Below, in pieces: positions 1-64,000 of a stretch of 64,000 nt of DNA. This DNA comes from Bacteroidia bacterium. Lineage in GTDB: Bacteria > Bacteroidota > Bacteroidia > Chitinophagales > UBA2359. The notes beneath the pieces are model-generated. The model made no database searches. It was given only the letters and a program-made list of their open reading frames with translations, and was not told the DNA's origin. The DNA is taken from contig JAUHXA010000017.1 in NCBI GenBank assembly GCA_030427245.1, forward strand, positions 1-64,000, in the 5' to 3' direction. How positions within the stretch are numbered: position 1 is the first letter of the stretch; each line of letters opens with the position of its first letter. The position numbers and the translations under genes are program-made.

Positions 1-1916
1 TGAAAGTTTGGTCGGGTGGTGAAGGTTTGACGCAGGAATTGGCTTGGGAGTTGGTGAATCGGTGTAAGGAGGTTTGGAATATTTATGGACCGACGGAGAC
101 GACGATTTGGGCGACTGCTAAACGGGTTACGGAGAAGAGTTTGAAGTCGGAGAGTAGTTTGGGTTATGTGTCGGTGGGTAAGGCGATTGCGAACTCGCCT
201 TTGTATTTGCTGGATAAGAATCGACAGCTTGTGCCTGTGGGCGTGCCTGGTGAGTTGTATATTGGTGGTGTGGGTGTGTCGGATGGTTATTATGGGAGAG
301 AGGAGAAGACGAGGGAGTGTTTTTTGTCGTTGCCGCTTCAACCGTTGTCAAAAACATCCCCCAACCCTCCCGAGGTCTCGGGACAGGCTCTTCAAAGGGG
401 GAATTCGACCGTTGACAAGGTTTTGCAGGTGTATAAGACGGGGGATATTTGTCGGTATTTGATGAATGGAGATTTGGAGTACTTGCATCGGGCGGATCAT
501 CAGGTGAAGATTCGGGGTTTTCGGATTGAGTTGGGTGAGATTGAAGCTGCAATTGGTGGTTTTGAAGGAGTTCAGCAGAATGTGGTGATGGCGAAAGACC
601 AAAATGGCGACAAACGTTTGGTGGCGTATTTGGTGATGGAGAGTGGAGAGGTATTGGAGGTAAATGAGTTGAAGGTGTATTTGAAGGAGTTGTTGCCTGA
701 TTATATGGTGCCGAGTGCTTTTGTGGAATTGGAGGAATTTCCGATGACGGCGAGTAGGAAGGTGAATCGAAAATTATTGCCTGAACCCGATTTTGGGGAT
801 TTGGGTTCTGATAAAGAGTTTATTGCGCCTCGAACGGAGATGGAAAAGTTGTTGGCGGCGTTTTGGCGGGATTTGTTGCAGATGCAGGAAGTGGGTGTGC
901 ATGATGACTTTTTTGAGTTGGGTGGACATTCCTTGGTTGCGGTGCAGTTGATGGCAAAGATTCGACAGGCGACGGATATTAAATTGCCTTTGGCGAGTTT
1001 GTTGGAGAATGCAACGATTGCACAATTGGCGAAATTGTTGGGCGGTGATGAGGCAGAATTGGAGCGACATTGGAGTTCGTTGGTGCCGATTAAGACGAAG
1101 GGGGAGAAATTGCCGATTTACTTGGTGCATGGTGCGGGTTTGCATGTGTTGTTGTTCAAGACTTTGGCGAAATATTTGGATGCTGACCAACCTGTGTATG
1201 CTTTGCAAGCGAGGGGTTTGGATGGTAAATCTGAGCCTTTGGACAGGATGGAGGATATTGCGGCGCATTATGTGGCGGAGATTTTGGAGCAGAATCCTGA
1301 TGGACCGTATTGTTTGGCGGGCTATTCGATGGGTGGTTTGATTGCGTATGAGATGGCTCGGCACTTGAAGGAGAGAGGAAAGGAGGTCAAGATGTTGGCG
1401 ATGTTTGATACGGTAGCGGTTGGTGGTCAGCAGGCTTTGGAGGCGAATGGCGAAAAGGCGGCAAGTGGTGTGAAGAAATGGAGTAAAAAGATGGGCTATA
1501 ATTTGTCGCTGTTGGTGAAAAATCCTGTGAAAACATTGAAGTATAAGTCAAGTGTGTTGAGTCGTCGCTTGAAGCGAAGTAAGGGTAAGGTGGCGAATCC
1601 TCATGCGGCTAATGGCAATGTGCAGCAGGTGGAGGAGAATTTTACGGAGTATGGCAATCGAATTGACCAAGCGAATATGCGGGCGTACGAAAATTATGTG
1701 TTGCGCCCTTTGGGGGTGAAGATTGATTTGTTTCGGGCGAAGGAGCAGCTTTTTTATGTGGAGGATTTTGAGTTTTTGGGATGGAAGCCTTTTGCTATGG
1801 GCGGTGTTGTGGTGCATGATGTGGAAGGGAATCACCTGAATTTGTTTGATGAACCGAATGGGGAGGTGTTTGCGAGGAAGCTGCAGGGGGTGTTGGATTT
1901 GAACAAGAACTCCTAG
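1..1916 (+). CDS. Nonribosomal peptide synthetase, C-terminal module (A-PCP-TE), 5' partial
   Basis: The reading frame is open from the first bases, and the codons before position 27 continue an adenylation domain, so the start lies outside the window. Visible in order: A-domain core NIYGPTETTIW, GELYIGGVGVSDGYYGR, YKTGDICRYL and the VKIRGFRIELGEIE region; a carrier domain with the phosphopantetheine serine in FFELGGHSLV (about 915-940); and a type I thioesterase with the GYSMGG nucleophile elbow (about 1320) and a late His in EGNHLNLF (about 1830). A terminal TE means this is the last module, releasing the finished peptide. Substrate specificity cannot be read because the binding-pocket segment is mostly upstream. 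Two oddities: about 20 residues between the A-domain cores are encoded by an embedded palindromic repeat, and the last four residues and the stop codon lie in the arm of another repeat family. Confidence 0.95.
   Translation, partial: KVWSGGEGLTQELAWELVNRCKEVWNIYGPTETTIWATAKRVTEKSLKSESSLGYVSVGKAIANSPLYLLDKNRQLVPVGVPGELYIGGVGVSDGYYGREEKTRECFLSLPLQPLSKTSPNPPEVSGQALQRGNSTVDKVLQVYKTGDICRYLMNGDLEYLHRADHQVKIRGFRIELGEIEAAIGGFEGVQQNVVMAKDQNGDKRLVAYLVMESGEVLEVNELKVYLKELLPDYMVPSAFVELEEFPMTASRKVNRKLLPEPDFGDLGSDKEFIAPRTEMEKLLAAFWRDLLQMQEVGVHDDFFELGGHSLVAVQLMAKIRQATDIKLPLASLLENATIAQLAKLLGGDEAELERHWSSLVPIKTKGEKLPIYLVHGAGLHVLLFKTLAKYLDADQPVYALQARGLDGKSEPLDRMEDIAAHYVAEILEQNPDGPYCLAGYSMGGLIAYEMARHLKERGKEVKMLAMFDTVAVGGQQALEANGEKAASGVKKWSKKMGYNLSLLVKNPVKTLKYKSSVLSRRLKRSKGKVANPHAANGNVQQVEENFTEYGNRIDQANMRAYENYVLRPLGVKIDLFRAKEQLFYVEDFEFLGWKPFAMGGVVVHDVEGNHLNLFDEPNGEVFARKLQGVLDLNKNS
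351..407 (+). repeat. Palindromic intergenic-type repeat embedded in the NRPS reading frame
   Basis: This stretch resembles, in reverse orientation, the hairpin at 43091-43150. Both contain CTTCAAAGGGGGAATT and an ACATCCCCC-type tail. Here an extra perfect palindrome, TCCCGAGgtCTCGGGA, replaces part of the stem. It is translated in frame as a Pro/Ser/Gln-rich loop between the A-domain GYYGR and YKTGD cores, where other adenylation domains have a short surface loop. It is flanked by CCGTTGTCAA and CCGTTGACAA (342-351, 409-418). Confidence 0.75.
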
Positions 1917-1931
1917 ATTAGAAAGGAACTT
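1901..1931 (+). repeat. Half-copy of the array palindrome forming the NRPS 3' end
   Basis: GAACAAGAACTCCTAGAT followed by AGAAAGGAAC matches the left arm of the inverted repeats at 2446, 7205 and 8492 (one extra T here). The NRPS stop codon TAG lies inside this arm; the right arm is missing. Confidence 0.8.
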
Positions 1932-1979
1932 GTTTGTGGGGTTTACAAATGATTGATAATGCAAAACTGAAATATTGAG

Positions 1980-2017
1980 ACTCCTTCAAAGAAATTTGGT
2001 TTCTTTGGAGGAGTTTT
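1980..2017 (+). terminator. Rho-independent terminator of the NRPS gene
   Basis: Stem ACTCCTTCAAAGAAA / TTTCTTTGGAGGAGT with a 5-base loop, followed by a short TTTT run. It lies about 65 bp after the NRPS stop. Confidence 0.75.
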
Positions 2018-2064
2018 GCTTGTGAGTTTAAATCCTGTATTTTCAAAGATAACCTCATCCATGT

Positions 2065-2310
2065 TTATAGTTTTTGAAGGTTTTCCCAGCTGATTTTTTT
2101 CAAGTTTTTGCCTGCTTCATAGTTTTGTATAGACTTCAATAGTCGTTCTTTATTGGCAGAAGAACTGGATAAATGAGCGGTATCGTCCTCAAAATCATCT
2201 TCAATGGTCTGTACTGAAATCAACAATTTTTGATTCTCAAATAAGGTTTTCATGGAAGCTATAAAAGCTTCATTCAATTCGTTGGCATGTATTTTATAGG
2301 TTGTTTCCAT
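2065..2310 (-). CDS. Small antitoxin-like protein, no partner toxin
   Basis: 81 residues starting at an ATG. The N-terminal half (YKIHANELNEAF, then a hydrophobic LLISVQ strand) and the C-terminal half (SSSANKERLLKSIQNYEAGK, then KISWENLQ) resemble the small Phd/YefM-type antitoxins of Bacteroidota and cyanobacteria, which usually precede a RelE- or YoeB-like toxin. No toxin follows: downstream on this strand are the convergent NRPS terminator and gene. It is either an orphan antitoxin or a remnant of a toxin-antitoxin pair. The assignment rests on general resemblance of the conserved segments, not on a decisive motif. Confidence 0.6.
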   Translation of the reverse strand: METTYKIHANELNEAFIASMKTLFENQKLLISVQTIEDDFEDDTAHLSSSSANKERLLKSIQNYEAGKNLKKISWENLQKL

Positions 2311-2389
2311 TATTTGATTTATTAAAAATGAAAAATCTTGTCAATCAAATAACACTTAAAGCATTGAATAGGCTTCTTTCTGCAAACTA

Positions 2390-2436
2390 AAAAAGCCCTA
2401 CCTACATTCCTTCAATGCAGATAGGTTTTTTTTTTT
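2390..2436 (-). terminator. Bidirectional terminator, array copy 1
   Basis: Imperfect stem CCTACCTaCAT / ATGcAGATAGG with loop TCCTTCA, an A-run on the left and a long T-run on the right, so U-tracts exist on both strands. The same hairpin recurs at 3593, 5464, 7150 and 8437, always just downstream of an IPTL-CTERM gene on the minus strand. Confidence 0.8.
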
Positions 2437-2445
2437 GCTCGTTTT

Positions 2446-2520
2446 GAACACGAACTTCTAGATAGAAAGGAACTTAGCCAACGTATAGTGAGCGTTCTTT
2501 TTCATCTAGCGTTCTTGTTC
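2446..2520. repeat. Imperfect inverted repeat spanning the IPTL gene stop codon (copy 1)
   Basis: Left arm GAACACGAACTTCTAGAT then AGAAAGGAAC; right arm GTTCTTTTTCATCTAGCG then TTCTTGTTC. The minus-strand stop TAG of the IPTL gene lies in the right arm. The same palindrome is found at 7205-7280 and 8492-8566, as one arm at 3683-3709 and 1901-1931, and as a relative at 56735-56822. Confidence 0.8.
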
Positions 2521-3281
2521 AAAAATCCCACCCCTAAACTTAGGCTGCACCAAATACAAAGTACCCAAAGTCATCAACAACAAAGCGAGGATGATTAAGC
2601 CCCATTCGGAGAGGGTCGGGACATCAGTATTAGAGGAAGCAGGAGGGGTTAGTTGAAACATAAAATCTGCGACTCCATAATGAGCATTTTGTATAGTGCT
2701 TATAGGCATGGTACTCGTATTACAATTATTACAAAAAACCACCTCCTGATATGTCAAATTCGCATTTATTTGGCTATTATTATCACCATAATAGTAGCCT
2801 GTTCCATTAGGAGCATAAAATGTACTGATATACTCAACCCCAGAAGTTAATGTTATAGGAGCTGTTACTGGGAAGTATTCATAGACTCCAACAGTAGAAA
2901 TAGTAATGGTTTGTTGGTGGACTTTAGTAGAAGTACCTCTTTCCCATATGACAAACTCAAACGGTGTGCTGATATCAGGAGTTCTCAGCCCTATTTCGGT
3001 AATAAAGATGGTAGAGTTTGGTATGAAAGCAAATCCTCTTGCTCCCTCGCCACTGTTAAAACCATTCTCGACAGTTAATATCACTTGATCTGTAGCAGAA
3101 AAAGATTGAGCAGAAAGTGCTTGTTGATGAAAAAAAGTGAATAATAAACAAAGTAACCCGAATCTACTGTTGCAGTATTTGAGCAGAAGGTTCAGCTTGG
3201 GCTGTTGGGCTGTTGGGCTGTTGGGCTGTTGGGCTGTTGGGCTGTTGGGCTGAAGTTGGTTGTTTTGTAGATGTTTTTCAT
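2506..3281 (-). CDS. IPTL-CTERM exported protein, array copy 1, out of frame from the family start codon
   Basis: The body encodes a signal-peptide-like hydrophobic helix ending ALSAQS, a beta-rich central domain of about 160 residues of unclear family, and the C-terminal signal: VPTLSEWG, a hydrophobic helix, then Arg-rich FRGGIFEQER. This is the IPTL-CTERM sorting signal, known to be recognised by a dedicated exosortase. By comparison with its neighbours the start is the ATG at 3281 (MKNIYKTTNF). From there, the seven copies of the 8-bp repeat put the frame into a TGA after 29 codons; six or nine copies would join it to the signal peptide. A longer frame begins at a GTG at 3459, but it reads through spacer DNA shared with copy 2, so I consider it spurious. 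Judged phase-OFF in this clone. Confidence 0.8.
3197..3252. repeat. 8-bp tandem repeat TTGGGCTG x7 (phase switch, copy 1)
   Basis: Seven perfect units, minus strand CAGCCCAA. It lies 29 nt inside the reading frame from ATG 3281. In-frame expression of the downstream signal peptide needs a unit number divisible by three; seven gives a premature TGA. Confidence 0.95.
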
Positions 3282-3310
3282 ACGAATTTGTATTTTTTGA
3301 GTGATAAAAT

Positions 3311-3550
3311 AAATTAGTGGGAATATTCCCTATCATAGCAGTTGCGTTTTTTGGGAAAACATTAACAGTAGAGGGGAAGAAAGATGATATTTTTATTTTG
3401 GTTATGTGTATTGGTTGATTTTTTGACACAAATATAGGGTGAATTAGAATATGCGACACCTAGCAAATGCGACACTTATAAATTAATGTTTTTGTTTGGG
3501 TCAGAAAAATGTCATTTTTTTTTGATTTTGTGCCGTTCAAATGTCGCCAA
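3311..3550. repeat. Direct repeat with 4451-4689 (array spacer duplication A)
   Basis: Long stretches match 4451-4689 at a constant offset of 1140 bp, including the palindrome, TTGCGTTTTTTGGGAAAAC and the block around ATGCGACACCTAGCAAATGC. This shows that copies 1 and 2 arose by tandem duplication of gene plus spacer. Confidence 0.85.
3319..3330. promoter_or_regulatory. Conserved upstream palindrome GGGAATATTCCC (copy 1)
   Basis: A perfect 12-bp palindrome 38 bp upstream of the family ATG. Variants occur at the same place in the other copies (4459, 6763, 8051), so it is a candidate operator or promoter element of the array genes. No regulator gene is evident nearby. Confidence 0.5.
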
Positions 3551-3592
3551 ACCTTGTAGGTGTTGGCGACTTATCACTATGACTTGGAAATA

Positions 3593-3632
3593 AAAAAGCC
3601 CTACCTACATTCCTTCAATGCAGATAGGGCTT
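3593..3632 (-). terminator. Terminator hairpin, array copy 2
   Basis: Same stem as at 2390 (GCCCTACCT...AGATAGGGC). The A-run on its left gives a U-tract on the minus strand, so it serves the IPTL gene at 3695-4423. No T-run on the right. Confidence 0.75.
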
Positions 3633-3694
3633 CCAAATGTATTTTTAAAAATGAGAGTAGCTTTAATTCAATTCTGTCAAAAGTTCCTTTTCAT

Positions 3695-4423
3695 CTACCG
3701 TTCTTGTTCAAAACGAGGTTGTTGCAACAAATACAAAGTCCCCAAAGTCATCAACAACAATGCAAGGATGAGTAAGCCCCATTCGGAGAGGGTGGGGATG
3801 GACGCGGGATTGGAGGAAGAACATGTTTCAGGTTGAACAGTCATAGAAATGAATTGTATAAGGTCATTTGTAACACCTCCACCAAAATCCGAAGTAACCG
3901 TAATGGAGGTATTTGCTGTAATACAAATTTGATTAGAAAAGTTATGGCTTCCTAAAGATGAAAATCCACTCTCTATTGTTGTAGAACTCCCATCTGTAAA
4001 TGTCAGAGATTCATCTCCTTCCATACTACTAATTCCATAGGCTATATTATATGAAAGAAGTTGTACATCAGCAGAAAACATCATTGTGAACTCACTACAA
4101 TCTCCTAACGCCCCACCAATAGCAGTGTTAGCTAAAACAGCTAGTCCATCACCATCTGTCTGAAAATTATTATCAGGCTGCTCATTACTAAGCGTCAATG
4201 TTACTCCTGATACCGTCTTTGTAATTGTACTTTGATTATTATCCAAACCATTGAAAGTAAAGGCAATCGGTTGAGCCAATACAGAATTGGAGGAAAGAAA
4301 GAGTAAGCAAATCAAGCAAAAGGAAAGTAGCCACTTCAATTTTAACTTACCTTTTTGGGCTGTTGGGCTGTTGGGCTGTTGGGCTGTTGGGCTGAAGTTG
4401 GTTGTTTTGTAGAAATTGTTCAT
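3695..4423 (-). CDS. IPTL-CTERM exported protein, array copy 2, in frame (phase ON)
   Basis: 242 residues from ATG 4423. Order: leader MNNFYKTTNF, a repeat-encoded SPTAQQPN segment, basic GKLKLKW, signal helix ending SVLAQP, then a beta-rich domain of about 160 residues with STITKTVSGVTLTL and two short cysteine-containing segments, and the IPTL-CTERM signal SIPTLSEWG plus helix plus RFEQER. Five 8-bp units keep the leader in frame with the signal peptide. The central domain is paralogous to copy 4 (STITKTVSGV shared), but the flanks are more alike than the middle. Expected to be exported, sorted by an exosortase (not in this window) and surface-exposed. No enzymatic motif is visible. Confidence 0.88.
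   Translation of the reverse strand: MNNFYKTTNFSPTAQQPNSPTAQKGKLKLKWLLSFCLICLLFLSSNSVLAQPIAFTFNGLDNNQSTITKTVSGVTLTLSNEQPDNNFQTDGDGLAVLANTAIGGALGDCSEFTMMFSADVQLLSYNIAYGISSMEGDESLTFTDGSSTTIESGFSSLGSHNFSNQICITANTSITVTSDFGGGVTNDLIQFISMTVQPETCSSSNPASIPTLSEWGLLILALLLMTLGTLYLLQQPRFEQER
4355..4394. repeat. 8-bp tandem repeat TTGGGCTG x5 (phase switch, copy 2)
   Basis: Five perfect units starting 29 nt after the ATG at 4423. 29 + 40 nt is exactly 23 codons, after which AAA GGT AAG continues in frame to the signal helix. Gain or loss of one unit would frameshift. Confidence 0.95.
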
Positions 4424-4450
4424 AAGAAAACAAGATTTAACATTTTGAAT

Positions 4451-4689
4451 AAATTAGTGGGAATATCCCCTATTATATACTGTTGCGTTTTTTGGGAAAA
4501 CATTAACAGTTGGGGTGGAGAAAAGTGACATTTTTATTTATATTATTTGTATTTGATTGATTTTTGGTGTAAATATAGGGTGAATTAGAATATGCGACAC
4601 CTAGCAAATGCGACACTTATAAATTAATGTTTTTGTTTGGGTCAGAAAAATGTCATTTTTTTTGATTTTGTGCCGTTCAAATGTCGCCG
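4451..4689. repeat. Direct repeat with 3311-3550; spacer before array copy 2
   Basis: This is most of the 361-bp gap 4424-4784. It holds the palindrome GGGAATATcCCC at 4459-4470 and the duplicated block that matches 3311-3550. Beyond 4689 it ends in an inverted GTCGCC / GGCGAA motif and then unique DNA before vapB. No gene is seen in the gap. Confidence 0.85.
4459..4470. promoter_or_regulatory. Conserved upstream palindrome (copy 2)
   Basis: GGGAATATCCCC, one mismatch from the perfect palindrome of copy 1, 36 bp upstream of ATG 4423. Confidence 0.45.
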
Positions 4690-4751
4690 AGTTTGGAAAA
4701 CGTCGGCGAATTTTCACTGATTTGGAGGAATTTTACTTCTCGAAATGTATG

Positions 4752-4759
4752 TATATTTG
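4752..4759 (+). promoter_or_regulatory. Bacteroidota -7 promoter element of the vapBC-like operon
   Basis: TATATTTG fits TAnnTTTG and lies 25 nt before the vapB-like ATG. A convincing -33 TTG at normal spacing is not seen. Confidence 0.45.
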
Positions 4760-4784
4760 TAGAGTTACATCAAAAACAAGTAAA

Positions 4785-5069
4785 ATGGAAAATAACAGCA
4801 ATATAGCTTCTTTAACTGCTGACGACAATGTAGTTAGTGTTTATATGAGGCTCTTGAATCATTTGAGCATTGAAGCAAAACTAAAATTGATTGCCAAACT
4901 TACAGAAAGCCTTAGTGTGGATTTTAAGGAAAAAACTTCTTCAACGGTTGAAAAGAAATCTTGGAAAAGTTTGGCAGGAGCGTGGAAAGATATGCCTGAT
5001 GATTTGGAAGACCAAATTCGGGCTTCTCGTGTTTCTAAAAGTGAAGTTCCAAATTTTGACGATGTATGA
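4785..5069 (+). CDS. VapB-like antitoxin
   Basis: 94 residues from ATG 4785 (an upstream in-frame ATG at 4650 lies in repeat-derived spacer and is rejected). Helical N-terminal half (YMRLLNHLSIEAKLKLIAKL) followed by a linker and a W-rich C-terminal segment (KSWKSLAGAWKDMPDDLEDQIRAS). That tail, with Ser/Thr then a WKDMPDDL-like motif, is typical of small antitoxins that bind PIN toxins. The stop codon overlaps the toxin start (ATGA, 5066-5069), the usual translational coupling of vapBC. It sits inside the IPTL gene array. Confidence 0.75.
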   Translation: MENNSNIASLTADDNVVSVYMRLLNHLSIEAKLKLIAKLTESLSVDFKEKTSSTVEKKSWKSLAGAWKDMPDDLEDQIRASRVSKSEVPNFDDV

Positions 5070-5437
5070 AAGGCTATTTGTTAGATACAGATATTTGCAT
5101 CTTTTTTCTCAAAGACAAGTTCCATTTGACGGAAAAAATTGATGCAGTGGGAATAGACAAATGTTTTGTTTCTGCGATAACAATTGGCGAACTGCTCTAT
5201 GGCGCAGAGTTTAGCAGTGATTACGAAAAGCATGTTCAAGAAGTGGATTTTTTTGAGGATAATTTTACCGTTGTTCCCATCTATGAGGCACTTAGAGTGT
5301 ATGCCAAAGAGAAAGCAAGATTAAGAAGGTTGGGAACTTTGATTATGGTGACTCGAAATTACAAACATTTCAGCAAAATTGATGGTATTCAATTGGAGGA
5401 TTGGACGAAAAAAGAAGATAATGAGTTTATTATCTGA
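5066..5437 (+). CDS. VapC-like PIN-domain toxin with internal deletion
   Basis: 123 residues. The N-terminal PIN motif is intact (YLLDTDICIFFLK, first catalytic Asp), as is the SAITIGELLYGAE segment with the conserved Glu. Family members then read GTxIDDFDLLIGATA...LxxVTRNxKHF. Here GTLI passes directly into MVTRNYKHF, so about 16 residues carrying the third and fourth acidic residues are missing without a frameshift. The C-terminus (KIDGIQLEDWT) is normal. Family knowledge says these acidic residues bind the catalytic metal, so I infer a non-cleaving toxin, possibly kept for autoregulation with VapB. Confidence 0.8.
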   Translation: MKGYLLDTDICIFFLKDKFHLTEKIDAVGIDKCFVSAITIGELLYGAEFSSDYEKHVQEVDFFEDNFTVVPIYEALRVYAKEKARLRRLGTLIMVTRNYKHFSKIDGIQLEDWTKKEDNEFII

Positions 5438-5463
5438 TATATGTGACATTTTGCCCTCCAAAC

Positions 5464-5507
5464 ACAAAAAAGTCCCACCTACATTCCTCCAATGCAGACA
5501 GGGCTTT
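5464..5507 (-). terminator. Bidirectional terminator, array copy 3
   Basis: Variant of the shared hairpin: GTCCCACCT / AGACAGGGC around a CCTCCAATG loop, with an A-run on the left giving a minus-strand U-tract. It also ends vapC on the plus strand. Confidence 0.65.
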
Positions 5508-5600
5508 CATTTCTTTTTGAACATAGCCTGTTCCGAGTATTCGGAAAACTTTTAGATAGAAAGGAGCTCACTGTACGTATAGTTTTTAGTTCTTTTTCAT

Positions 5601-6719
5601 CTAGCGTTCTTGTTCAAAAATCCCACCCCTAAACTTCGGCTGCACCAAATACAAAGTCCCCAAAGTCATCAACAACAAAGCAAGAATAATCAAGCCCCAT
5701 TCGGAGAGGGTGGGGACATCTGTGGAAATAGAAGTAGCTGCCGCAAAAATCTGTATGCGATTATTAGATCGGTCTGCCACCAAAATATCTCCATTCGAGG
5801 CAATAGCTATACCAGTGGGTTGGTTAAACTGTCCATCTCCAGTGCCATAACTTCCAAATTTACTTTTGTAAGTACCATTGCTATCAAAAATCTGTATGCG
5901 ATGATTATATTCGTCTGCCACCAAAATATCTCCATTCGAGGCAATAGCTATACCAGTGGGTTGGTCAAACTCTCCATCTCCAGCGCCAAAACTTCCAAAT
6001 TTACTTTTGTAATTGCCATTGCTATCAAAAATCTGTATGCGATCATTATCAGTCTCTGCCACCAAAATATCTCCATTCGAGGCAATAGCTATACCAGTGG
6101 GTTGGTAAAACTCTCCATTTGCAGTGCCATAACTTCCAAATTGATTTTTGTAAGTGCCATTGCTATCAAAAATCTGTATGCGATCATTATTAGCGTCTGC
6201 CACCAAAATATCTCCATTCGAGGCAATAGCTATACCAGTGGGTTGGTAAAACTCTCCATTTGCAGTGCCATAACTTCCAAATTGACTTTTGTAAGTGCCA
6301 TTGCTATCAAAAATCTGTATGCGATCATTACCAGTGTCTGCCACCAAAATATCTCCATTCGAGGCAATAGCTATACCTTCGGGGTAGTTAAACTGTCCAT
6401 TTGCAGAGCCACTACTTCCAAATTTACTTTTGTAATTGCCATTGCTATCAAAAATCTGTATGCGATGACTATATTGGTCTGCCACCAAAATATCTCCATT
6501 CGAGGCAATAGCTATACCAGTGGGGTAGTAAAACTCTCCATTTGCAGAGCCATTACTTCCAAATTGACTTTTGTAAGTAGGGTTAATTTGAGCATTTAAA
6601 CTATAGGTTGATAAAAAGCAGAAGCAAAGCAAAACAAAACAAGTTAAGGGTGCTAGCCATTTTAGACTATTTTTTTTGGCTCTTGGGCTGAAATTCGTTG
6701 TTTTGTGGAAATTGTTCAT
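5601..6719 (-). CDS. NHL-repeat (beta-propeller) protein with IPTL-CTERM signal, array copy 3
   Basis: 372 residues from ATG 6719. Leader MNNFHKTTNFSPRAKK, signal helix ending SLNAQI, then six tandem 47-residue units (about residues 49-330), each with PTGIAIASNGDILVAD and RIQIFDSNG. These are NHL repeats, which fold as a six-bladed propeller. The C-terminus is VPTLSEWG, a hydrophobic helix and FRGGIFEQER, the IPTL-CTERM signal. The family 8-bp repeat is present only as two degenerate units, so the frame is fixed ON. The NHL units are almost identical at DNA level, which suggests recent amplification. Probable surface-anchored binding protein; ligand unknown. Confidence 0.93.
   Translation of the reverse strand: MNNFHKTTNFSPRAKKNSLKWLAPLTCFVLLCFCFLSTYSLNAQINPTYKSQFGSNGSANGEFYYPTGIAIASNGDILVADQYSHRIQIFDSNGNYKSKFGSSGSANGQFNYPEGIAIASNGDILVADTGNDRIQIFDSNGTYKSQFGSYGTANGEFYQPTGIAIASNGDILVADANNDRIQIFDSNGTYKNQFGSYGTANGEFYQPTGIAIASNGDILVAETDNDRIQIFDSNGNYKSKFGSFGAGDGEFDQPTGIAIASNGDILVADEYNHRIQIFDSNGTYKSKFGSYGTGDGQFNQPTGIAIASNGDILVADRSNNRIQIFAAATSISTDVPTLSEWGLIILALLLMTLGTLYLVQPKFRGGIFEQER
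5730..6575 (-). repeat. Six tandem 141-bp repeats encoding NHL blades
   Basis: Period 141 bp (47 codons). Blocks such as ATATCTCCATTCGAGGCAAT recur exactly in every unit; variation clusters in the few codons after VAD and around the FGS loop. Confidence 0.93.
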
Positions 6720-6762
6720 AAGAAAATAAGATTTAAAATTTTGAATGAGAAAATAAATTAGT

Positions 6763-6775
6763 GGGAATTGTTCCC
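6763..6775. promoter_or_regulatory. Conserved upstream palindrome (copy 3)
   Basis: GGGAATTGTTCCC, 44 bp upstream of ATG 6719; same relative position as in the other array genes. Confidence 0.45.
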
Positions 6776-6968
6776 TATTATAGCTTTCCGTTTCTGGGGA
6801 AAACCTAAACCAAACCTAAGAAATATTTATTTCTGAAATTGAAAAATGTGACGAGTGGTAGCTATAATGTGGCGAATGGTTATAAGCTTTTTGTTATGTT
6901 AAGAAATATTTCTGTTTTTGGAATGTCGGTAAACAGATACTTGCTGTGTAGATTTTATTGGAGATATT

Positions 6969-7070
6969 TTACTTGTGGCACATGAGGTGGAAGGAAATCA
7001 CCTGAATTTGTTTGATGCGCCGAATGGGGAGATTTTTGCGAGGAAATTGCAGGGGGTGTTGGATAAGTGA
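6969..7070 (+). pseudogene. NRPS thioesterase 3' fragment (relic 1)
   Basis: 34 codons reading LLVAHEVEGNHLNLFDAPNG then EIFARKLQGVLDK and a TGA. This matches the end of the NRPS at the window start (VVHDVEGNHLNLFDEPNG, EVFARKLQGVLD). There is no start codon or upstream domain, so it is a remnant carried along by duplication. It ends in DK-stop, unlike the NRPS, whose tail is LNKNS. Confidence 0.9.
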
Positions 7071-7149
7071 TGATTGGTTGCTGTTTGTCGTTCAAATGTC
7101 GCCAAGTTTTTCAAACGTTGGCGAATTTTCACTGGTGTTGGGAATTTAA

Positions 7150-7195
7150 AAAGCCCTATCTACATTCCTTCAATGCAGATAGGGCTTTTTTTTTT
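7150..7195. terminator. Bidirectional terminator, array copy 4
   Basis: AAAAAGCCCTATCT / AGATAGGGCTTTTT around ACATTCCTTCAATGC; U-tracts on both strands. Serves the minus-strand gene ending at 7266. Confidence 0.85.
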
Positions 7196-7204
7196 GCTCG
7201 TTTT

Positions 7205-7280
7205 GAACACGAACTCCTAGATAGAAAGGAACTCACTGTACGTGTGGATTTTAGTTCTTTTTCATCTAGCGTTCTTGTTC
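7205..7280. repeat. Imperfect inverted repeat spanning the IPTL gene stop codon (copy 4)
   Basis: GAACACGAACTCCTAGAT plus AGAAAGGAACT pairs with AGTTCTTTTTCATCTAGCG plus TTCTTGTTC. Same family as 2446-2520. Confidence 0.8.
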
Positions 7281-8007
7281 AAAAATCCCACCCCTAAACT
7301 TCGGCTGCAACAAATACAAAGTACCCAAAGTCATGAACAACAAAGCGAGGATGAGTAAGCCCCATTCGGAGAGGGTAGGGATGCCTGCGGGAGCAGGTGC
7401 AGGGGATGAAGGTGAAGATTCGACAGTGATGGTAATGAACTGTAAAATGTCAACATCTGTAGTAGAATTAACATCGACACCACCTGCCATTACATTTATC
7501 GTTTCGTTTGCCGCAACACAGAATTGAGTTGCAAAATTTCGACTGTCTGTTGTAAAAGGAGAATTTTCTATACTTGTTGAAGTGCCATTTGTAAAAGTTA
7601 GGGATTCATCATTATCAAGTTCTTGGACAAAGCCTACATTATATGAAAGAAGCTGTACTTCGCTAGAGAAACTTATGTCAAAACCATCCGTATCTGCATT
7701 AGGAGGTGGAGTAGTGGCATTCCACAGTACGCCGAGTCCATCAGTATCAGCGTAGAATGCATTGCTAGGTTGTTGATTATTAAGGGTCATCGTCACTCCT
7801 GATACTGTTTTGGTAATCGTACTTTGATTATCATCCGAAGCACCAAAAGTAAAGGTAATCGGTTGAGCCAATACAAAATTGGAGTAAAGAGAGAGTAAGC
7901 AAATCAAGCAAAAGGAAAGTAGCCACTTCAATTTTAATTTACTTTGTTGGGCTGTTGGGCTGTTGGGCTGTTGGGCTGAAATTCGTTGTTTTGTGGAAAT
8001 TGTTCAT
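7266..8007 (-). CDS. IPTL-CTERM exported protein, array copy 4, out of frame (phase OFF)
   Basis: The family start is ATG 8007 (MNNFHKTTNFSPTAQQPN), but with four 8-bp units the frame hits TAA after 22 codons. With five units it would continue QSKLKLKWLLSF into the signal helix ending FVLAQP. The downstream body (7266-7931, 221 residues if the TTG at 7931 were used) has a beta-rich domain paralogous to copy 2 (STITKTVSGVTMTL) and the signal GIPTLSEWG plus helix plus FRGGIFEQER. There is no in-frame ATG before the signal peptide. I read this as an intact gene switched off by repeat number, not a decayed one, because the body has no other lesion. Confidence 0.85.
7947..7978. repeat. 8-bp tandem repeat TTGGGCTG x4 (phase switch, copy 4)
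   Basis: Four perfect units. 29 + 32 nt leaves the frame one base off, giving ACA AAG TAA. One more unit restores the frame. Confidence 0.95.
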
Positions 8008-8050
8008 AAGAAAACAAGATTTAAAATTTTGAATGAGAAAATGAATTAGT

Positions 8051-8063
8051 GGGAATTGTTCCC
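8051..8063. promoter_or_regulatory. Conserved upstream palindrome (copy 4)
   Basis: GGGAATTGTTCCC, 44 bp before ATG 8007. Confidence 0.45.
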
Positions 8064-8256
8064 TATTATAGCTTTCCGTTTCTGGGGAAAACCTAAACCA
8101 AACCTAAGAAATATTTATTTCTGAAATTGAAAAATGTGACGAGTGGTAGCTATAATGTGGCGAATGGTTATAAGCTTTTTGTTATGTTAAGAAATATTTC
8201 TGTTTTTGGAATGTCGGTAAACAGATACTTGCTGTGTAGATTTTATTGGAGATATT

Positions 8257-8358
8257 TTACTTGTGGCACATGAGGTGGAAGGAAATCACCTGAATTTGTT
8301 TGATGCGCCGAATGGGGAGATTTTTGCGAGGAAATTGCAGGGGGTGTTGGATAAGTGA
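8257..8358 (+). pseudogene. NRPS thioesterase 3' fragment (relic 2)
   Basis: Identical in content to the relic at 6969-7070 (34 codons ending VLDK-stop), 1288 bp further on within the duplicated spacer. Confidence 0.9.
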
Positions 8359-8436
8359 TGATTGGTTGCTGTTTGTCGTTCAAATGTCGCCAAGTTTTTC
8401 AAACGTTGGCGAATTTTCACTGGTGTTGGGAATTTA

Positions 8437-8482
8437 AAAAGCCCTATCTACATTCCTTCAATGCAGATAGGGCTTTTTTTTT
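8437..8482. terminator. Bidirectional terminator, array copy 5
   Basis: Same AAAAAGCCCTATCT / AGATAGGGCTTTTT hairpin as at 7150. Confidence 0.85.
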
Positions 8483-8491
8483 GCTCGTTTT

Positions 8492-8566
8492 GAACAAGAA
8501 CTCCTAGATAGAAAGGAACTCATTGTATGTACAGTGAGCGTTCCTTTTCATCTAGCGTTCTTGTTC
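8492..8566. repeat. Best-preserved copy of the array palindrome
   Basis: Left arm GAACAAGAACTCCTAGAT plus AGAAAGGAAC, right arm GTTCCTTTTCATCTAGCG plus TTCTTGTTC; the arms pair with few mismatches. Confidence 0.85.
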
Positions 8567-8783
8567 AAAAATCCCACCTCTAAACTTCGGCTGCAACAAA
8601 TACAAAGTCCCCAAAGTCATCAACAACAGAGCGAGGATGATTAAGCCCCATTCGGAGAGGGTGGGGGCAGAGAGATTGGAAGGGAATTGGATAGTAACTT
8701 GAAAATCAAGGTTTCCATTAGTCCAATATTGATTTTGATAAGAAGGGTTCCCTTGTACAAAATGCCCATCTGTGTATTTATTT
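8552..8783 (-). pseudogene. 5'-truncated IPTL-CTERM gene (array copy 5)
   Basis: 77 codons: TDGHFVQGNPSYQNQYWTNG, then a strand-rich stretch, APTLSEWG, a hydrophobic helix and FRGGIFEQER. There is no leader, 8-bp repeat or signal peptide. It begins directly after the stop codon of the helicase gene and is in the same reading frame as it, so the array appears to have been cut off by the chromosomal junction at the helicase 3' end. The remaining sequence resembles the end of copy 1. Confidence 0.85.
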
Positions 8784-8785
8784 CT

Positions 8786-11176
8786 TCAACCCACCACCAT
8801 CAACTTCGCAAACTTCAACATTATCTTCTTCTCCCCATGATGTTCAAAATCAATCACCGCAATCGGCTTATCCGCCGCCCCTTCAATCCGCAAAATCTCA
8901 CCCATCCCAAAGCGCAGATGCAGTACCTGACAGCCAGGTTTGATTTGTAACACAGGGCTTGCCTTGAAGTTTTTGACCAACTCCGCAGAAGGTTGAACCG
9001 CAGCACGTTTCTTTTGAAGGTTTCGCTTTTGGGCAGACCGAACATTGTTGCCAATCGAGTCACTTTCTTTGAAACTTTCATAAGAACTCGAAGATCCAAA
9101 TCTTCGCTCCCGAGCAGCAGGTTTGCCGCCAATCATATCCAAATACAAAGGCGAAATTTCCTCCACAAAGCGACTCTTTTCGGAATAGACCAAGCTCCCA
9201 AATTTGTAGCGGCAGTTGGCATAAGATAGTGTGAGTTGTTTTTCGGCGCGGGTAATCGCCACATAAAACAAGCGGCGTTCCTCCTCAATATCACTTTGCG
9301 TTTTGCTTCGCTTTGAAGGGAATAGCTCTTCCTCCAAACCCACAATATAGACCGCAGGAAACTCCAAACCCTTTGCAGAGTGAACCGTCATGAGTTTCAC
9401 CTTATCATTGCTATCTTCCTCTCCTTGATCCATATCCGTTAGTAAGCTCACCTCTTGCAGGTAAGCCCCCAAGCTACTATCCGCAGCTGCAAAACTACCA
9501 TCCTCTAGCTCGACTGCTTCCTCTTTTTTGGAGTCGGTAAACTCCTTGATGCTGTTGAAGAGTTCCTGAATGTTCTCTTGACGGCTGATTCCTTCGACAG
9601 ACCTGTCGGAATGTATCGCTTTGGTCAAGCCACTCATACGCCCAATGCGTTGCGCCAATTCAAAAGCATCCTCTTTTTGAAGGTGTTTCATAAACAAGCG
9701 AATCATGTTCACAAAGCCCCCAACACCTGTTTTGACTCGTTGTGAAAACTGATAAAGTTGAATGTTAGCAGCTATCTCCCAGAGGGGTTTTTGTTCGGCT
9801 ACTGCAAAAGCGGCCATTTTATCGGTTGTTGTTTTGCCAATGCCTCGTTTGGGGTAGTTGATGACCCGCCTGAGTGCTTCTTCGTCGTTGTTGTTGACCG
9901 TCAATCGCAGATACGCCATCATGTCCTTGATTTCCTTTCGCTGGAAAAACGACAGTCCTCCAAACACCCGATAGGGAATGTTTCGCTTCCGCAAAGCTTC
10001 CTCAAACAGACGGGATTGAGCGTTGGTACGGTACAAAATTGCAAAATCTTCGTTTTTGAAGTGATTTCGCAGTCTCGTCTCAAAAATAGACCCTGCTACA
10101 ATTTTTGCTTCGTCCGAATCATTGGCGGCTTCAATGAGTTTGATTTTGTCGCCATCGTCATTTGAAGTCCATATCTTCTTGGCAATCTGTTTTTTGTTGT
10201 AGTTAATTACCTCATTTGCAGTCCGCACAATCGCTTTGGTCGAGCGGTAATTTTGTTCCAAGCGGAAGGTCTTGACATTTGGATAATCTTTCTCAAAACT
10301 CAAAATATTCTCAATCGTTGCGCCTCGAAACGCATAGATACTCTGGGCATCATCGCCTACAATGCAGATGTTTTTGCGCTTGTCCGCCAAAGTCCGAATG
10401 ATGAGGTACTGCGCCAAATTTGTATCCTGAAACTCGTCGACCATCAAAAAGTGAAACTTGTTTTGATATTTCTCCAATACTTCAGGCACTTTCTTCAACA
10501 GTCCATACATGTTCACCAACAAATCGTCAAAATCCATCGCTCCTGCTTGTCTACAACGCCGCATATACCGCCCATACAAGTCCGCAATTTTCGGCACATT
10601 TGCGTGCTTGTCGTTTTCCATCAAACCTGCATGAGCCTTGTAAGCCTGTGGGCTGATGAGGTTGTTTTTGGCATTCGATATGCGGTTGTAGACCACATTG
10701 GGTTTGTAAATATCGGGATTGAGATTCTGTTCCTTGATGATATTTTTGAGCAGGTTTTTGCTGTCTTGCGTGTCGTAAATCGTAAAATTGGAAGGATAAC
10801 CGATTTTCTCCGCTTCGACTCTCAATATTCGCGCAAAAATGGCGTGAAACGTTCCCGACCACAATTGTCGGGCCGCCTGTTCCCCCACGATTTTTTCAAT
10901 ACGTTCCTTCATTTCCTTCGCTGCTTTATTGGTAAAAGTCAGGGAAAGAATACGATAGGGCGCATTTCCTTTTTTGATGATGTGTGCAATGCGATAGGTC
11001 AACACTCGTGTCTTACCCGAACCAGGGCCTGCAATGACCATTACTGGGCCCGTGATTTGTTCTACGGCTTGTCGCTGCACAGGGTTGAGTTCATCAAGGT
11101 AAGCAAACTCATTCTCCGGCTGATTGTCATTGCCTTTTGGCTCGTCTGTTTGTTCAATATCAAAGAGGGTCTTCAT
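8786..11176 (-). CDS. pcrA: ATP-dependent DNA helicase UvrD/PcrA
   Basis: 796 residues, normal length for PcrA/UvrD of Bacteroidota. Walker A GPGSGKT at 50-56, motif Ia LTFTNKAAKEM, Walker B VDEFQDTN at about 246-253, motif III GDDAQSIYAFRGA, motif IV LEQNYRST, motif V VHSAKGLEF and motif VI FYVAITRA are all visible. The C-terminal tail carries the small PcrA domain (GCQVLHLRFGMGEIL) that contacts RNA polymerase in other species. It is an SF1A 3'-5' helicase for repair and replication-fork restart. It marks the boundary between the repeat array and conserved chromosome. The choice between uvrD and pcrA names is conventional. Confidence 0.95.
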   Translation of the reverse strand: MKTLFDIEQTDEPKGNDNQPENEFAYLDELNPVQRQAVEQITGPVMVIAGPGSGKTRVLTYRIAHIIKKGNAPYRILSLTFTNKAAKEMKERIEKIVGEQAARQLWSGTFHAIFARILRVEAEKIGYPSNFTIYDTQDSKNLLKNIIKEQNLNPDIYKPNVVYNRISNAKNNLISPQAYKAHAGLMENDKHANVPKIADLYGRYMRRCRQAGAMDFDDLLVNMYGLLKKVPEVLEKYQNKFHFLMVDEFQDTNLAQYLIIRTLADKRKNICIVGDDAQSIYAFRGATIENILSFEKDYPNVKTFRLEQNYRSTKAIVRTANEVINYNKKQIAKKIWTSNDDGDKIKLIEAANDSDEAKIVAGSIFETRLRNHFKNEDFAILYRTNAQSRLFEEALRKRNIPYRVFGGLSFFQRKEIKDMMAYLRLTVNNNDEEALRRVINYPKRGIGKTTTDKMAAFAVAEQKPLWEIAANIQLYQFSQRVKTGVGGFVNMIRLFMKHLQKEDAFELAQRIGRMSGLTKAIHSDRSVEGISRQENIQELFNSIKEFTDSKKEEAVELEDGSFAAADSSLGAYLQEVSLLTDMDQGEEDSNDKVKLMTVHSAKGLEFPAVYIVGLEEELFPSKRSKTQSDIEEERRLFYVAITRAEKQLTLSYANCRYKFGSLVYSEKSRFVEEISPLYLDMIGGKPAARERRFGSSSSYESFKESDSIGNNVRSAQKRNLQKKRAAVQPSAELVKNFKASPVLQIKPGCQVLHLRFGMGEILRIEGAADKPIAVIDFEHHGEKKIMLKFAKLMVVG

Positions 11177-11287
11177 GCCTCAAAGGTACGAAAGTAGAAT
11201 GGAATTTATTTCGTTCAAATCTTATATTCCATCCCATTTTAGGCTTTGGGTGAAAGAATTGGAATAGTGACTTGAAGTACAATTGTC

Positions 11288-11803
11288 TCACTCTTCCACG
11301 ACACTCACGCTACTCGGCTTGTTGGTTGAAGCCACACAATCTATTTTCCATCCTCCATCGTATTTTTTGTAAATCGCTACCCATGCAAATTCGGTTGTTT
11401 CTCGTTGCCTGCCCCCATTTTCATTCTCATAGGTCAAAGTTACTTCTTTGTTTACGATGGTGTAAGCCAACGAATAATCGTCCGAAAATCGAATAATGGG
11501 AGGAACAATATCGTCCCATTTCTCAAATTCAACAGAATTGAAGTAGCCTTCAAATCGCTTCGTATTTTCCTGTCTTGTGGGCGTTTTTATTTCACCTCGA
11601 TTGACCGAAATATGATTTTCAGACAATTGTGCGGCAAATTCTTCTGCTAATTTGTCAAAGTGGAATGTGCGTTGAAGGTCGTGCTGTTCCATGATTTTTG
11701 CTCTTTCTGCCGTTTCGTTGATTGAAGGTTTGGACTCTTGTTGACAAGAAATACAGAGGGTGAATAGTAGAATTGCGATTGAGAAGGTGTTTCTTTTGAG
11801 CAT
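11288..11803 (-). CDS. NTF2-like (DUF4440/SnoaL-type) lipoprotein
   Basis: 171 residues. Signal helix with lipobox LCISC, so an acylated Cys at about 20. The rest fits a small cone-shaped NTF2-like fold: helical N-terminal part (KIMEQHDLQRTFHFDKLAEEF), a central segment and a final antiparallel sheet (LAYTIVNKEVTLTYEN, FAWVAIYKKYDGGWKIDCVAST). The last motif, W-[KR]-I near the end, is typical of DUF4440-like proteins. Function unknown; it stands alone, 110 bp downstream of the divergent helicase start. Confidence 0.65.
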   Translation of the reverse strand: MLKRNTFSIAILLFTLCISCQQESKPSINETAERAKIMEQHDLQRTFHFDKLAEEFAAQLSENHISVNRGEIKTPTRQENTKRFEGYFNSVEFEKWDDIVPPIIRFSDDYSLAYTIVNKEVTLTYENENGGRQRETTEFAWVAIYKKYDGGWKIDCVASTNKPSSVSVVEE

Positions 11804-12000
11804 GTTGTTTTTCTATTTTGTTTATCCACGGAAAATTTTCATCGCTTTCTGGAATTTGTTCAATGATTTCTTTGTTCAACCTATGCAGTTTGTGGTAATC
11901 CTGTGATTTCCACTTGCTCCATTTATTCTGCCATAGACAATTATAAGATGTGCCATTTAATTGATTTTTTTAAGAAATTTAAAGATAAAAGTAAACAATT

Positions 12001-12531
12001 ATGATGACAAACAATTTAGCTCTCCGAGCCATCCAAAAAAATGATTGTAAAACAATCAGTGAATCCTTTGAGGAACAAGGCTGGGACAAACCAACTTCTC
12101 AATATGAGAAATACGTAGAGTACCAAGAGGAAGGAAAAAGAGATGTGATTATTGAAGAATTGGAAGGGGAATTTGTAGGTTATGTAACCATTATTTGGAA
12201 ACCAGAATATCCTCTCTTTAAAGAAAAGAGAATCCCCGAAATCGCTGATTTTAATGTCTTAAAAAAACACCAAAGGCGAGGCTTTGGTACTCTAATGATG
12301 GACGAAGCAGAAAGAAGAATAAAGAAGGTTTCAGACTCTGCTGGGATTGGTTTTGGAGTGTATAAGGATTATGGTGCAGCTCAAATTCTTTACATCAATA
12401 GGGGCTATATTCCAGATGGCAATGGTTTGGTAAAAGATTTGAAACCATTGAAGTATGGAGAAAAAGTAATCATTGACGATAGCATTATCTTATACCTAAC
12501 TAAAGACTTGAAAGCATGTAACTATCAATAA
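12001..12531 (+). CDS. GNAT family N-acetyltransferase
   Basis: 176 residues from an ATG. GNAT motif A is clear (IADFNVLKKHQRRGFGTLMMDEAE, with the Q/R-x-x-G-x-G/A acetyl-CoA loop), and motif B follows (GVYKDYGAAQILYINRGYIPDG). It transfers an acetyl group to an amine; the substrate cannot be predicted. Monocistronic, no partner. The 270 bp after it (12532-12801) show no gene I can support. Confidence 0.9.
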   Translation: MMTNNLALRAIQKNDCKTISESFEEQGWDKPTSQYEKYVEYQEEGKRDVIIEELEGEFVGYVTIIWKPEYPLFKEKRIPEIADFNVLKKHQRRGFGTLMMDEAERRIKKVSDSAGIGFGVYKDYGAAQILYINRGYIPDGNGLVKDLKPLKYGEKVIIDDSIILYLTKDLKACNYQ

Positions 12532-12801
12532 AATTGATCATGTATGTCACACAAGATTCTTGCAGAATAACAAAAAAGAGTGTATCATATTGGAAATATC
12601 CTGTGGATAACATCATAAAAGTGATTTTTGTCAAAATGGTTATGGAGTATCCCAAAACCCCAAAAGCTAATTTTTCGAAACCAATCTCACCCCCTGTTAA
12701 TTTTTTTACAAAAAATTATCTCTCCACGCAGCGTTTTCCCTACTTCTGCTTTTATATCATAAGAACACAATAATTCCAACAAGAATTAACAATATTGACT
12801 T

Positions 12802-14601
12802 ATGAATACGACAGTACATTTCACCTCCAAAAAACTATTGGCTCTTTTGCTCATCATGAGCATGACAACTTTCTTTCATTCTTGTGTTAAAGACCAAGAC
12901 ATTGCAGTAGATACCATCATTTTGCCTGATTCTAAAGAACTCATTCAAACCAACATCTTTGGATTGGTCGTTGACGAAAACGATTTACCTGTAAGAGACA
13001 GCGAAGTGCTGCTGAAAACCGACAAAGGGTTTGAAGCTACGACTACAGACGAAGATGGTAACTTCAAGTATTTTGATGTGCGAGTCGTCAGAGAAGGAGC
13101 TTTCCTCAAAGTGCGTCAATCAGGCAAATTTGAAGGTTTTCGCAAAATGAATGTGACTCCCAATAGCTATAACTACACCAAAATCAAACTCTTGGACAAA
13201 ACCATTATAGGAACCGTTTCTTCTACAACAGGTGGAACTCTAAGTCATTCGAGTAATGCTACTATACAACTTTCTCCTAATAGTGTTCGCTACGAAAATG
13301 GGGGCGAATATACAGGCAATGTAAATGTGGCGATGGCTTGGATTGACCCAACTGCGAGCGATTTGCCCGAAAGAATGGTCGGGGATTTGAGCGGTGTAGA
13401 TATTGAAGGAGAGGAAGTTTACTTGGGGACTTACGGTATGTTGAACGTTGAATTGTTGGCAGACAATGGCGAAGAATTGCAGCTCAAAAGCGGCAATCCA
13501 GCTACGCTTTCTTTTCCTGTTCCCGACAAAATCCGAAGTCAAGCGCCTTCTACAATTCCGCTTTGGGCTTACAATGAAGATTTGGGAACATGGCTTGAAG
13601 AAGGAAGTGCAACATTGCAGGGAGGATTTTATGTGGGAGATGTGACACATTTCAGTTCGTGGAACTGCGACTACAAAGGCGAACGCATTACCGTCATCGG
13701 AAAAGTGATTTCTCGAAACAGCACAGGGCAAGATGTGGAAGCTCCTTTTTTGCAGGTGTTTGTCAGCATTGAAGATGTCTTGACCAAAGGTGGTTATTTG
13801 GACAACAGTGGCGAGTTTGAATTTTATAACTTTGCAGCCAACGAAGTCTTCACTCTGACCATCAAAGACCGATGCGACAACATCGTTTTTGAGCAAGAGT
13901 TTGGTCCTTTTTCTTCGGATACAGACTTGGGTACGATTGTCGTACAGCCAACTGCCGATAATTTTATTACGGTTACAGGTATAGGAACAGACTGCGATGA
14001 TGTGGCGATTTCGGATGGCTACATACAGTTTGAATTGGACGATTTGACCTTTATCTATCCTTTAGAAACAGATGGTACATTTGAGTTTGTCATCAACACT
14101 TGTGACGAAACGATGGGCGATATTAATGTGATTGACTTAGCCAGTGAAAAGGTAAGTCCGGCTCAAACTTTAGACCTCACCAACGATCCCGTAGATGCGG
14201 GTACACTCAAAGCCTGTGACGAACTGCCCTCCTTTTTGGATATAAACATAGATGGTGAAGACTTCTTGTTGTTTTTTGATGTGACCGCTTCCTTCGATAC
14301 GAATGGTATGAATATCAGTTCTGAGCAAGCAGACAGCACGACCAACAACTATTATTTTGCGAACCTCTACACTCAAGATGTGACAGGTACAGGTACTTAT
14401 ACGAATGTAAGTGGCTATTTTGGAGTCGAAACTCAAGAAGATTTCTACCAAATGGAAACAGGAACAATGGAAGTCACTGAATTTGGGGCAAATCCAGGAG
14501 ACATCATCAGAGGAACTTTTGAAGGAGAGGCTTTCGGACAACAGAATGGTACAACTGTAATGATTCCTGTGAGTGGCACTTTCAAGGCGATTAGGCAATA
14601 G
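12802..14601 (+). CDS. Large lipoprotein with carboxypeptidase-like regulatory domain
   Basis: 599 residues. Signal helix with lipobox FFHSC (Cys about 28). Residues about 50-110 form a carboxypeptidase-D-like regulatory (Ig-like) domain: IFGLVVDENDLPVRDSEVLL, then a DEDGNFKYFDV turn. A ZU5-like middle part follows (SNATIQLSPNSVRYENGGEY, VNVAMAWIDP), then two further beta domains with paired cysteines. Such lipoproteins are common in Bacteroidota, often near T9SS or ECF-sigma loci. It lies 330 bp upstream of an ECF sigma gene, with a terminator between, so it is a separate transcript. Function unknown. Confidence 0.8.
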   Translation: MNTTVHFTSKKLLALLLIMSMTTFFHSCVKDQDIAVDTIILPDSKELIQTNIFGLVVDENDLPVRDSEVLLKTDKGFEATTTDEDGNFKYFDVRVVREGAFLKVRQSGKFEGFRKMNVTPNSYNYTKIKLLDKTIIGTVSSTTGGTLSHSSNATIQLSPNSVRYENGGEYTGNVNVAMAWIDPTASDLPERMVGDLSGVDIEGEEVYLGTYGMLNVELLADNGEELQLKSGNPATLSFPVPDKIRSQAPSTIPLWAYNEDLGTWLEEGSATLQGGFYVGDVTHFSSWNCDYKGERITVIGKVISRNSTGQDVEAPFLQVFVSIEDVLTKGGYLDNSGEFEFYNFAANEVFTLTIKDRCDNIVFEQEFGPFSSDTDLGTIVVQPTADNFITVTGIGTDCDDVAISDGYIQFELDDLTFIYPLETDGTFEFVINTCDETMGDINVIDLASEKVSPAQTLDLTNDPVDAGTLKACDELPSFLDINIDGEDFLLFFDVTASFDTNGMNISSEQADSTTNNYYFANLYTQDVTGTGTYTNVSGYFGVETQEDFYQMETGTMEVTEFGANPGDIIRGTFEGEAFGQQNGTTVMIPVSGTFKAIRQ

Positions 14602-14724
14602 TACGAAGAGAGAGTAGGGGAGTGGGAAATGGGATTAATCAATAACATGTTGATAAGACGTATTAAAACCTAAAATCTCGCTTCTCATGTCAAAAAGAAA
14701 ATAGTGATATTGACTTATTATTTA

Positions 14725-14764
14725 AGGAATGAGGGAATGTCAACCTCCCTCGTTCCTATTTTAT
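14725..14764 (+). terminator. Rho-independent terminator after the lipoprotein gene
   Basis: AGGAATGAGGGA / TCCCTCGTTCCT with a short loop, then ATTTTATT. The rest of the 14602-14930 gap shows nothing further that I can support. Confidence 0.7.
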
Positions 14765-14930
14765 TGAGTTGAAGGATATAGAATAAGAGGAATAAGCTTT
14801 ATCTGATTGAAAAACAAAGTATTATTGTATTTCACAACACTATTACCAATTTCTTCATCCAAAGACTTTATTTAGACCCATAGGCAGCAATTAGGCGACT
14901 TATCGCATCTAATCATTAAACACCAAACTT

Positions 14931-15509
14931 TTGAACCTAAAAAAAATAATACATGAATGTCGAAAAGGACGAAGACAAGCGCAGCAGCAATTGTTTTTGG
15001 CTTACTCCAAATACCTAATGGGAATTGCGATTCGTTATGTTAAAGATGAAAACAGTGCAAAAGACATCCTTCAAGAGTCTTTCATTCGCATCTTTTCATC
15101 ACTTCAAAAGTTTGAATACCAAAGCGAAAACGCATTTATGGCATGGATGAAACGCATCACCATCAATGAAGCAATTCGTTGGCTCAAAAAATACAATAAT
15201 CACTTTTTGGAAGTAGAAGAAAATTCACAGAGTGAAGCTTATACCTCCAAAAACTCAAATATTTTATCCGAACTTTACACACAAGACCTACTCGCAGCCC
15301 TGCAAACTCTTCCGCAAGGCTATCAGGTAGTATTTAACCTGTATGTGATTGAAGGATTTTCGCACAAAGAAATTGGCGAATTATTAAAAATCAGTGAAAG
15401 CACCTCTCGTTCTCAACTTTCGAGAGCTAAGAACCTGCTTAAGCAATTGTTAAACATCACCGAAACCGTATATGAAAAGAGTTTACGACAACATAGAACA
15501 GCAGTATAA
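14931..15509 (+). CDS. ECF-type RNA polymerase sigma factor
   Basis: 192 residues. Region 2: LFLAYSKYLMGIAIRYVKDE, AKDILQESFIRIF, AFMAWMKRITINEAI. Region 4: LLAALQTLPQGYQVVFNLYV, EGFSHKEIGELLKISESTSR, SQLSRAKNLLKQLL. The start is taken as the TTG at 14931, since an in-frame stop lies just upstream and no ATG precedes region 2; the first ATG would remove part of it. The stop overlaps the next gene by 38 nt, so the two are translationally coupled, the usual layout of a sigma and its membrane-bound controller. Confidence 0.93.
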   Translation: MNLKKIIHECRKGRRQAQQQLFLAYSKYLMGIAIRYVKDENSAKDILQESFIRIFSSLQKFEYQSENAFMAWMKRITINEAIRWLKKYNNHFLEVEENSQSEAYTSKNSNILSELYTQDLLAALQTLPQGYQVVFNLYVIEGFSHKEIGELLKISESTSRSQLSRAKNLLKQLLNITETVYEKSLRQHRTAV

Positions 15510-16926
15510 AAATCAATTTGACAACTACCAACACGATTTTGATCAAACTGCTATGTGGCAAGGCTTAGATGCTGCTCTTCCCCAGCCATCACAGCCCAAA
15601 ATTGCCATTTTTGCTCTTGCAAGCACATTCCTTGTGAGCATCTTAGCAGGTGCTCTGTGGATGAACTACGATGCTCCACAAGCTAACTTTGCAAGTGAAA
15701 TAGAGGTAGAAAAAATGGTTGAAGTGACGAGTCCGCTTCAAAGTGAAACATTGGTAGCTGATGCCTACAAAGAAGTGGAAAACAACCCTTCACTGGCTGG
15801 AAATCAAGCGAATATTCTCAAGCAACAAACATTGCAGCAAACCAATGTATCCAGTGAAGAAAATTCCCTCTTAGCAGGAACAGGGATGGATTCTCAAAAC
15901 ACTTTGCAGCAAACTCATAAAATCACTGCAAAAACAAACTCCCCTTCAATTAAAGTACTTCAAAGTCAGCTCTCTGCAAATACTTCAAAAGCAACAACAC
16001 TTATTGCAGTAGATGAAAAAATGAGTCATTTTGCTTCAACGGGAATACACAAAGAAGCTCGTGAAATGCAGAGTCGCATAAGTTTGCTGCCAAGCATTTC
16101 TTCTACTTCAATAGCGACTCCCAATCTGCTTCAGAAAGCAACAACCCTCAGAGATGGAGATTTGAATTGTCCTATGGTGGGAGGGAAAGTGCGTAAACCC
16201 GTCAAAGGTCATGGATTCATAGATGTTTACGGAGAAGGAGACTTCAATATGACCACCATCGAATCCCAAAACACCGATACCGATGCCTACCAAAACTCAT
16301 GGAACGATACCGATACGCCTTTAGGCAGTTATGAGTTCGGTGTATTGTTGGGCTACGAATTTGACGGTGGGTTGTATGCAGGATTGGGTTTGGAATACCA
16401 AAAAACGGTCGAAAAATTGGAGTACCAACAGACAGTTATCCAACGAGTTACTGTTTGGTCAGAAGAAGCCTATTTTTACATTGACGAAAGCGGCAATCAG
16501 GTTTTTGTAGCCGATTCTGTAACGACTCAGTCGGTTTATGAACGAAGTGTCAAATCAGGCAAAGAACACACAATTATCAACCTACCTTTGATATTGGGCT
16601 ACAATATCCACGCAAACAATTGGAATATTGGCGTTTTTGGAGGCGCAAACATCAACTTGTCGCACAAATTTGAAGGTAAAATCATCAATGACAGCAATGC
16701 TTTTGTCGCCTTGAATGAAGACAACTACGAAACGGTTTACAAACGAAAACTCGGTGCGTCTTTCTTTGCAGGATTGCACCTCGGACACAACATAGGCAGC
16801 AGCATGGAACTCTACTTCAATCCAACTGTACGCATCTATCCAAACAGTTGGATGCAAGACGATTATTCACTTTCTGCTAAGTACAAATTGGCTGGACTCC
16901 GAGTAGGATTGCGGTATAAGTTGTAA
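15472..16926 (+). CDS. Single-pass membrane protein with anti-sigma-like N-terminus and beta-barrel-like C-terminus
   Basis: 484 residues. About 40 N-terminal polar residues (cytoplasmic in an anti-sigma), one membrane helix at about 43-64 (IAIFALASTFLVSILAGALWM), a long Ser/Thr/Gln-rich linker (65-220), then a domain of about 240 residues with alternating aromatic strands (GVLLGYEFDGGLYAGLGLEY, FAGLHLGHNIGS) ending in LRVGLRYKL, typical of outer-membrane beta-barrel proteins. The gene overlaps the sigma gene. Fusing an inner-membrane anchor to an outer-membrane-type barrel suggests an envelope-spanning regulator; the anti-sigma role is inferred from position and topology only. Confidence 0.7.
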   Translation: MKRVYDNIEQQYKNQFDNYQHDFDQTAMWQGLDAALPQPSQPKIAIFALASTFLVSILAGALWMNYDAPQANFASEIEVEKMVEVTSPLQSETLVADAYKEVENNPSLAGNQANILKQQTLQQTNVSSEENSLLAGTGMDSQNTLQQTHKITAKTNSPSIKVLQSQLSANTSKATTLIAVDEKMSHFASTGIHKEAREMQSRISLLPSISSTSIATPNLLQKATTLRDGDLNCPMVGGKVRKPVKGHGFIDVYGEGDFNMTTIESQNTDTDAYQNSWNDTDTPLGSYEFGVLLGYEFDGGLYAGLGLEYQKTVEKLEYQQTVIQRVTVWSEEAYFYIDESGNQVFVADSVTTQSVYERSVKSGKEHTIINLPLILGYNIHANNWNIGVFGGANINLSHKFEGKIINDSNAFVALNEDNYETVYKRKLGASFFAGLHLGHNIGSSMELYFNPTVRIYPNSWMQDDYSLSAKYKLAGLRVGLRYKL

Positions 16927-16957
16927 ATTGCAACCGATGTTTTACCAATATCATTGA

Positions 16958-17001
16958 AGAGTTGTAGGTTTGTTCATTCAAACCTACAACTCTTTTTTTT
17001 T
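16958..17001 (+). terminator. Rho-independent terminator of the sigma operon
   Basis: Perfect 15-bp stem AGAGTTGTAGGTTTG / CAAACCTACAACTCT, 6-base loop, followed by eight T. Confidence 0.95.
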
Positions 17002-17036
17002 GGAAAACTTTTACCTCTTCAATTTGTAGAACAAAT

Positions 17037-19343
17037 ATGAAAACAATCAGCCAAACTTCAATCGCTAAAAAGCTTCCCAGCATGGCCAACATAGATGCCT
17101 TTGGTCATGTCACAGGCACAAGTATCTATGTAGATGACATTCCAGTAATGCAAGGCACACTTTTTATCAAAGTATTTGATGCACCTGTCGCTCATGGTGT
17201 CATTGAAGCATTGGACTATTCGGAAGCGGAGGAGATGGAAGGCGTGGTGAAAGTGTTTTCATACAAGGATATTCCCGGCGAAAACCAAATTGGAGGAATC
17301 ATTGCAGATGAGCCGCTTTTAGCCGAAAAAGAAGTACACTTTTGGGGACAGCCGATATTGTTGGTCGTTGCCGAAAACGAAATTGCAGCCGAAGAAGCCT
17401 TACACAAGATTCATATTTCCATCAAAGAACTCCCCGTTATTACCGACCCGAAAGAAGCCTTTTTGAAGGGCAAATTTCTACACAACTCCAGAACTTTTGA
17501 GAGCGGCAATACTGAAAATGCCTTTCGAGAAGCACGATATATTTTTGAAGGCAGCGCAGATTCGGGCGGACAAGAACATCTGTATTTGGAGACACAAGGC
17601 GCTTATGCCTACCCTATGGAGCACGGGAGCATCAAGATTCACAGCTCTACACAAGGACCTACACAGGTACAGCGAACAGTGGCAAAAGTCTTGGGAATCG
17701 GCATGAACAAAGTCGAAGTAGACGTGGCACGTTTGGGAGGTGGATTTGGAGGAAAAGAAGACCAAGCAAGTCCGTGGGCTGCAATGACGGCACTCGTTTC
17801 TTGGGTTTTGAAGAAGCCCGCAAAGTGTGTTTTGCACCGAATGGAAGACATGCGAATGACAGGCAAACGCCATCCCTATCGCAGTGATTATAAAATCGGT
17901 TTAGACAAAGACTTCAATATCATTGCCTACGAGGCTACTTTCTTTCAAAATGGAGGTGCAGCAGCCGACCTTTCGCCCGCCGTTATGGAACGCACGCTGT
18001 TTCACGCCACCAATAGTTACCAAATTCCCCATGTGAAAGTGCAAGCACATGGCTGCAAAACCAACTTACCCCCAAACACTGCTTTTCGAGGTTTTGGAGG
18101 TCCGCAGGGCATGTTTGTCATTGAGTCGGCAATAGACCATGCCGCCCAAAAACTGAAGGTGTCCAGAGAATCTATACAAGCCCGAAACTTGATGGAAAAT
18201 GGTTATCAATTTCCTTACGGTCAAATCGTTGAAGGCTGTGAAGCCAGAACTTGTTGGGAGGAATTGAACGCCAAATATCCGATTGAAGGAATCCGAAAAG
18301 ACATTCTCACCTTCAATGAAAACCATGCTTTTCTCAAAAAAGGAATGGCATTGATGCCTGTATGTTTTGGTATTTCATTTACCAACACCATGATGAATCA
18401 TTCGAGAGCTTTGGTGCATGTATATTCTGATGGAACGGTGGGCGTAAGTACAGGCGCAGTGGAAATGGGGCAAGGCGTAAATACAAAGATGCTGCAAATT
18501 GCGGCACAAGAATTTGGATTGGATGCCAGTCAAATCAAACTCGAAACCACCAATACCACCAGAGTCGCCAACACCTCTCCCTCGGCTGCAAGTGCGACTT
18601 CGGATTTGAACGGAAAAGCTTTGTTAGATGCTTGTTCACAAATCAAGGCAAGACTGAAAAATATGCTTTGGGTAAAAAATGATTTGGAAGCAGGCGCAGA
18701 GGTTCGATTTGAAGGAGGAAAAGTGTGGATGGAAGGTATGGAAGAACCTGCAATATGGATAGATGTGGTTTTGGATGCCCTTGCAAGGCGCATCAATTTG
18801 AGCGCAAAAGGACATTATGCAACGCCCAAAATTCACTTCGACAAAATCAAAGAGAAAGGTCATCCTTTTGCGTATCATGTGTATGGAACGGCTTTGACTA
18901 CGGTGACGGTGGATTGTATCAGAGGTACTTATGAATTGGAGGCTGTTCACATCGTGCATGATTTCGGAACGAGCATGAACCGTTTGGTGGATTTGGGACA
19001 GATTGAAGGAGGTTTGGTGCAGGGAATCGGATGGATGACGATGGAAGAAGTAGCTTACAACAATAAAGGTCGCTTGCTCTCCAACGCACTTTCTACCTAC
19101 AAGATTCCTGACATCTATTCTGTGCCTAAAGAAATCAATACGCACTTTCTACCGACCGACAACAACAATATGGCGATTTACAAATCAAAAGCAGTAGGCG
19201 AACCGCCTTTGATGTATGGCATTGGAGCGTTTTTTGCCATTGCAGAAGCCATCAGAGCCTTCAATCCCGATGCTCCACTTCACTTGCCTTATTGTGCGCC
19301 GATGACTCCCGAAAAGGTTTTGATGGCGTTGTATGGGGAGTAG
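17037..19343 (+). CDS. xdhB: Xanthine dehydrogenase, molybdopterin-binding large subunit
   Basis: 768 residues, typical for XdhB of the two-subunit bacterial enzyme. It carries the Mo-pterin motifs ARLGGGFGGKE and NTAFRGFGGPQ (with the substrate-positioning Arg), EMGQGVNTKM, and the catalytic Glu in AVGEPPLMYG (about residue 722). It oxidises hypoxanthine and xanthine to urate in purine breakdown, using electrons passed to the FeS/FAD subunit. That subunit (xdhA) and the xdhC chaperone are not adjacent: upstream is a terminator and downstream a convergent hydrolase. The partner must be elsewhere, or the operon has been split. Confidence 0.93.
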   Translation: MKTISQTSIAKKLPSMANIDAFGHVTGTSIYVDDIPVMQGTLFIKVFDAPVAHGVIEALDYSEAEEMEGVVKVFSYKDIPGENQIGGIIADEPLLAEKEVHFWGQPILLVVAENEIAAEEALHKIHISIKELPVITDPKEAFLKGKFLHNSRTFESGNTENAFREARYIFEGSADSGGQEHLYLETQGAYAYPMEHGSIKIHSSTQGPTQVQRTVAKVLGIGMNKVEVDVARLGGGFGGKEDQASPWAAMTALVSWVLKKPAKCVLHRMEDMRMTGKRHPYRSDYKIGLDKDFNIIAYEATFFQNGGAAADLSPAVMERTLFHATNSYQIPHVKVQAHGCKTNLPPNTAFRGFGGPQGMFVIESAIDHAAQKLKVSRESIQARNLMENGYQFPYGQIVEGCEARTCWEELNAKYPIEGIRKDILTFNENHAFLKKGMALMPVCFGISFTNTMMNHSRALVHVYSDGTVGVSTGAVEMGQGVNTKMLQIAAQEFGLDASQIKLETTNTTRVANTSPSAASATSDLNGKALLDACSQIKARLKNMLWVKNDLEAGAEVRFEGGKVWMEGMEEPAIWIDVVLDALARRINLSAKGHYATPKIHFDKIKEKGHPFAYHVYGTALTTVTVDCIRGTYELEAVHIVHDFGTSMNRLVDLGQIEGGLVQGIGWMTMEEVAYNNKGRLLSNALSTYKIPDIYSVPKEINTHFLPTDNNNMAIYKSKAVGEPPLMYGIGAFFAIAEAIRAFNPDAPLHLPYCAPMTPEKVLMALYGE

Positions 19344-19496
19344 TGATTCGTGGATTTGTGATTGGTAATATAGTCCAAATCAAACTTCAAAAATCGTCTA
19401 TCGTACATCATATATCCACCCTATTCGAGAACTGTTTCTATGTGCATCATTAGATGGATTTAAGAAGTAAGATTACATGATTTTTGAGGTTTGAAT

Positions 19497-20555
19497 TTAC
19501 TTCTTTTCAGGAAACTCTCCCTCCTGAACCCCCTTAATAAAGTCAATCACCCCATCCATATAAAAATCCTGCTCGTCCCACATCGCCAAATGACTGCCAT
19601 TGGCACAATAGAGGTAAGTACCATTCTGAACCAATTCGCTCATTTCCTTCATTTCTTCGGGATTCATGGTGTCGTATTTGGCACCAATCATGAGGGTGGG
19701 AACGGTCAAGGTGTGTAAATCATCCCAAACGCTCCAATGTTTGAGGATGCCGCCAGGGACAAATTCACTTGGGCCTTGCATAAATTCATAAACGTGTTGG
19801 TTGATGTGCTTGAAGCTACGGAGAATGGGTTCTGGCCAATCTTTGGAGGGCATTTGGCAGATGTGTTTGGTGTAGTATTCTTCAAACACGAGGTCTTGGT
19901 AAATGGGGTTGTGATAGTCGCCTTTGTTTTCAAACATCTCCAAAGAGTCTATCAACGACCGACGCATTTGATTCCGCAATTGGGCATTGTAGGCTTCGTA
20001 TTTGTCGAAGTCGGCGGTCATATTGGAGACTATCAGCCCTTTGAGATTTTGCTGGTATTTCAAGGCATATTCCATTCCCAAAATGCCACCCCAAGAATTG
20101 CCGAGCAAATAGAAATTGTCTTTATTCAAACCCAATGCTATCCGCACCTGTTCGACTTCTTCCACAAATCGCTCGATTGTCCAAAGGCTGTCATTCTCAG
20201 GCTGGTCGGAATAATGCGAACCAAGTTGGTCGTAGTGGTAAAATTCAATGTCCGCTTTTGGGAAAAAACTCTCGAAACACTCCATATACTCGTGCGTCAA
20301 TGCAGGACCTCCGTGCAGTATCAATACCTTCATTGGGCTGTTGCCAAACCGTTTTGTCCACACTTTGTAGCCTTCCTTCAATTCTATCATTTGTACGCCA
20401 GCGGCTTGAAAATCAGTAGGTGTTTTGAAGTCAAGGTAGCTGCAATCTTCTTTCATAAGGTATTCTCTTTGGATTTCGGGCTGTGGGTCGCAGGCATAAA
20501 AAAGCACTGTTATTGAAGTGAGGAGTAGGTAAAGGAGGATAGAGTGAAGGCTCAT
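19497..20555 (-). CDS. Proline iminopeptidase-like alpha/beta hydrolase, lipoprotein
   Basis: 352 residues. Signal helix with lipobox VLFYAC (Cys about 22), so likely lipid-anchored. Alpha/beta-hydrolase core: oxyanion-loop LHGGPA, nucleophile elbow GNSWGG, acid in IGAKYDTMNP and a late His in CANGSHLAMWD. Family S33 enzymes of this type remove N-terminal proline from peptides. The family HGGPG motif is HGGPA here, a conservative change. Convergent with xdhB; no operon partner. Confidence 0.88.
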   Translation of the reverse strand: MSLHSILLYLLLTSITVLFYACDPQPEIQREYLMKEDCSYLDFKTPTDFQAAGVQMIELKEGYKVWTKRFGNSPMKVLILHGGPALTHEYMECFESFFPKADIEFYHYDQLGSHYSDQPENDSLWTIERFVEEVEQVRIALGLNKDNFYLLGNSWGGILGMEYALKYQQNLKGLIVSNMTADFDKYEAYNAQLRNQMRRSLIDSLEMFENKGDYHNPIYQDLVFEEYYTKHICQMPSKDWPEPILRSFKHINQHVYEFMQGPSEFVPGGILKHWSVWDDLHTLTVPTLMIGAKYDTMNPEEMKEMSELVQNGTYLYCANGSHLAMWDEQDFYMDGVIDFIKGVQEGEFPEKK

Positions 20556-20723
20556 ATTGGAGGTGTTTTTAGATTAACGATTACCCGTTTGAGTGTTGAC
20601 AATAATAAGCAAAAACTTGGACTTTTTAATGGCTTAACCAAACTTACATTCTCAAAACCATTTACTATCTTCACACTTAATTATTTAACCCGACTTTGTA
20701 AGTCAAATTAAAAAAACAATTCC

Positions 20724-21686
20724 ATGAAATTAAAATTCATTGTTCTACTGATGTTATTGGGAAATATCAATTATGCTTTTTCCCAAACCAAAGCTGAAAA
20801 AATACACAAATTGTTGGAAGCCTGTGATTACAATGCCATTGGGGAACAAATGGTGGAAAGCTATGGAAAAATATACGAAAAACAACTGAATGGAAATCAA
20901 GATGCCTTAGAAGCTATAAAAGACTGGTCAAAAGAAGGTACAGAAGCTATGTTTGACAGTTTGGTGCTTATATATGACCGTCTTTTTACGAAGCAGGACA
21001 TTGATGATATGTTGGATTTTTATGACACAGAAGTGGGCAAAAAAATCATTGAATTGACTCCTACTATTATGGATTTAACGACTCAGGCTGGACACAATTG
21101 GGCGGAGGCGAATGCCCCATTGTTAGAGGAAAAATTGCAGCCCATTATTGAAGCAGAGAAAAACAAATATTCGTTTGAATCTTTGTACAATCCTGATGAA
21201 GAATTTAAAAAACTAAATCCTTACACTTTTTCTACACCCCAAAAAGCCAAATCTGGCTTCAAAAGCGAGCAGTTTCCCTACACAATCCACTACGATGAAA
21301 AGATTTGGACAGAACTGGATTGTAATAAAATCAATGGCATGGCAGATGCCTGTTTTTATATTGAAGGAGAGGATACTTTTTCGATGATAATTGCCGAAAA
21401 TGAGGAGGGTGATTTACCGTATTTGAAGGCAGCTGCTTTGGTAAATGTTTACAAAGTTGCCTCGGATGTGGTCGTGAAGGAAGTGGGAATGTTGGAAGTA
21501 AATGGACAAGAATTACTGAAGATGGAAATGGACGCAAGTATCAACGATTACGAATTGAGCTACTACAATTATTACCTTTCTACCGATTGGGGCATGATTC
21601 AGGTCATCTCTTTTGGAGGGAAAGAGGGGTTCAAAAAACAGTTTGACAATATTGTGGACATGAACAACGGAATCGTAGTTGATTAA
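20724..21686 (+). CDS. DUF2059 domain exported protein
   Basis: 320 residues with a signal peptide ending AFSQ. Residues about 25-150 match the DUF2059 pattern: ACDYNAIGEQMVESY, then DIDDMLDFYDTEVGKKIIEL and TPTIMDLTTQAGHNW. The C-terminal half (about 180-320) is a separate alpha/beta region (FPYTIHYDEKIWTE, SMIIAENEEGDLPYL) whose family I do not recognise. It precedes a pentapeptide-repeat gene by 11 bp, so the two form an operon. Role unknown; periplasmic or surface location inferred. Confidence 0.8.
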   Translation: MKLKFIVLLMLLGNINYAFSQTKAEKIHKLLEACDYNAIGEQMVESYGKIYEKQLNGNQDALEAIKDWSKEGTEAMFDSLVLIYDRLFTKQDIDDMLDFYDTEVGKKIIELTPTIMDLTTQAGHNWAEANAPLLEEKLQPIIEAEKNKYSFESLYNPDEEFKKLNPYTFSTPQKAKSGFKSEQFPYTIHYDEKIWTELDCNKINGMADACFYIEGEDTFSMIIAENEEGDLPYLKAAALVNVYKVASDVVVKEVGMLEVNGQELLKMEMDASINDYELSYYNYYLSTDWGMIQVISFGGKEGFKKQFDNIVDMNNGIVVD

Positions 21687-21697
21687 AAATTAGTAGC

Positions 21698-22270
21698 ATG
21701 AGCAGAGTTTTTGAAGAAGAGGAACGTTTTGAGGATGTGGATTTTACCATTGAAGGATTGCCAAAGGGCGATTACGAAGCCTGTCATTTTATACGATGTG
21801 TGTTCTCGAAGTTGTTTTTGGGGCAGGTGAATTTTGCAGATTGTGTGTTTGAGGATTGCGATTTTAGTATGACCAATTTGGCAAACACCACGCTTAGAGA
21901 GGTGGAGTTCAAGGACTGCAAGTTGTTAGGAACACGTTTTGAAGGCTGCAATGTGTTTTTGCTGAAAATGGATTTTCGGAATTGTCAAATGAATTTGTCT
22001 TCCTTCAATCAATTGCCCTTGAAACAGACTGTTTTCAAGGATTGCAGCCTAAAAGAAGTCGACTTTTCGGCAACAGATTTAACCCAAGCCTCCTTTGACA
22101 ATTGTGATTTTTCGGGAGCAATTTTTGATAGAACCGTCTTGGAAAAAGCAGATTTTCGCACTTCCTTTAATTTTTCTATTGATCCAAATAACAACCGAAT
22201 CAAACGAGCAAAGTTTTCGGCTGCGAATGTGATGGGCTTGTTGGACAAATATGATATTGAAGTGGAATGA
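21698..22270 (+). CDS. Pentapeptide-repeat protein
   Basis: 190 residues made mostly of A(D/N)LxF-like repeats: VNFADCVFEDCDFSMTNLAN, TLREVEFKDCKLLGTRFEGC, FDNCDFSGAIFDRTVLEKAD. These stack as a right-handed four-sided helix. Length and the Cys-rich xDCDF pattern resemble Qnr/MfpA-type DNA mimics, but also many pentapeptide proteins of unknown use, so quinolone protection is only a possibility. The C-terminal helix (KFSAANVMGLLDKYDIEVE) is Qnr-like in position, where it mediates dimerisation. Second gene of the DUF2059 operon. Confidence 0.88.
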   Translation: MSRVFEEEERFEDVDFTIEGLPKGDYEACHFIRCVFSKLFLGQVNFADCVFEDCDFSMTNLANTTLREVEFKDCKLLGTRFEGCNVFLLKMDFRNCQMNLSSFNQLPLKQTVFKDCSLKEVDFSATDLTQASFDNCDFSGAIFDRTVLEKADFRTSFNFSIDPNNNRIKRAKFSAANVMGLLDKYDIEVE

Positions 22271-22399
22271 GGAAACTCAAATGCAAGTGCCAACCTTAAA
22301 ACACACTTGATAATGGAAAGACAAAACAAAAGCTAACTTGTTGAATGTGATTTTTTATAACCTATGAATAGGGAACAAAAACACATATTTTTGCCTTTC

Positions 22400-23998
22400 C
22401 TATTTCGCCAATCCCAAAGGCGAAAAAATCACATAGACTCCAATAACTATCAAAATCAAAAGAACAGAAAAGACATGTCGGTATTTCCACGGATGAAGGT
22501 CAACGATTTTTTTGTCTTCCTGAACATAAGGCGTTTCTCTTGGGAACAATTTACCATACAACAACATTCCACCACTTGTGACGACAAACAAAATAGCTGA
22601 AACATGCAAAAAATGCAATCCTGTGGGTAAAACGGTTTGGGTCAATCCATAGACGACTACAAAAAACGCCAAGCCCATTTTGGCTGCAATCGTTGGCACT
22701 CGCTTGGTGACAAAACCGATGAACAGGATGCTAAAAATCGGTACACTGAATAGGCTTGCGACTTGTTGGAGGTAATTGAAGAAACCACCCTTGACCAATG
22801 CAATAAAAGGCGCAATAAACATCGCCATAACTGCCAAGAACAACTGCAATTTTTTACCGACTCCAATCAGTTCCAAATCACTGACGACTTCATTTTTCTT
22901 TTCCTTCAAGGGTTTGTAAATGTTCAAGACAAACAGTGTGCTGGCACTGTTCAAGCCCGAATTGAAGGTCGTCAAAGCTGCGCCAAAAATGACGGCTGCA
23001 AAGAATCCGGTCAAATAAGGCGGCAAGACATCACCCACCAATCGAGGATAGACCTCTGCTGTATTTTCCATATTCAAGTACAAATGAACGGCAACCAATC
23101 CAGGTACATTCAACAATAGCGGTGAAATCACCTTCCCAAAACCCGCCAAAATAATTCCCTTTTGTCCTTCTGCCAAATTCTTGGCTGCCAAAGCCCGTTG
23201 CATAATGTATTGTTCTGTTCCCCAATAGTGTAGATTGACCAGCAACATTCCTGTAAACAAGGTGCTGAAGGGCACAGGGTCAGTCGGTCTGCCAATGGCA
23301 TTGAGGTGTTCGGTTTTGGAGGAGGTGATGATGTTCCAGCCTTCAAAAACACTACCATCGCCCAAAAACTTCAAAGCAAAGTAGGGTACCATCAAACCTC
23401 CTACCACCATTCCCACGCCTGTCATAGCATCCGAAACGGCAATGGCTTTGAGTCCTCCAAAAATGGCGTAAATACTGCCCACTATTCCAATTGCGAAAAC
23501 CAATATCCAAAGCGTTGTCCAACTGTCCAAACCCAACAAGTCCGAAATGCCAAACATGCCATTGAAGGCGAGCGCACCTGCATACAAAACGGGCGGCATC
23601 AAGTTGATGGCATAACCCAAGACAAACAAAACGGACACCCAATATTTGACGCTCGAATCAAAGCGTTCTTCCAAGAAATCGGGAGTCGTAATCATTCCAC
23701 TCCGCAAGTAAATCGGCATGAAAAATTCGGAAACTATCAGCATGGCAAAAATAGAACTCATGCCCCATGCCATGACCGCCATATTGGTCAGATAAACGGA
23801 TTCATTTTCGCCAATGAAGTTGTTGGCACTCATGTTGGTCAAAAACAGCGAACCACCGACCATGAAAAAACCCAAACTTCGCCCACCCAAAAAGTAACCT
23901 TCGGAGGTCGTGAGGTTTTCTTGACGGGTTTTGTACCACGAGACGAGGGCAACTAAACCTGTAAAAAAGAGGAAGGAGAGGATGGCGAATGAGTTCAT
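22400..23998 (-). CDS. Sodium:solute symporter (SSS family)
   Basis: 532 residues with about 14 hydrophobic helices. Family features: GYFLGGRSLGFFMVGGSLFL, TNMSANNFIGENE (helix 1-2), TTPDFLEERF after helix 3, VSDAMTGVGM, and GFFAAVIFGAALTTFNSGLN in helix 8 with the Na+-site Ser/Thr residues. It imports a sugar, inositol-type or acidic solute with sodium; the substrate cannot be told from sequence. No catabolic genes adjoin it. Confidence 0.92.
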   Translation of the reverse strand: MNSFAILSFLFFTGLVALVSWYKTRQENLTTSEGYFLGGRSLGFFMVGGSLFLTNMSANNFIGENESVYLTNMAVMAWGMSSIFAMLIVSEFFMPIYLRSGMITTPDFLEERFDSSVKYWVSVLFVLGYAINLMPPVLYAGALAFNGMFGISDLLGLDSWTTLWILVFAIGIVGSIYAIFGGLKAIAVSDAMTGVGMVVGGLMVPYFALKFLGDGSVFEGWNIITSSKTEHLNAIGRPTDPVPFSTLFTGMLLVNLHYWGTEQYIMQRALAAKNLAEGQKGIILAGFGKVISPLLLNVPGLVAVHLYLNMENTAEVYPRLVGDVLPPYLTGFFAAVIFGAALTTFNSGLNSASTLFVLNIYKPLKEKKNEVVSDLELIGVGKKLQLFLAVMAMFIAPFIALVKGGFFNYLQQVASLFSVPIFSILFIGFVTKRVPTIAAKMGLAFFVVVYGLTQTVLPTGLHFLHVSAILFVVTSGGMLLYGKLFPRETPYVQEDKKIVDLHPWKYRHVFSVLLILIVIGVYVIFSPLGLAK

Positions 23999-24206
23999 TT
24001 GCTGGGATTGTTATATTGCTGTATGGTGGAATTGTTTTGTGGGCATATTGGTTACAGTGTTGCAATTGGAGGGTAAAATAAGGAAAAAATGGTGGGGATT
24101 GGAGGATATTTTTGGAGTGATGTTTTGTTTTTGTAAAAGGAAAGGAGGATATTGATTGCTAAAAGAACATTTTATGTTGAAGGAAAATAAGCAAATATTT
24201 AAAATC

Positions 24207-24566
24207 ATGCAAAAAGTAAATCTAAATGAAAAACTCACCTTGTTCTCCGACCATTGGAATCCCCGAATCGTGGGCGAATTGAATGGGCAACACGTCAAAT
24301 TGGCGAAGCTGAAAGGGGAATTTGTGTGGCACAAACACGACAGTGAGGACGAGCTGTTTTACATCTTGAAGGGAGAACTGCGAATGGAGTTTCGAGACAA
24401 AACGGTGGTATTGAAGGAAGGAGAATTTTTGATTGTACCGAGAGGAGTAGAACATCGTCCTGTGGCAGAAGAAGAGGTTTCGATTATGTTGTTTGAACCT
24501 GCGGGGACGGTGAATACAGGGGGCGAAAAGGGTGAATTAACGAAAACGGAATTGGAACAGATATGA
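24207..24566 (+). CDS. Cupin-domain protein
   Basis: 119 residues from ATG 24207 (further ATGs at 24174 and upstream lie in AT-rich leader). Cupin motif 1: WHKHDSEDELFYILKGELRM (His, His, Glu metal ligands); motif 2: PRGVEHRPVAEE (third His). Single-domain cupins of this kind may be isomerases, dioxygenases or sensors. ATGA overlap with the next gene shows cotranslation. Confidence 0.9.
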   Translation: MQKVNLNEKLTLFSDHWNPRIVGELNGQHVKLAKLKGEFVWHKHDSEDELFYILKGELRMEFRDKTVVLKEGEFLIVPRGVEHRPVAEEEVSIMLFEPAGTVNTGGEKGELTKTELEQI

Positions 24567-24901
24567 ACTACCACAACAAAAAATTCCGAGCGATTCAGAA
24601 TACTGCAAACGGAGAAACCTCCAATGAAACCATATTTTTGTACCAACAACAGGGTGCAATTTTGACCGCAGCATACAGTGGCGGCAAAATCGTGAAAGGG
24701 CATTTGATGGGTTTGGTGGATGAAGATGGTAATATCGAAATGAGTTATCACCAAGTGAATCACGCAGGCGAGTTGATGACAGGCGTTTGTCGCTCTAGAC
24801 CAGAAGTATTGCCGAACGGAAAAATTCGACTGCATGAAAAGTGGGCTTGGACTTCGGGGGATTGTTCGGAAGGTGAATCTATTGTTGAAGAAATAGACTG
24901 A
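24563..24901 (+). CDS. Small conserved beta-rich protein, often labelled n-acetylglutamate synthase
   Basis: 112 residues starting in the ATGA overlap with the cupin. Motifs: FRAIQNTANGETSNETIF, YQQQGAILTAAYSGGKIVKG, HLMGLVDEDGNIEMSYHQVN and a C-terminal RLHEKWAWTSGDCSEGESIV. Homologues in many bacteria carry the name n-acetylglutamate synthase, but the sequence has no GNAT acetyl-CoA motif, so that label looks wrong. Probably a small barrel-like sheet protein; function unknown. Confidence 0.8.
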   Translation: MNYHNKKFRAIQNTANGETSNETIFLYQQQGAILTAAYSGGKIVKGHLMGLVDEDGNIEMSYHQVNHAGELMTGVCRSRPEVLPNGKIRLHEKWAWTSGDCSEGESIVEEID

Positions 24902-25050
24902 ACCCACTGAATTATTGAGGGTAAATTTGAAGGAAAGACTTTCACCATTCAAAACTCCTTATAGTATGCAAGCCTAACAAATTCTCCACACCGAAAAATC
25001 TGATTTATCTTTTATTTATTGGATGATGATTTTTTCTTTAAATTTACCCC

Positions 25051-27135
25051 ATGCAAGCACTCTTCCAACAAGCACAACAGGCCATGCAAGCTCGGCAATT
25101 TGCAGTTGCCATTCAGCGATTTCATCAAGTCCTGCAAAAACAACCTACTAATGCAAATGCCCTGCACCTATTAGGCATTTGCTATAGTCAGCAAGGGCAA
25201 CACCAAGAAGCCCTTCAATACATCTCGAAAGCGATTCAACAACAGACACACCCGATGTACTATCACAATTTGGGACGTGTTTATCTGCAAATGAACAATT
25301 TGCAACAAGCCTTGGGTTGTTTTCGGATGGCGACCAACTTTGCTCCCCATTCAGCCGAATCATGGTTCATGCTTGCGAATACCTTGAAGAAAATGGGGCG
25401 CTTCAAAGAAGCCCAACAGAAATACAAAAAAGCCATCAACGCCGACCCCAAGCATGTTATGACTTTGTACAATTGGGGAAACCTGCTTTTAGAAACAGGT
25501 CGCTATTCAGAGGCCAAAGAAAAACTGCAAACCTGTATTTCTCTCGATCCAACCTATGTTCCCGCCTTCAACAATCTTGGAAGCGTTTGGGACCAATTGC
25601 AGGAAAGCGAGCGAGCTGCTCAGTATTTTAAAAGAGCCTTAAAAAAAGACCCGAACTATGTGGAGGCGAGGCGAAACTTGGCTTCCAATTTCGAAAAAAG
25701 AGGCTACTTCAAAGAAGCCCAAGAACAACTGCAAACTTTACTCAAGCAGCAACCCGACAACCGTTGGCTGCAATGGCAAATCAATGGAATGTTGCCCATG
25801 ATTTACCAAAGCAATGCAGAGATAGATCAATACCGCCAAACGCTGCAAAATCAAATTCAAACAGCCCTTCAAAACCCTCCCATTTTCAATCCCGAAATTT
25901 GGCAAGACCACAGTCCACAACCGCCTTTTATCTGCAATTATCAAGGGAGATTTGAGCGACCATTGAAGGAAAAATATGGGCGATTTTGGGAAAACTATTT
26001 CCAAAAAATCCGTCAACAATTGCAGCAAAGTGCTTCGATTCCTTCAAAAATGGGCAAGGCTCTTCCGCACATTGGCTTTGTGGTGACGAATGGACACGAA
26101 GGAGTATTTTTGAAGTGTATGCGGGGAATTGTCGAACATTTGGACCGAAAGCGATTTCGGTTGACTATTGTTTGTAGTTATCCCGCAGGACAGCCGATTT
26201 TGAGCCAAAAAATCAAACGAAAAGACATCGAATATCTTTCGCTGCCCAAAAAAATGACCGAAGTAGTTACTGTTCTTCAAAAAGCCAATTTTGACTTATT
26301 GCATTATTGGGAAGTCGGCACGGATTTCACCAACTACTTTCTGCCCTATTTCCGTTTGGCAAAAGTTCAGTCGATGACTTGGGGAACACCTGTGACAAGT
26401 GGTATTCCGCAAATGGACTACTACGTCTCCTCTAAATTCTTGGAAACACCTGACAGCCAAAACCACTATACCGAAAAACTCATAGAGTTGGAGCATTTAC
26501 CAACCTGCTATTATCCTCCCAAACTCCCTTCAAAACTTAAAACTCGAATCGATTTTCAACTTCCTCCCAATGTTCCTTTGTATGCCTGTGTGCAGAACCT
26601 CCGCAAAGTGCACCCCGATATGGACGTACTTTTCAAAGAGATATTGAAGCAAGACACAAAAGGCATACTCGTATTTATTCACGACAAAGAACCGAAAGTT
26701 ACCGAGTTATTGCATCAAAGATTGCAGCGAAACATTCCCGAAGCAAAAGAACGCATTCTGTTTTTGGAGCGTATGCCCGAAAGCGATTATTTGAGTTTAC
26801 TCCAATTGGTTTCCGTTTTATTGGACACCTTGCACTATACAGGTGGAGCCAATACTTGCTATGATGCGTTTGGAGTAGGCACTCCTTATGTGACATTACC
26901 ATCTGAGTACCATCGTGGTCGCTACGGATTTGCGGCATACCAACAAATTGGAGTATTGGATGCAGTGGCGAAAGATGAGGCAGATTATGTACGGTTGGCG
27001 GTCGAGATTGCCAACCATTCAGATTTACGGAAAAACATTGCAGAAAAAATTGTAGCGAATCGGCACAAGGTCTTTGAGGATATGGAGGCGGTGAGGGAGT
27101 TAGAAGCGTTTTTTGAAAAAGCTTTGAAGCCCTAG
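25051..27135 (+). CDS. TPR protein with O-GlcNAc-transferase-like (GT41) domain
   Basis: 694 residues. At least six tetratricopeptide repeats (about 1-235) with clear A/B helix motifs such as AEAWFMLANT-like SAESWFMLANTLKKMGRF and PAFNNLGSVWDQLQESERAA. Then a GT41-like catalytic region (about 340-690): HIGFVVTNGHEG, a UDP-binding segment with LDTLHYTGGANTCYDAFGVG and PYVTLPSEYHRGRYGFAAYQ. This is the layout of SPINDLY/OGT enzymes, which put a sugar on Ser/Thr. The next gene is a TIGR03032 protein. Acceptor unknown; cytoplasmic (no signal peptide). Confidence 0.88.
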   Translation: MQALFQQAQQAMQARQFAVAIQRFHQVLQKQPTNANALHLLGICYSQQGQHQEALQYISKAIQQQTHPMYYHNLGRVYLQMNNLQQALGCFRMATNFAPHSAESWFMLANTLKKMGRFKEAQQKYKKAINADPKHVMTLYNWGNLLLETGRYSEAKEKLQTCISLDPTYVPAFNNLGSVWDQLQESERAAQYFKRALKKDPNYVEARRNLASNFEKRGYFKEAQEQLQTLLKQQPDNRWLQWQINGMLPMIYQSNAEIDQYRQTLQNQIQTALQNPPIFNPEIWQDHSPQPPFICNYQGRFERPLKEKYGRFWENYFQKIRQQLQQSASIPSKMGKALPHIGFVVTNGHEGVFLKCMRGIVEHLDRKRFRLTIVCSYPAGQPILSQKIKRKDIEYLSLPKKMTEVVTVLQKANFDLLHYWEVGTDFTNYFLPYFRLAKVQSMTWGTPVTSGIPQMDYYVSSKFLETPDSQNHYTEKLIELEHLPTCYYPPKLPSKLKTRIDFQLPPNVPLYACVQNLRKVHPDMDVLFKEILKQDTKGILVFIHDKEPKVTELLHQRLQRNIPEAKERILFLERMPESDYLSLLQLVSVLLDTLHYTGGANTCYDAFGVGTPYVTLPSEYHRGRYGFAAYQQIGVLDAVAKDEADYVRLAVEIANHSDLRKNIAEKIVANRHKVFEDMEAVRELEAFFEKALKP

Positions 27136-27180
27136 TTAAAGCTAAGAAAATGCCATTATTTCTTAGCTTTAACTAACTTT
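27133..27180 (+). terminator. Terminator-like hairpin overlapping the GT41 stop
   Basis: TAGTTAAAGCTAAGAAA / TTTCTTAGCTTTAACTA is a 17-bp perfect stem starting at the stop codon, followed by ACTTTGTTT, a weak T-tract. Confidence 0.75.
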
Positions 27181-27257
27181 GTTTCAGCCTCAATTCTTTC
27201 AATCCAAACAAAATCAAAGTATTACTGCAAAATAAATCAAAACAACACAACAAAAAT

Positions 27258-28334
27258 ATGCAACAACCTCCTCCTCCTTTTAGCTGTATCTATTCTCCAA
27301 ACGTAGCCGAGTTACTGCTTCAATTGGATTGTTCACTGGCGATTACGACCTATCAAGCAGGCAAACTCATTTTTATTAGTCCTAATGGGCCGAATGAATT
27401 GATACAGTTGCCAAGAGATTTCAAAAAAGCAATGGGCTTGGCAATAGATGGCAGACGCATTGCAGTAGCGACCAAAAACGAAGTCGTGGTTTTGTCGGAT
27501 GCACCGGGACTTGCAACCAATTATCCTCCCAAACCCAATACCTACGATGCGCTGTATGTGCCACGGGCAGTGTATTATACAGGCGAGGTAGATGTCCACG
27601 ATATGCACTGGGGCGTAGATGGATTGTATGCGGTGAATACCCGTTTTTCGTGTATTTCGGTGATAGACAATCACTACAGCTTCACTCCAAAATGGAAACC
27701 CAGTTTTGTGACTGATTTTGTGCCTACGGATAGGTGTCATCTCAATGGCATGGCGATGCAAAACGACAGACCGAAATATGTGACTGCTTTGGGAACGACG
27801 GATACGCCCAAAGGTTGGCGAGCCAATGTATTGAAGGGAGGGGTGATTATGGATGTAGAAAGTGGTAAAATTGTTGCGCCCAACTTGCCGATGCCACATT
27901 CGCCCAGAATTTTCAATGGTGAATTGTATGTATTGTTGTCTGCAACGGGTGAGGTAGCAAAAGTGGATTTGAAAACAGGAAAATACGAGGTGATTACCCA
28001 ACTGCAAGGTTTTGTTCGAGGCATGGCAAAATGGGGCGATTACCTATTCGTGGGAATGTCCAAACTCCGCCAAAATGCTTCAACATTTCGAGATTTACCA
28101 ATTGCTCAAAAAGCTCTACACAGTGGCGTAGAAATCATTCACCTTCCAACAGGAGTGCCCGTTGGACATATTCGCTATCAATCGAGTGTGGAAGAACTCT
28201 ACGACATTCAAGTATTGCATGGAAAGTTGCGTCCTGGTATTTTGAACCATACTTCTAATATACATCGTTTGGCATTGAATACGCCAAGTCACGATTTTTG
28301 GTCGCAACCAACGCCTGAGGTTGGGCATGGGTAA
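27258..28334 (+). CDS. TIGR03032 family protein
   Basis: 358 residues, no signal peptide. Recognised by the family start (SPNVAELLLQLDCSLAITTY, QAGKLIFI), the central WGVDGLYAVNTRFSCISVID and CHLNGMAMQND, and the end GFVRGMAKWGDYLFVGMSKL, VPVGHIRYQSSVEELYDIQV. The fold is probably a beta-propeller. In other genomes members accompany TPR/glycosyltransferase genes; here it directly follows such a gene in the same orientation, about 120 bp on. Activity is not established. Confidence 0.9.
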   Translation: MQQPPPPFSCIYSPNVAELLLQLDCSLAITTYQAGKLIFISPNGPNELIQLPRDFKKAMGLAIDGRRIAVATKNEVVVLSDAPGLATNYPPKPNTYDALYVPRAVYYTGEVDVHDMHWGVDGLYAVNTRFSCISVIDNHYSFTPKWKPSFVTDFVPTDRCHLNGMAMQNDRPKYVTALGTTDTPKGWRANVLKGGVIMDVESGKIVAPNLPMPHSPRIFNGELYVLLSATGEVAKVDLKTGKYEVITQLQGFVRGMAKWGDYLFVGMSKLRQNASTFRDLPIAQKALHSGVEIIHLPTGVPVGHIRYQSSVEELYDIQVLHGKLRPGILNHTSNIHRLALNTPSHDFWSQPTPEVGHG

Positions 28335-28545
28335 GTTTTGGATTCATAGGAATGTCCTATTCCGCAATCCTCATTCTACAAAAAGGCTTTCGATTTTTTT
28401 TTGCCTCAAAACCAAATTTGGCTATATTTACGATAAAAAGTTAGCCAAAATAAAGAGAATTTTTTCTATAAACCAATTCCATTCAACCAAAAAGCTTGCC
28501 TTTATGAATCTTGGAATAATATCAGAGATTTGAGTACGGTATATA

Positions 28546-28553
28546 TATCTTTG
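28546..28553 (+). promoter_or_regulatory. Bacteroidota -7 promoter element
   Basis: TATCTTTG fits TAnnTTTG, 29 nt before ATG 28583. No -33 TTG at standard spacing. Confidence 0.4.
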
Positions 28554-28582
28554 GGTTAGATGGAATTAAAAAATGAATAAAA

Positions 28583-29704
28583 ATGAAAAGAAATTTACTT
28601 CTACTCGTACTTGTGATTTTATCACTGGTTTATTGTTCTACTGTTTATGGACAAGGTTGTGTTGCGATAAGAGGCAATTCTGCTTGCGGAGGAAGTTTAG
28701 GAAACACCTTAAATCTCAACAAAGGTGAATTTAATGTGCAAGCAGGATATAGGCACTTTAAATCGTTTCGGCATTTTAGAGGTGATGTGGAGGAAACACA
28801 CAGGTTGGAAGAAGGTACAGAGGTCATCAATAAATCTACTTTTTTAGATTTTTCCCTAACCTATGGGATTTCAGACAGGGTTTATGTAAATGTTATTTTA
28901 CCTTTCGTCTTTCATAACCGTTCCTCCATGTATGAACATGGTGGAAATCCGCCTAATGGTTTAGGGGATCGAAATGAAACATCATCTAAAGGCATTTCCG
29001 ATATTCGATTGGGGCTTGGATATTGGTTATTTGACCCCAATAAGCACGATTTCAATTATTCGATCGGTTTAGGAGTAAAGTTGCCAACTGGAAAATATGA
29101 TTATACGGATACTTTTTATAATCAAGGTGTAAATAGGAATGAAGATTTAGAGAAAGTTGTAGATCAATCTATTCAGCCAGGAGATGGAGGAATAGGGATA
29201 GCTTTGGACTTTCAAGGATATCATCCATTGTCCAGCCATTTCGGAATAAGCTCCAATCTTTATTATCTATTTAATTTTCAGCAGTCAAACGGAGTTCTTA
29301 CTAGAAATGGGAATAGTGAATTTTCATGTCCTGACCAGTTTGCAGTAAGGCTTGGAGCATTTTATAACTCTATGAAAGGGTTTAACGTTTATTTAGGAGG
29401 AAGGGTAGAGGGAGTACCTTCAAGCGATATTTTTGGAAGTAGTGCTGGTTATCGAAGGCCAGGTTATGCAGTTTCGGCAGAACCGGGTATTGGTTATTTT
29501 AAGAATAATTATTCTGTCTTTGCAAGTTTTCCCATGGCAATATACCGAAATAGAATCCAAAGTTTTGAGGATATAGAACAGACTCAACATACTGGAGTAT
29601 ATAGGCATGGAGATGCCGCATTTGCAGATTATTTGGTAAGTATTGGTTTTTCATACCGCATTGGAGGTCATGGTCATGTAGGAATGAGTATTCCGAAAAA
29701 TTGA
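28583..29704 (+). CDS. Outer-membrane beta-barrel protein (transporter-like)
   Basis: 373 residues with a signal peptide ending TVYGQG. The body has alternating strands (FLDFSLTYGISDRVYVNVIL, GISDIRLGLGYWLF, SIGLGVKLPTGKYDYTD, VSIGFSYRIGGHG), the pattern of the MetA/phenol-degradation-type outer-membrane barrels, with GxKLPTGxYD as the best match. It probably forms a channel for small hydrophobic or organic solutes. It is followed 28 bp later by a MetE-like gene, so likely the first gene of an operon. Confidence 0.75.
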   Translation: MKRNLLLLVLVILSLVYCSTVYGQGCVAIRGNSACGGSLGNTLNLNKGEFNVQAGYRHFKSFRHFRGDVEETHRLEEGTEVINKSTFLDFSLTYGISDRVYVNVILPFVFHNRSSMYEHGGNPPNGLGDRNETSSKGISDIRLGLGYWLFDPNKHDFNYSIGLGVKLPTGKYDYTDTFYNQGVNRNEDLEKVVDQSIQPGDGGIGIALDFQGYHPLSSHFGISSNLYYLFNFQQSNGVLTRNGNSEFSCPDQFAVRLGAFYNSMKGFNVYLGGRVEGVPSSDIFGSSAGYRRPGYAVSAEPGIGYFKNNYSVFASFPMAIYRNRIQSFEDIEQTQHTGVYRHGDAAFADYLVSIGFSYRIGGHGHVGMSIPKN

Positions 29705-29732
29705 TAATTTAATTATATAAAAACCCTATAAA

Positions 29733-30809
29733 ATGAACTTAATACCAACAGAAGCGGTAGGAAGTGTTCCCCGTTCTCGTGAATTACAGGAAGCAATAGT
29801 TGCTTTTTCTCAAGGGCATCTATCTTCGGAAAAATTGAACCAACATTTCGATAGAGCGGTCAAAGAAACCATCCGAAGTATGGAAGCTACAGGGTCGCCA
29901 ATTATTACCGATGGAGAGCAAACCAAGACAAGCTTTGTTACCTATCCTTTGGATGGCTTGGACAATTTGGCAGGGGATGGAATTAGTATTCCATTTGAAG
30001 ACGGACACACCCGTCAATTGCCAAGGCTAACCAACGGTCCATTTCGCTATTCTACTTATGCGGGTAGTTATCTTCCAAGAGCTAAAAAATTTGCAAAACG
30101 TCCGCTAAAGCAAGCAGTAATTTCTGCCTCTGCTATGAGTCTGCTTTACCCCCAAGATGGACTGCCCAATTATTCTCAAGAACAATTTTTAAATGACCTG
30201 ATTAGACATTCAGTAGCTGATATTAGAAGTTGTTTTGACAACGGTGCATATCACGTACAAGTAGATTTTACGGAAGCTCGGTTGTCTATCAAGTTGGATC
30301 CTTCAAAAGGTCTGCTCCAGCAGTTTATCAATTTGAATAATAAAGTGTTGTCTCATTTTTCCGAACAAGAACGACAGCGTATTGGGTTTCATACTTGTCC
30401 TGGCGGAGATCATAATAGTACTCATAGTGGAGATGTGGATTATGCGAATCTCATTCCGTTGTTTTTAACCTTAAACTGTGGTAATTTCTATATGCAAATG
30501 GCTAGCGAAACAAATCCAGTGAAACCTTTGAGAATAATAGGTGAGAACATTCGCCCGAATCAAAAAGTATATGTTGGAGTAATAGATGTGATTAATGAAG
30601 AAATCGAAACCCCTGAAATGGTTTGCGACCGCATTATGACCGCAGCCGAATATATACCTGTTCATCAATTGGGTACAACGGACGATTGTGGTTTTTCACC
30701 ATTCAGCGATGATATTGTTACAAGCCGTGATACTGCTTTTGCAAAAATTACAGCACGTGTAGAAGGAACAAAAATGGCCTCTGAAAAATTAGGGCTTAAT
30801 GAAAAATAG
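29733..30809 (+). CDS. MetE C-terminal-like methyltransferase (core-MetE type)
   Basis: 358 residues, half the length of full MetE and lacking its N-terminal barrel. Zinc-ligand motifs are kept: His and Cys in FHTCPGGDHNSTHSG and the late Cys in GTTDDCGFSPF. It begins with the family-like LIPTEAVGSVPRSRELQ (start TEAVGS) and has ITDGEQTKTSF. Short, single-barrel proteins of this kind transfer methyl groups to a thiol such as homocysteine, with a methyl donor other than folate suggested for several of them. It is coupled to an outer-membrane protein and precedes NhaB, not methionine genes, so the natural substrate may differ. Confidence 0.83.
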   Translation: MNLIPTEAVGSVPRSRELQEAIVAFSQGHLSSEKLNQHFDRAVKETIRSMEATGSPIITDGEQTKTSFVTYPLDGLDNLAGDGISIPFEDGHTRQLPRLTNGPFRYSTYAGSYLPRAKKFAKRPLKQAVISASAMSLLYPQDGLPNYSQEQFLNDLIRHSVADIRSCFDNGAYHVQVDFTEARLSIKLDPSKGLLQQFINLNNKVLSHFSEQERQRIGFHTCPGGDHNSTHSGDVDYANLIPLFLTLNCGNFYMQMASETNPVKPLRIIGENIRPNQKVYVGVIDVINEEIETPEMVCDRIMTAAEYIPVHQLGTTDDCGFSPFSDDIVTSRDTAFAKITARVEGTKMASEKLGLNEK

Positions 30810-30908
30810 GAATAGTTAATTATATAGTCTTATTTTGGTTCAAAATTTACATGACTTAGATTACCTTTGAACCATTATTAACGACATTTTAAACAAGTAA
30901 AATAGTCT

Positions 30909-32384
30909 ATGGAGGCATTTAATTCTTTTTTGGGGAATTCCCCCAATTGGTATAAGAAAACCATTTTAGCATTTTTGATATTGAATCCTATCTTATTAGT
31001 CACGATTGGAGCTACGGCTACGGGCTGGATAATTATAGGAGAATTCATATTGACTTTAGCAATGGCTCTAAAATGTTATCCGCTTCAAGCAGGTGGATTG
31101 ATTGCCTTTGAAGTAGTTTTGATGCAATTGACAAGTCCCGAGACGATTTTCCATGAAATTGAAGGTAACCTAGAGGTCATCTTATTATTGGTGTTTATGG
31201 TGGCGGGCATCTATTTTATGAAGCCATTGTTGATGTTTATTTTTGGAAAAATATTCATTAAGGTGCGCTCGAAGGTAGCCTTATCTTTACTCTTTTGCTT
31301 CATTGCCGCTTTTTTGAGTGCCTTTTTAGATGCTTTGACGGTCACAGCGGTTTTAATTGGTGTGTTTGTTGGTTTTTACGAAGTGTATCACAAAGTACAT
31401 TCAAGTAATACCGATTTTAATCAAAGTGGTGTTGTTGATAGGAAAGAATTAAGTGGAGACACCTTAGAAAAGTTTAGAAGTTTTCTGAGAAGTTTGGTGA
31501 TGCATGGAGCAGTCGGAACAGCTTTAGGAGGAGTTTGTACGATAGTTGGAGAACCACAAAATCTACTAATTGGAGATAAAGTAGGTTGGGATTTTATGCA
31601 GTTCTTTTATGCCATGGCACCCGTTACTATGCCTGTTTTAGTAGCAGGTTTAATGACTTGTGTGTTATTGGAGGTGACTGGAAAATTTGGTTTTGGAGAA
31701 AAATTACCTAACAAAGCCAGAGATATTATCCAAGGTTTTTTGGAAGAACAGGATGCGAATAGATCAGGTGCAGCAAAATATGCCTTGGTCGTACAAGCTG
31801 TCTCTGCGATATTTTTGATTATCGCTTTGGCCTTCCATTTAGCTCCAGTTGGTTTGATAGGTTTGACAATTATTGTATTACAAACTGCTCTCACAGGAAT
31901 AACGGAAGAACACCGTATTGGACATGCTTTTGAAGAGGCGCTACCTTTTACGGCTTTATTAGCGGTCTTTTTTGTAATTGTAGCAATGATTCACGACTTA
32001 CATCTCTTCAAACCTATCATTCAGTATGTTTTAGAACAAGATAAGGCTATCCAACCTGCTTTGTTCTATGTTGCAAATGGAGTTTTATCTATGATTAGTG
32101 ACAATGTATTTGTGGCAACTGTTTACATCAATGAGGTGAAAGCAGCTTTTGAGGCAGGAACAATTGACAGAGAACAGTTTGAAACTTTGGCGATTGCCAT
32201 CAATACAGGTACAAATCTTCCAAGTGTCGCAACGCCGAATGGACAAGCAGCTTTCTTGTTTTTATTGACCTCTGCTTTGGCTCCAGTGATTCGATTGTCT
32301 TATGTTAGGATGATTTGGATGGCTTTGCCTTATACAATTGTTTTAGGCGTTATTGGTTTGCTTGGAGTGATTTACTTCTTGTAG
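30909..32384 (+). CDS. nhaB: Na+/H+ antiporter NhaB
   Basis: 491 residues, close to the E. coli length. The N-terminal signature is clear: [79 protein letters not shown]. About 12 membrane helices. It exports Na+ for H+, consistent with a marine or saline habitat (inference). Roughly 100 bp after the MetE-like gene, same strand. Confidence 0.95.
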
Positions 32385-32408
32385 TAAGCATAGGTAATTC
32401 TTTCAAGC

Positions 32409-32898
32409 TCAACATAGCCCTCGCTTCAACAAATGATATTCACCCTCCTTCTTAAAATCTCGAATAGACATTCCTGTATATTTTTTGAAGGTTTTGGACA
32501 GGTGGCTCACATCCGTAAAACTTAGTTCATCTGCAATTTCGGTGAGTGTATAGTCAGAATTGAGCAATCGGATTTCGACCAACTTCAATTTGGCTTTGAT
32601 GATGTATGCCCTAAGGGACATCTTCACCTTTTTGCGAAAAAACTCACTCAAATAAGTAGGAGACAACAAGAACGTATTTGCCAACTGCTCTACCTTCAAT
32701 AAATGCGGCTCTGCAATATGCTCATTCATACTACTGTACATTTTTAATCCAACCACAAAAGGCACAAAGAAAACAAAAGTAAAGAACTGAAATTCATCTA
32801 TCTCTTTTGTGCCCTTTTGATACTTTTGTGGTTCAAAAATCATTTTGTACAGTAGTATGATGCTCATTGATATAGCTCAGTAGTTTGGCCGCATACAT
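32409..32898 (-). pseudogene. AraC-type regulator disrupted by a MITE
   Basis: The C-terminal part is a good AraC DNA-binding domain: VEQLANTFLLSPTYLSEFFR, RAYIIKAKLKLVEIRLLNSD, YTLTEIADELSFTDVSHLSK and TFKKYTGMSIRDFKK. The 133-bp MITE at 32727-32859 splits the gene. Removing it and one 9-bp target copy gives MYAAKLLSYINEHIAEPHLL in frame, from ATG 32898. As it stands, that frame ends inside the MITE after 21 codons. A longer reading frame starting at 32867 runs through the MITE, and the last three bases of the element plus the flank make a new ATG (MNEHIAEP). The original may have been HTH-only or already shortened, since an in-frame stop lies just upstream. Confidence 0.85.
32727..32859 (-). 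mobile_element. 133-bp MITE, copy A, in araC-like gene
   Basis: Ends CATACTACTGTACA / TGTACAGTAGTATG, with longer imperfect terminal inverted repeats reaching into TTGAACCACAAAAG / CTTTTGTGGTTGGA. Flanked by a perfect 9-bp duplication, ATGCTCATT (32718-32726 and 32860-32868). It codes for nothing recognisable and appears identical to copy B at 40309, in reverse orientation. Confidence 0.93.
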
Positions 32899-33163
32899 GA
32901 AAGCAACAGATGGAGCAGTTGAAGAATTTATACTCCATGAAATGACTCAGATAGATAGCATAGAGAATACTTTATATAAACATGAATACAAATTCAACAG
33001 ATGAGGTCAGTCTAAATTATCCTGCTTGATAGCATTGCTTACCTTGATTGTGAAGCAATACGGCAGTAACAAAACGAATGTAATTATTGCAGTAGGAATA
33101 GTGGTATTCTGTTTTTTGATTGAATATTTGTATAAACGAAATGAAAAAAGCTAAACCCATAAT

Positions 33164-35002
33164 ATGACAGGTAGTATTCTCTTTCAAGCCATTGTTTTTC
33201 TGGCAGGTGCCATCGTATGTGTACCGCTTGCCAAGCGATTCGGACTGAGTTCCGTTTTGGGGTATTTGTTGGCAGGCATACTGATTGGTCCGTATGTTTT
33301 AGGATTTGTAGGAGAAGAAGGAGAGAGCATTATGCACTTTGCCGAATTTGGAGTGGTCATGATGCTTTTTCTAATCGGTCTTGAGATAGAACCTCAGAAC
33401 TTTTGGAAAATGAGAAAAACCATTCTTGGAATGGGGGGAGCGCAGGTTTTCGGAACGATGCTGCTCTCTTTTTTTGCATTTTCTTTATTCGGTTTTGAGT
33501 GGGAGGTTTCATTAGCCGCTTCTATGGCAATATCCCTTTCTTCAACGGCTATTTCATTGCAGACCCTCAAGGAAAAAGGCTTGATGGGAACGACTTATGG
33601 GGCTTCTTCCTTTTCTATACTTTTGTTTCAAGACATTATCGTTATTTTCATGTTGGGTGTTCTCCCATTATTGCAGAAAGGAGAAAGCGCTTCTACTAGC
33701 GATGGTCATAGCAGTGCGGAAAATATCAACCTACTCGAAAATCTGCCATTAGGACTTCATGCCTTGGCAATCGTTTTGTCTGTTGCTTTGGTAGTCGTTG
33801 CGGGACGTTACTTGATTGTTCCTATGCTCAGGCGAATTGCTGCTACGGGAGTACGAGAACTCTTGGTCGCATCGGCTTTGTTCATTGTTTTTGGCATTGC
33901 TTTTTTGATGGAGCTGGTGGGTTTAAGTCCAGCTTTGGGGGCTTTTTTGGGAGGCGTAGTCTTGGCAACGAGTGAGTTTAAGCATGAACTGGAAAGTACA
34001 CTTGAGCCCTTCAAAGGCTTACTTTTGGGCTTGTTCTTCATGGCAGTTGGAGCGTCTATCAACTTTGTTGTGATTGGCGAAAATCCTGTGATGATAAGCG
34101 GACTTGTCATTGGAGTGATAGTGCTGAAAGCCATCGTCTTGTTTTTTGTGGCTTCTCTTTTTAAGTTGAAAATTGACCAAAAACTACTGTTGGCGGTTGG
34201 ACTGGCTCAAATTGGTGAGTTTGCCTTTGTATTGCTTTCTTTTGCTTATGAGTTGAATATTTTTGACCAAATGCAATTGGATATAATGCTCGTTGTCACA
34301 GCGCTATCTATGACTCTCACGCCACTTCTTGGAATTGCAAACGAACGATTGATTCTACCTCGAGTCGGAACAAAAGAATCGGAACAAAAACCGATGGACA
34401 ACATAGAAAAAGTACACAAAGTGATTCTGGTAGGTTTTGGTCATTTTGGTAGTACGATTGGAAGATTTCTCAGAGCCAATGGAGTTGAAGCGACGATACT
34501 CGACCAAGATTCCAACCGAGTTGATTTGTTGAGAAAAATGGGATTTGAAGTGTATTATGGAGATGCTTCGAGGATAGACTTGTTGGAGTCTGCCGGAATT
34601 GCAGAAGCCGACTTCTTGATAAGTGCGATTGACAATCCCGAAACGACCCTGCATTTGGTCAAGAAATTGCAGAAAAAATATCCAAATGTGAAGTTGATGG
34701 TTCGTGCCAAAAATCGTTATGATGCTTATGAATTGATCAATTGGGGGGTTGAGAATATCTACCGTGAGTCGCTTGATACTTCGGTCAAATTGGCGAGCGA
34801 TGTGCTACTGCAAATGGGATTTGGTAAAAGAATGGTTCAGAATCAAGCCCAAAAATTCATACAGTTTGATGAGGAAAGCTTGAGAAGATTAGCCGTCAAA
34901 ATGAAAAATGAGGAGGAGTATATTTTTAGAGCAAGAGAGGAAATCGCACAACAAGAAAAATGTTTGGAGGAGGATAGGAAAGCAGAGAAAGTCCTAGATT
35001 GA
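33164..35002 (+). CDS. Kef-type K+/cation:proton antiporter (CPA2) with RCK N domain
   Basis: 612 residues. CPA2 transporter part (about 1-390) with LAKRFGLSSVLGYLLAGILI, FLIGLEIEP, SLSSTAISLQTLKEKG, and SPALGAFLGGVVLATSEFKH. Then an NAD-binding TrkA-N/RCK domain (about 405-530): KVILVGFGHFGSTIGRFLRA, ATILDQDSNRVDLLRKMGFE, YYGDASRIDLLESAGI. A C-terminal helical tail follows. It exchanges K+ for H+ under control of nucleotide or glutathione adducts in relatives. The 296-bp gap before it, 32868-33163, shows no gene I can support. Confidence 0.93.
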   Translation: MTGSILFQAIVFLAGAIVCVPLAKRFGLSSVLGYLLAGILIGPYVLGFVGEEGESIMHFAEFGVVMMLFLIGLEIEPQNFWKMRKTILGMGGAQVFGTMLLSFFAFSLFGFEWEVSLAASMAISLSSTAISLQTLKEKGLMGTTYGASSFSILLFQDIIVIFMLGVLPLLQKGESASTSDGHSSAENINLLENLPLGLHALAIVLSVALVVVAGRYLIVPMLRRIAATGVRELLVASALFIVFGIAFLMELVGLSPALGAFLGGVVLATSEFKHELESTLEPFKGLLLGLFFMAVGASINFVVIGENPVMISGLVIGVIVLKAIVLFFVASLFKLKIDQKLLLAVGLAQIGEFAFVLLSFAYELNIFDQMQLDIMLVVTALSMTLTPLLGIANERLILPRVGTKESEQKPMDNIEKVHKVILVGFGHFGSTIGRFLRANGVEATILDQDSNRVDLLRKMGFEVYYGDASRIDLLESAGIAEADFLISAIDNPETTLHLVKKLQKKYPNVKLMVRAKNRYDAYELINWGVENIYRESLDTSVKLASDVLLQMGFGKRMVQNQAQKFIQFDEESLRRLAVKMKNEEEYIFRAREEIAQQEKCLEEDRKAEKVLD

Positions 35003-35052
35003 AGAAAATAAAGGAAAACGTCGTTTTTAACATTGCAGGCAATCAATACAAT

Positions 35053-35820
35053 ATGAATGACTTACAAAAAATAGGGCAAGAATATTTTGAGCTTTTGAGT
35101 CAACAAAAGTTTGATGAATCAACATTGGATTACACCATTTTTGAAAAACAAAAATCCTTACTGAACCAACTATCCGAAATCAAAAATAGTGGTGTAACCG
35201 TCTTTGATTTGCACAAAAAAGAACACATCTACAACTCTTACAACCTTCAAAGCCTGTTTGGTTATGACCTCAGTGGTATTGACACAGACTATTACAATTC
35301 CAAAGTACACTTCAATGACCGTCTTGCGCTTATGCACGTAGGAGTTGTAGCCCTCAAATATTTTTATGCCCTGCCTACTTCAGAAAAAAAGAATTATAAA
35401 CTGCAAAATGAGTACCGTATTCTGAACGCCGAAGAAAAGTACATTCGGGTTATTGAGCAGTTTCAAGCCTTGGAGTTGGATAAAAAAGGGAATCTATGGT
35501 TGGCTTTGAGCACTATGGATATTTCACCCAATCAAGAAGAATACGGAGGCATCCGAAGTCAACTCATCAATGTCAGTACAGGAGAATACAGACTTGTCGA
35601 GCCAACAGTTCCAGACCCGACTCCAACTCCAATACTTTCTAAAAGAGAAAAAGAGATATTTTCACACATTAGAGGCGGCTTGTTGAGCAAAGAAATTTCT
35701 GACAAACTATCAATCAGTGTTCACACCGTTAATACTCATCGACAAAACATATTGAAGAAATTAGGCGCAAACAATTCGATTGAAGCTTTGCACTTCGCAA
35801 GAAATTTGAACTTAGCCTAA
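35053..35820 (+). CDS. LuxR-type regulator with PAS-like N-terminus
   Basis: 255 residues from ATG 35053; an in-frame TTG at 34999 overlapping the antiporter stop would add 18. The N-terminal region (about 40-175) looks like a PAS-type sensor (GVTVFDLHKKEHIYNSYNLQ, SLFGYDLSGID, YRILNAEEKYIRVIEQFQAL). The C-terminus is a LuxR/GerE HTH: LSKREKEIFSHIRGGLLSKE, ISDKLSISVHTVNTHRQNIL, KKLGANNSIEAL. No receiver domain, so likely signal-binding or constitutive. It immediately follows the antiporter gene and may control it or the TonB receptor next to it. Confidence 0.85.
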   Translation: MNDLQKIGQEYFELLSQQKFDESTLDYTIFEKQKSLLNQLSEIKNSGVTVFDLHKKEHIYNSYNLQSLFGYDLSGIDTDYYNSKVHFNDRLALMHVGVVALKYFYALPTSEKKNYKLQNEYRILNAEEKYIRVIEQFQALELDKKGNLWLALSTMDISPNQEEYGGIRSQLINVSTGEYRLVEPTVPDPTPTPILSKREKEIFSHIRGGLLSKEISDKLSISVHTVNTHRQNILKKLGANNSIEALHFARNLNLA

Positions 35821-35853
35821 GCCACTTCAAACCACACTACTGATAAATCAGTA

Positions 35854-35884
35854 TTGCCAACCTTCCCTTTATAGAATATTTTTG
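35854..35884 (+). promoter_or_regulatory. Promoter of the TonB-dependent receptor gene
   Basis: TTG (35854-35856), 20-bp spacer, TATTTTTG (35877-35884), matching the Bacteroidota -33/-7 consensus. It lies 38 nt before ATG 35923. Confidence 0.55.
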
Positions 35885-35922
35885 AGGCTTTATTCCAACA
35901 TTTAACTCCTAATGCTTCAATA

Positions 35923-38274
35923 ATGACGAACTTACTCAAAAGTATTTTAAGCGGATTGTTCCTAACACTCAGCACATTCACCTATTCTCAAGAAATCACC
36001 CAAACCATCAAAGGAATCATTGCCGATGAATCGTCTCAACAACCTCTGCCGTATGCAACGATAGAGATACTCAACACAGACCCTACTATTGCAGCAGTGA
36101 CAGATATTGACGGCGAATTTCTTATTACCAATGTTCCTATAGGAAGATACGACATCAAGGTTTCCTACATAGGTTATGAATCCGTTATCTTACCCGAAGT
36201 AGTCCTTACCTCAGCCAAAGAAGTCTCACTGAATATCAGCCTCAAAGAAAATGTCAGCCTTTTGGACGAAATAGTCATCAAGCCAAAAGTCATCAAAAAC
36301 AAACCCATCAACTCTATGGCAACCGTAAGCGCCAGAATGTTGAGTGTCGAAGAAGCGAATAGGTATGCTGGAGGATTTGACGACCCCGCCCGACTCGCCT
36401 CCTCGTTTCCTGGTGTGTCGAGTAGTATCGGCAACAATGCCATTGTGATAAGGGGAAATGCGCCCAAGTTTTTGCAGTGGAAAATTGAAGGTGTCGAAAT
36501 ACCCAATCCCAATCACTTTGCTGATTTGGGAGGATTTGGCGGCGGAGGATTGACCGCATTGAGTAGCAATTTGCTGGCTAATTCAGATTTCTATACAGGT
36601 GCATTTCCTGCCGAATACAACAATGCACTTTCTGGCGTATTTGATATCAGAATGAGAAACGGAAACAGCTCTGAACACGAATACAGTATTGAAGTCGGAG
36701 CGATAGGACTTGACTTTGCATCCGAAGGACCATTGAGCAAGAAAAATTCCTCCTCCTATCTCGTCAATTACAGATATTCTACCTTAGGGCTTGTCTCTTC
36801 ATTACTTCCCGAAGATGCCCAAGGCACTAACTATCAAGACCTCTCATTCAAATTGAAGCTACCCACAGCAAAGGCAGGAATTTTCTCTGTTTGGGGAATC
36901 GGTTTAATAGACAATTCGGGTACACAGCCTGAAACCGAAACTTCAAAGCAAAATTATTACCAAGACATCGAACAACAAGATGCCAAACAATACATGGGAG
37001 CATTGGGGCTGAATCACCGATTGATACTGAAAAACAAGGCTTACCTAAACTCCACTTTGGCACTATCTGCAAATGGACTTGACCTCAAAACAGATAGGTT
37101 GGATGAATCTTCACAATTGAAGCCGCAGAATGAGATAAAAAACGCCAACTACAACATCACCTTCAAATCTTACCTAAATAAAAAATTCAGTCCAAACCAC
37201 ACCAACAAAACGGGCATTACCGTCAGGGGAATGGGCTACAATTTATCACTCAAAGAAGCAGCCGGTGGAGAGAATACTTTAAATACATTGGTGTCAGAAA
37301 ATGGATTTAGTGCATTGATATCCGCCTATTCAGGTTCTATTTTTTCGTACAACAACTGGAACATCAATGCAGGAATCAATGCCCAATTTTTCACACTAAA
37401 CAACAACTACACCCTTGAACCTCGACTGGGAATTGGTCGACAACTTGACGAAAGGAGCAAGTTAAGTTTTGCTTATGGACTACACAGCAGGCTCGAACCC
37501 CTAAACATCTATTTTGCCAACATTGCCAATGATTCTTTCAATCAGACCAACAAGGACTTAGACTTTTCAAAAGCCCATCATTTTGTACTTGCCTATGATT
37601 TGGACATTGCCGAAAAAGTCCACTTAAAAATCGAACCCTACTTTCAGCATTTATACAATATTCCAATAGTCGCCAACAGCACGTCCTCCCTTCTCAACCT
37701 GCAAAGTGATTGGTTTATCAATGATGCCTATACCAACTTGGGAAAGGGACAAAACTATGGAGTCGATTTGACCATAGAACAGTACATCAACAATGGATTC
37801 TATTACCTTCTGTCAGGTTCTATTTTCAATTCTAAGTTTAAAACGGATTCAGATTCAGATACTTGGTACAATACAAGATTCAACAAGAACTATCTCTTCA
37901 ATGTGTTAGTAGGAAAAGAATTTAGACTTGGCAAAGAAAAACAAAACCTATTGGGCTTCAATGTAAGATGGAGTATTCAAGGCGGAGATAGATATTCCAT
38001 CATTGACCAATCGGCTTCAATGATAGAACAAGACGTAATCTACGATGAATCCACACCCTTCACCGAACAAACAAAGCCCTCTTCGGTACTGCATTTTACC
38101 CTCAATTATGAATGGTTCAAAAAGAACACAAGCCACAAGTTATCTCTAAAAATACTCAATGGTACAAACTTTGAAGAGTTTTTAGGACACAGATACAACC
38201 TCAAAACCAAGCAAGTAGAAGAATTTAGAGAGGCCTTGATGATACCCAATATAAGCTATAAGGTATCGTTCTGA
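35923..38274 (+). CDS. TonB-dependent receptor
   Basis: 783 residues. Signal peptide ending TYSQE; carboxypeptidase-like regulatory domain at about 25-110 (IKGIIADESSQQPLPYATIE, YDIKVSYIGYESV); plug domain about 130-250 (ASSFPGVSSSIGNNAIVIRG, EYNNALSGVFDIRMRNG); then a long barrel of alternating strands to the terminal ISYKVSF. It imports a bulky substrate across the outer membrane. It is not followed by a SusD gene, so it is not a typical SusCD glycan importer; siderophore or peptide uptake is possible. Confidence 0.92.
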   Translation: MTNLLKSILSGLFLTLSTFTYSQEITQTIKGIIADESSQQPLPYATIEILNTDPTIAAVTDIDGEFLITNVPIGRYDIKVSYIGYESVILPEVVLTSAKEVSLNISLKENVSLLDEIVIKPKVIKNKPINSMATVSARMLSVEEANRYAGGFDDPARLASSFPGVSSSIGNNAIVIRGNAPKFLQWKIEGVEIPNPNHFADLGGFGGGGLTALSSNLLANSDFYTGAFPAEYNNALSGVFDIRMRNGNSSEHEYSIEVGAIGLDFASEGPLSKKNSSSYLVNYRYSTLGLVSSLLPEDAQGTNYQDLSFKLKLPTAKAGIFSVWGIGLIDNSGTQPETETSKQNYYQDIEQQDAKQYMGALGLNHRLILKNKAYLNSTLALSANGLDLKTDRLDESSQLKPQNEIKNANYNITFKSYLNKKFSPNHTNKTGITVRGMGYNLSLKEAAGGENTLNTLVSENGFSALISAYSGSIFSYNNWNINAGINAQFFTLNNNYTLEPRLGIGRQLDERSKLSFAYGLHSRLEPLNIYFANIANDSFNQTNKDLDFSKAHHFVLAYDLDIAEKVHLKIEPYFQHLYNIPIVANSTSSLLNLQSDWFINDAYTNLGKGQNYGVDLTIEQYINNGFYYLLSGSIFNSKFKTDSDSDTWYNTRFNKNYLFNVLVGKEFRLGKEKQNLLGFNVRWSIQGGDRYSIIDQSASMIEQDVIYDESTPFTEQTKPSSVLHFTLNYEWFKKNTSHKLSLKILNGTNFEEFLGHRYNLKTKQVEEFREALMIPNISYKVSF

Positions 38275-38309
38275 CGAGTATGATTGATTGACCATCCGTT
38301 TTCTGTTCA

Positions 38310-38354
38310 AAAAAAAGACAGTTTACAGAATGGTATTCCATTCTGTAAACCGTC
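38310..38354 (-). terminator. Terminator of the 38.4-39.6 kb gene (minus strand)
   Basis: 17-bp stem GACAGTTTACAGAATGG / CCATTCTGTAAACCGTC (one mismatch), loop TATT; the forward A-run before it is a minus-strand U-tract. Confidence 0.85.
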
Positions 38355-38398
38355 CACATTCTAAAATAAGGAAACTTTAAAAATATAGCAAACTGTTA

Positions 38399-39574
38399 TC
38401 AACGAATCACAAGACGCATTTTGTAGATACACAAATCACTTCTCTTGCAGTTGTCGTTTTTACAGTAGTTTTTGAAAGTAACTTTTTGGTAGCTTCTGCC
38501 TTCGCCTTTTAGAGGATTTTGAACTTTATCTACTTTTAAATACATCACAAAAGTATCTTGTGTGTTGCTCGTCCAACCTTCACTTGCATTTCCCGCAGCA
38601 TATTTGCCCTTGTTGGTGCGAACTCGGAGAAGATTGTAGTTATCATTGCTCGTTGCAGCATCGTTTTCACCCAATACAATTTTTACTCGTGGAGAAAGAT
38701 AAGAGGTGTTTCCTCTGCCATCGTTGAGACGGTTGATTTCATTAGCACGTATATTTCTATTGAGTAATTCAGGTGCAACAGGATTGCAGTTGCCCACATT
38801 ACAATTGAGGCATTGAGGGCGAATATTGGTGAAAGTCACACGAATGATGTCCCCATTTTTATTGCCCGCATTACTGGCGATACTGACCCGTTTTTTGTTG
38901 GTATTGTTGCCATCGAAATGTTGATTGGAGTTGATAATAGTTTGGTTTTGAGTGAGGTTCACAGCTGTAATTTGAACATCAAAATCTCCACAACCACAAT
39001 TATTCGGCACAATTACTGGATTTTTTGGAACAGTGGTTTTATGGCCATCTTTGGGTTTGTTAGGTGTAGGATTAGTAGTTTCTTTTCCTTCTCTAGGTAC
39101 GGTCACTATTGGGCCTTTGGGTCGTTCTAAAGTACCATTTCCATTTTGCAGTTGTTGATCAATGTCTTGTAACAGTTTGGCAATGCTTGTCATAGCATCT
39201 CCATCGTCTTTTAATTGATAACACAAATACGCTTTCTCAAACAGTTTTTGGGCTTCTTGAAAATTTTGAAGTGCCGTTTGTTTATCTCCTTTTGCTTTGG
39301 CATTTAGAGCTTTGGAATAGGCTTGATTGGCTTGACGATTTAGGATTGCACAATCTTGAGTTGGCAACTGATATTGCGGTTTTTGTTGTAAGAGTAGTTC
39401 ATTGTTTGCATTCTTATTCAGCGTTTTACCTTCTTGTGGTAGGCTGAATTTGGGTGTGGTAGGTGGATAGTAAACATCGTTTTGAGCATAGCTTTGAAGA
39501 GTGAATACTGTGAATAAGGCGATGATTACGAGCATAATACTTCCATTACTTCGATTACATTTTGAAGTTGTCAT
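38399..39574 (-). CDS. Exported protein of unknown function with helical repeat and Cys-rich domain
   Basis: 391 residues. Signal peptide ending QSYAQN, a Pro/Gln-rich stretch, one or two TPR-like helical repeats (about 75-145: AYSKALNAKAKGDKQTALQN, FQEAQKLFEKAYLCYQLKDD), a Pro/Lys/Thr linker, then a C-terminal domain (about 190-391) starting NCGCGDFDVQITAVNL with cysteines in CLNCNVGNC and KNYCKNDNCKRSDLC. No family recognised. It could be a cell-surface or T9SS-linked protein, but no T9SS C-terminal signal is seen. Confidence 0.65.
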   Translation of the reverse strand: MTTSKCNRSNGSIMLVIIALFTVFTLQSYAQNDVYYPPTTPKFSLPQEGKTLNKNANNELLLQQKPQYQLPTQDCAILNRQANQAYSKALNAKAKGDKQTALQNFQEAQKLFEKAYLCYQLKDDGDAMTSIAKLLQDIDQQLQNGNGTLERPKGPIVTVPREGKETTNPTPNKPKDGHKTTVPKNPVIVPNNCGCGDFDVQITAVNLTQNQTIINSNQHFDGNNTNKKRVSIASNAGNKNGDIIRVTFTNIRPQCLNCNVGNCNPVAPELLNRNIRANEINRLNDGRGNTSYLSPRVKIVLGENDAATSNDNYNLLRVRTNKGKYAAGNASEGWTSNTQDTFVMYLKVDKVQNPLKGEGRSYQKVTFKNYCKNDNCKRSDLCIYKMRLVIR

Positions 39575-39762
39575 GATAAAAAGGTTTAAAATTTAAAGAA
39601 TAGTAATTTAAAAGAGATGTGCTGCAATAAAAGTAACCTTATGCCATAGGGAGTAGAATTGAAAAGTGTGTTATTCAAATGCGATATTGAGTGTGAAGGT
39701 CTGCTATGTTGTTGTTTGATTTTACCTACGTAGAGAATTTGGATTTGGATGATGAAAGAACC

Positions 39763-39806
39763 AAAAAAAACAGACATTTGTCCCTGAGGGGAAATAAATG
39801 TCTGTT
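39763..39806 (-). terminator. Terminator of the 39.8-40.2 kb gene (minus strand)
   Basis: Stem AACAGACATTT / AAATGTCTGTT with the GC-rich loop CCCTGAGGGG; the A-run at 39763-39770 gives the minus-strand U-tract. Confidence 0.8.
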
Positions 39807-39845
39807 TTACAATGTTTTTGAAGGTCTAAAAAAAATCAGTTCCAA

Positions 39846-40202
39846 TCAGTCTATCTCGACTTCCAATGGTCCCGCACTCCTCAAAGAATAAGAATCGGTC
39901 GACTTCAGATGTACATTCAGTTTGTCGTAAGTGCTGATATCTTCAATATTGACATCAATCACATCCGAGACTTCCCGCACATTCACATCAATAGAGCCAT
40001 TTTTATTGACAGGAACAAGGGCAAAACTGCTGAGATTGTGTGTCGCATAGTTGGTCAATACTACTTGGGAGTTTGGATTTGCCTTTGAATTTGCAGCACC
40101 GTAATAAGAGGACGTTGGGTTTTGATTTTGAAAAACGAGTACAACCAAACAAACCAAAATGAGGGTCAATACGGTGTTTTGATAGATTCTTGAAAAATTC
40201 AT
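39846..40202 (-). CDS. Small membrane-anchored protein, unknown function
   Basis: 118 residues with one N-terminal membrane helix (VLTLILVCLVVLVF), then a polar exported part of about 90 residues with two beta-like segments, SIDVNVREVSDVIDVNIEDI and KLNVHLKSTDSYSL. No family recognised. It stands between its own terminator and a convergent-free gap holding a MITE. Real gene likely because of the helix, clean terminator and consistent coding pattern. Confidence 0.6.
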   Translation of the reverse strand: MNFSRIYQNTVLTLILVCLVVLVFQNQNPTSSYYGAANSKANPNSQVVLTNYATHNLSSFALVPVNKNGSIDVNVREVSDVIDVNIEDISTYDKLNVHLKSTDSYSLRSAGPLEVEID

Positions 40203-40265
40203 GCTTCAATGATTTAAATGATGAACGTTGAAGCACAGAAGATACACAAAATATTCCTTTTTTGC

Positions 40266-40308
40266 CACAAAAAAACAGGCATCCACTTCAATCAGAAGCA
40301 AATGCCTG
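40266..40308 (-). terminator. Terminator hairpin of the acyltransferase gene, next to a MITE
   Basis: CAGGCAT (40276-40282) pairs with ATGCCTG (40302-40308), with an A-run before it that is a U-tract on the minus strand. The MITE at 40309 inserted at its base, and the target duplication AAATGCCTG includes one arm. Confidence 0.65.
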
Positions 40309-40441
40309 CATACTACTGTACAAAATGATTTTTGAACCACAAAAGTATCAAAAGGGCACAAAAGAGATAGATGAATTTCAGTTCTTTACTTTTGTTTTCT
40401 TTGTGCCTTTTGTGGTTGGATTAAAAATGTACAGTAGTATG
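40309..40441 (+). mobile_element. 133-bp MITE, copy B
   Basis: Ends CATACTACTGTACA / TGTACAGTAGTATG; perfect 9-bp duplication AAATGCCTG on both sides (40300-40308, 40442-40450). Sequence appears identical to copy A. Confidence 0.95.
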
Positions 40442-40463
40442 AAATGCCTGATCTAACATTTTA

Positions 40464-41546
40464 TTAGGAGAACTTGCTCGAAACCCTCTTAGAATATTTG
40501 ATAAAAGGTTTTTCTACAAAATAGTATAGAAACGTTGCAGAAACAATGGTAGCTATAATTGTAACACAGAGCATTGTACCAAAAGCCAACTTAGTAGATC
40601 CAAAGAAGGCTACAATTCTGTCCCATCTTTCCATGATAATAACGACTATCAGCCAGTGCATCAAATAGATAGAGTATGAAATCTTCCCTATAAAATGCAA
40701 TACCTTTCCATTTAGAAAATGCTGGACTTTTTCGTTATTCATGACAAAAAGCAGAATCATGAAAGAAGCGAATCCTGTATAATGAAAAAGATCTAACTTC
40801 AAAAATTCTGCGAGTTTTTGATACACCTTTCCAAAATCTCCTGCCATACGCTCTATGTGACGAATAGAAAACAACAGAAATACCCCGAAGGCTATCAGCC
40901 ATCTATAGGGGTAATACTTACTTTCTTTAAAATTGTATTCTTGTATCTGTGGATAGTAATACGCCAATATAACACCAAAACAGAAGTGTAGAGCAAAAGG
41001 GCTTATGTATTGAGCGCCAATGTATATCGTAAGTGGAACGAACCACCATATCAGCTTGATGTCTTTAATGGCAGCAAGAATAAAAAAAGGCATGATCAAC
41101 GACAAACCCATTTCAACCCCCAAAGTCCAGCCAGGCACATAATACATGTGGTGTCCTCTTACCATCATCAATTCTGTCCACAAAGGGCGATGCAAATTTA
41201 AGAATACTTCCTCTAAAATGTTGATTCCCAAATTATGACGACTCCAATATAAATAGTTCAGTAAAATCGTTACAATGAATGCAGGGTAAAGCCGCAAAAC
41301 CCTATTGAAGGTGTATTTTTTGATGTCAATCTCTGCATCTGAATGTAGATACTTGTAAGACAAAACAAATCCACTCAATACGAAAAAGAAAGAAACCGCA
41401 TCTGCTCCATTAAAAATCATAGAAGCTAGATGGTAAGCGTGTGTTTCCCCCCAATGCCAACCAATAAAGTGATAAAATACAACCATCATTGCTGCAATTC
41501 CTCTAACGGAATCGAGATATGTTATTCTTTTTGACTTCGCTATCAT
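40464..41546 (-). CDS. Acyltransferase family 3 membrane protein
   Basis: 360 residues, about ten membrane helices, the OafA/NolL-type architecture. Signature start ITYLDSVRGIAAMMVVFYHF with the conserved His and R-G motif, then FFFVLSGFVLSYKYL and FNRVLRLYPAF, and ISYSIYLMHWLIVV near the C-terminus. These enzymes put O-acyl groups on cell-surface polysaccharide or peptidoglycan. Convergent-neighbour structure: it ends in the MITE and terminator; serS lies upstream on the same strand by 40 bp. Confidence 0.9.
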   Translation of the reverse strand: MIAKSKRITYLDSVRGIAAMMVVFYHFIGWHWGETHAYHLASMIFNGADAVSFFFVLSGFVLSYKYLHSDAEIDIKKYTFNRVLRLYPAFIVTILLNYLYWSRHNLGINILEEVFLNLHRPLWTELMMVRGHHMYYVPGWTLGVEMGLSLIMPFFILAAIKDIKLIWWFVPLTIYIGAQYISPFALHFCFGVILAYYYPQIQEYNFKESKYYPYRWLIAFGVFLLFSIRHIERMAGDFGKVYQKLAEFLKLDLFHYTGFASFMILLFVMNNEKVQHFLNGKVLHFIGKISYSIYLMHWLIVVIIMERWDRIVAFFGSTKLAFGTMLCVTIIATIVSATFLYYFVEKPFIKYSKRVSSKFS

Positions 41547-41586
41547 TTAGAGGAATTTTAGTTGCTGTTTGGAGTATTTTAACCGA

Positions 41587-42861
41587 TTAATCAATGATAT
41601 CAAAGCCTGTATAAGGTCGCAACACCTCCGGAATCACAATCCCCTCAGGTGTTTGATTGTTCTCCAAAACAGTTGCCACGATTCTCGCCAAAGCCAAAGC
41701 ACTGCCATTGAGCGTATGAGCCAAGCGCATTTTTTTGGTTTCACTATCACGGAATCGAAGCTTCATTCGGTTGGACTGAAAAGTCTCGAAGTTAGACACA
41801 GAACTCACTTCCAACCATCGTTTTTGAGCCGCAGAGTAGGTTTCAAAGTCGTAGGTCAAGGCAGAAGTAAAAGTGGCATCCCCACCACACAATCTTAAAA
41901 TTCGGTAAGGCAAGCCCAATTTTTGAAGGATACCTCCAACGTGCTTTGCCATTTCTTCCAGTGCTGCATAAGATTTGTCGGGATGTGTCAATTGTACAAT
42001 CTCCACTTTTTCAAACTGATGTACCCGATTCAATCCTCTAACATGTGCGCCATAAGAGCCTGCTTCTCGACGAAAACAAGGCGTATAACCCGTCAATTTG
42101 ATGGGAAAATCTTCTTCATTCACAATCGTATCTCGGTAAATATTGGTCAAAGGCACTTCGGCAGTCGGAATCAAGTACAAATCATCAATGGTGACATGAT
42201 ACATTTGACCCTCTTTGTCGGGTAATTGTCCAGTCGCATAAGCAGAATCTTTGTTCACCATCAAAGGCGGCATGTATTCTTGATAGCCCGCTTTACTCGC
42301 TTCATCCAAAAAGAAGTTGATCATCGCCCGTTGCAGTCTTGCCCCTTTGCCGATGAAAACAGGAAAACCAGCTCCTGCAATCTTGCTGCCCAATTCAAGA
42401 CTCACAATATTGTATTGCTCGAATAATTCCCAGTGAGGTTTTGCGTCTTCACCCAAATCAGGGTGTGTCCCATTTTCAGCAACTACCTCATTATCATCTG
42501 CTCCAAAACCCACCGCCACGCTTTCGTGCGGCAAGTTGGGCAATTGTACCAATGCGTCGTGAAGTTTTTCCTCTGTTATTTTCAGTTCCTCTTGATAGTT
42601 TTTGATACTCTCTTTTAGCGAACCAGCCTGTGATTTGAGTGTTTCCGCTTCATCTCTTTTACCTTGTTTGTAAAGTTTAGGAATTTGCTTCGACAAGGAC
42701 TTACTTTCATGTTGAGCAGCTTCAGACACTTGTTGAAGTCTTCGTCTTTCGACATCCAACACCACCACTTCATCTACCAATTCTAAACGAGTGAAATTTT
42801 TGACCTTCAATCGTTCTTTCACAAAATCAGGCTTTGTTCTAATGAGATTTAATTCTAACAT
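41587..42861 (-). CDS. serS: Seryl-tRNA synthetase
   Basis: 424 residues, normal length. N-terminal two-helix tRNA-binding arm (about 30-100, coiled-coil: ERRRLQQVSEAAQHESKSLS), then class II motifs: motif 2 CFRREAGSYGAHVRGLNRVH and QFEKVEIV, and motif 3 in NGSALALARIVATVLENNQ. The active-site TAEVPL and the FETYS, RWLEVSSVSNFETFQSNRM segments are all present. It charges tRNA-Ser. Start ATG 42861. Confidence 0.97.
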   Translation of the reverse strand: MLELNLIRTKPDFVKERLKVKNFTRLELVDEVVVLDVERRRLQQVSEAAQHESKSLSKQIPKLYKQGKRDEAETLKSQAGSLKESIKNYQEELKITEEKLHDALVQLPNLPHESVAVGFGADDNEVVAENGTHPDLGEDAKPHWELFEQYNIVSLELGSKIAGAGFPVFIGKGARLQRAMINFFLDEASKAGYQEYMPPLMVNKDSAYATGQLPDKEGQMYHVTIDDLYLIPTAEVPLTNIYRDTIVNEEDFPIKLTGYTPCFRREAGSYGAHVRGLNRVHQFEKVEIVQLTHPDKSYAALEEMAKHVGGILQKLGLPYRILRLCGGDATFTSALTYDFETYSAAQKRWLEVSSVSNFETFQSNRMKLRFRDSETKKMRLAHTLNGSALALARIVATVLENNQTPEGIVIPEVLRPYTGFDIID

Positions 42862-43090
42862 TCTTAGAAAAATGAAATTTGAAAAATATATAGACTAAAA
42901 ATCGCAAATTACAGCAAAAAGTTCCAATATTAAATTTTCCTCTTTCCTTTTTTCAATTTTAGGCTGAGTTCGTCAAATAATGCCCTGCAATTGAATATCT
43001 TTGTCAATGATGTAATCGCCAAATTATTAAGGTTCAAAAATTATTTTGTGGTTTTTAATACTCCAAATCTTTGTGCAACATCTCCATAGT

Positions 43091-43150
43091 CCCCTTCAAA
43101 GGAGGAATTTCACGTCATAATTCCCCCTTTGAAGGGGGTTAGGGGGATGT
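43091..43150. repeat. Palindromic intergenic repeat in the serS-dnaX gap
   Basis: CCCCTTCAAAGGAGGAATT (43091-43109) pairs with AATTCCCCCTTTGAAGGGG (43119-43137), and a GTTAGGGGGATGT tail follows. It lies in the 414-bp gap 42862-43275, otherwise without a gene. A relative is embedded in the NRPS gene at 351-407. Confidence 0.85.
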
Positions 43151-43275
43151 CAGAATAAGTACAGGAAACTACGAATTATTTCATGAAAGTTAATTGTTTG
43201 GCAAATTTGTTGTCAATTTCAGCAAAAAGGCACAACTCAAAGTTAAAATCAACAATTTAATTTTCATTTATCTAT

Positions 43276-45162
43276 ATGGCTTTTGTAGTATCCGCACGAA
43301 AATACCGACCCCAAAAATTCAAAGAAGTAGTAGGACAATCCTCTGTCACTACAACTTTGAAGAACGCCCTTAAAAACGATAAATTGGCGCAATCCTTTTT
43401 GTTTTGCGGCCCAAGAGGCGTGGGTAAAACGACCTGTGCGAGAATTTTAGCAAAAGTCATCAACTGCAAAAACGTTACCGAAGACACCGAACCTTGTGGC
43501 ACTTGTGCGTCCTGCAAATCCTTCAATGAATCGGCTTCCTTCAATATCTTTGAATTAGATGCCGCCTCCAACAATTCGGTGGACGACATTCGAAACCTCA
43601 TTGAACAAGTGCGTTTTGCGCCACAAGCGGGTAAATATAAGGTCTATATCATTGACGAGGTGCACATGCTTTCACAAGCTGCCTTCAATGCCTTTTTGAA
43701 GACCTTGGAAGAACCTCCACCCTATGCGATTTTTATTTTGGCAACCACCGAAAAACACAAAATCCTCCCAACGATTTTGTCCCGTTGTCAAATTTTTGAT
43801 TTCTCTCGCATCAAAGTCAGCGATACCGTAGATCATCTGCAAACGATTTGTGAAGACAAAGGCATTGAAGCCGAGAAAGATGCGTTGCACATCATCGCCC
43901 AAAAAGCGGATGGCGCCTTGCGGGATGCACTTTCGATTTTTGATAGGGTAGCGAGTTTTACCGAAGGCAAAATTGAGTACCAAAAAATCCTACATACTCT
44001 CAATGTCCTTGACTACGATTATTATTTCCAATTAACAGATGCTTTGCTTTCACAAGACCATTCAACTGCTTTGGTATTGTACGATGAAATACTGCAAAAG
44101 GGCTTTGATGGTGATATTTTTATCAGTGGATTAGCGAGTCATTTTAGGGATTTACTGGTCTGCAAAGATGCCAAAACGGTGCAACTTTTGGAGGTGACGG
44201 ACAGTCTCAAAAACCGCTATGCCCAACAAGCCAACATTACTTCTGGCTCCTTCCTTCTGACAGCCTTGAACATTGCCAATCAATGTGAAATCAACTATAA
44301 AACGGCCAAAAACAAGCGATTGCAAGTGGAATTGTGTTTGATGAAAATGTGCTATCTCATGGCTGCAATTGACCTATCAAAAGAAGCCAAAACGGTAACA
44401 CATCTTTCGGCTGCGCCCAGAATGCAAGCGCAAATCAAAAATGAAGTACAAACTTCTAAAATTCAAACTCAAGACTCAAGTGCTAACCCAAATACTCCAA
44501 AAGTAAAAGAACCACAAACCGTTTACCAATCTCCTCCGGCTTCTTTGCAGAAAAACGAGCCGCCACAAGCGATCGCTAAAACGTCTTCACCTATTCAAAA
44601 AAAGGAAGAAACAGAAACTCCAAAATTGAGTATGCTCGAAAAAGCAGCTGCTTTGAAGTCCAAAAAAGGACGCACGATTACAGGTTCGTTGGCAGGTCTG
44701 AAGAAGAAACAAAAAGAAGCTGCAATAGCTGAGGAAAAGCGTAAAATAGAGGAAGAAAGAAAGTTGGCGGAAGCAAGGGCTGCTGCTCCAAAACTGGAAT
44801 TAACTGCAAAAACCATTCAGAATATTTGGTTTTCATTTGCAGAACAATTGGACAGCGAAAGCAGCAAGGGACTTTTCAGGGGAATCCAACCAGAATTGAA
44901 GGACAAAGAAATATTGGTTACAGTAGCAGGAGTTACCCAGCAAGGAATCGTTGAAGCACAAAGCCACAACTTTCTGAATTTCTTGAATCGTCAATTGGGC
45001 GAAACAAATTTGATGCTAAAAATTGAAGTAGATAAAAGCAAAGTAGAAGAACAATCTACCCACAAATTGTATTCACCTGTCGACCGCTTCAAAAAAATGG
45101 TAGAGGAAAATCCTGCTTTGAAGGAAATGCAAGAAAGGTTGAATTTGGATATACAGTATTGA
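43276..45162 (+). CDS. dnaX: DNA polymerase III subunit gamma/tau
   Basis: 628 residues. AAA+ clamp-loader core: Walker A CGPRGVGKTT, zinc site of four Cys (NCKN...PCGTCASCKSF), Walker B IDEVHMLS, sensor 1 FILATTEKHKILPTILSRCQ. Domain III follows (about 230-370), then a Lys/Glu-rich linker with a coiled-coil (EKRKIEEERKLAEARAAA) and a C-terminal tau-like part. It loads the beta clamp. Start ATG 43276. Confidence 0.97.
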   Translation: MAFVVSARKYRPQKFKEVVGQSSVTTTLKNALKNDKLAQSFLFCGPRGVGKTTCARILAKVINCKNVTEDTEPCGTCASCKSFNESASFNIFELDAASNNSVDDIRNLIEQVRFAPQAGKYKVYIIDEVHMLSQAAFNAFLKTLEEPPPYAIFILATTEKHKILPTILSRCQIFDFSRIKVSDTVDHLQTICEDKGIEAEKDALHIIAQKADGALRDALSIFDRVASFTEGKIEYQKILHTLNVLDYDYYFQLTDALLSQDHSTALVLYDEILQKGFDGDIFISGLASHFRDLLVCKDAKTVQLLEVTDSLKNRYAQQANITSGSFLLTALNIANQCEINYKTAKNKRLQVELCLMKMCYLMAAIDLSKEAKTVTHLSAAPRMQAQIKNEVQTSKIQTQDSSANPNTPKVKEPQTVYQSPPASLQKNEPPQAIAKTSSPIQKKEETETPKLSMLEKAAALKSKKGRTITGSLAGLKKKQKEAAIAEEKRKIEEERKLAEARAAAPKLELTAKTIQNIWFSFAEQLDSESSKGLFRGIQPELKDKEILVTVAGVTQQGIVEAQSHNFLNFLNRQLGETNLMLKIEVDKSKVEEQSTHKLYSPVDRFKKMVEENPALKEMQERLNLDIQY

Positions 45163-45253
45163 CTAAGAGGCAAGCTATCTGGCCTCTTAATCTCAGGATA
45201 AGACCACATTCGTTGCGAGAGGGGAGATTTCAAAAAGTTTAAAACTCAACATC

Positions 45254-46951
45254 ATGCAGCAAGGCAAAAAACGACTGATTCGTGGAATGGATTACTTCAA
45301 AGGTTTCATTGAAGCCAATGGCTACTTTGTCGACAAAACTTTGTTTATCAAAGATGTGTTGGACAATGCCCATCAAGTGATGTTGATTCCTCGCCCCCGA
45401 AGATTTGGGAAAAGCCTCAACATGAGTATGCTACGTTTTTTCTTTGATGTCACTCAAAAAGACTCCGCTAAGTTGTTTGAACCTTACAAAATTTGGCAAG
45501 AGGGAGGTTTTTATACCCAACAGCAAGGGAAGTATCCTGTAATTGAGCTGACATTGAAGAATGTGAAGGAAGCCAACTACAAAGATACCGTTGAATCATT
45601 GAAATACTTGATTGGAGAACTGTACGGACAACATGATTATTTATTGGATTCTGATAAACTGCGAGATTATGAAAAGGAAGATTTCAAAGAAATCATGATT
45701 GGAGAGGCACATCTGATTAAGTATAAAAACAGTCTCAAAAAATTAAGCAATTATCTCTATCAACATCATCAAGAACAAGTGATTGTATTGGTAGATGAAT
45801 ACGACAGTCCAATTATTGCAGGATATCGAAATGGATATTATAGAGAAATCATCACTTTTATGCGGGGATTTTTAGGAGGCGTTTTTAAGACCAATCCTTA
45901 TCTCTATAAAGGCGTAGTGACAGGCATTTTACGCATCGCCAAAGAAAGTTTGTTTTCGGAATGGAACAATCCAGGTGTTTATACCGTCTTGGATTACCAA
46001 TTTTCGGATAGTTTTGGGTTTACAGAAACTGAAACGAAAAAAATGCTCAAGCATTTCAACTTGGAAGATGATTTTGAGTTGATGAAGGAATGGTACGACG
46101 GTTACAATATTGGAGATTCTACGCATTTGTACAACCCTTGGTCTGTATCGGGTTATATTGATACGCCGCAGCAAGGCTTCCGACCTTATTGGGTCAATAC
46201 GAGTTCGGATGATTTGCTCAAAGAAAGGGTGGTGGAAAGAAATGCAGAAGAAACTCGAAGTGATATAGAAACTTTGCTATTAGGGAAAACCCTTTTAAAA
46301 CCTATATATGAAAACATCATTTTTCCTAGTTTTGACTACAATAGAGAGCTTTTGTGGACCTTGTTGGTTTTTGCGGGGTATTTGATTCCTGTTGATAAAA
46401 CGAACAAAAGAATACGTGAACTCAAAATACCCAATTACGAAATCACCACATTATTTGAGCAGTTTATTTTGGATTGGCTCAACAAAGGCTTACACATTCC
46501 TTCTACCTTACTCCTTCAAATGGTACAAGCGCTTACCCACAATCAAATCCCACAGTTTGAGAAATATTTCAAAAAAATCATGGGTGATACTTTTAGCTAT
46601 TTTGATGTAAACCAAGAAGCTGAAAAAGTATGGCAAGCCTATGTTTTGGGTTTGTTGGCGATTAGCAGTGATGAATATATCATCAAGTCCAATCGGGAAT
46701 CGGGTGCAGGAAGATACGATATTTTGATGTTGCCGAGACATGACAAATCAAAGTATGGAGTGGTCATTGAAGTAAAGGCAATGGACAAGGAAGCTACTCA
46801 AAATCAAATTGATAAGCAATTGGGTGATGCTTTGAAGCAAATCAGCAAAAACCAATACTACAAGGAACTTATCGAACATCAAATCGAAAAACGCATTGAG
46901 TTGGCAGTGGTTTTTGCGGGGAAAGAACTCTATATAAAACCCAAGAATTAA
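45254..46951 (+). CDS. AAA-ATPase-like protein with PD-(D/E)XK nuclease-like C-terminus
   Basis: 565 residues. N-terminal AAA-ATPase_like region: YFVDKTLFIKDVLDN, IPRPRRFGKSLNMSMLRFFF (the P-loop variant RRFGKS), VLVDEYDSPI (Walker B), TGILRIAKESLFSEWNN. The C-terminal part (about 430-565) has the PD-(D/E)XK pattern: ESGAGRYDILMLPRHD, YGVVIEVKAM, with the D...ExK residues. Common in Bacteroidota, often in many copies; function unknown, mobile or defence roles have been suggested. It lies 91 bp after dnaX. Confidence 0.9.
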   Translation: MQQGKKRLIRGMDYFKGFIEANGYFVDKTLFIKDVLDNAHQVMLIPRPRRFGKSLNMSMLRFFFDVTQKDSAKLFEPYKIWQEGGFYTQQQGKYPVIELTLKNVKEANYKDTVESLKYLIGELYGQHDYLLDSDKLRDYEKEDFKEIMIGEAHLIKYKNSLKKLSNYLYQHHQEQVIVLVDEYDSPIIAGYRNGYYREIITFMRGFLGGVFKTNPYLYKGVVTGILRIAKESLFSEWNNPGVYTVLDYQFSDSFGFTETETKKMLKHFNLEDDFELMKEWYDGYNIGDSTHLYNPWSVSGYIDTPQQGFRPYWVNTSSDDLLKERVVERNAEETRSDIETLLLGKTLLKPIYENIIFPSFDYNRELLWTLLVFAGYLIPVDKTNKRIRELKIPNYEITTLFEQFILDWLNKGLHIPSTLLLQMVQALTHNQIPQFEKYFKKIMGDTFSYFDVNQEAEKVWQAYVLGLLAISSDEYIIKSNRESGAGRYDILMLPRHDKSKYGVVIEVKAMDKEATQNQIDKQLGDALKQISKNQYYKELIEHQIEKRIELAVVFAGKELYIKPKN

Positions 46952-47012
46952 TCAGAAGGTGCGTATATTCGCTACTTCAATTTTAACCTTCAATCCTTTA
47001 AAAAATAAAATA

Positions 47013-47645
47013 ATGAAACTTAATCTCTTAATTTTAACCCTCTTAATCGGCGGTCTTTTTGTCATGAATGGCTGTGGAGACGATAATTTTTCCTGTGAAG
47101 ACGGCAAACAAAACCAAGGTGAAACAGGTATTGATTGTGGCGGTCCTTGTCCCAATTGTGAGTACATGCGAACCTGCTCTGATGGCATCCAAAATGGGGA
47201 AGAATTGGGTGTCGACTGTGGAGGTCCTTGTCCTGCTGCTTGCACTGATCAACCTCCTGTCGAACCTGAACCCGACCCTATTTTTACCGCTACTGTAAAT
47301 GGAACAAATTGGTCAGCCTTGCAAGTCAGCAGTGGTGTGGTGAATCAAACCATTACCTTTGCGGGTTTGGACAGCGACGGACAAGGTGAAGACTTCAATA
47401 TTTCGATTACTTATGGCGAAGAATTTACCCCTCGAACAGGCAATTTCGATATGATTACCAATACCGCATTCATCACAGGAACGGGCATCACCAACGAATG
47501 TATCGCTCAAACGGGAAGCGTCACTTTCACCACATTTGATACAACGAACAATTTGGTTTCGGGTACGTTTGAGTTTACCTGTCAAGATACTGACGGCAAT
47601 GAGACAACTGTCACAAATGGAAGTTTTCAGAATATTCCGTTCTAA
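47013..47645 (+). CDS. Lipoprotein with two Cys-rich DCGGPC repeats
   Basis: 210 residues from ATG 47013 (an in-frame start at 46959 would extend into untranslated leader). Lipobox FVMNGC. Two tandem motifs (about 28-72): CEDGKQNQGETGIDCGGPCP and CSDGIQNGEELGVDCGGPCP, each with six cysteines that probably form a disulfide knot. Then a Pro/Glu linker and a C-terminal beta domain (FTATVNGTNWSALQVSSGVV) resembling the DUF6252-type domain of Bacteroidota lipoproteins. Surface location inferred; function unknown. Confidence 0.8.
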   Translation: MKLNLLILTLLIGGLFVMNGCGDDNFSCEDGKQNQGETGIDCGGPCPNCEYMRTCSDGIQNGEELGVDCGGPCPAACTDQPPVEPEPDPIFTATVNGTNWSALQVSSGVVNQTITFAGLDSDGQGEDFNISITYGEEFTPRTGNFDMITNTAFITGTGITNECIAQTGSVTFTTFDTTNNLVSGTFEFTCQDTDGNETTVTNGSFQNIPF

Positions 47646-47727
47646 ACTTTAGAGGAGAGAAGCGAGATGTGAGAAGTGAGATTTTCTCGAATCTCGCTTC
47701 TGACTTCCCGCTTCCAAATTTCAGTCT

Positions 47728-49977
47728 ATGACCAAATACCGCCTCCTACTTTTCAGTCTTTTCACCATTACGATTGTCGCTTTTTTCGGCATTTCCCAAC
47801 TGCGTATATTTCACGACTTAGACGGTTTCTTTCCAGAGAAAGATGCCGATTTAGATTTTTACAATGAACACAAAACGCATTTTCCTTCAGACGACAATTT
47901 TGTGTACATTGCCCTTATCAATGAAGAGGGTATTTTTGATTCAGTTTTTCTGCAAAAAGCACATCAGTTCACCAAAGCCTGTGATTCCATTCCCTACATC
48001 AAAGGTGTAAGCTCACTAACTACTCTCCAAAATATTATCAAAACTCCTTTTGGAACAGTGCCCGTATCGGTTTTGCACTTCAAAGAACCCGAAAGGTACG
48101 CCATAGATAGTACACAGATTTTACAAGATGAGCGATTGGTTGGGCGGTATGTCTCGGAAGATGCAACCGTTTTTTCGATTGTCGTAGTTCACAAAGAAAA
48201 TACGGATGCAGACGAAATAGCTGCAATCAGTGAAGTGACGAGTGAAATAGTAAGGCAGTTTGAAGAAGAATTTGAGGAGATTCGAGTAGCAGGTCGAGCG
48301 ACCACGCTTTCTGCAATTGTCGGAAAAATTGGTCAAGAATTTATTTTTTATGCCATTATTGCCACGATTTTGGCCCTTACAGTAATGTCGTTTTTGTTGC
48401 GGCGATTTTGGGGTGTGGTAGTCGCTTGTGCAAGCGTAGTTGTTGGGTTGATTTGGTTCATGGGTTTTTTGGGAATTACGGGCAAAAACTTGGATGTGAT
48501 GAGCACCTTGTTTCCGACTTTGGCGGTGATGGTGGGCTTGTCGGATGTCATTCACATTTTGACCAAATACATAGACGAACTCAGCAAAGGTAAACAGCGT
48601 TCAGAGGCATTGAAGATAGCGGTTCGGGAAATTGGTTGGGCGACTTTGTTGACGTCTCTCACAACGGCAGTCGGCTTTCTATCGCTTTATACTGCCAACA
48701 TTACTGCATTGAAAGTCTTTGGTTTGTATGCGGCAGCGGGGGTTTTGTTGACCTATGCAGCGGTTTTGGGCGTGTTGATTATCGTTCTGCCCTTGATTCC
48801 ACCCGAAAAATTGGTCAGTCAACAAAGTGGTGATTTTTGGGAGCGTTGGATGGACGGACTTTTTCGATTTGTCAAAGCCCGAAAGCGAATGATTGCAGGT
48901 ATCAGCGGATTGGTTTTTGTAGTTTGTTTGATAGGTATTTCTAAAATTTCCACAAATGCGTTTTTGTTGGATGATTTGCCGAGATCGGATAAAATTCGGA
49001 AGGATTTCCTCTTTTTTGAAGAAAAACTTTCGGGTGCAAGGCCTTTTGAAATGGCTATTATTCCACAAAATAACTACAAAATCAATGACTTAGCTGTTTT
49101 GCAGCAAATAGATACACTGGCTACTTACCTTCAAAGCAGAAGCGAAATAGGTAGTTTGGTTTCTCCCGCAACGATTTATAAAAGCCTGCATCAAGCCAAC
49201 AATGGTAACAACCTTCAGTACTACCGCTTGCCGCCCGACTCCAAAACACTGAAAAAATACGAGCGTCAATTAAAGCAACTCGATCGACGAGATAATGCAC
49301 TATCAGCGATGACCAAAGACCGAAAATATGCCCGCATCAATGGCAATATGCTGGATTTGGGTTCTGAACCGATTGCAGAACTGAACCAACATATTGAAGA
49401 ATGGATTGCAGACAATACGGATTCTGCAATTGTTCAATTTCGCTTAACGGGCAGCGGAGTCGTTTTGGATAAGAATCACCAATACTTGCGGCAAAGTTTG
49501 TTTTCGAGTTTGGGATTGGCGTTTTTGGTGGTGAGTTTGTTGATGGCGCTGTTGTTTCGGGATGTACAAATGGTGTTCATTGCTTTGATTCCCAACATTT
49601 TTCCGCTATTGATTACGGGGGCTGTAATGGGTTATTTTGGCATCAGTTTGAAAGCTTCAACTTCGATTATTTTTACCCTTGCCTTTGGCATTGCAGTGGA
49701 CGACACGATTCATTTTTTGAGCAAATTGAAGCTGCAATTTCAAAAGGGATTCGATATAGACACGGCTCTTTCCAATACGTTTCAAGAGACGGGTAAGGCT
49801 TTGTGCATCACCACTTTTATCCTTTTTTGTGGTTTTGGTTCGCTGATTGGTTCTGATTTTGCGGCTACTTTTTACATTGGTTTGTTGTTGAGTATTACGC
49901 TGTTGAGTGCCTTGATTGCGGATTTGTTTTTGTTGCCTGTGGTGGTGTATTGGTGGAAGAGAGGAGACAAGAATTAG
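47728..49977 (+). CDS. RND/MMPL-family exporter
   Basis: 749 residues. Twelve membrane helices in two halves, each half with a large periplasmic loop (about 45-210 and 420-580). Family features: PTLAVMVGLSDVIHILTKYI and FTLAFGIAVDDTIHFLSKLK in helices 4 and 10, carrying the D residues for proton coupling. Such hydrophobe exporters move lipids, pigments or hopanoids. No membrane-fusion or outer-membrane partner adjoins it. It has a convergent gene downstream with a shared terminator. Confidence 0.9.
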   Translation: MTKYRLLLFSLFTITIVAFFGISQLRIFHDLDGFFPEKDADLDFYNEHKTHFPSDDNFVYIALINEEGIFDSVFLQKAHQFTKACDSIPYIKGVSSLTTLQNIIKTPFGTVPVSVLHFKEPERYAIDSTQILQDERLVGRYVSEDATVFSIVVVHKENTDADEIAAISEVTSEIVRQFEEEFEEIRVAGRATTLSAIVGKIGQEFIFYAIIATILALTVMSFLLRRFWGVVVACASVVVGLIWFMGFLGITGKNLDVMSTLFPTLAVMVGLSDVIHILTKYIDELSKGKQRSEALKIAVREIGWATLLTSLTTAVGFLSLYTANITALKVFGLYAAAGVLLTYAAVLGVLIIVLPLIPPEKLVSQQSGDFWERWMDGLFRFVKARKRMIAGISGLVFVVCLIGISKISTNAFLLDDLPRSDKIRKDFLFFEEKLSGARPFEMAIIPQNNYKINDLAVLQQIDTLATYLQSRSEIGSLVSPATIYKSLHQANNGNNLQYYRLPPDSKTLKKYERQLKQLDRRDNALSAMTKDRKYARINGNMLDLGSEPIAELNQHIEEWIADNTDSAIVQFRLTGSGVVLDKNHQYLRQSLFSSLGLAFLVVSLLMALLFRDVQMVFIALIPNIFPLLITGAVMGYFGISLKASTSIIFTLAFGIAVDDTIHFLSKLKLQFQKGFDIDTALSNTFQETGKALCITTFILFCGFGSLIGSDFAATFYIGLLLSITLLSALIADLFLLPVVVYWWKRGDKN

Positions 49978-49992
49978 GTGTTTTACTAAATG

Positions 49993-50030
49993 CAAAAAGG
50001 CATCTTCCTTTTAGAAAAGATGCCTTTTTG
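49993..50030. terminator. Bidirectional terminator between exporter and convergent gene
   Basis: AAAAAGGCATCTT / AAGATGCCTTTTT with loop CCTTTTAGAA; U-tracts on both strands. Confidence 0.9.
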
Positions 50031-50045
50031 TGGTTTATGAATTGA

Positions 50046-50564
50046 TTACTCAATTTGGTTCATAAAAATTCCTAAAGCTGCCACACAAGTATCAACTTCT
50101 TCTTGAAATACAATGGCATCTTTCTGCAATCGTTCACAAAATTTTCGGATTTCTTTAGGAGTCCAATCGGTTACTTGCAGCAATTGAGAAGCATTAATGC
50201 GTTCATCTTCTACCAATAGCTTCTTCAATTTTTTATAATTGGGCTTCATGATGAACTTACCTATTTGATTAACCAAGTGTTTTCGAGTCAATTCTATTTG
50301 GTGGGTTTCCTCTTCTGTCCAACTTACTCTCGTGCCATTGTTGGCAAAAGAATTGGGATATTTAGGTGCTATTCTATTAACATTAACAGCCTTGTGGTTT
50401 AAAAAATATTCTAAGCGTTCATCAGTAATTTTTTCAAAACTGCCAACTTCCAATTCTTTGTAATGAGTTGGAATTGTACCATTTTCTTTCCACGAACGAA
50501 TAGTCGCATCAGGCAACCCATATAACTCTTGCAGCTTTCTCGCCAAAGTTTCTAAGTATTCCAT
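50046..50564 (-). CDS. Putative DNA-binding protein, unknown
   Basis: 172 residues from ATG 50564 (an in-frame ATG at 50612 adds 16). The start resembles a phage-repressor-type HTH: KLQELYGLPDATIRSWKENG then TIPTHY. The remainder is helical and charged (WTEEETHQIELTRKHLVNQI, ASQLLQVTDWTPKEIRKFCE) with no recognised family. It may be a regulator; no phage genes surround it. Convergent with the exporter gene. Confidence 0.6.
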   Translation of the reverse strand: MEYLETLARKLQELYGLPDATIRSWKENGTIPTHYKELEVGSFEKITDERLEYFLNHKAVNVNRIAPKYPNSFANNGTRVSWTEEETHQIELTRKHLVNQIGKFIMKPNYKKLKKLLVEDERINASQLLQVTDWTPKEIRKFCERLQKDAIVFQEEVDTCVAALGIFMNQIE

Positions 50565-50876
50565 CTTACAATCACTTTTTGGTGAACTAATAATATAGTA
50601 GCTATTATTCAACTTTTTCTGAACAATGCCCTTTTTTGATTGAATTATTTTAATACTTTTTCACTCCTAACCCTTCCCTTATAGTACTTCAAGATACAAT
50701 ATTTCCTTCAGAAAAACTCAATTTCCAATAATTATTTTTACCCATCCCTTAAACTCCTTCTCCATCCCGTAGTCAAATTATTGAACAGCAGCAAAAAAAG
50801 AGGCTGTTCTAATTTAGAAAGACAAAAGAAGTCTTTTTGAATCAAAAATAAAGAGTGAGTGGTTGCATATTTATAG

Positions 50877-50909
50877 GGCATCTTTTCCGAAAGGAAGGTG
50901 CCTTTTTTT
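50877..50909 (+). terminator. Orphan terminator hairpin
   Basis: GGCATCTTTTCC / GGAAGGTGCC with loop GAAA, then seven T. No plus-strand gene lies within 900 bp upstream, so it may end a small RNA or be a relic. It is the main feature of the 408-bp gap 50613-51020. Confidence 0.6.
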
Positions 50910-50937
50910 ATTGGAGTATTATCACCTAAAAGTTCCC

Positions 50938-50945
50938 TACCTTTG
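50938..50945 (+). promoter_or_regulatory. Candidate -7 promoter element of the CNNM/HlyC-type gene
   Basis: TACCTTTG fits TAnnTTTG; the nearest TTG upstream is 24 bp away (50911-50913), slightly long. ATG is 75 nt downstream. Confidence 0.4.
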
Positions 50946-51020
50946 CCGTCTATTTGCCAACTTAATACAAGTATAGGCGTTAGAATCATAAATCAAAATT
51001 GAAGGATTACAAAAAATACT

Positions 51021-52148
51021 ATGGGCGTTTTACTCTTTTATCTTTTTTTAGCTATCTTTTTTTCTTTCCTCTGTTCTATCTTAGAAGCAGTATTGTTAAG
51101 CATAACTCCTACGTTTTTGAATGTTACGCTTAGTGAAGGGAAGTCGTATGCCAAAACCTTGCAGCGATTGAAGGCGGATGTGGACAAGCCGCTTATTGCT
51201 ATCCTAACCCTCAATACCTTGGCGCATACAGTAGGCGCAATGGGTGTAGGCGCACAAGCGGAGAAAGTATTTGGGGAAGCCAATTTTGGCTTTAGCTTGC
51301 CAATGATTGGTGCATTGGAAATTCCTCTGACAAGCATTATTGCAGCCGTTATGACCCTCTTGATTTTGGTCTTGTCCGAAATCATTCCCAAAACCATTGG
51401 AGCTACTTTTTGGAAAAGTCTGACAGGGTTTGCGACTTATACACTGGATATTATGGTGAAAATCTTGAAATACACAGGAATGTTGTGGCTGCTTCAATTG
51501 TTTACCAAAATCGTGGGAAAAGGCGGTGCTGGGCATGGGAGTGTGCTGAGTAGGACGGACTTATCAGTCATGGCAGAAATGGGTGTGAAAGAAGGAACTA
51601 TCGAAAAACATGAATCTACAATTATTCAAAACTTACTGCATTTTAGCGATATACGAGTCAAAGATATTATGACTCCTCGAACTGTCGTGATAGCCTCTCC
51701 AAATGAAACGACGATTGAAGATTTTTTTCAAGGGCACAAAAACATTCGCTTTTCTCGAATCCCCGTTTTTGATCAAACTATTGACCATGTGTCAGGCTAT
51801 GTTTTGAAAGACGATATTCTATTAAAGATGGTCGAACTAAAAGGCGAGCAGCCTCTTAAAAGCATTGCCCGTAAGCTTCAAATGGTCAGTGAAGATTTGC
51901 CAATGCCCGAACTGTTTGATACCTTAATGGCTCAACGTGAGCATATTGCATTGGTGGTAGATGGATATGGAGGTATGGCTGGTATTGTGACCATGGAGGA
52001 CGTTCTAGAAACGCTTCTCGGTATGGAAATCATGGATGAACTCGACAATGTTCAAGATATGCAGGTTTTGGCTCGTCGAAAATGGGAAGAGCGTGCCAAG
52101 AAATTAGGCTTGATAAAGGTGGATATCTCTGATGGTGAGAAGGAGTAA
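51021..52148 (+). CDS. CNNM/CorC-type (HlyC/DUF21) membrane protein with CBS pair
   Basis: 375 residues. DUF21 membrane domain (about 1-165) with FFSFLCSILEAVLLSITPTF and TLLILVLSEIIPKTIGATFW; then a CBS pair (about 205-330): DIRVKDIMTPRTVVIASPNE, RIPVFDQTIDHVSGYVLKDD, LVVDGYGGMAGIVTMEDVLE. The typical C-terminal transport-associated domain is lacking or very short, so it ends soon after the CBS pair. Relatives handle Mg2+/Co2+ efflux. Single gene. Confidence 0.92.
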   Translation: MGVLLFYLFLAIFFSFLCSILEAVLLSITPTFLNVTLSEGKSYAKTLQRLKADVDKPLIAILTLNTLAHTVGAMGVGAQAEKVFGEANFGFSLPMIGALEIPLTSIIAAVMTLLILVLSEIIPKTIGATFWKSLTGFATYTLDIMVKILKYTGMLWLLQLFTKIVGKGGAGHGSVLSRTDLSVMAEMGVKEGTIEKHESTIIQNLLHFSDIRVKDIMTPRTVVIASPNETTIEDFFQGHKNIRFSRIPVFDQTIDHVSGYVLKDDILLKMVELKGEQPLKSIARKLQMVSEDLPMPELFDTLMAQREHIALVVDGYGGMAGIVTMEDVLETLLGMEIMDELDNVQDMQVLARRKWEERAKKLGLIKVDISDGEKE

Positions 52149-52231
52149 ATTTTCTTATTCAATGAGTATGCAGACAAAAATAGTTTAACACCAAATATTT
52201 TCCCCCCTCCCAAAAAAAAAATCAAAAAATA

Positions 52232-52278
52232 TTTTGCGAAACCGAAAGGTTGCGTATATTTGCAACCGATTGATTGCA
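52232..52278 (+). promoter_or_regulatory. Promoter and inverted-repeat operator of the arsR-SRPBCC operon
   Basis: TTTTG (52232-52236), 18-bp spacer, TATATTTG (52255-52262). Two overlapping palindromes sit on it: GGTTGC-N8-GCAACC (52248-52267) covers the -7, and TGCAA-N8-TTGCA (52261-52278) lies just after it. This position would let an ArsR-type dimer block transcription. Start codon at 52297. Confidence 0.65.
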
Positions 52279-52296
52279 TAAAAAGATTTTTTGAGT

Positions 52297-52617
52297 ATGA
52301 AGCGAGATATTTTCCAAGCCATTTCAGACCCGACAAGGAGAGCCATTTTGGTACTTCTTATTGCTCAGGCTATGACCCCAAATGCACTGGCAGAACATTT
52401 TGACTCGACAAGACAGGCTGTTTCAAAACACATTAAAATACTGAATGAATGTGAGTTATTGGAGCAACGAAAATCGGGAAGAGAGATTTATTACCAACTC
52501 AAAGTCGATAAAATGAAAGAAATTGACCAATGGTTGGAACAGTTTAGAAAACAATGGGAAAACCGCTTCAGCCAACTTGACCAAGTATTGTTAAACCTTC
52601 AAAATAAAGAAAAATGA
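52297..52617 (+). CDS. ArsR-family transcriptional regulator
   Basis: 106 residues from ATG 52297. Winged helix: FQAISDPTRRAILVLLIAQA, then LAEHFDSTRQAVSKHIKILN (recognition helix) and the wing LEQRKSGREIYYQL. No metal-binding Cys/His motif (ELCVCDL-like) is present, so it likely responds to another signal, as in regulators paired with SRPBCC proteins. ATGA overlap with the next gene. Confidence 0.92.
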   Translation: MKRDIFQAISDPTRRAILVLLIAQAMTPNALAEHFDSTRQAVSKHIKILNECELLEQRKSGREIYYQLKVDKMKEIDQWLEQFRKQWENRFSQLDQVLLNLQNKEK

Positions 52618-53117
52618 AACAAAATTTAGCATTTGAGTTTTTCGTAAACAAAGAAAACAACACCATTACCATCAAACGAGAATTTGCAGCTAACCTATCT
52701 TTGGTGTGGGATGCTTGGACCAAACCCGAAATTCTTGACCAATGGTGGGCTCCAAAGCCTTGGAAATCCAAAACCAAATCAATGGATTTTAGCGAAGGTG
52801 GATATAGACTGTATGCAATGTGTGGTCCAGATGGAGAAGAACACTGGGGAGTAACCAAATACAATAAGGTAGAAGCACAAAAAAGCTTTTCGGGAAAGGA
52901 TTGTTTTTCAGACGAAAATGGCGATATCAACGAAGAATTTCCACAAGCTATATTTGACATAAAATTTATTGTAAAAGGCGACAAAACACTCGTAGAAAAT
53001 CATTCTACTTACGAAACTTTGGAGCAGTTGGAGGCTACCATCAAGATGGGCTTCAAAGAAGGAATGACCATGGCGTTAGAAGGTTTGGATGAAGTATTAG
53101 CCAAAATGAAGAGCTAA
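52614..53117 (+). CDS. SRPBCC/AHSA1-domain protein
   Basis: 167 residues. Fits the AHSA1 fold: INIKREF-like start TITIKREFAANLSLVWDAWT, PEILDQWWAPKPWKSKTKSM, the central MDFSEGGYRLYAMCGPDGEE, and the final KMGFKEGMTMALEGLDEVLA. A hydrophobic cavity for a small ligand is expected. It shares an operon with an ArsR repressor; the pair is widespread, its ligand unknown. Confidence 0.93.
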   Translation: MKQNLAFEFFVNKENNTITIKREFAANLSLVWDAWTKPEILDQWWAPKPWKSKTKSMDFSEGGYRLYAMCGPDGEEHWGVTKYNKVEAQKSFSGKDCFSDENGDINEEFPQAIFDIKFIVKGDKTLVENHSTYETLEQLEATIKMGFKEGMTMALEGLDEVLAKMKS

Positions 53118-53205
53118 TAACAGTGAATAATAAATAGGGTGTTGTAGGAGAATGGTGAAAACCTTAACTTTAGGTTTGCTTAATCCTGTACAATTAAAAT
53201 TCGCT

Positions 53206-56200
53206 ATGAAACAATTTTTACTCCTCGTTTTCACCCTAACAATCACCTTCAACCTCTTTGCCCAAATCACCGAAAAGGGCGATACGATTGAAGTCCAAAC
53301 CTTCACCTTTGAAGACGAAGGCCCACCAGCTTGGGGCAGCTACAAGGGAACATTTGATTTTCCGCCAGCCGAAAATACCTATCGCAAAGTGCTGATGTAC
53401 CAAACGCTTAAATGTGACCCAAGTACCAAACAAGACAACTTCAACTGTGGCGAATGGGACTATTTGACCTACACTTATTTGATGGATTCGACAGGCATTA
53501 TGGATTCTACTCGTCGAACACATCCCAATTTTTGGATCAATGGCAGCCCAAGAGATGCGTTTGCCTATACAAGTTCGCCCACTGTGACAACTTATCAAGA
53601 AAGTCAGCAGTTGGTAAATTATATGGATACGACAGACTATCAACTCTCCACGATAGGAGAGGGCATCGAATCTTACCCCCTGCAAACGAGCCAACAAAAA
53701 GGCAAAACACAGTTTATCTGGCGACCAAGCGAACTCATTGAAGCAGGATTGGTCACAGGAAACGTTCACGGTTTGAAATTGCAGTTGGCAGAGCTAAACA
53801 TAGACGAAACAGTTCAATATTTGACCATTCGGATCAAAAATACGACTATCAATGAACTTCAATCCAATATCTACGAAAAAGACAATTTTGCGACGGTTTA
53901 CCGCCTCAATACTCAATTGGAAGCAGACGAAAATGGTTGGGTAAGTTTTCACTTTACCGAGCCGTTTTTTTGGACAGGGGTAACTTCGATTGCAGCAGAA
54001 TTTAGCTGGGAAGAAATGCCCGAAGGAAGTTCCAATCAAAGTCTTCTTTCAGAAAATAATGATTGGAATACAGGTGTTTATGTCACTGCAAACGAGGAGG
54101 CGTATTTTGAATTTGACGGAGATGGCGATTATTTGGAATTGGGCAGTGAAGTGCAAATTGAAGGAAATGCACCTCGAACGATTGAAGCATGGGCTTATAC
54201 CGAAAGCTTCAACAATGGAGGACTTTTTCAGGCTGGAACCACAGGTTCTGCAAGTAGGGATTTTTCACTCAGAACGATAAACAATCAAGACAATAAATGG
54301 AGAGTGCAACAATGGGGAGGCGGTTTTGATTTTGATGTGACCTTACCAAATAGCAAAAATGCTTGGCATCACTTCTGTTTGACCTATGATGGTGCTGTTA
54401 GCAAGCTGTATTATGATGGTGAATTGGTGGCACAAAATACCAATACCTTAGACACAGGTGATTTTCCATTGAGAATTGGACGTTGGCAAAATGCTTCTTT
54501 TCACGGCAAAGTTGACGAGGTGCGGGTTTGGGATGTGGCTTTGGAGGAAGCGGACATCAAATCTTGGATGGAAAAACAAGACTTGACAGCTCACCCAAAA
54601 TATGCTAATCTACAAGCTCAGTATTCCTTCAATGACAACAATGGCGTGTCTGTAAAAGACGAGACTGGTAAACAAGCGGATGGAATCATAAGAGGAGATG
54701 CGAGCCGCAAAAATATAGCTGCAACGGATTTGTTCCGAAATATTGAAGTAACACAGCAGCGTCCAAATGTGGCTTTTGAACAGGGCAATTTAACAAAAGT
54801 AGTGGAGATAAACATTGCTGAAAGAGTGGAGGAGGATATGCCCGTGCAACTGACTTTGTTCGACAATCCTCATGGTGAAATCATTGCAGACGATGCTCCA
54901 AATCACCCTACAATAGCAACGGATGAATTGGTGGTTTGGGAAGCGGGTAACTATTCTTACACCTTCAATGAAAACGGTGAAGCAGTGGATTCAACTCTCA
55001 ATGTTGCCGAAAATAGCTTGACTCGCATTGACAAGGATTATTACAGCAACATTGTTCGTTACGAATTGGGGCGGTTCATTACACCTTATGGCATCAACCT
55101 TGATTTAGGACCAGAAGGATTTACATGGGTTTTTGATGTGACAGACTATGCTCCCTTATTACACGACAAAGTGTATTTGCAGTCGGGTAATGCTCAGGAA
55201 TTGTTGGATTTGAAATTTGTGATGATAAAAGGTACTCCACCGAGAGATGTCATTAGTGTCAGCAATATTTGGGCTGGCAGTTTCCAATACACTGCTTTTT
55301 TGGATGATACAAGAGGCGAGCCTCGAAGGATTACCGTTCCATCAGAAGGTAAATATTTCAGAGTGAAAACCCGCACAACTGGTCATGGATTTGGGACCAA
55401 TAACGAAAACTGCGCCGAGTTTTGCCGCAAAGAACACCGCTTGAACATCAATGGCGAACGCAAATTTGCATGGGATTTGTGGGAAGAATGTTCCACCAAT
55501 CCTGTCTTTCCACAAGGCGGAACGTGGATTTATGACCGAGCAGGATGGTGTCCGGGGATGGATGTGCGTACCTATGATCATGAACTTACGCCTTATGTGA
55601 GAGCAGGAGATGAGGTGGAATTTGATTATGAAATCGAAGAACCCATCTTGGCTCCAAACGGCAACTGGGTAATGGAAACGCAGTTGGTGACGTATGGAGA
55701 TGCCAACTTTCAACTGGACGCAGCGATTTCAGATATCATCGCTCCAAATAACAAAGACATTTACAGCCGCCTCAATCCGATTTGTGACAATCCAATTATC
55801 GAAATCCAAAACACTGGTGCTACAACCCTGCAATCGGTCTTGATTACCTATGGAATTTATGGACCTGGCGGTATTGAATTATTGCCTTGTTACTACCGAT
55901 GGTCAGGTAATTTGGAAATGACGGAGAAAGAAATAGTAGAATTGCCTCTCTTCAATTGGATTGGCTTTGAAGCAGATAACCCTCGATTTTGGGTACGATT
56001 GAGTCAGCCGAATTTTGGTGATGATGAATATACTGCTAACGACTATATGGAATCAAATTTTTCTACACCAGTTCTATATGATGATGGTAATTTAGCCTTG
56101 AATTTCCGCACCAATAGTTTTGGAAATGAGAATTATTATGAGTTGATGAACGACAAAGGTGAGGTTTTGTATTCTCGCAACAATCTGTCGAGCAACACGA

Positions 56201-56718
56201 CTTATACGGATGTATTTGAGTTGGAAAGAGGATGTTATGTCTTACGCTTTGAAGATACGGACGATGATGGCTTAAACTTTTTTGCGAACAATGATGGGAA
56301 TGGTTTTGTGCGACTTAGAGATAAGAACAACAACATTTTAGTGGAATTTGAAAGGGATTTTGGCGATGGCATCACCTATCCTTTTACGGTAAACTACGAT
56401 ATGTCCGCCGACTTTTTGGGCGTGGTCTGTAATGATATTACCGATATTGATGAAGTGGATGTAACCAACCTTAGAGCGATTAATATCTATCCCAATCCGA
56501 CTCGTGATAAGGTAAATATTGAGCTTGATTTGAAGCAAGCAGAGGACGTGAATTTGACAGTCTTCAACGCACTTGGTCAGGCAGTTTATTCTATGGATTA
56601 TTCACATCTTCAAAAGGAGGTTTTGAAGGTAGATTTGCCGAAGGCTGCGGGTTTGTATCATGTAGTAGTGAAGACAAAGACGGAGTTGTTTTCGAGGGAA
56701 GTGGTGGTGTTAGAGTAG
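53206..56718 (+). CDS. Secreted PNGase F-like protein with LamG domain and T9SS signal
   Basis: 1170 residues from ATG 53206 (signal peptide ending NLFAQI; an in-frame start at 53152 would precede it). N-terminal PNGase-like part: FDFPPAENTYRKVLMYQTLK, NCGEWDYLTYTYLMD. LamG/concanavalin-like domain at about 300-456 (YFEFDGDGDYLELG, RTIEAWAYTESF, WHHFCLTYDGAVSKLYYDGE). PNGase C-part at about 720-835 (TGHGFGTNNENCAEFCRKEH, PQGGTWIYDRAGWCPG). Last 80 residues: IYPNPTRDKVNIELDL and an end typical of a type-A T9SS signal. PNGase F cuts N-glycans from Asn, so it may act on host or algal glycoprotein. Catalytic residues were not verified. The LamG appears inserted between the two parts. Confidence 0.85.
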   Translation: MKQFLLLVFTLTITFNLFAQITEKGDTIEVQTFTFEDEGPPAWGSYKGTFDFPPAENTYRKVLMYQTLKCDPSTKQDNFNCGEWDYLTYTYLMDSTGIMDSTRRTHPNFWINGSPRDAFAYTSSPTVTTYQESQQLVNYMDTTDYQLSTIGEGIESYPLQTSQQKGKTQFIWRPSELIEAGLVTGNVHGLKLQLAELNIDETVQYLTIRIKNTTINELQSNIYEKDNFATVYRLNTQLEADENGWVSFHFTEPFFWTGVTSIAAEFSWEEMPEGSSNQSLLSENNDWNTGVYVTANEEAYFEFDGDGDYLELGSEVQIEGNAPRTIEAWAYTESFNNGGLFQAGTTGSASRDFSLRTINNQDNKWRVQQWGGGFDFDVTLPNSKNAWHHFCLTYDGAVSKLYYDGELVAQNTNTLDTGDFPLRIGRWQNASFHGKVDEVRVWDVALEEADIKSWMEKQDLTAHPKYANLQAQYSFNDNNGVSVKDETGKQADGIIRGDASRKNIAATDLFRNIEVTQQRPNVAFEQGNLTKVVEINIAERVEEDMPVQLTLFDNPHGEIIADDAPNHPTIATDELVVWEAGNYSYTFNENGEAVDSTLNVAENSLTRIDKDYYSNIVRYELGRFITPYGINLDLGPEGFTWVFDVTDYAPLLHDKVYLQSGNAQELLDLKFVMIKGTPPRDVISVSNIWAGSFQYTAFLDDTRGEPRRITVPSEGKYFRVKTRTTGHGFGTNNENCAEFCRKEHRLNINGERKFAWDLWEECSTNPVFPQGGTWIYDRAGWCPGMDVRTYDHELTPYVRAGDEVEFDYEIEEPILAPNGNWVMETQLVTYGDANFQLDAAISDIIAPNNKDIYSRLNPICDNPIIEIQNTGATTLQSVLITYGIYGPGGIELLPCYYRWSGNLEMTEKEIVELPLFNWIGFEADNPRFWVRLSQPNFGDDEYTANDYMESNFSTPVLYDDGNLALNFRTNSFGNENYYELMNDKGEVLYSRNNLSSNTTYTDVFELERGCYVLRFEDTDDDGLNFFANNDGNGFVRLRDKNNNILVEFERDFGDGITYPFTVNYDMSADFLGVVCNDITDIDEVDVTNLRAINIYPNPTRDKVNIELDLKQAEDVNLTVFNALGQAVYSMDYSHLQKEVLKVDLPKAAGLYHVVVKTKTELFSREVVVLE

Positions 56719-56734
56719 GGTTAAGTTTATATAG

Positions 56735-56822
56735 CCTTGAACAAGAAGGTTTAATGTAAAGGAACGCTTGTATGATTTGTATGTATAGTGAGTTTCTTTT
56801 CTGTTAATTTTTTTGTTCAAGG
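56735..56822. repeat. Diverged relative of the array palindrome, 3' of the PNGase-like gene
   Basis: Left arm CCTTGAACAAGAAGGTTTAA with TGTAAAGGAAC pairs with GTTTCTTTTCTGTTAA and TTTTTTTGTTCAAGG. The centre, GTATAGTGAG, also matches the centre of 2446-2520. It could act as a terminator. Confidence 0.7.
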
Positions 56823-56854
56823 CTTCCTATGGCTTCAACTGTTAAGTGCTTGAC

Positions 56855-56982
56855 TATACTACAATATGATTTTTGAACCACAAAAGTATCAAAAGTGCAC
56901 AAAAGTGATGGTTGAATTTCGGTACTTTACTTTTGTTTTCTTTGTGCCTTTTGTGGTTGAATTAAAAATGTACAGTAGTACG
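56855..56982 (+). mobile_element. Decayed MITE, copy C
   Basis: Matches copies A and B across the interior (GATTTTTGAACCACAAAAG, CCTTTTGTGGTTGAATTAAA) and at the right end (TGTACAGTAGTACG), but the left end has lost TGTAC and several bases differ. No clear target duplication. It occupies the rest of the 344-bp gap 56719-57062. Confidence 0.85.
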
Positions 56983-57062
56983 ACGGGACTTGACACCTTT
57001 TTGTTGAGTAAAAGCATTGATAACCAAACAATATAACAACTCAATAGTAGAGCCATTCAGCA

Positions 57063-58313
57063 CTAGTCCTCAAATAATTCCTTATCCAAAGCCTCTTTAG
57101 CCACTGTAATCGGAATACCTATGTATTTTTTTTCGAGGTAATTGACCACACGCTCCAATGTTTTTTGGGATTCTTCATCCATTGCAGCGATTTCTTTTTG
57201 GAAAACCGAACCCAAAGCTCTTGCTTTGATGTCTTTGATTTTTCGAGGAATCACCGAAGTCATGGCGCGCTCGACTTTGCGTTTGCGAAGCAATAAGTCG
57301 AATTCTTCAACTCTTGTTTCTACAATTACAGTCGCTTTTGTCACCTCTTTCTTTCGCAATTCCATGTTTTGAGCCGCCAAAAAACGAAGCTTTTCTACTT
57401 CAATGTAGTCTATATCGAAGTTTTGAACTACCTTACGATGAACATCATTTGGAACAGCTAAGTCCACAATGGTTTTTTGACCAGCCTCACCCGCCAAAAT
57501 AGATTCATACAATTCGCAGCTAATCACCGATTCCATTGCACCTGTACAAGTGACAATCACATCAAACCCCTCTCTAAAATGAGGTAATTTAGTTAGTTCA
57601 AAAGCCCTCCCATTCACATTTTTTGCTAAAGCTTCGGCGTTTGACAGGCTGCGATTGAAGATACAAAACTGTGTATAACCGTTTTGAAGCAATATTTTAG
57701 CAGCCGTTGTATTGGTTTGACCTGCTCCAATAATTAAGAAGCGAGTATCGGCAGGCAGATTTTTTTGAAGTAAAGCACGCATCGCTAAAGAGACAACAGA
57801 TACACTGTTTTCACCTATTTTTGTGTGGGTATAAACTTCTTTTGCAGTAGGAATGGCCATTTTCATTGCCAAACGAATGTGGTCGCCTGTCAATTTGTGT
57901 TGGTGACAAAACTCATACGCTGTCCGCAATTGCCGCAAAATTTCTCTTTCGCCAATCACCAAAGAATCCAAAGAAGCCGCTACCGAAAACAGGTGGTCAA
58001 TACAGTCGATTCCTTCATATCGAGCCATTACATTGAGTAGTCCGCCCAAACAAGCTTTGGGGATGCCAGGATGAAGCATAGCAAAGAGCTTGATAATGAA
58101 TGGGTCGGTGATTTCTTGATCGGTTACAAATAGGAAGGTCAGCCGATTGCAGGTTGCCAAATAGAGGAGTTCATCTATATCAAATGCGGCTTTGACCTGA
58201 TGCAAAGTAGTCGCTAAGTCTTCCTTATTTTGATTGACAGAGGGAATGTATTGACCAATGTGATTGATATTAGCCGTTTTATGAGTAATGGTAAGAAGTT
58301 TAAAACTATTCAC
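57063..58313 (-). CDS. hemA: Glutamyl-tRNA reductase
   Basis: 416 residues, GTG start at 58313 where the family sequence begins. Catalytic Cys in YLATCNR (about residue 55), the SLVIGEREILRQLRTAYEF motif, NADPH-binding IIGAGQTNTTAAKILLQNG and the dimerisation helix (AMTSVIPRKIKDIKARALGS). It reduces Glu-tRNA to glutamate-1-semialdehyde, the first step of C5 tetrapyrrole synthesis. No other heme gene is adjacent. The MITE copy C lies just beyond its 3' end. Confidence 0.96.
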   Translation of the reverse strand: MNSFKLLTITHKTANINHIGQYIPSVNQNKEDLATTLHQVKAAFDIDELLYLATCNRLTFLFVTDQEITDPFIIKLFAMLHPGIPKACLGGLLNVMARYEGIDCIDHLFSVAASLDSLVIGEREILRQLRTAYEFCHQHKLTGDHIRLAMKMAIPTAKEVYTHTKIGENSVSVVSLAMRALLQKNLPADTRFLIIGAGQTNTTAAKILLQNGYTQFCIFNRSLSNAEALAKNVNGRAFELTKLPHFREGFDVIVTCTGAMESVISCELYESILAGEAGQKTIVDLAVPNDVHRKVVQNFDIDYIEVEKLRFLAAQNMELRKKEVTKATVIVETRVEEFDLLLRKRKVERAMTSVIPRKIKDIKARALGSVFQKEIAAMDEESQKTLERVVNYLEKKYIGIPITVAKEALDKELFED

Positions 58314-58589
58314 GCGATACTGTTATTTTTGTCGATTCAGTCTCCTTAGACGATTTGCAAATGCTTTTTTGGAATAAACGTAGTAAAGGAACGAAAGGTG
58401 TGGTGCAAAAATACGCACCAAAGACCGTATATTGAAGTGCAAATTCAAAAAAAGCAAGTTCAAAATCAAATAAACGTTTTGTAGCTCAGTAATTTTACTT
58501 TGAAAAATTGAGGCAAAATACGTCAAATATTATAACCAAAATAGGAGTAAAATCAGCGATAAGATTGACAAAAATCACTGAACTCTCAA

Positions 58590-59300
58590 ATGAATAAAGC
58601 TATGAAGGCATTTTTAACTGCTGAATGGAGAAATCTCATCAACATTACTTATCGATTTTCACCAAATTTACTCACTCCTTATTTGCCCAAAGGTGTTGAT
58701 TTAGATGTCATTGAAGGTAATGCCTTTGTTAGTTTGGTTGCTTTTCAGTTTTTGAATACCAAAGTAAAAGGTTTGACTATTCCGTTTCACGTCAACTTTC
58801 CTGAAATCAACTTGCGGTTTTATGTAAAATATAAAGGGGAGCGTGCGGTTGTGTTCATCAATGAGTTTGTACCGAAATTCTGTATTGCGCTCGTTGCCAA
58901 TCGAATATACAATGAACCTTATGAGGCTTACCCAATGCAAACTCATGTACAGAAAGATGAGGAGGACATCAAAGTATATCACCGCATCGAAAAAAAAGGA
59001 AAAACGTCTGAAATCTGGTTGGCTGCAAAAAACAAACCTTTTATCCCTGCAATCAACAGTGTTGAGCATTACTTCAAAGAACACGATTTGGGTTTGGGAA
59101 AAGACAAAAAGGGTAGAACTTTGAGCTATGAAGTCAAGCATCCCGTTTGGGAAGCTTATCCTGTTGAAAACCATTACCTCAATTTTGATTTTGGTCATTT
59201 TTATGGCGAACAGTGGGCTTTTTTGAAGGACGAAACACCGCATAATGTGATGTTGGCGGAAGGGTCAAAGATTGAAGTGTCTCCTGCGGGAATTATTTAG
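58590..59300 (+). CDS. DUF2071 (YqjF-like) protein
   Basis: 236 residues. Recognised from the start FLTAEWRNLINITYRFSPNL then LTPYLPKGVDLDV, the VSLVAFQFLNTKVKGLTIPF segment, FPEINLRFYVKYKGERAVVF, and EHYFKEHDLGLGKDKKGRTL with VKHPVWEAYPV. A single soluble beta-rich domain of unknown function. The 276-bp gap before it (58314-58589) shows nothing I can support. Confidence 0.9.
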   Translation: MNKAMKAFLTAEWRNLINITYRFSPNLLTPYLPKGVDLDVIEGNAFVSLVAFQFLNTKVKGLTIPFHVNFPEINLRFYVKYKGERAVVFINEFVPKFCIALVANRIYNEPYEAYPMQTHVQKDEEDIKVYHRIEKKGKTSEIWLAAKNKPFIPAINSVEHYFKEHDLGLGKDKKGRTLSYEVKHPVWEAYPVENHYLNFDFGHFYGEQWAFLKDETPHNVMLAEGSKIEVSPAGII

Positions 59301-59373
59301 AGAATGAAATTTTTGTCCAAAATCCTCCTTCAATTTCGTCCATGCTGATTGTAACCTTAAAAAATAATCAATC

Positions 59374-59997
59374 ATGAGCTTCAAAGAAATTTTTCAACAA
59401 GTTACCCCATTTTCAGTTCTCTGTCCTTTAGCTATACTTACCGCTATTATCTATGCCTTCATAATATGGAAAGAAGGAGGAACGTCCATAATGTTGATGC
59501 CGCAAGTACTTATTCTATTGTTTTTGAGTGCTTTGTTTTTGATGGCAGACAGGGTTTTGGTCAAAAACTGGCGACAAACCTTGGTGGTAATAGAGCTGCT
59601 GTTTGTATTGTTCATTTATTTGGGCATTGCCTACAAAGGGAGAACAATGGCGATTCAACCCAATGAAAGTTTGACGACTTTTCACAGCGTTTATCCCGTT
59701 GAAGCACACGAAGCCTCAGATATGGAATACGTTTTTCCCTTTAGCCGAAAAATCAGGGTAAACGAAAATGGTCAAGCTGTTTTTTTGAGCGAACAGATGC
59801 AGAAAAACTTTAGATTGGAAGTCATATCTGGCGGTGATTACAGCTATTCGACCCAAGAAAAAAACATTTTGGGAAAAAACTATACCGTTCAGTTTTATCG
59901 GCTGCATGTAGAAGATTTGAAGCGTAAAGACGACTTGACCGAAACGGAAAAGGAAGCGGTGTGGAAGCAAATCGAGGAAGTGTTAAAAAACAATTGA
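59374..59997 (+). CDS. Membrane protein, three helices plus exported domain, unknown
   Basis: 207 residues. Three helices near the N-terminus (about 16-32, 42-58, 67-85: FSVLCPLAILTAIIYAFII, LILLFLSALFLMAD, VVIELLFVLFIYLGIAY), then a soluble part of about 110 residues with strands and a charged C-terminal helix (TETEKEAVWKQIEEVLKN). Family not recognised. It follows the DUF2071 gene by 73 bp on the same strand and may be cotranscribed. Confidence 0.6.
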   Translation: MSFKEIFQQVTPFSVLCPLAILTAIIYAFIIWKEGGTSIMLMPQVLILLFLSALFLMADRVLVKNWRQTLVVIELLFVLFIYLGIAYKGRTMAIQPNESLTTFHSVYPVEAHEASDMEYVFPFSRKIRVNENGQAVFLSEQMQKNFRLEVISGGDYSYSTQEKNILGKNYTVQFYRLHVEDLKRKDDLTETEKEAVWKQIEEVLKNN

Positions 59998-60000
59998 ACT

Positions 60001-60178
60001 TTGATTCAAAAAAATGGAGAAGGAGCTTTTGAAGAATGGAAAATAAAGGTGAAGGAACAACTTGCTAATTCCGAAGCTTTTCAGGCATCAAGAGAGGAAC
60101 GACAACACTTTGATTACAGGTGAACCTTTGGACAAAAAATACGAAATGGCGAAAACAGTTGCAGGGGATTTGTTTTAG
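60001..60178 (+). pseudogene. Frameshifted gene fragment
   Basis: One frame reads QKNGEGAFEEWKIKVKEQLA, then NSEAFQASREERQHFD to a TGA at 60121; shifting one frame continues YTGEPLDKKYEMAKTVAGDL and a TAG at 60176. Together they look like the helical C-terminus of a protein broken by a one-base change. No start codon or family recognised. Confidence 0.4.
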
Positions 60179-60226
60179 GATCTCCTACAACTATTTTTTA
60201 CTGCCATATTGGTGGACAATCTTAGC

Positions 60227-61714
60227 CTAATTACTTTTTAAAAATTCTGTCAACTCAGAGGGTTCCGCTCTGTTGCGATAGTCAGCGTCCAAGAATGTAT
60301 ATATTATTTTGCCATCTTCATTGATAATGTAAGTGGCAGCCAAAGGAAGTTCGTTGGATTCATCACCATTGTAACCATTCATGTCAAATGATTTATTGTA
60401 CATTTCTGCTACTTCGTCTGTCAATTTGAACACGATTCCGTATTCTCTTGCGATTTTATTCCCAATGTCACTCAATACTTCAAATTCTAACTCATTCTTT
60501 TCTGCCGTACTCATTGATTTATCGGGCAACTCAGGTGTTAATGCAATTAAATTTGCTCCATTGGCCTTAAAATTAGGCAGTTCTTGTTGTAATTGATGCA
60601 AGGTCAAATTGCAATAAGGACACCAACCACCTCTATACCAAGTCAAAATCACATCGCCTTTCTTCAAGTAATCTTTTAATTCTACTGGTTCCCCTAAGGC
60701 ATTGTTTAACACAAAATTGGGTGCTGTGTCACCTACTTGTTTGGCTTTGTCAACTATTCCGCTTTTCTCAACGGATTCTATTCCTTCTTTGTAAACTCTC
60801 TTTTTGTTTTCATCAGATCTTAATTGAGAGCGGGCTTTCTTTTCATCCAACATGGATTTAAGCGTTTTCTTACTGCTTTGTTCATTTACCATATTTGTCT
60901 CTTTTTTGAAGTCTTCTTTTGTTAAGTTGTTGTTGAATTTTATGTTTGTCCAGTCCACATTTATCCAAGGTTCGTCACTTATGTCCGCATCCCAAGTAGA
61001 TTTTTTGTATTGTCGTTTTGTTGGTATCAACAAGCCGTCTATTTCCTCGTATTGAAGCACCATCATATTGGGTATTTCCATCATACCAAAATCAGCTACA
61101 GTAAAAAGAAACTGATCTACCAGTGATGTTTTCTTATTGATATATAGTTGGTAAATATCCGTAGGTTTGCCTCCTTCTGAATTAAAAGAGACCTTCACCA
61201 CATCATAATTTTTATCCTGAATGGTCACTTCTTTTACGTGGTCATAATTTATACCTGGGTCTAATAATTTTTGCATCATTGCGAACCAATAAAAATTAGT
61301 AGGTCTATTGAAGGCCACTCTTTTGAGGAGGCTTTCATCAGTTAGAATTTCTCCTTTATGTTTGAGCCAATATTCATTTCCATCAAAACCTTGCTCAATT
61401 AACCCTTCGAGATGGGGAAACGTCCGTTCATGTTGCTCATAAGCACCATAAGATAACTCGCCATCAAATAGGTATTTCTCTGTCGAAATGTCCATTTTGC
61501 CATCTGGTGTTTTGTAAGTATACGTATAGATTACATCCTCCTTGTCAAGGAGTTGACTGTAATCTCCCACCTTCTGTACCATTTTATGCACTAATTCGTG
61601 ACCTTTATTTTGAAATGTTGGAATCGCTTCTTCTTTGGAGTTTGATAGCTCATTATTATTGCAGGATAGCAATAAAAAATTAAGAATAACAATAAATAAA
61701 ATGTTGATTTTCAT
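60227..61714 (-). CDS. Lipoprotein fused to a peroxiredoxin-like thioredoxin-fold domain
   Basis: 495 residues from ATG 61714, where the lipoprotein signal begins (NFLLLSC lipobox); an ATG-like extension upstream to 61864 is leader. N-terminal part (about 30-280) resembles the DUF6503-type lipoprotein domain (KYLFDGELSYGAYEQHERTF, NYDVVKVSFNSEGGKPTDIY). C-terminal part (about 315-495) is AhpC/TSA-like: VGDTAPNFVLNNALGEPVEL, DVILTWYRGGWCPYCNLTLH, with WCPYC in place of the peroxiredoxin TxxC motif. A thiol-disulfide role at the membrane surface is likely. The fusion is uncommon to my knowledge. Confidence 0.85.
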   Translation of the reverse strand: MKINILFIVILNFLLLSCNNNELSNSKEEAIPTFQNKGHELVHKMVQKVGDYSQLLDKEDVIYTYTYKTPDGKMDISTEKYLFDGELSYGAYEQHERTFPHLEGLIEQGFDGNEYWLKHKGEILTDESLLKRVAFNRPTNFYWFAMMQKLLDPGINYDHVKEVTIQDKNYDVVKVSFNSEGGKPTDIYQLYINKKTSLVDQFLFTVADFGMMEIPNMMVLQYEEIDGLLIPTKRQYKKSTWDADISDEPWINVDWTNIKFNNNLTKEDFKKETNMVNEQSSKKTLKSMLDEKKARSQLRSDENKKRVYKEGIESVEKSGIVDKAKQVGDTAPNFVLNNALGEPVELKDYLKKGDVILTWYRGGWCPYCNLTLHQLQQELPNFKANGANLIALTPELPDKSMSTAEKNELEFEVLSDIGNKIAREYGIVFKLTDEVAEMYNKSFDMNGYNGDESNELPLAATYIINEDGKIIYTFLDADYRNRAEPSELTEFLKSN

Positions 61715-62041
61715 AAAATACATGAATTTTTTGTAGAGCGCAACGGTCTCTAATAAATGAAGTAATAACTGATTAAAAGTTATTGTTGTTTTAGCCTTTT
61801 TTGTTGCATGTTTTTTTTTGGTATGTATATTCAATGTCAAAATAAAACTTTTGACAACCGCCATTTCTGTTGGGCTTAGTCCTAACTTATTTTGTAAATA
61901 ATTTGTTTAAAAATAAATACTGCTCCAAGAAACTCAATCATAAATTATAAGAACTTGATGGGAACTGCAAGAAGTACATAAAAGTAGAACTCCGCAGCCT
62001 TTCTTCTCAAAAAAAGCTACATTTGTCTAAAATACAACAAA

Positions 62042-64000
62042 TTGAAAGACCTTCTACTCATAACCCCTCCCTTTACTCAATTGAATACGCCTTATCCTGC
62101 AACGGCGTATCTCAAAGGATTCCTCAATACCAAAGGAATTGCTGCCTTTCAAATGGATTTGGGCATTGAAGTCATATTGGCTCTTTTCACAAAACAAAAC
62201 CTGCAAAATTTATTCGCTTTTGCAGCCCAAAACAAGCCTGCCTTTTCTGAAAATGCACAGCGAATTTATGCTTTGAGGGAAGAATACTTCAAAACCATTG
62301 ACGATATTATTGCCTTTCTACAAGGTCACAACCCAACACTTGCCCGACAGATTTGCAGTCCAGATTTTTTGCCGCAAGCATCACGATTTCAAGAGGTAAT
62401 GGGTGAATCAGAAGAATTGGAGTGGGCATTTGGGAGAATGGGAATGCAGGACAAAGCCAAACATTTGGCGACTTTGTACCTCGAAGATTTGTCCGATTTC
62501 ATCAAAGAATGTGTGGATGAAAATTTTGGCTTTAGCCGCTATGCTGAAAGGCTCGGAAGGAGTGCCAATTCGTTTGACGAACTCCATGAACATCTGCAAA
62601 AAGAACCGACCTACATTGACCAAATCACCTTGCAAATCCTCGAAACTCGACTTCAAAGCGTTCAACCAAAATTGGTGTGTTTTTCAGTTCCATTTCCTGG
62701 AAATCTATACAGCGCTTTTCGATGCGCTCAATTCATCAAAAAACGCCATCCTCACATTCAGACGGCAATGGGAGGTGGTTTTCCGAACACCGAATTGAGG
62801 TCGGTTTCGGATGTGAGGGTATTTGACTACTTCGACTACATCACTTTAGATGATGGCGAATTGCCAATAGAGTTACTGATTTTCAATGTGTTGAATCCTC
62901 CACTTTCTGAAGACCATCATCACCGCTTTTTCAAACGTACTTTTTTGAAGGAAAAAGGAAAAGTAGTGTACAACAATTTTTCACTGCGTCAAGACTACAA
63001 ACAAAGTGAAGTCGGCACGCCTGATTACTCCGATTTGCTGCTCGACCAATACATTTCAGTCATCGAAATCGCTAATCCCATGCACAGCCTTTGGAGTGAT
63101 GGAAGGTGGAACAAACTCACTATGGCACATGGATGTTATTGGGGAAAATGTACGTTTTGTGATGTGTCACTGGATTATATCCAAAACTACGAACCCATTG
63201 CAGCCCAAATGTTGGTGGACAGAATGGAAGAAATGATTGCTCAAACGAGCGAAAAAGGGTTTCACTTTGTGGATGAAGCTGCGCCGCCTGCCTTGATGCG
63301 GGCTTTGGCTATCGAAATTTTGCGAAGGAAACTAACGGTGACTTGGTGGGCAAATATCCGATTTGAAAAAAGCTTTGGTGCAGACCTTTGCCGCTTGTTG
63401 AAAGCATCGGGCTGCATTGCAGTTTCGGGTGGCTTAGAGGTCGCTTCTGACCGTTTATTGAAGTTGATTCAAAAAGGAGTAACCGTTTCGCAAGTTGCAC
63501 AAGTAACCCGAAATTTTACAGAATCGGGCATCATGGTTCATGCCTATTTGATGTATGGCTACCCAACTCAAACCAAGCAAGAAACGGTGGACAGCCTCGA
63601 AATGGTGCGTCAAATGTTTGAAGAAGGCATTCTGCAATCGGGTTTTTGGCATCAATTTGCCTTGACTGCCCATAGTCCCATTGGCTTGAACCCCAAAGAC
63701 TACGGCATTTTACCCGACTATAAAAAAATCACTTTTGCGAACAACGACATCGAATTTAAAGACAAAACAGGCATTGACCACTCCAAATTTAGTTTTGGAT
63801 TGAAGAAATCGCTTTTCAATTATATGCACGGCATTTGCTTTGAATTTCCACTGCAAGAATGGTTTGACTTTCGAATTCCCCGAACCAAAATTCACAAGCA
63901 CTTTATCCGTCAATGTTTGGCCGATACACCCTATCAAGCTACCAAACCTTCTGCAAAGCTCCTTTGGCTGGGCGGTAAACCTACTATTACTCCTTTTATT
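62042..64000 (+). CDS. B12-binding radical SAM protein, 3' partial
   Basis: 653 codons open to the window end. TTG start at 62042: an in-frame TAG lies upstream at 61985 and the family-like N-terminus LKDLLLITPPFTQLNTPYPA begins there. The N-terminal half (1-300) is a cobalamin-binding-like domain with VCFSVPFPGNLYSAFR and TAMGGGFPNTE. The radical SAM cluster is in HGCYWGKCTFCD: Cys 365, 370, 373, i.e. C-x4-C-x2-C instead of the usual C-x3-C-x2-C. Then FHFVDEAAPPALMRALAIEI, ASGCIAVSGGLEVASDRLLK and MVHAYLMYGYPTQTKQETVD, the radical SAM barrel with GGLEV and MYGYPTQT. Substrate unknown. Confidence 0.88.
   Translation, partial: MKDLLLITPPFTQLNTPYPATAYLKGFLNTKGIAAFQMDLGIEVILALFTKQNLQNLFAFAAQNKPAFSENAQRIYALREEYFKTIDDIIAFLQGHNPTLARQICSPDFLPQASRFQEVMGESEELEWAFGRMGMQDKAKHLATLYLEDLSDFIKECVDENFGFSRYAERLGRSANSFDELHEHLQKEPTYIDQITLQILETRLQSVQPKLVCFSVPFPGNLYSAFRCAQFIKKRHPHIQTAMGGGFPNTELRSVSDVRVFDYFDYITLDDGELPIELLIFNVLNPPLSEDHHHRFFKRTFLKEKGKVVYNNFSLRQDYKQSEVGTPDYSDLLLDQYISVIEIANPMHSLWSDGRWNKLTMAHGCYWGKCTFCDVSLDYIQNYEPIAAQMLVDRMEEMIAQTSEKGFHFVDEAAPPALMRALAIEILRRKLTVTWWANIRFEKSFGADLCRLLKASGCIAVSGGLEVASDRLLKLIQKGVTVSQVAQVTRNFTESGIMVHAYLMYGYPTQTKQETVDSLEMVRQMFEEGILQSGFWHQFALTAHSPIGLNPKDYGILPDYKKITFANNDIEFKDKTGIDHSKFSFGLKKSLFNYMHGICFEFPLQEWFDFRIPRTKIHKHFIRQCLADTPYQATKPSAKLLWLGGKPTITPFI

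Follow-up and report, generated by a model that had tools for sequence, protein, structure and literature searches.

A non-triplet octamer array sets the reading frame of an intact IPTL-CTERM gene: a probable repeat-slippage switch in a member of the Bacteroidia

Is a reading frame that stops straight after a short tandem repeat the remnant of a decaying gene, or the start of an intact gene that is out of frame at its present number of repeat units? The question is raised by copy 4, a minus-strand gene in the window, the 64,000-nt stretch of a Bacteroidia bacterium genome analyzed here. Copy 4 begins at ATG 8007 with the leader MNNFHKTTNFS (7979 to 8007), whose 29 nt lie ahead of an array of four GCCCAACA units (7945 to 7978); a nearly identical leader opens copy 3, which carries no array and is in frame from ATG 6719. 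The copy 4 units are 100% identical, and the array measures 34 bp (about 4.2 copies of its period according to TRF), a length that is not a multiple of 3 bp. At this unit number the ATG frame is translated as MNNFHKTTNFSPTAQQPNSPTK and closed by a TAA at 7941 to 7939, directly after the array. The body of the gene, read as QSKLKLKWLLSFCLICLLSLYSNFVLAQ..., lies in another frame, which stays open for 226 codons between the array's end and a stop at 7266 (7266 to 7944) with no internal stop codon or frameshift, and its product is 55 to 59% identical to that of copy 2. The body encodes SKLKLKWLLSFCLICLLSLYSNFVLA-Q, then a core about 160 residues long, and finally an IPTL-CTERM tail. The signal peptide, (K)WLLSFCLICLLSLYSNFVLA{{|}}Q (7866 to 7931), was recognized from its sequence, with a putative cleavage site, and the corresponding region of copy 2 is predicted to form an N-terminal helix. 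The tail (7266 to 7388) consists of IPTLSEWG, a hydrophobic helix and a basic end, and it scores above the cut-off for both PF18203 and TIGR04174.

When the array was varied from 1 to 9 units in silico, the copy 4 ATG joined the body at 2, 5, and 8 units only, and TTGAAGTGG lies 76 nt from the ATG in copy 4 but 84 nt from it in copy 2, which is in frame, a difference of exactly one unit. Copy 4 shows two marks of a contingency locus, in that a perfect, non-triplet short tandem repeat lies within the 5' part of the reading frame and in that unit number sets whether an otherwise intact open reading frame is in frame; it also has the marks of an IPTL-CTERM sorted protein, in that an N-terminal signal peptide is combined with the C-terminal IPTLSEWG, helix, and basic tail. 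The sequence-only reading had described copy 4 as an intact gene one unit away from being in frame, with a four-unit ATG frame that ends right after the array and no other lesion in the body. Translation bore out the first stop, a fifth unit (or a change to two or eight) restores the frame, and the gaps in the alignment of the body with copy 2 are all multiples of 3; that description proved correct in every particular that could be tested.

We consider it probable that a repeat-slippage switch holds copy 4 in its OFF state and that the gene, itself intact, encodes a secreted, sortase-type (IPTL-CTERM) envelope protein. The octamer contains no stop codon in any of its three frames, each of which encodes the same eight-residue cycle, SPTAQQPN, so that a ribosome would always cross the array and the choice between ON and OFF would be made just after it. 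In the proposed mechanism, slippage of DNA polymerase (slipped-strand mispairing) would add or remove one array unit. ON cells would make and anchor, probably in the envelope, a protein composed of a long n-region of SPTAQQPN repeats, a Sec signal peptide, a beta-rich core, and the IPTL tail, and OFF cells would make only a 22-residue peptide. The copies would switch independently, leaving a population mixed in its surface types. The arrays are short (4 to 7 units), and switching may therefore be slow. Because the array and the core are missing from the other genomes of the order that were searched, conservation gives no backing to selection for switching, and because most arrays in the genome lie outside genes, slippage-prone repeats also arise where they have no frame to switch.

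The leader is common to five genes in this genome, copies 1 to 4 and a paralogue on another contig (C134). Copy 1 (minus strand) has seven units at 3197 to 3252, which place ATG 3281 out of frame; it would be in frame at 3, 6, or 9 units, and its body is open to 2506. Copy 2 (minus strand) has five units at 4355 to 4394 and is in frame from ATG 4423 (open reading frame 3695 to 4423). Copy 3 (minus strand, 5601 to 6719) combines the array-less, in-frame leader with an NHL beta-propeller core and an IPTL tail, and the C134 paralogue (ATG 6971) is in frame with three units of a variant array, CCCCAACA. Unit numbers in copies 1, 2, and 4 are thus 7, 5, and 4, and their states are OFF, ON, and OFF; this variation is seen between paralogues only, the genome being the single one of its genus among those searched. 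A remnant of a further copy, reduced to its IPTL tail, lies beside uvrD (8552 to 8669, minus strand). IPTL-CTERM genes number 36 in the genome as a whole, which also encodes one XrtH-like exosortase protein (2.5e-22), the match to which scores 81.7 bits against a curated cut-off of 86. Upstream of copy 4, at 8051 to 8070 on the minus strand, a promoter-like -10 element, TATAATA, is joined to the palindrome GGGAACAATTCCC, and both are conserved in copies 1 to 4, where they may have a regulatory function. The palindrome just after the -10-like box, TATAATAGGGAA(C)A/TATTCCC, at 8051 to 8070 and at homologous sites in copies 1 to 3, is a possible shared operator.

Several other features of these loci deserve mention. 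The core of copy 3 (5744 to 6578) is built of about six tandem units of 141 bp that each encode a single NHL repeat and share 83 to 92% DNA identity, which suggests that the propeller blades were amplified recently. On the plus strand at 4650 to 5437, inside the IPTL cluster, a small gene and a PIN-domain gene overlap at their ends and are likely to form a toxin-antitoxin pair. The C134 leader paralogue is split by an element of about 214 bp (C134 7436 to 7649) with inverted ends, TGAACGGAAA; the genome has 17 copies with 100% identity across 216 bp, as well as a related set at 76 to 88% identity. The element is MITE-like and was recently active.

The cluster is organized as nearly constant blocks around variable cores. 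A 706-bp block (7963 to 8666) is 97% identical to 6675 to 7380; it comprises the IPTL tail of the upstream gene, the intergenic and promoter regions, and the next leader, and it ends exactly at the array, which sits at the border of near-constant block and variable core. Comparison of copy 2 with copy 4 shows zero synonymous differences in the signal peptide and a pS of 0.61 in the core. The position of the array at this border and the contrast in synonymous change suggest that leaders and tails are homogenized by recombination and that cores diverge or are exchanged. The sequence AAAAAGCCCTATCTACATTCCTTCAATGCAGATAGGGCTTTTT, at 7148 to 7190 and 8436 to 8478, forms a strong, two-sided terminator-like palindrome 3' of these genes.

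The arrays exceed chance expectation in the window, although others exist elsewhere in the genome. Those of copies 1, 2, and 4 are the only perfect arrays with a period of 4 to 12 and at least 3 copies in the 64 kb, and 100 Markov-1 simulations produced no array of period 8. A census of 2.17 Mb (29% of the genome) found 25 perfect non-triplet arrays of at least 24 bp, mostly outside genes. Five of the 25 lie between an ATG and the hydrophobic stretch of a signal peptide: those of copies 1, 2, and 4, that of the C134 paralogue, and that of an unrelated gene on contig C97. Two independent families among 22 arrays gives a P value of 3e-4 under a strict criterion picked post hoc; under a laxer criterion, with paralogues counted once, the enrichment is not significant (P = 0.14). 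This enrichment lends moderate support to a switch. The C97 gene begins with the ATG of MIRFKQF, followed by (ATCACGC)x4 at C97 33074 to 33101 (L140 13074 to 13101, minus strand), a hydrophobic region, LIVILFSLSSDIMAQ, and 767 open codons that end in a Por_Secre_tail (T9SS). Such tails, and the style of the signal peptides, point to the Bacteroidota. The C97 gene is out of frame at its four units and would be in frame at 2, 5, or 8, and the chance that it would remain intact at 1% neutral divergence is 0.03. At the site of its array, relatives in the same family (L258, L260, and L262) have ordinary signal peptides. As a heptamer case independent of the octamer family, this gene is the strongest new evidence that the switch is real, and the existence of further genes that are OFF yet intact, copy 1 and the C97 gene, favors a switch. 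Two of the five array genes are ON and three OFF, near the 1:2 expected under free drift of unit number. More tentatively, secreted proteins of two or more export classes (IPTL-CTERM and T9SS) might be phase variable, each through its own 7- or 8-bp array in the n-region, with leaders and tails passed on as constant modules around exchangeable cores. Elsewhere, 7- or 8-bp arrays lie 3 to 47 nt before the starts of other genes (L130 14585 to 14648, L129 10477 to 10503, and L120 8549 to 8575) and are possible spacing-type switches.

In the contig collection with this genome left out, the core of copies 2 and 4 had no homologues, and when 299 genomes from the order were searched (among them 20 from the family, this one included) it was found in these two copies only, so that no orthologue with another unit number is available. 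In the same 299 genomes the octamer array was absent outside this genome, and none of the 26 IPTL loci examined in relatives carried an array of this kind close to the motif (a hexamer was present at one). The array also occurs in 47 stretches of unrelated bacteria, in contexts too varied to give a specific lead. A structure prediction for copy 2, made with only two sequences (mean pLDDT of 62), has a beta-rich core flanked by helices at both ends. Its matches in the PDB were mostly beta-sandwiches resembling carbohydrate-binding modules (TM 0.2 to 0.3, rmsd 8 to 10 A), and such weak matches do not allow a function to be named.

The sequence-only reading had also argued that a decayed gene should carry more defects. 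Half of the synonymous and a quarter of the nonsynonymous sites differ between copies 2 and 4, giving a pN/pS of 0.53; together with the triplet-only gaps, this indicates that through most of its evolution, before its present OFF state, the copy 4 body was constrained at the protein level. In simulated neutral decay, with 10% indels assumed, the probability that copy 4 would be intact fell from 0.43 at 1% divergence to 0.17 at 2% and to about 0 at 10%, and the joint survival of the copy 1 and copy 4 bodies dropped quickly with divergence. Old decay is thereby ruled out, as had been argued, but a slip within the last 1 to 2% of divergence still fits the simulation, and a recent one-off event is therefore possible. 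Copies 4 and 1 might then be young pseudogenes in a redundant family, whose return to frame would have no role. Other family members do decay, as the 3' remnant in the locus at 8552 to 8669 and the split C134 paralogue attest, and the array is kept in none of the relatives searched. We nevertheless regard such an accident as unlikely: three OFF genes are intact across two unrelated families, one of them with 767 codons, and slips are inherently reversible, so that an accident would differ from a switch only in frequency and usefulness.

Copy 4 might also not be off at all. A TTG at 7929 to 7931 (minus strand), 7 nt past the TAA, is a candidate weak start or restart that would give MKWLLSF..., a textbook short signal peptide, and its spacing from the stop suits reinitiation; the array would then lie in a translated leader or 5' untranslated region and tune expression. 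In Xanthomonas and Nostoc, heptamer arrays with the G-rich strand non-coding are found upstream of open reading frames, often in four units (PMC4692102), and the G-rich strand of the copy 4 array is likewise non-coding, with four GGG runs. However, copies 1 and 3 and the C134 paralogue have no start codon at that site, copy 2 and the C134 paralogue are in frame from the ATG, and the only start codons in frame downstream of the C97 array fall inside the hydrophobic stretch. Because the TTG is not conserved, and because copy 3, which has the same leader as copy 4 and matches it at 97% in the upstream region, can start only at ATG 6719, ribosomes should start at ATG 8007. Translation from TTG 7931 is thus less likely, and we think it improbable that copy 4 is on by this route; a leaky restart is conceivable in copies 2 and 4 only. 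An error of sequencing or assembly in the unit number is very improbable. Near-identical flanks such as the 706-bp block can cause repeats to be misassembled, but ordinary reads are longer than a 34-bp array, copy 3 lacks an array that could be confused with it, copy 1 and the C97 gene are OFF as well, and the genome is 100% complete and 0.43% contaminated.

The mechanism proposed in the slippage-switch reading is already known from opa (PMC3960869) and from other simple sequence repeat (SSR) contingency loci (PMC2651432, PMC11868660), and it is the setting that appears to have been little described. In Neisseria opa genes, CTCTT pentamers lie in the leader-peptide code and their number sets the frame (PMC3960869). 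Like opa, the octamer family would be a multi-copy surface family with a separate non-triplet array per copy in the signal-peptide code and recombination between copies (PMC3960869); unlike opa, it has an 8-bp unit before rather than within the hydrophobic core, only 4 to 7 units, and IPTL-CTERM proteins of another phylum, and its switching is a prediction from sequence. Haemophilus influenzae has heptamer and octamer tracts that, as long-unit SSRs, shift the frame of surface genes or sit upstream of them, but its reported octamers precede genes and are not part of signal-peptide code (PMC2651432). In pil1 of Streptococcus gallolyticus, the number of GCAGA repeats fixes where a leader peptide stops, which is comparable, but there a terminator hairpin precedes a separate gene (PMC3894217), whereas the leader of copy 4 belongs to the gene, as its first part. 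Attenuation of the pil1 type was rejected for copy 4, in which the signal peptide follows the array directly, with no hairpin between array and gene; no terminator hairpin was found on the minus strand of 7000 to 8700, and the leader RNA folded no better than shuffled sequences. The G4-forming heptamer arrays of Xanthomonas and Nostoc resemble ours in the non-coding position of the G-rich strand near open reading frame starts and in the frequency of four units, but they avoid coding sequence (PMC4692102), whereas the arrays described here lie inside the reading frame. As for IPTL-CTERM/XrtH substrates, the tail exceeds the PF18203 cut-off and the 36 genes are accompanied by an XrtH-like protein, although the latter falls under its curated cut-off. 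We found no report of repeat switches in IPTL-CTERM proteins, a weak negative, since the literature searched included no paper naming IPTL-CTERM and exosortase together.

Most documented cases of repeat-based frame switching come from host-adapted pathogens. The switches described in Bacteroides are mostly DNA inversions (PMC11868660). Gene callers are liable to label OFF copies like those described here as pseudogenes or to assign them wrong starts. If the reading favored here is correct, opa-like switching would operate in the exosortase and T9SS secretomes of a Bacteroidota lineage without a known host, and evasion of phages or predators may be what drives it.
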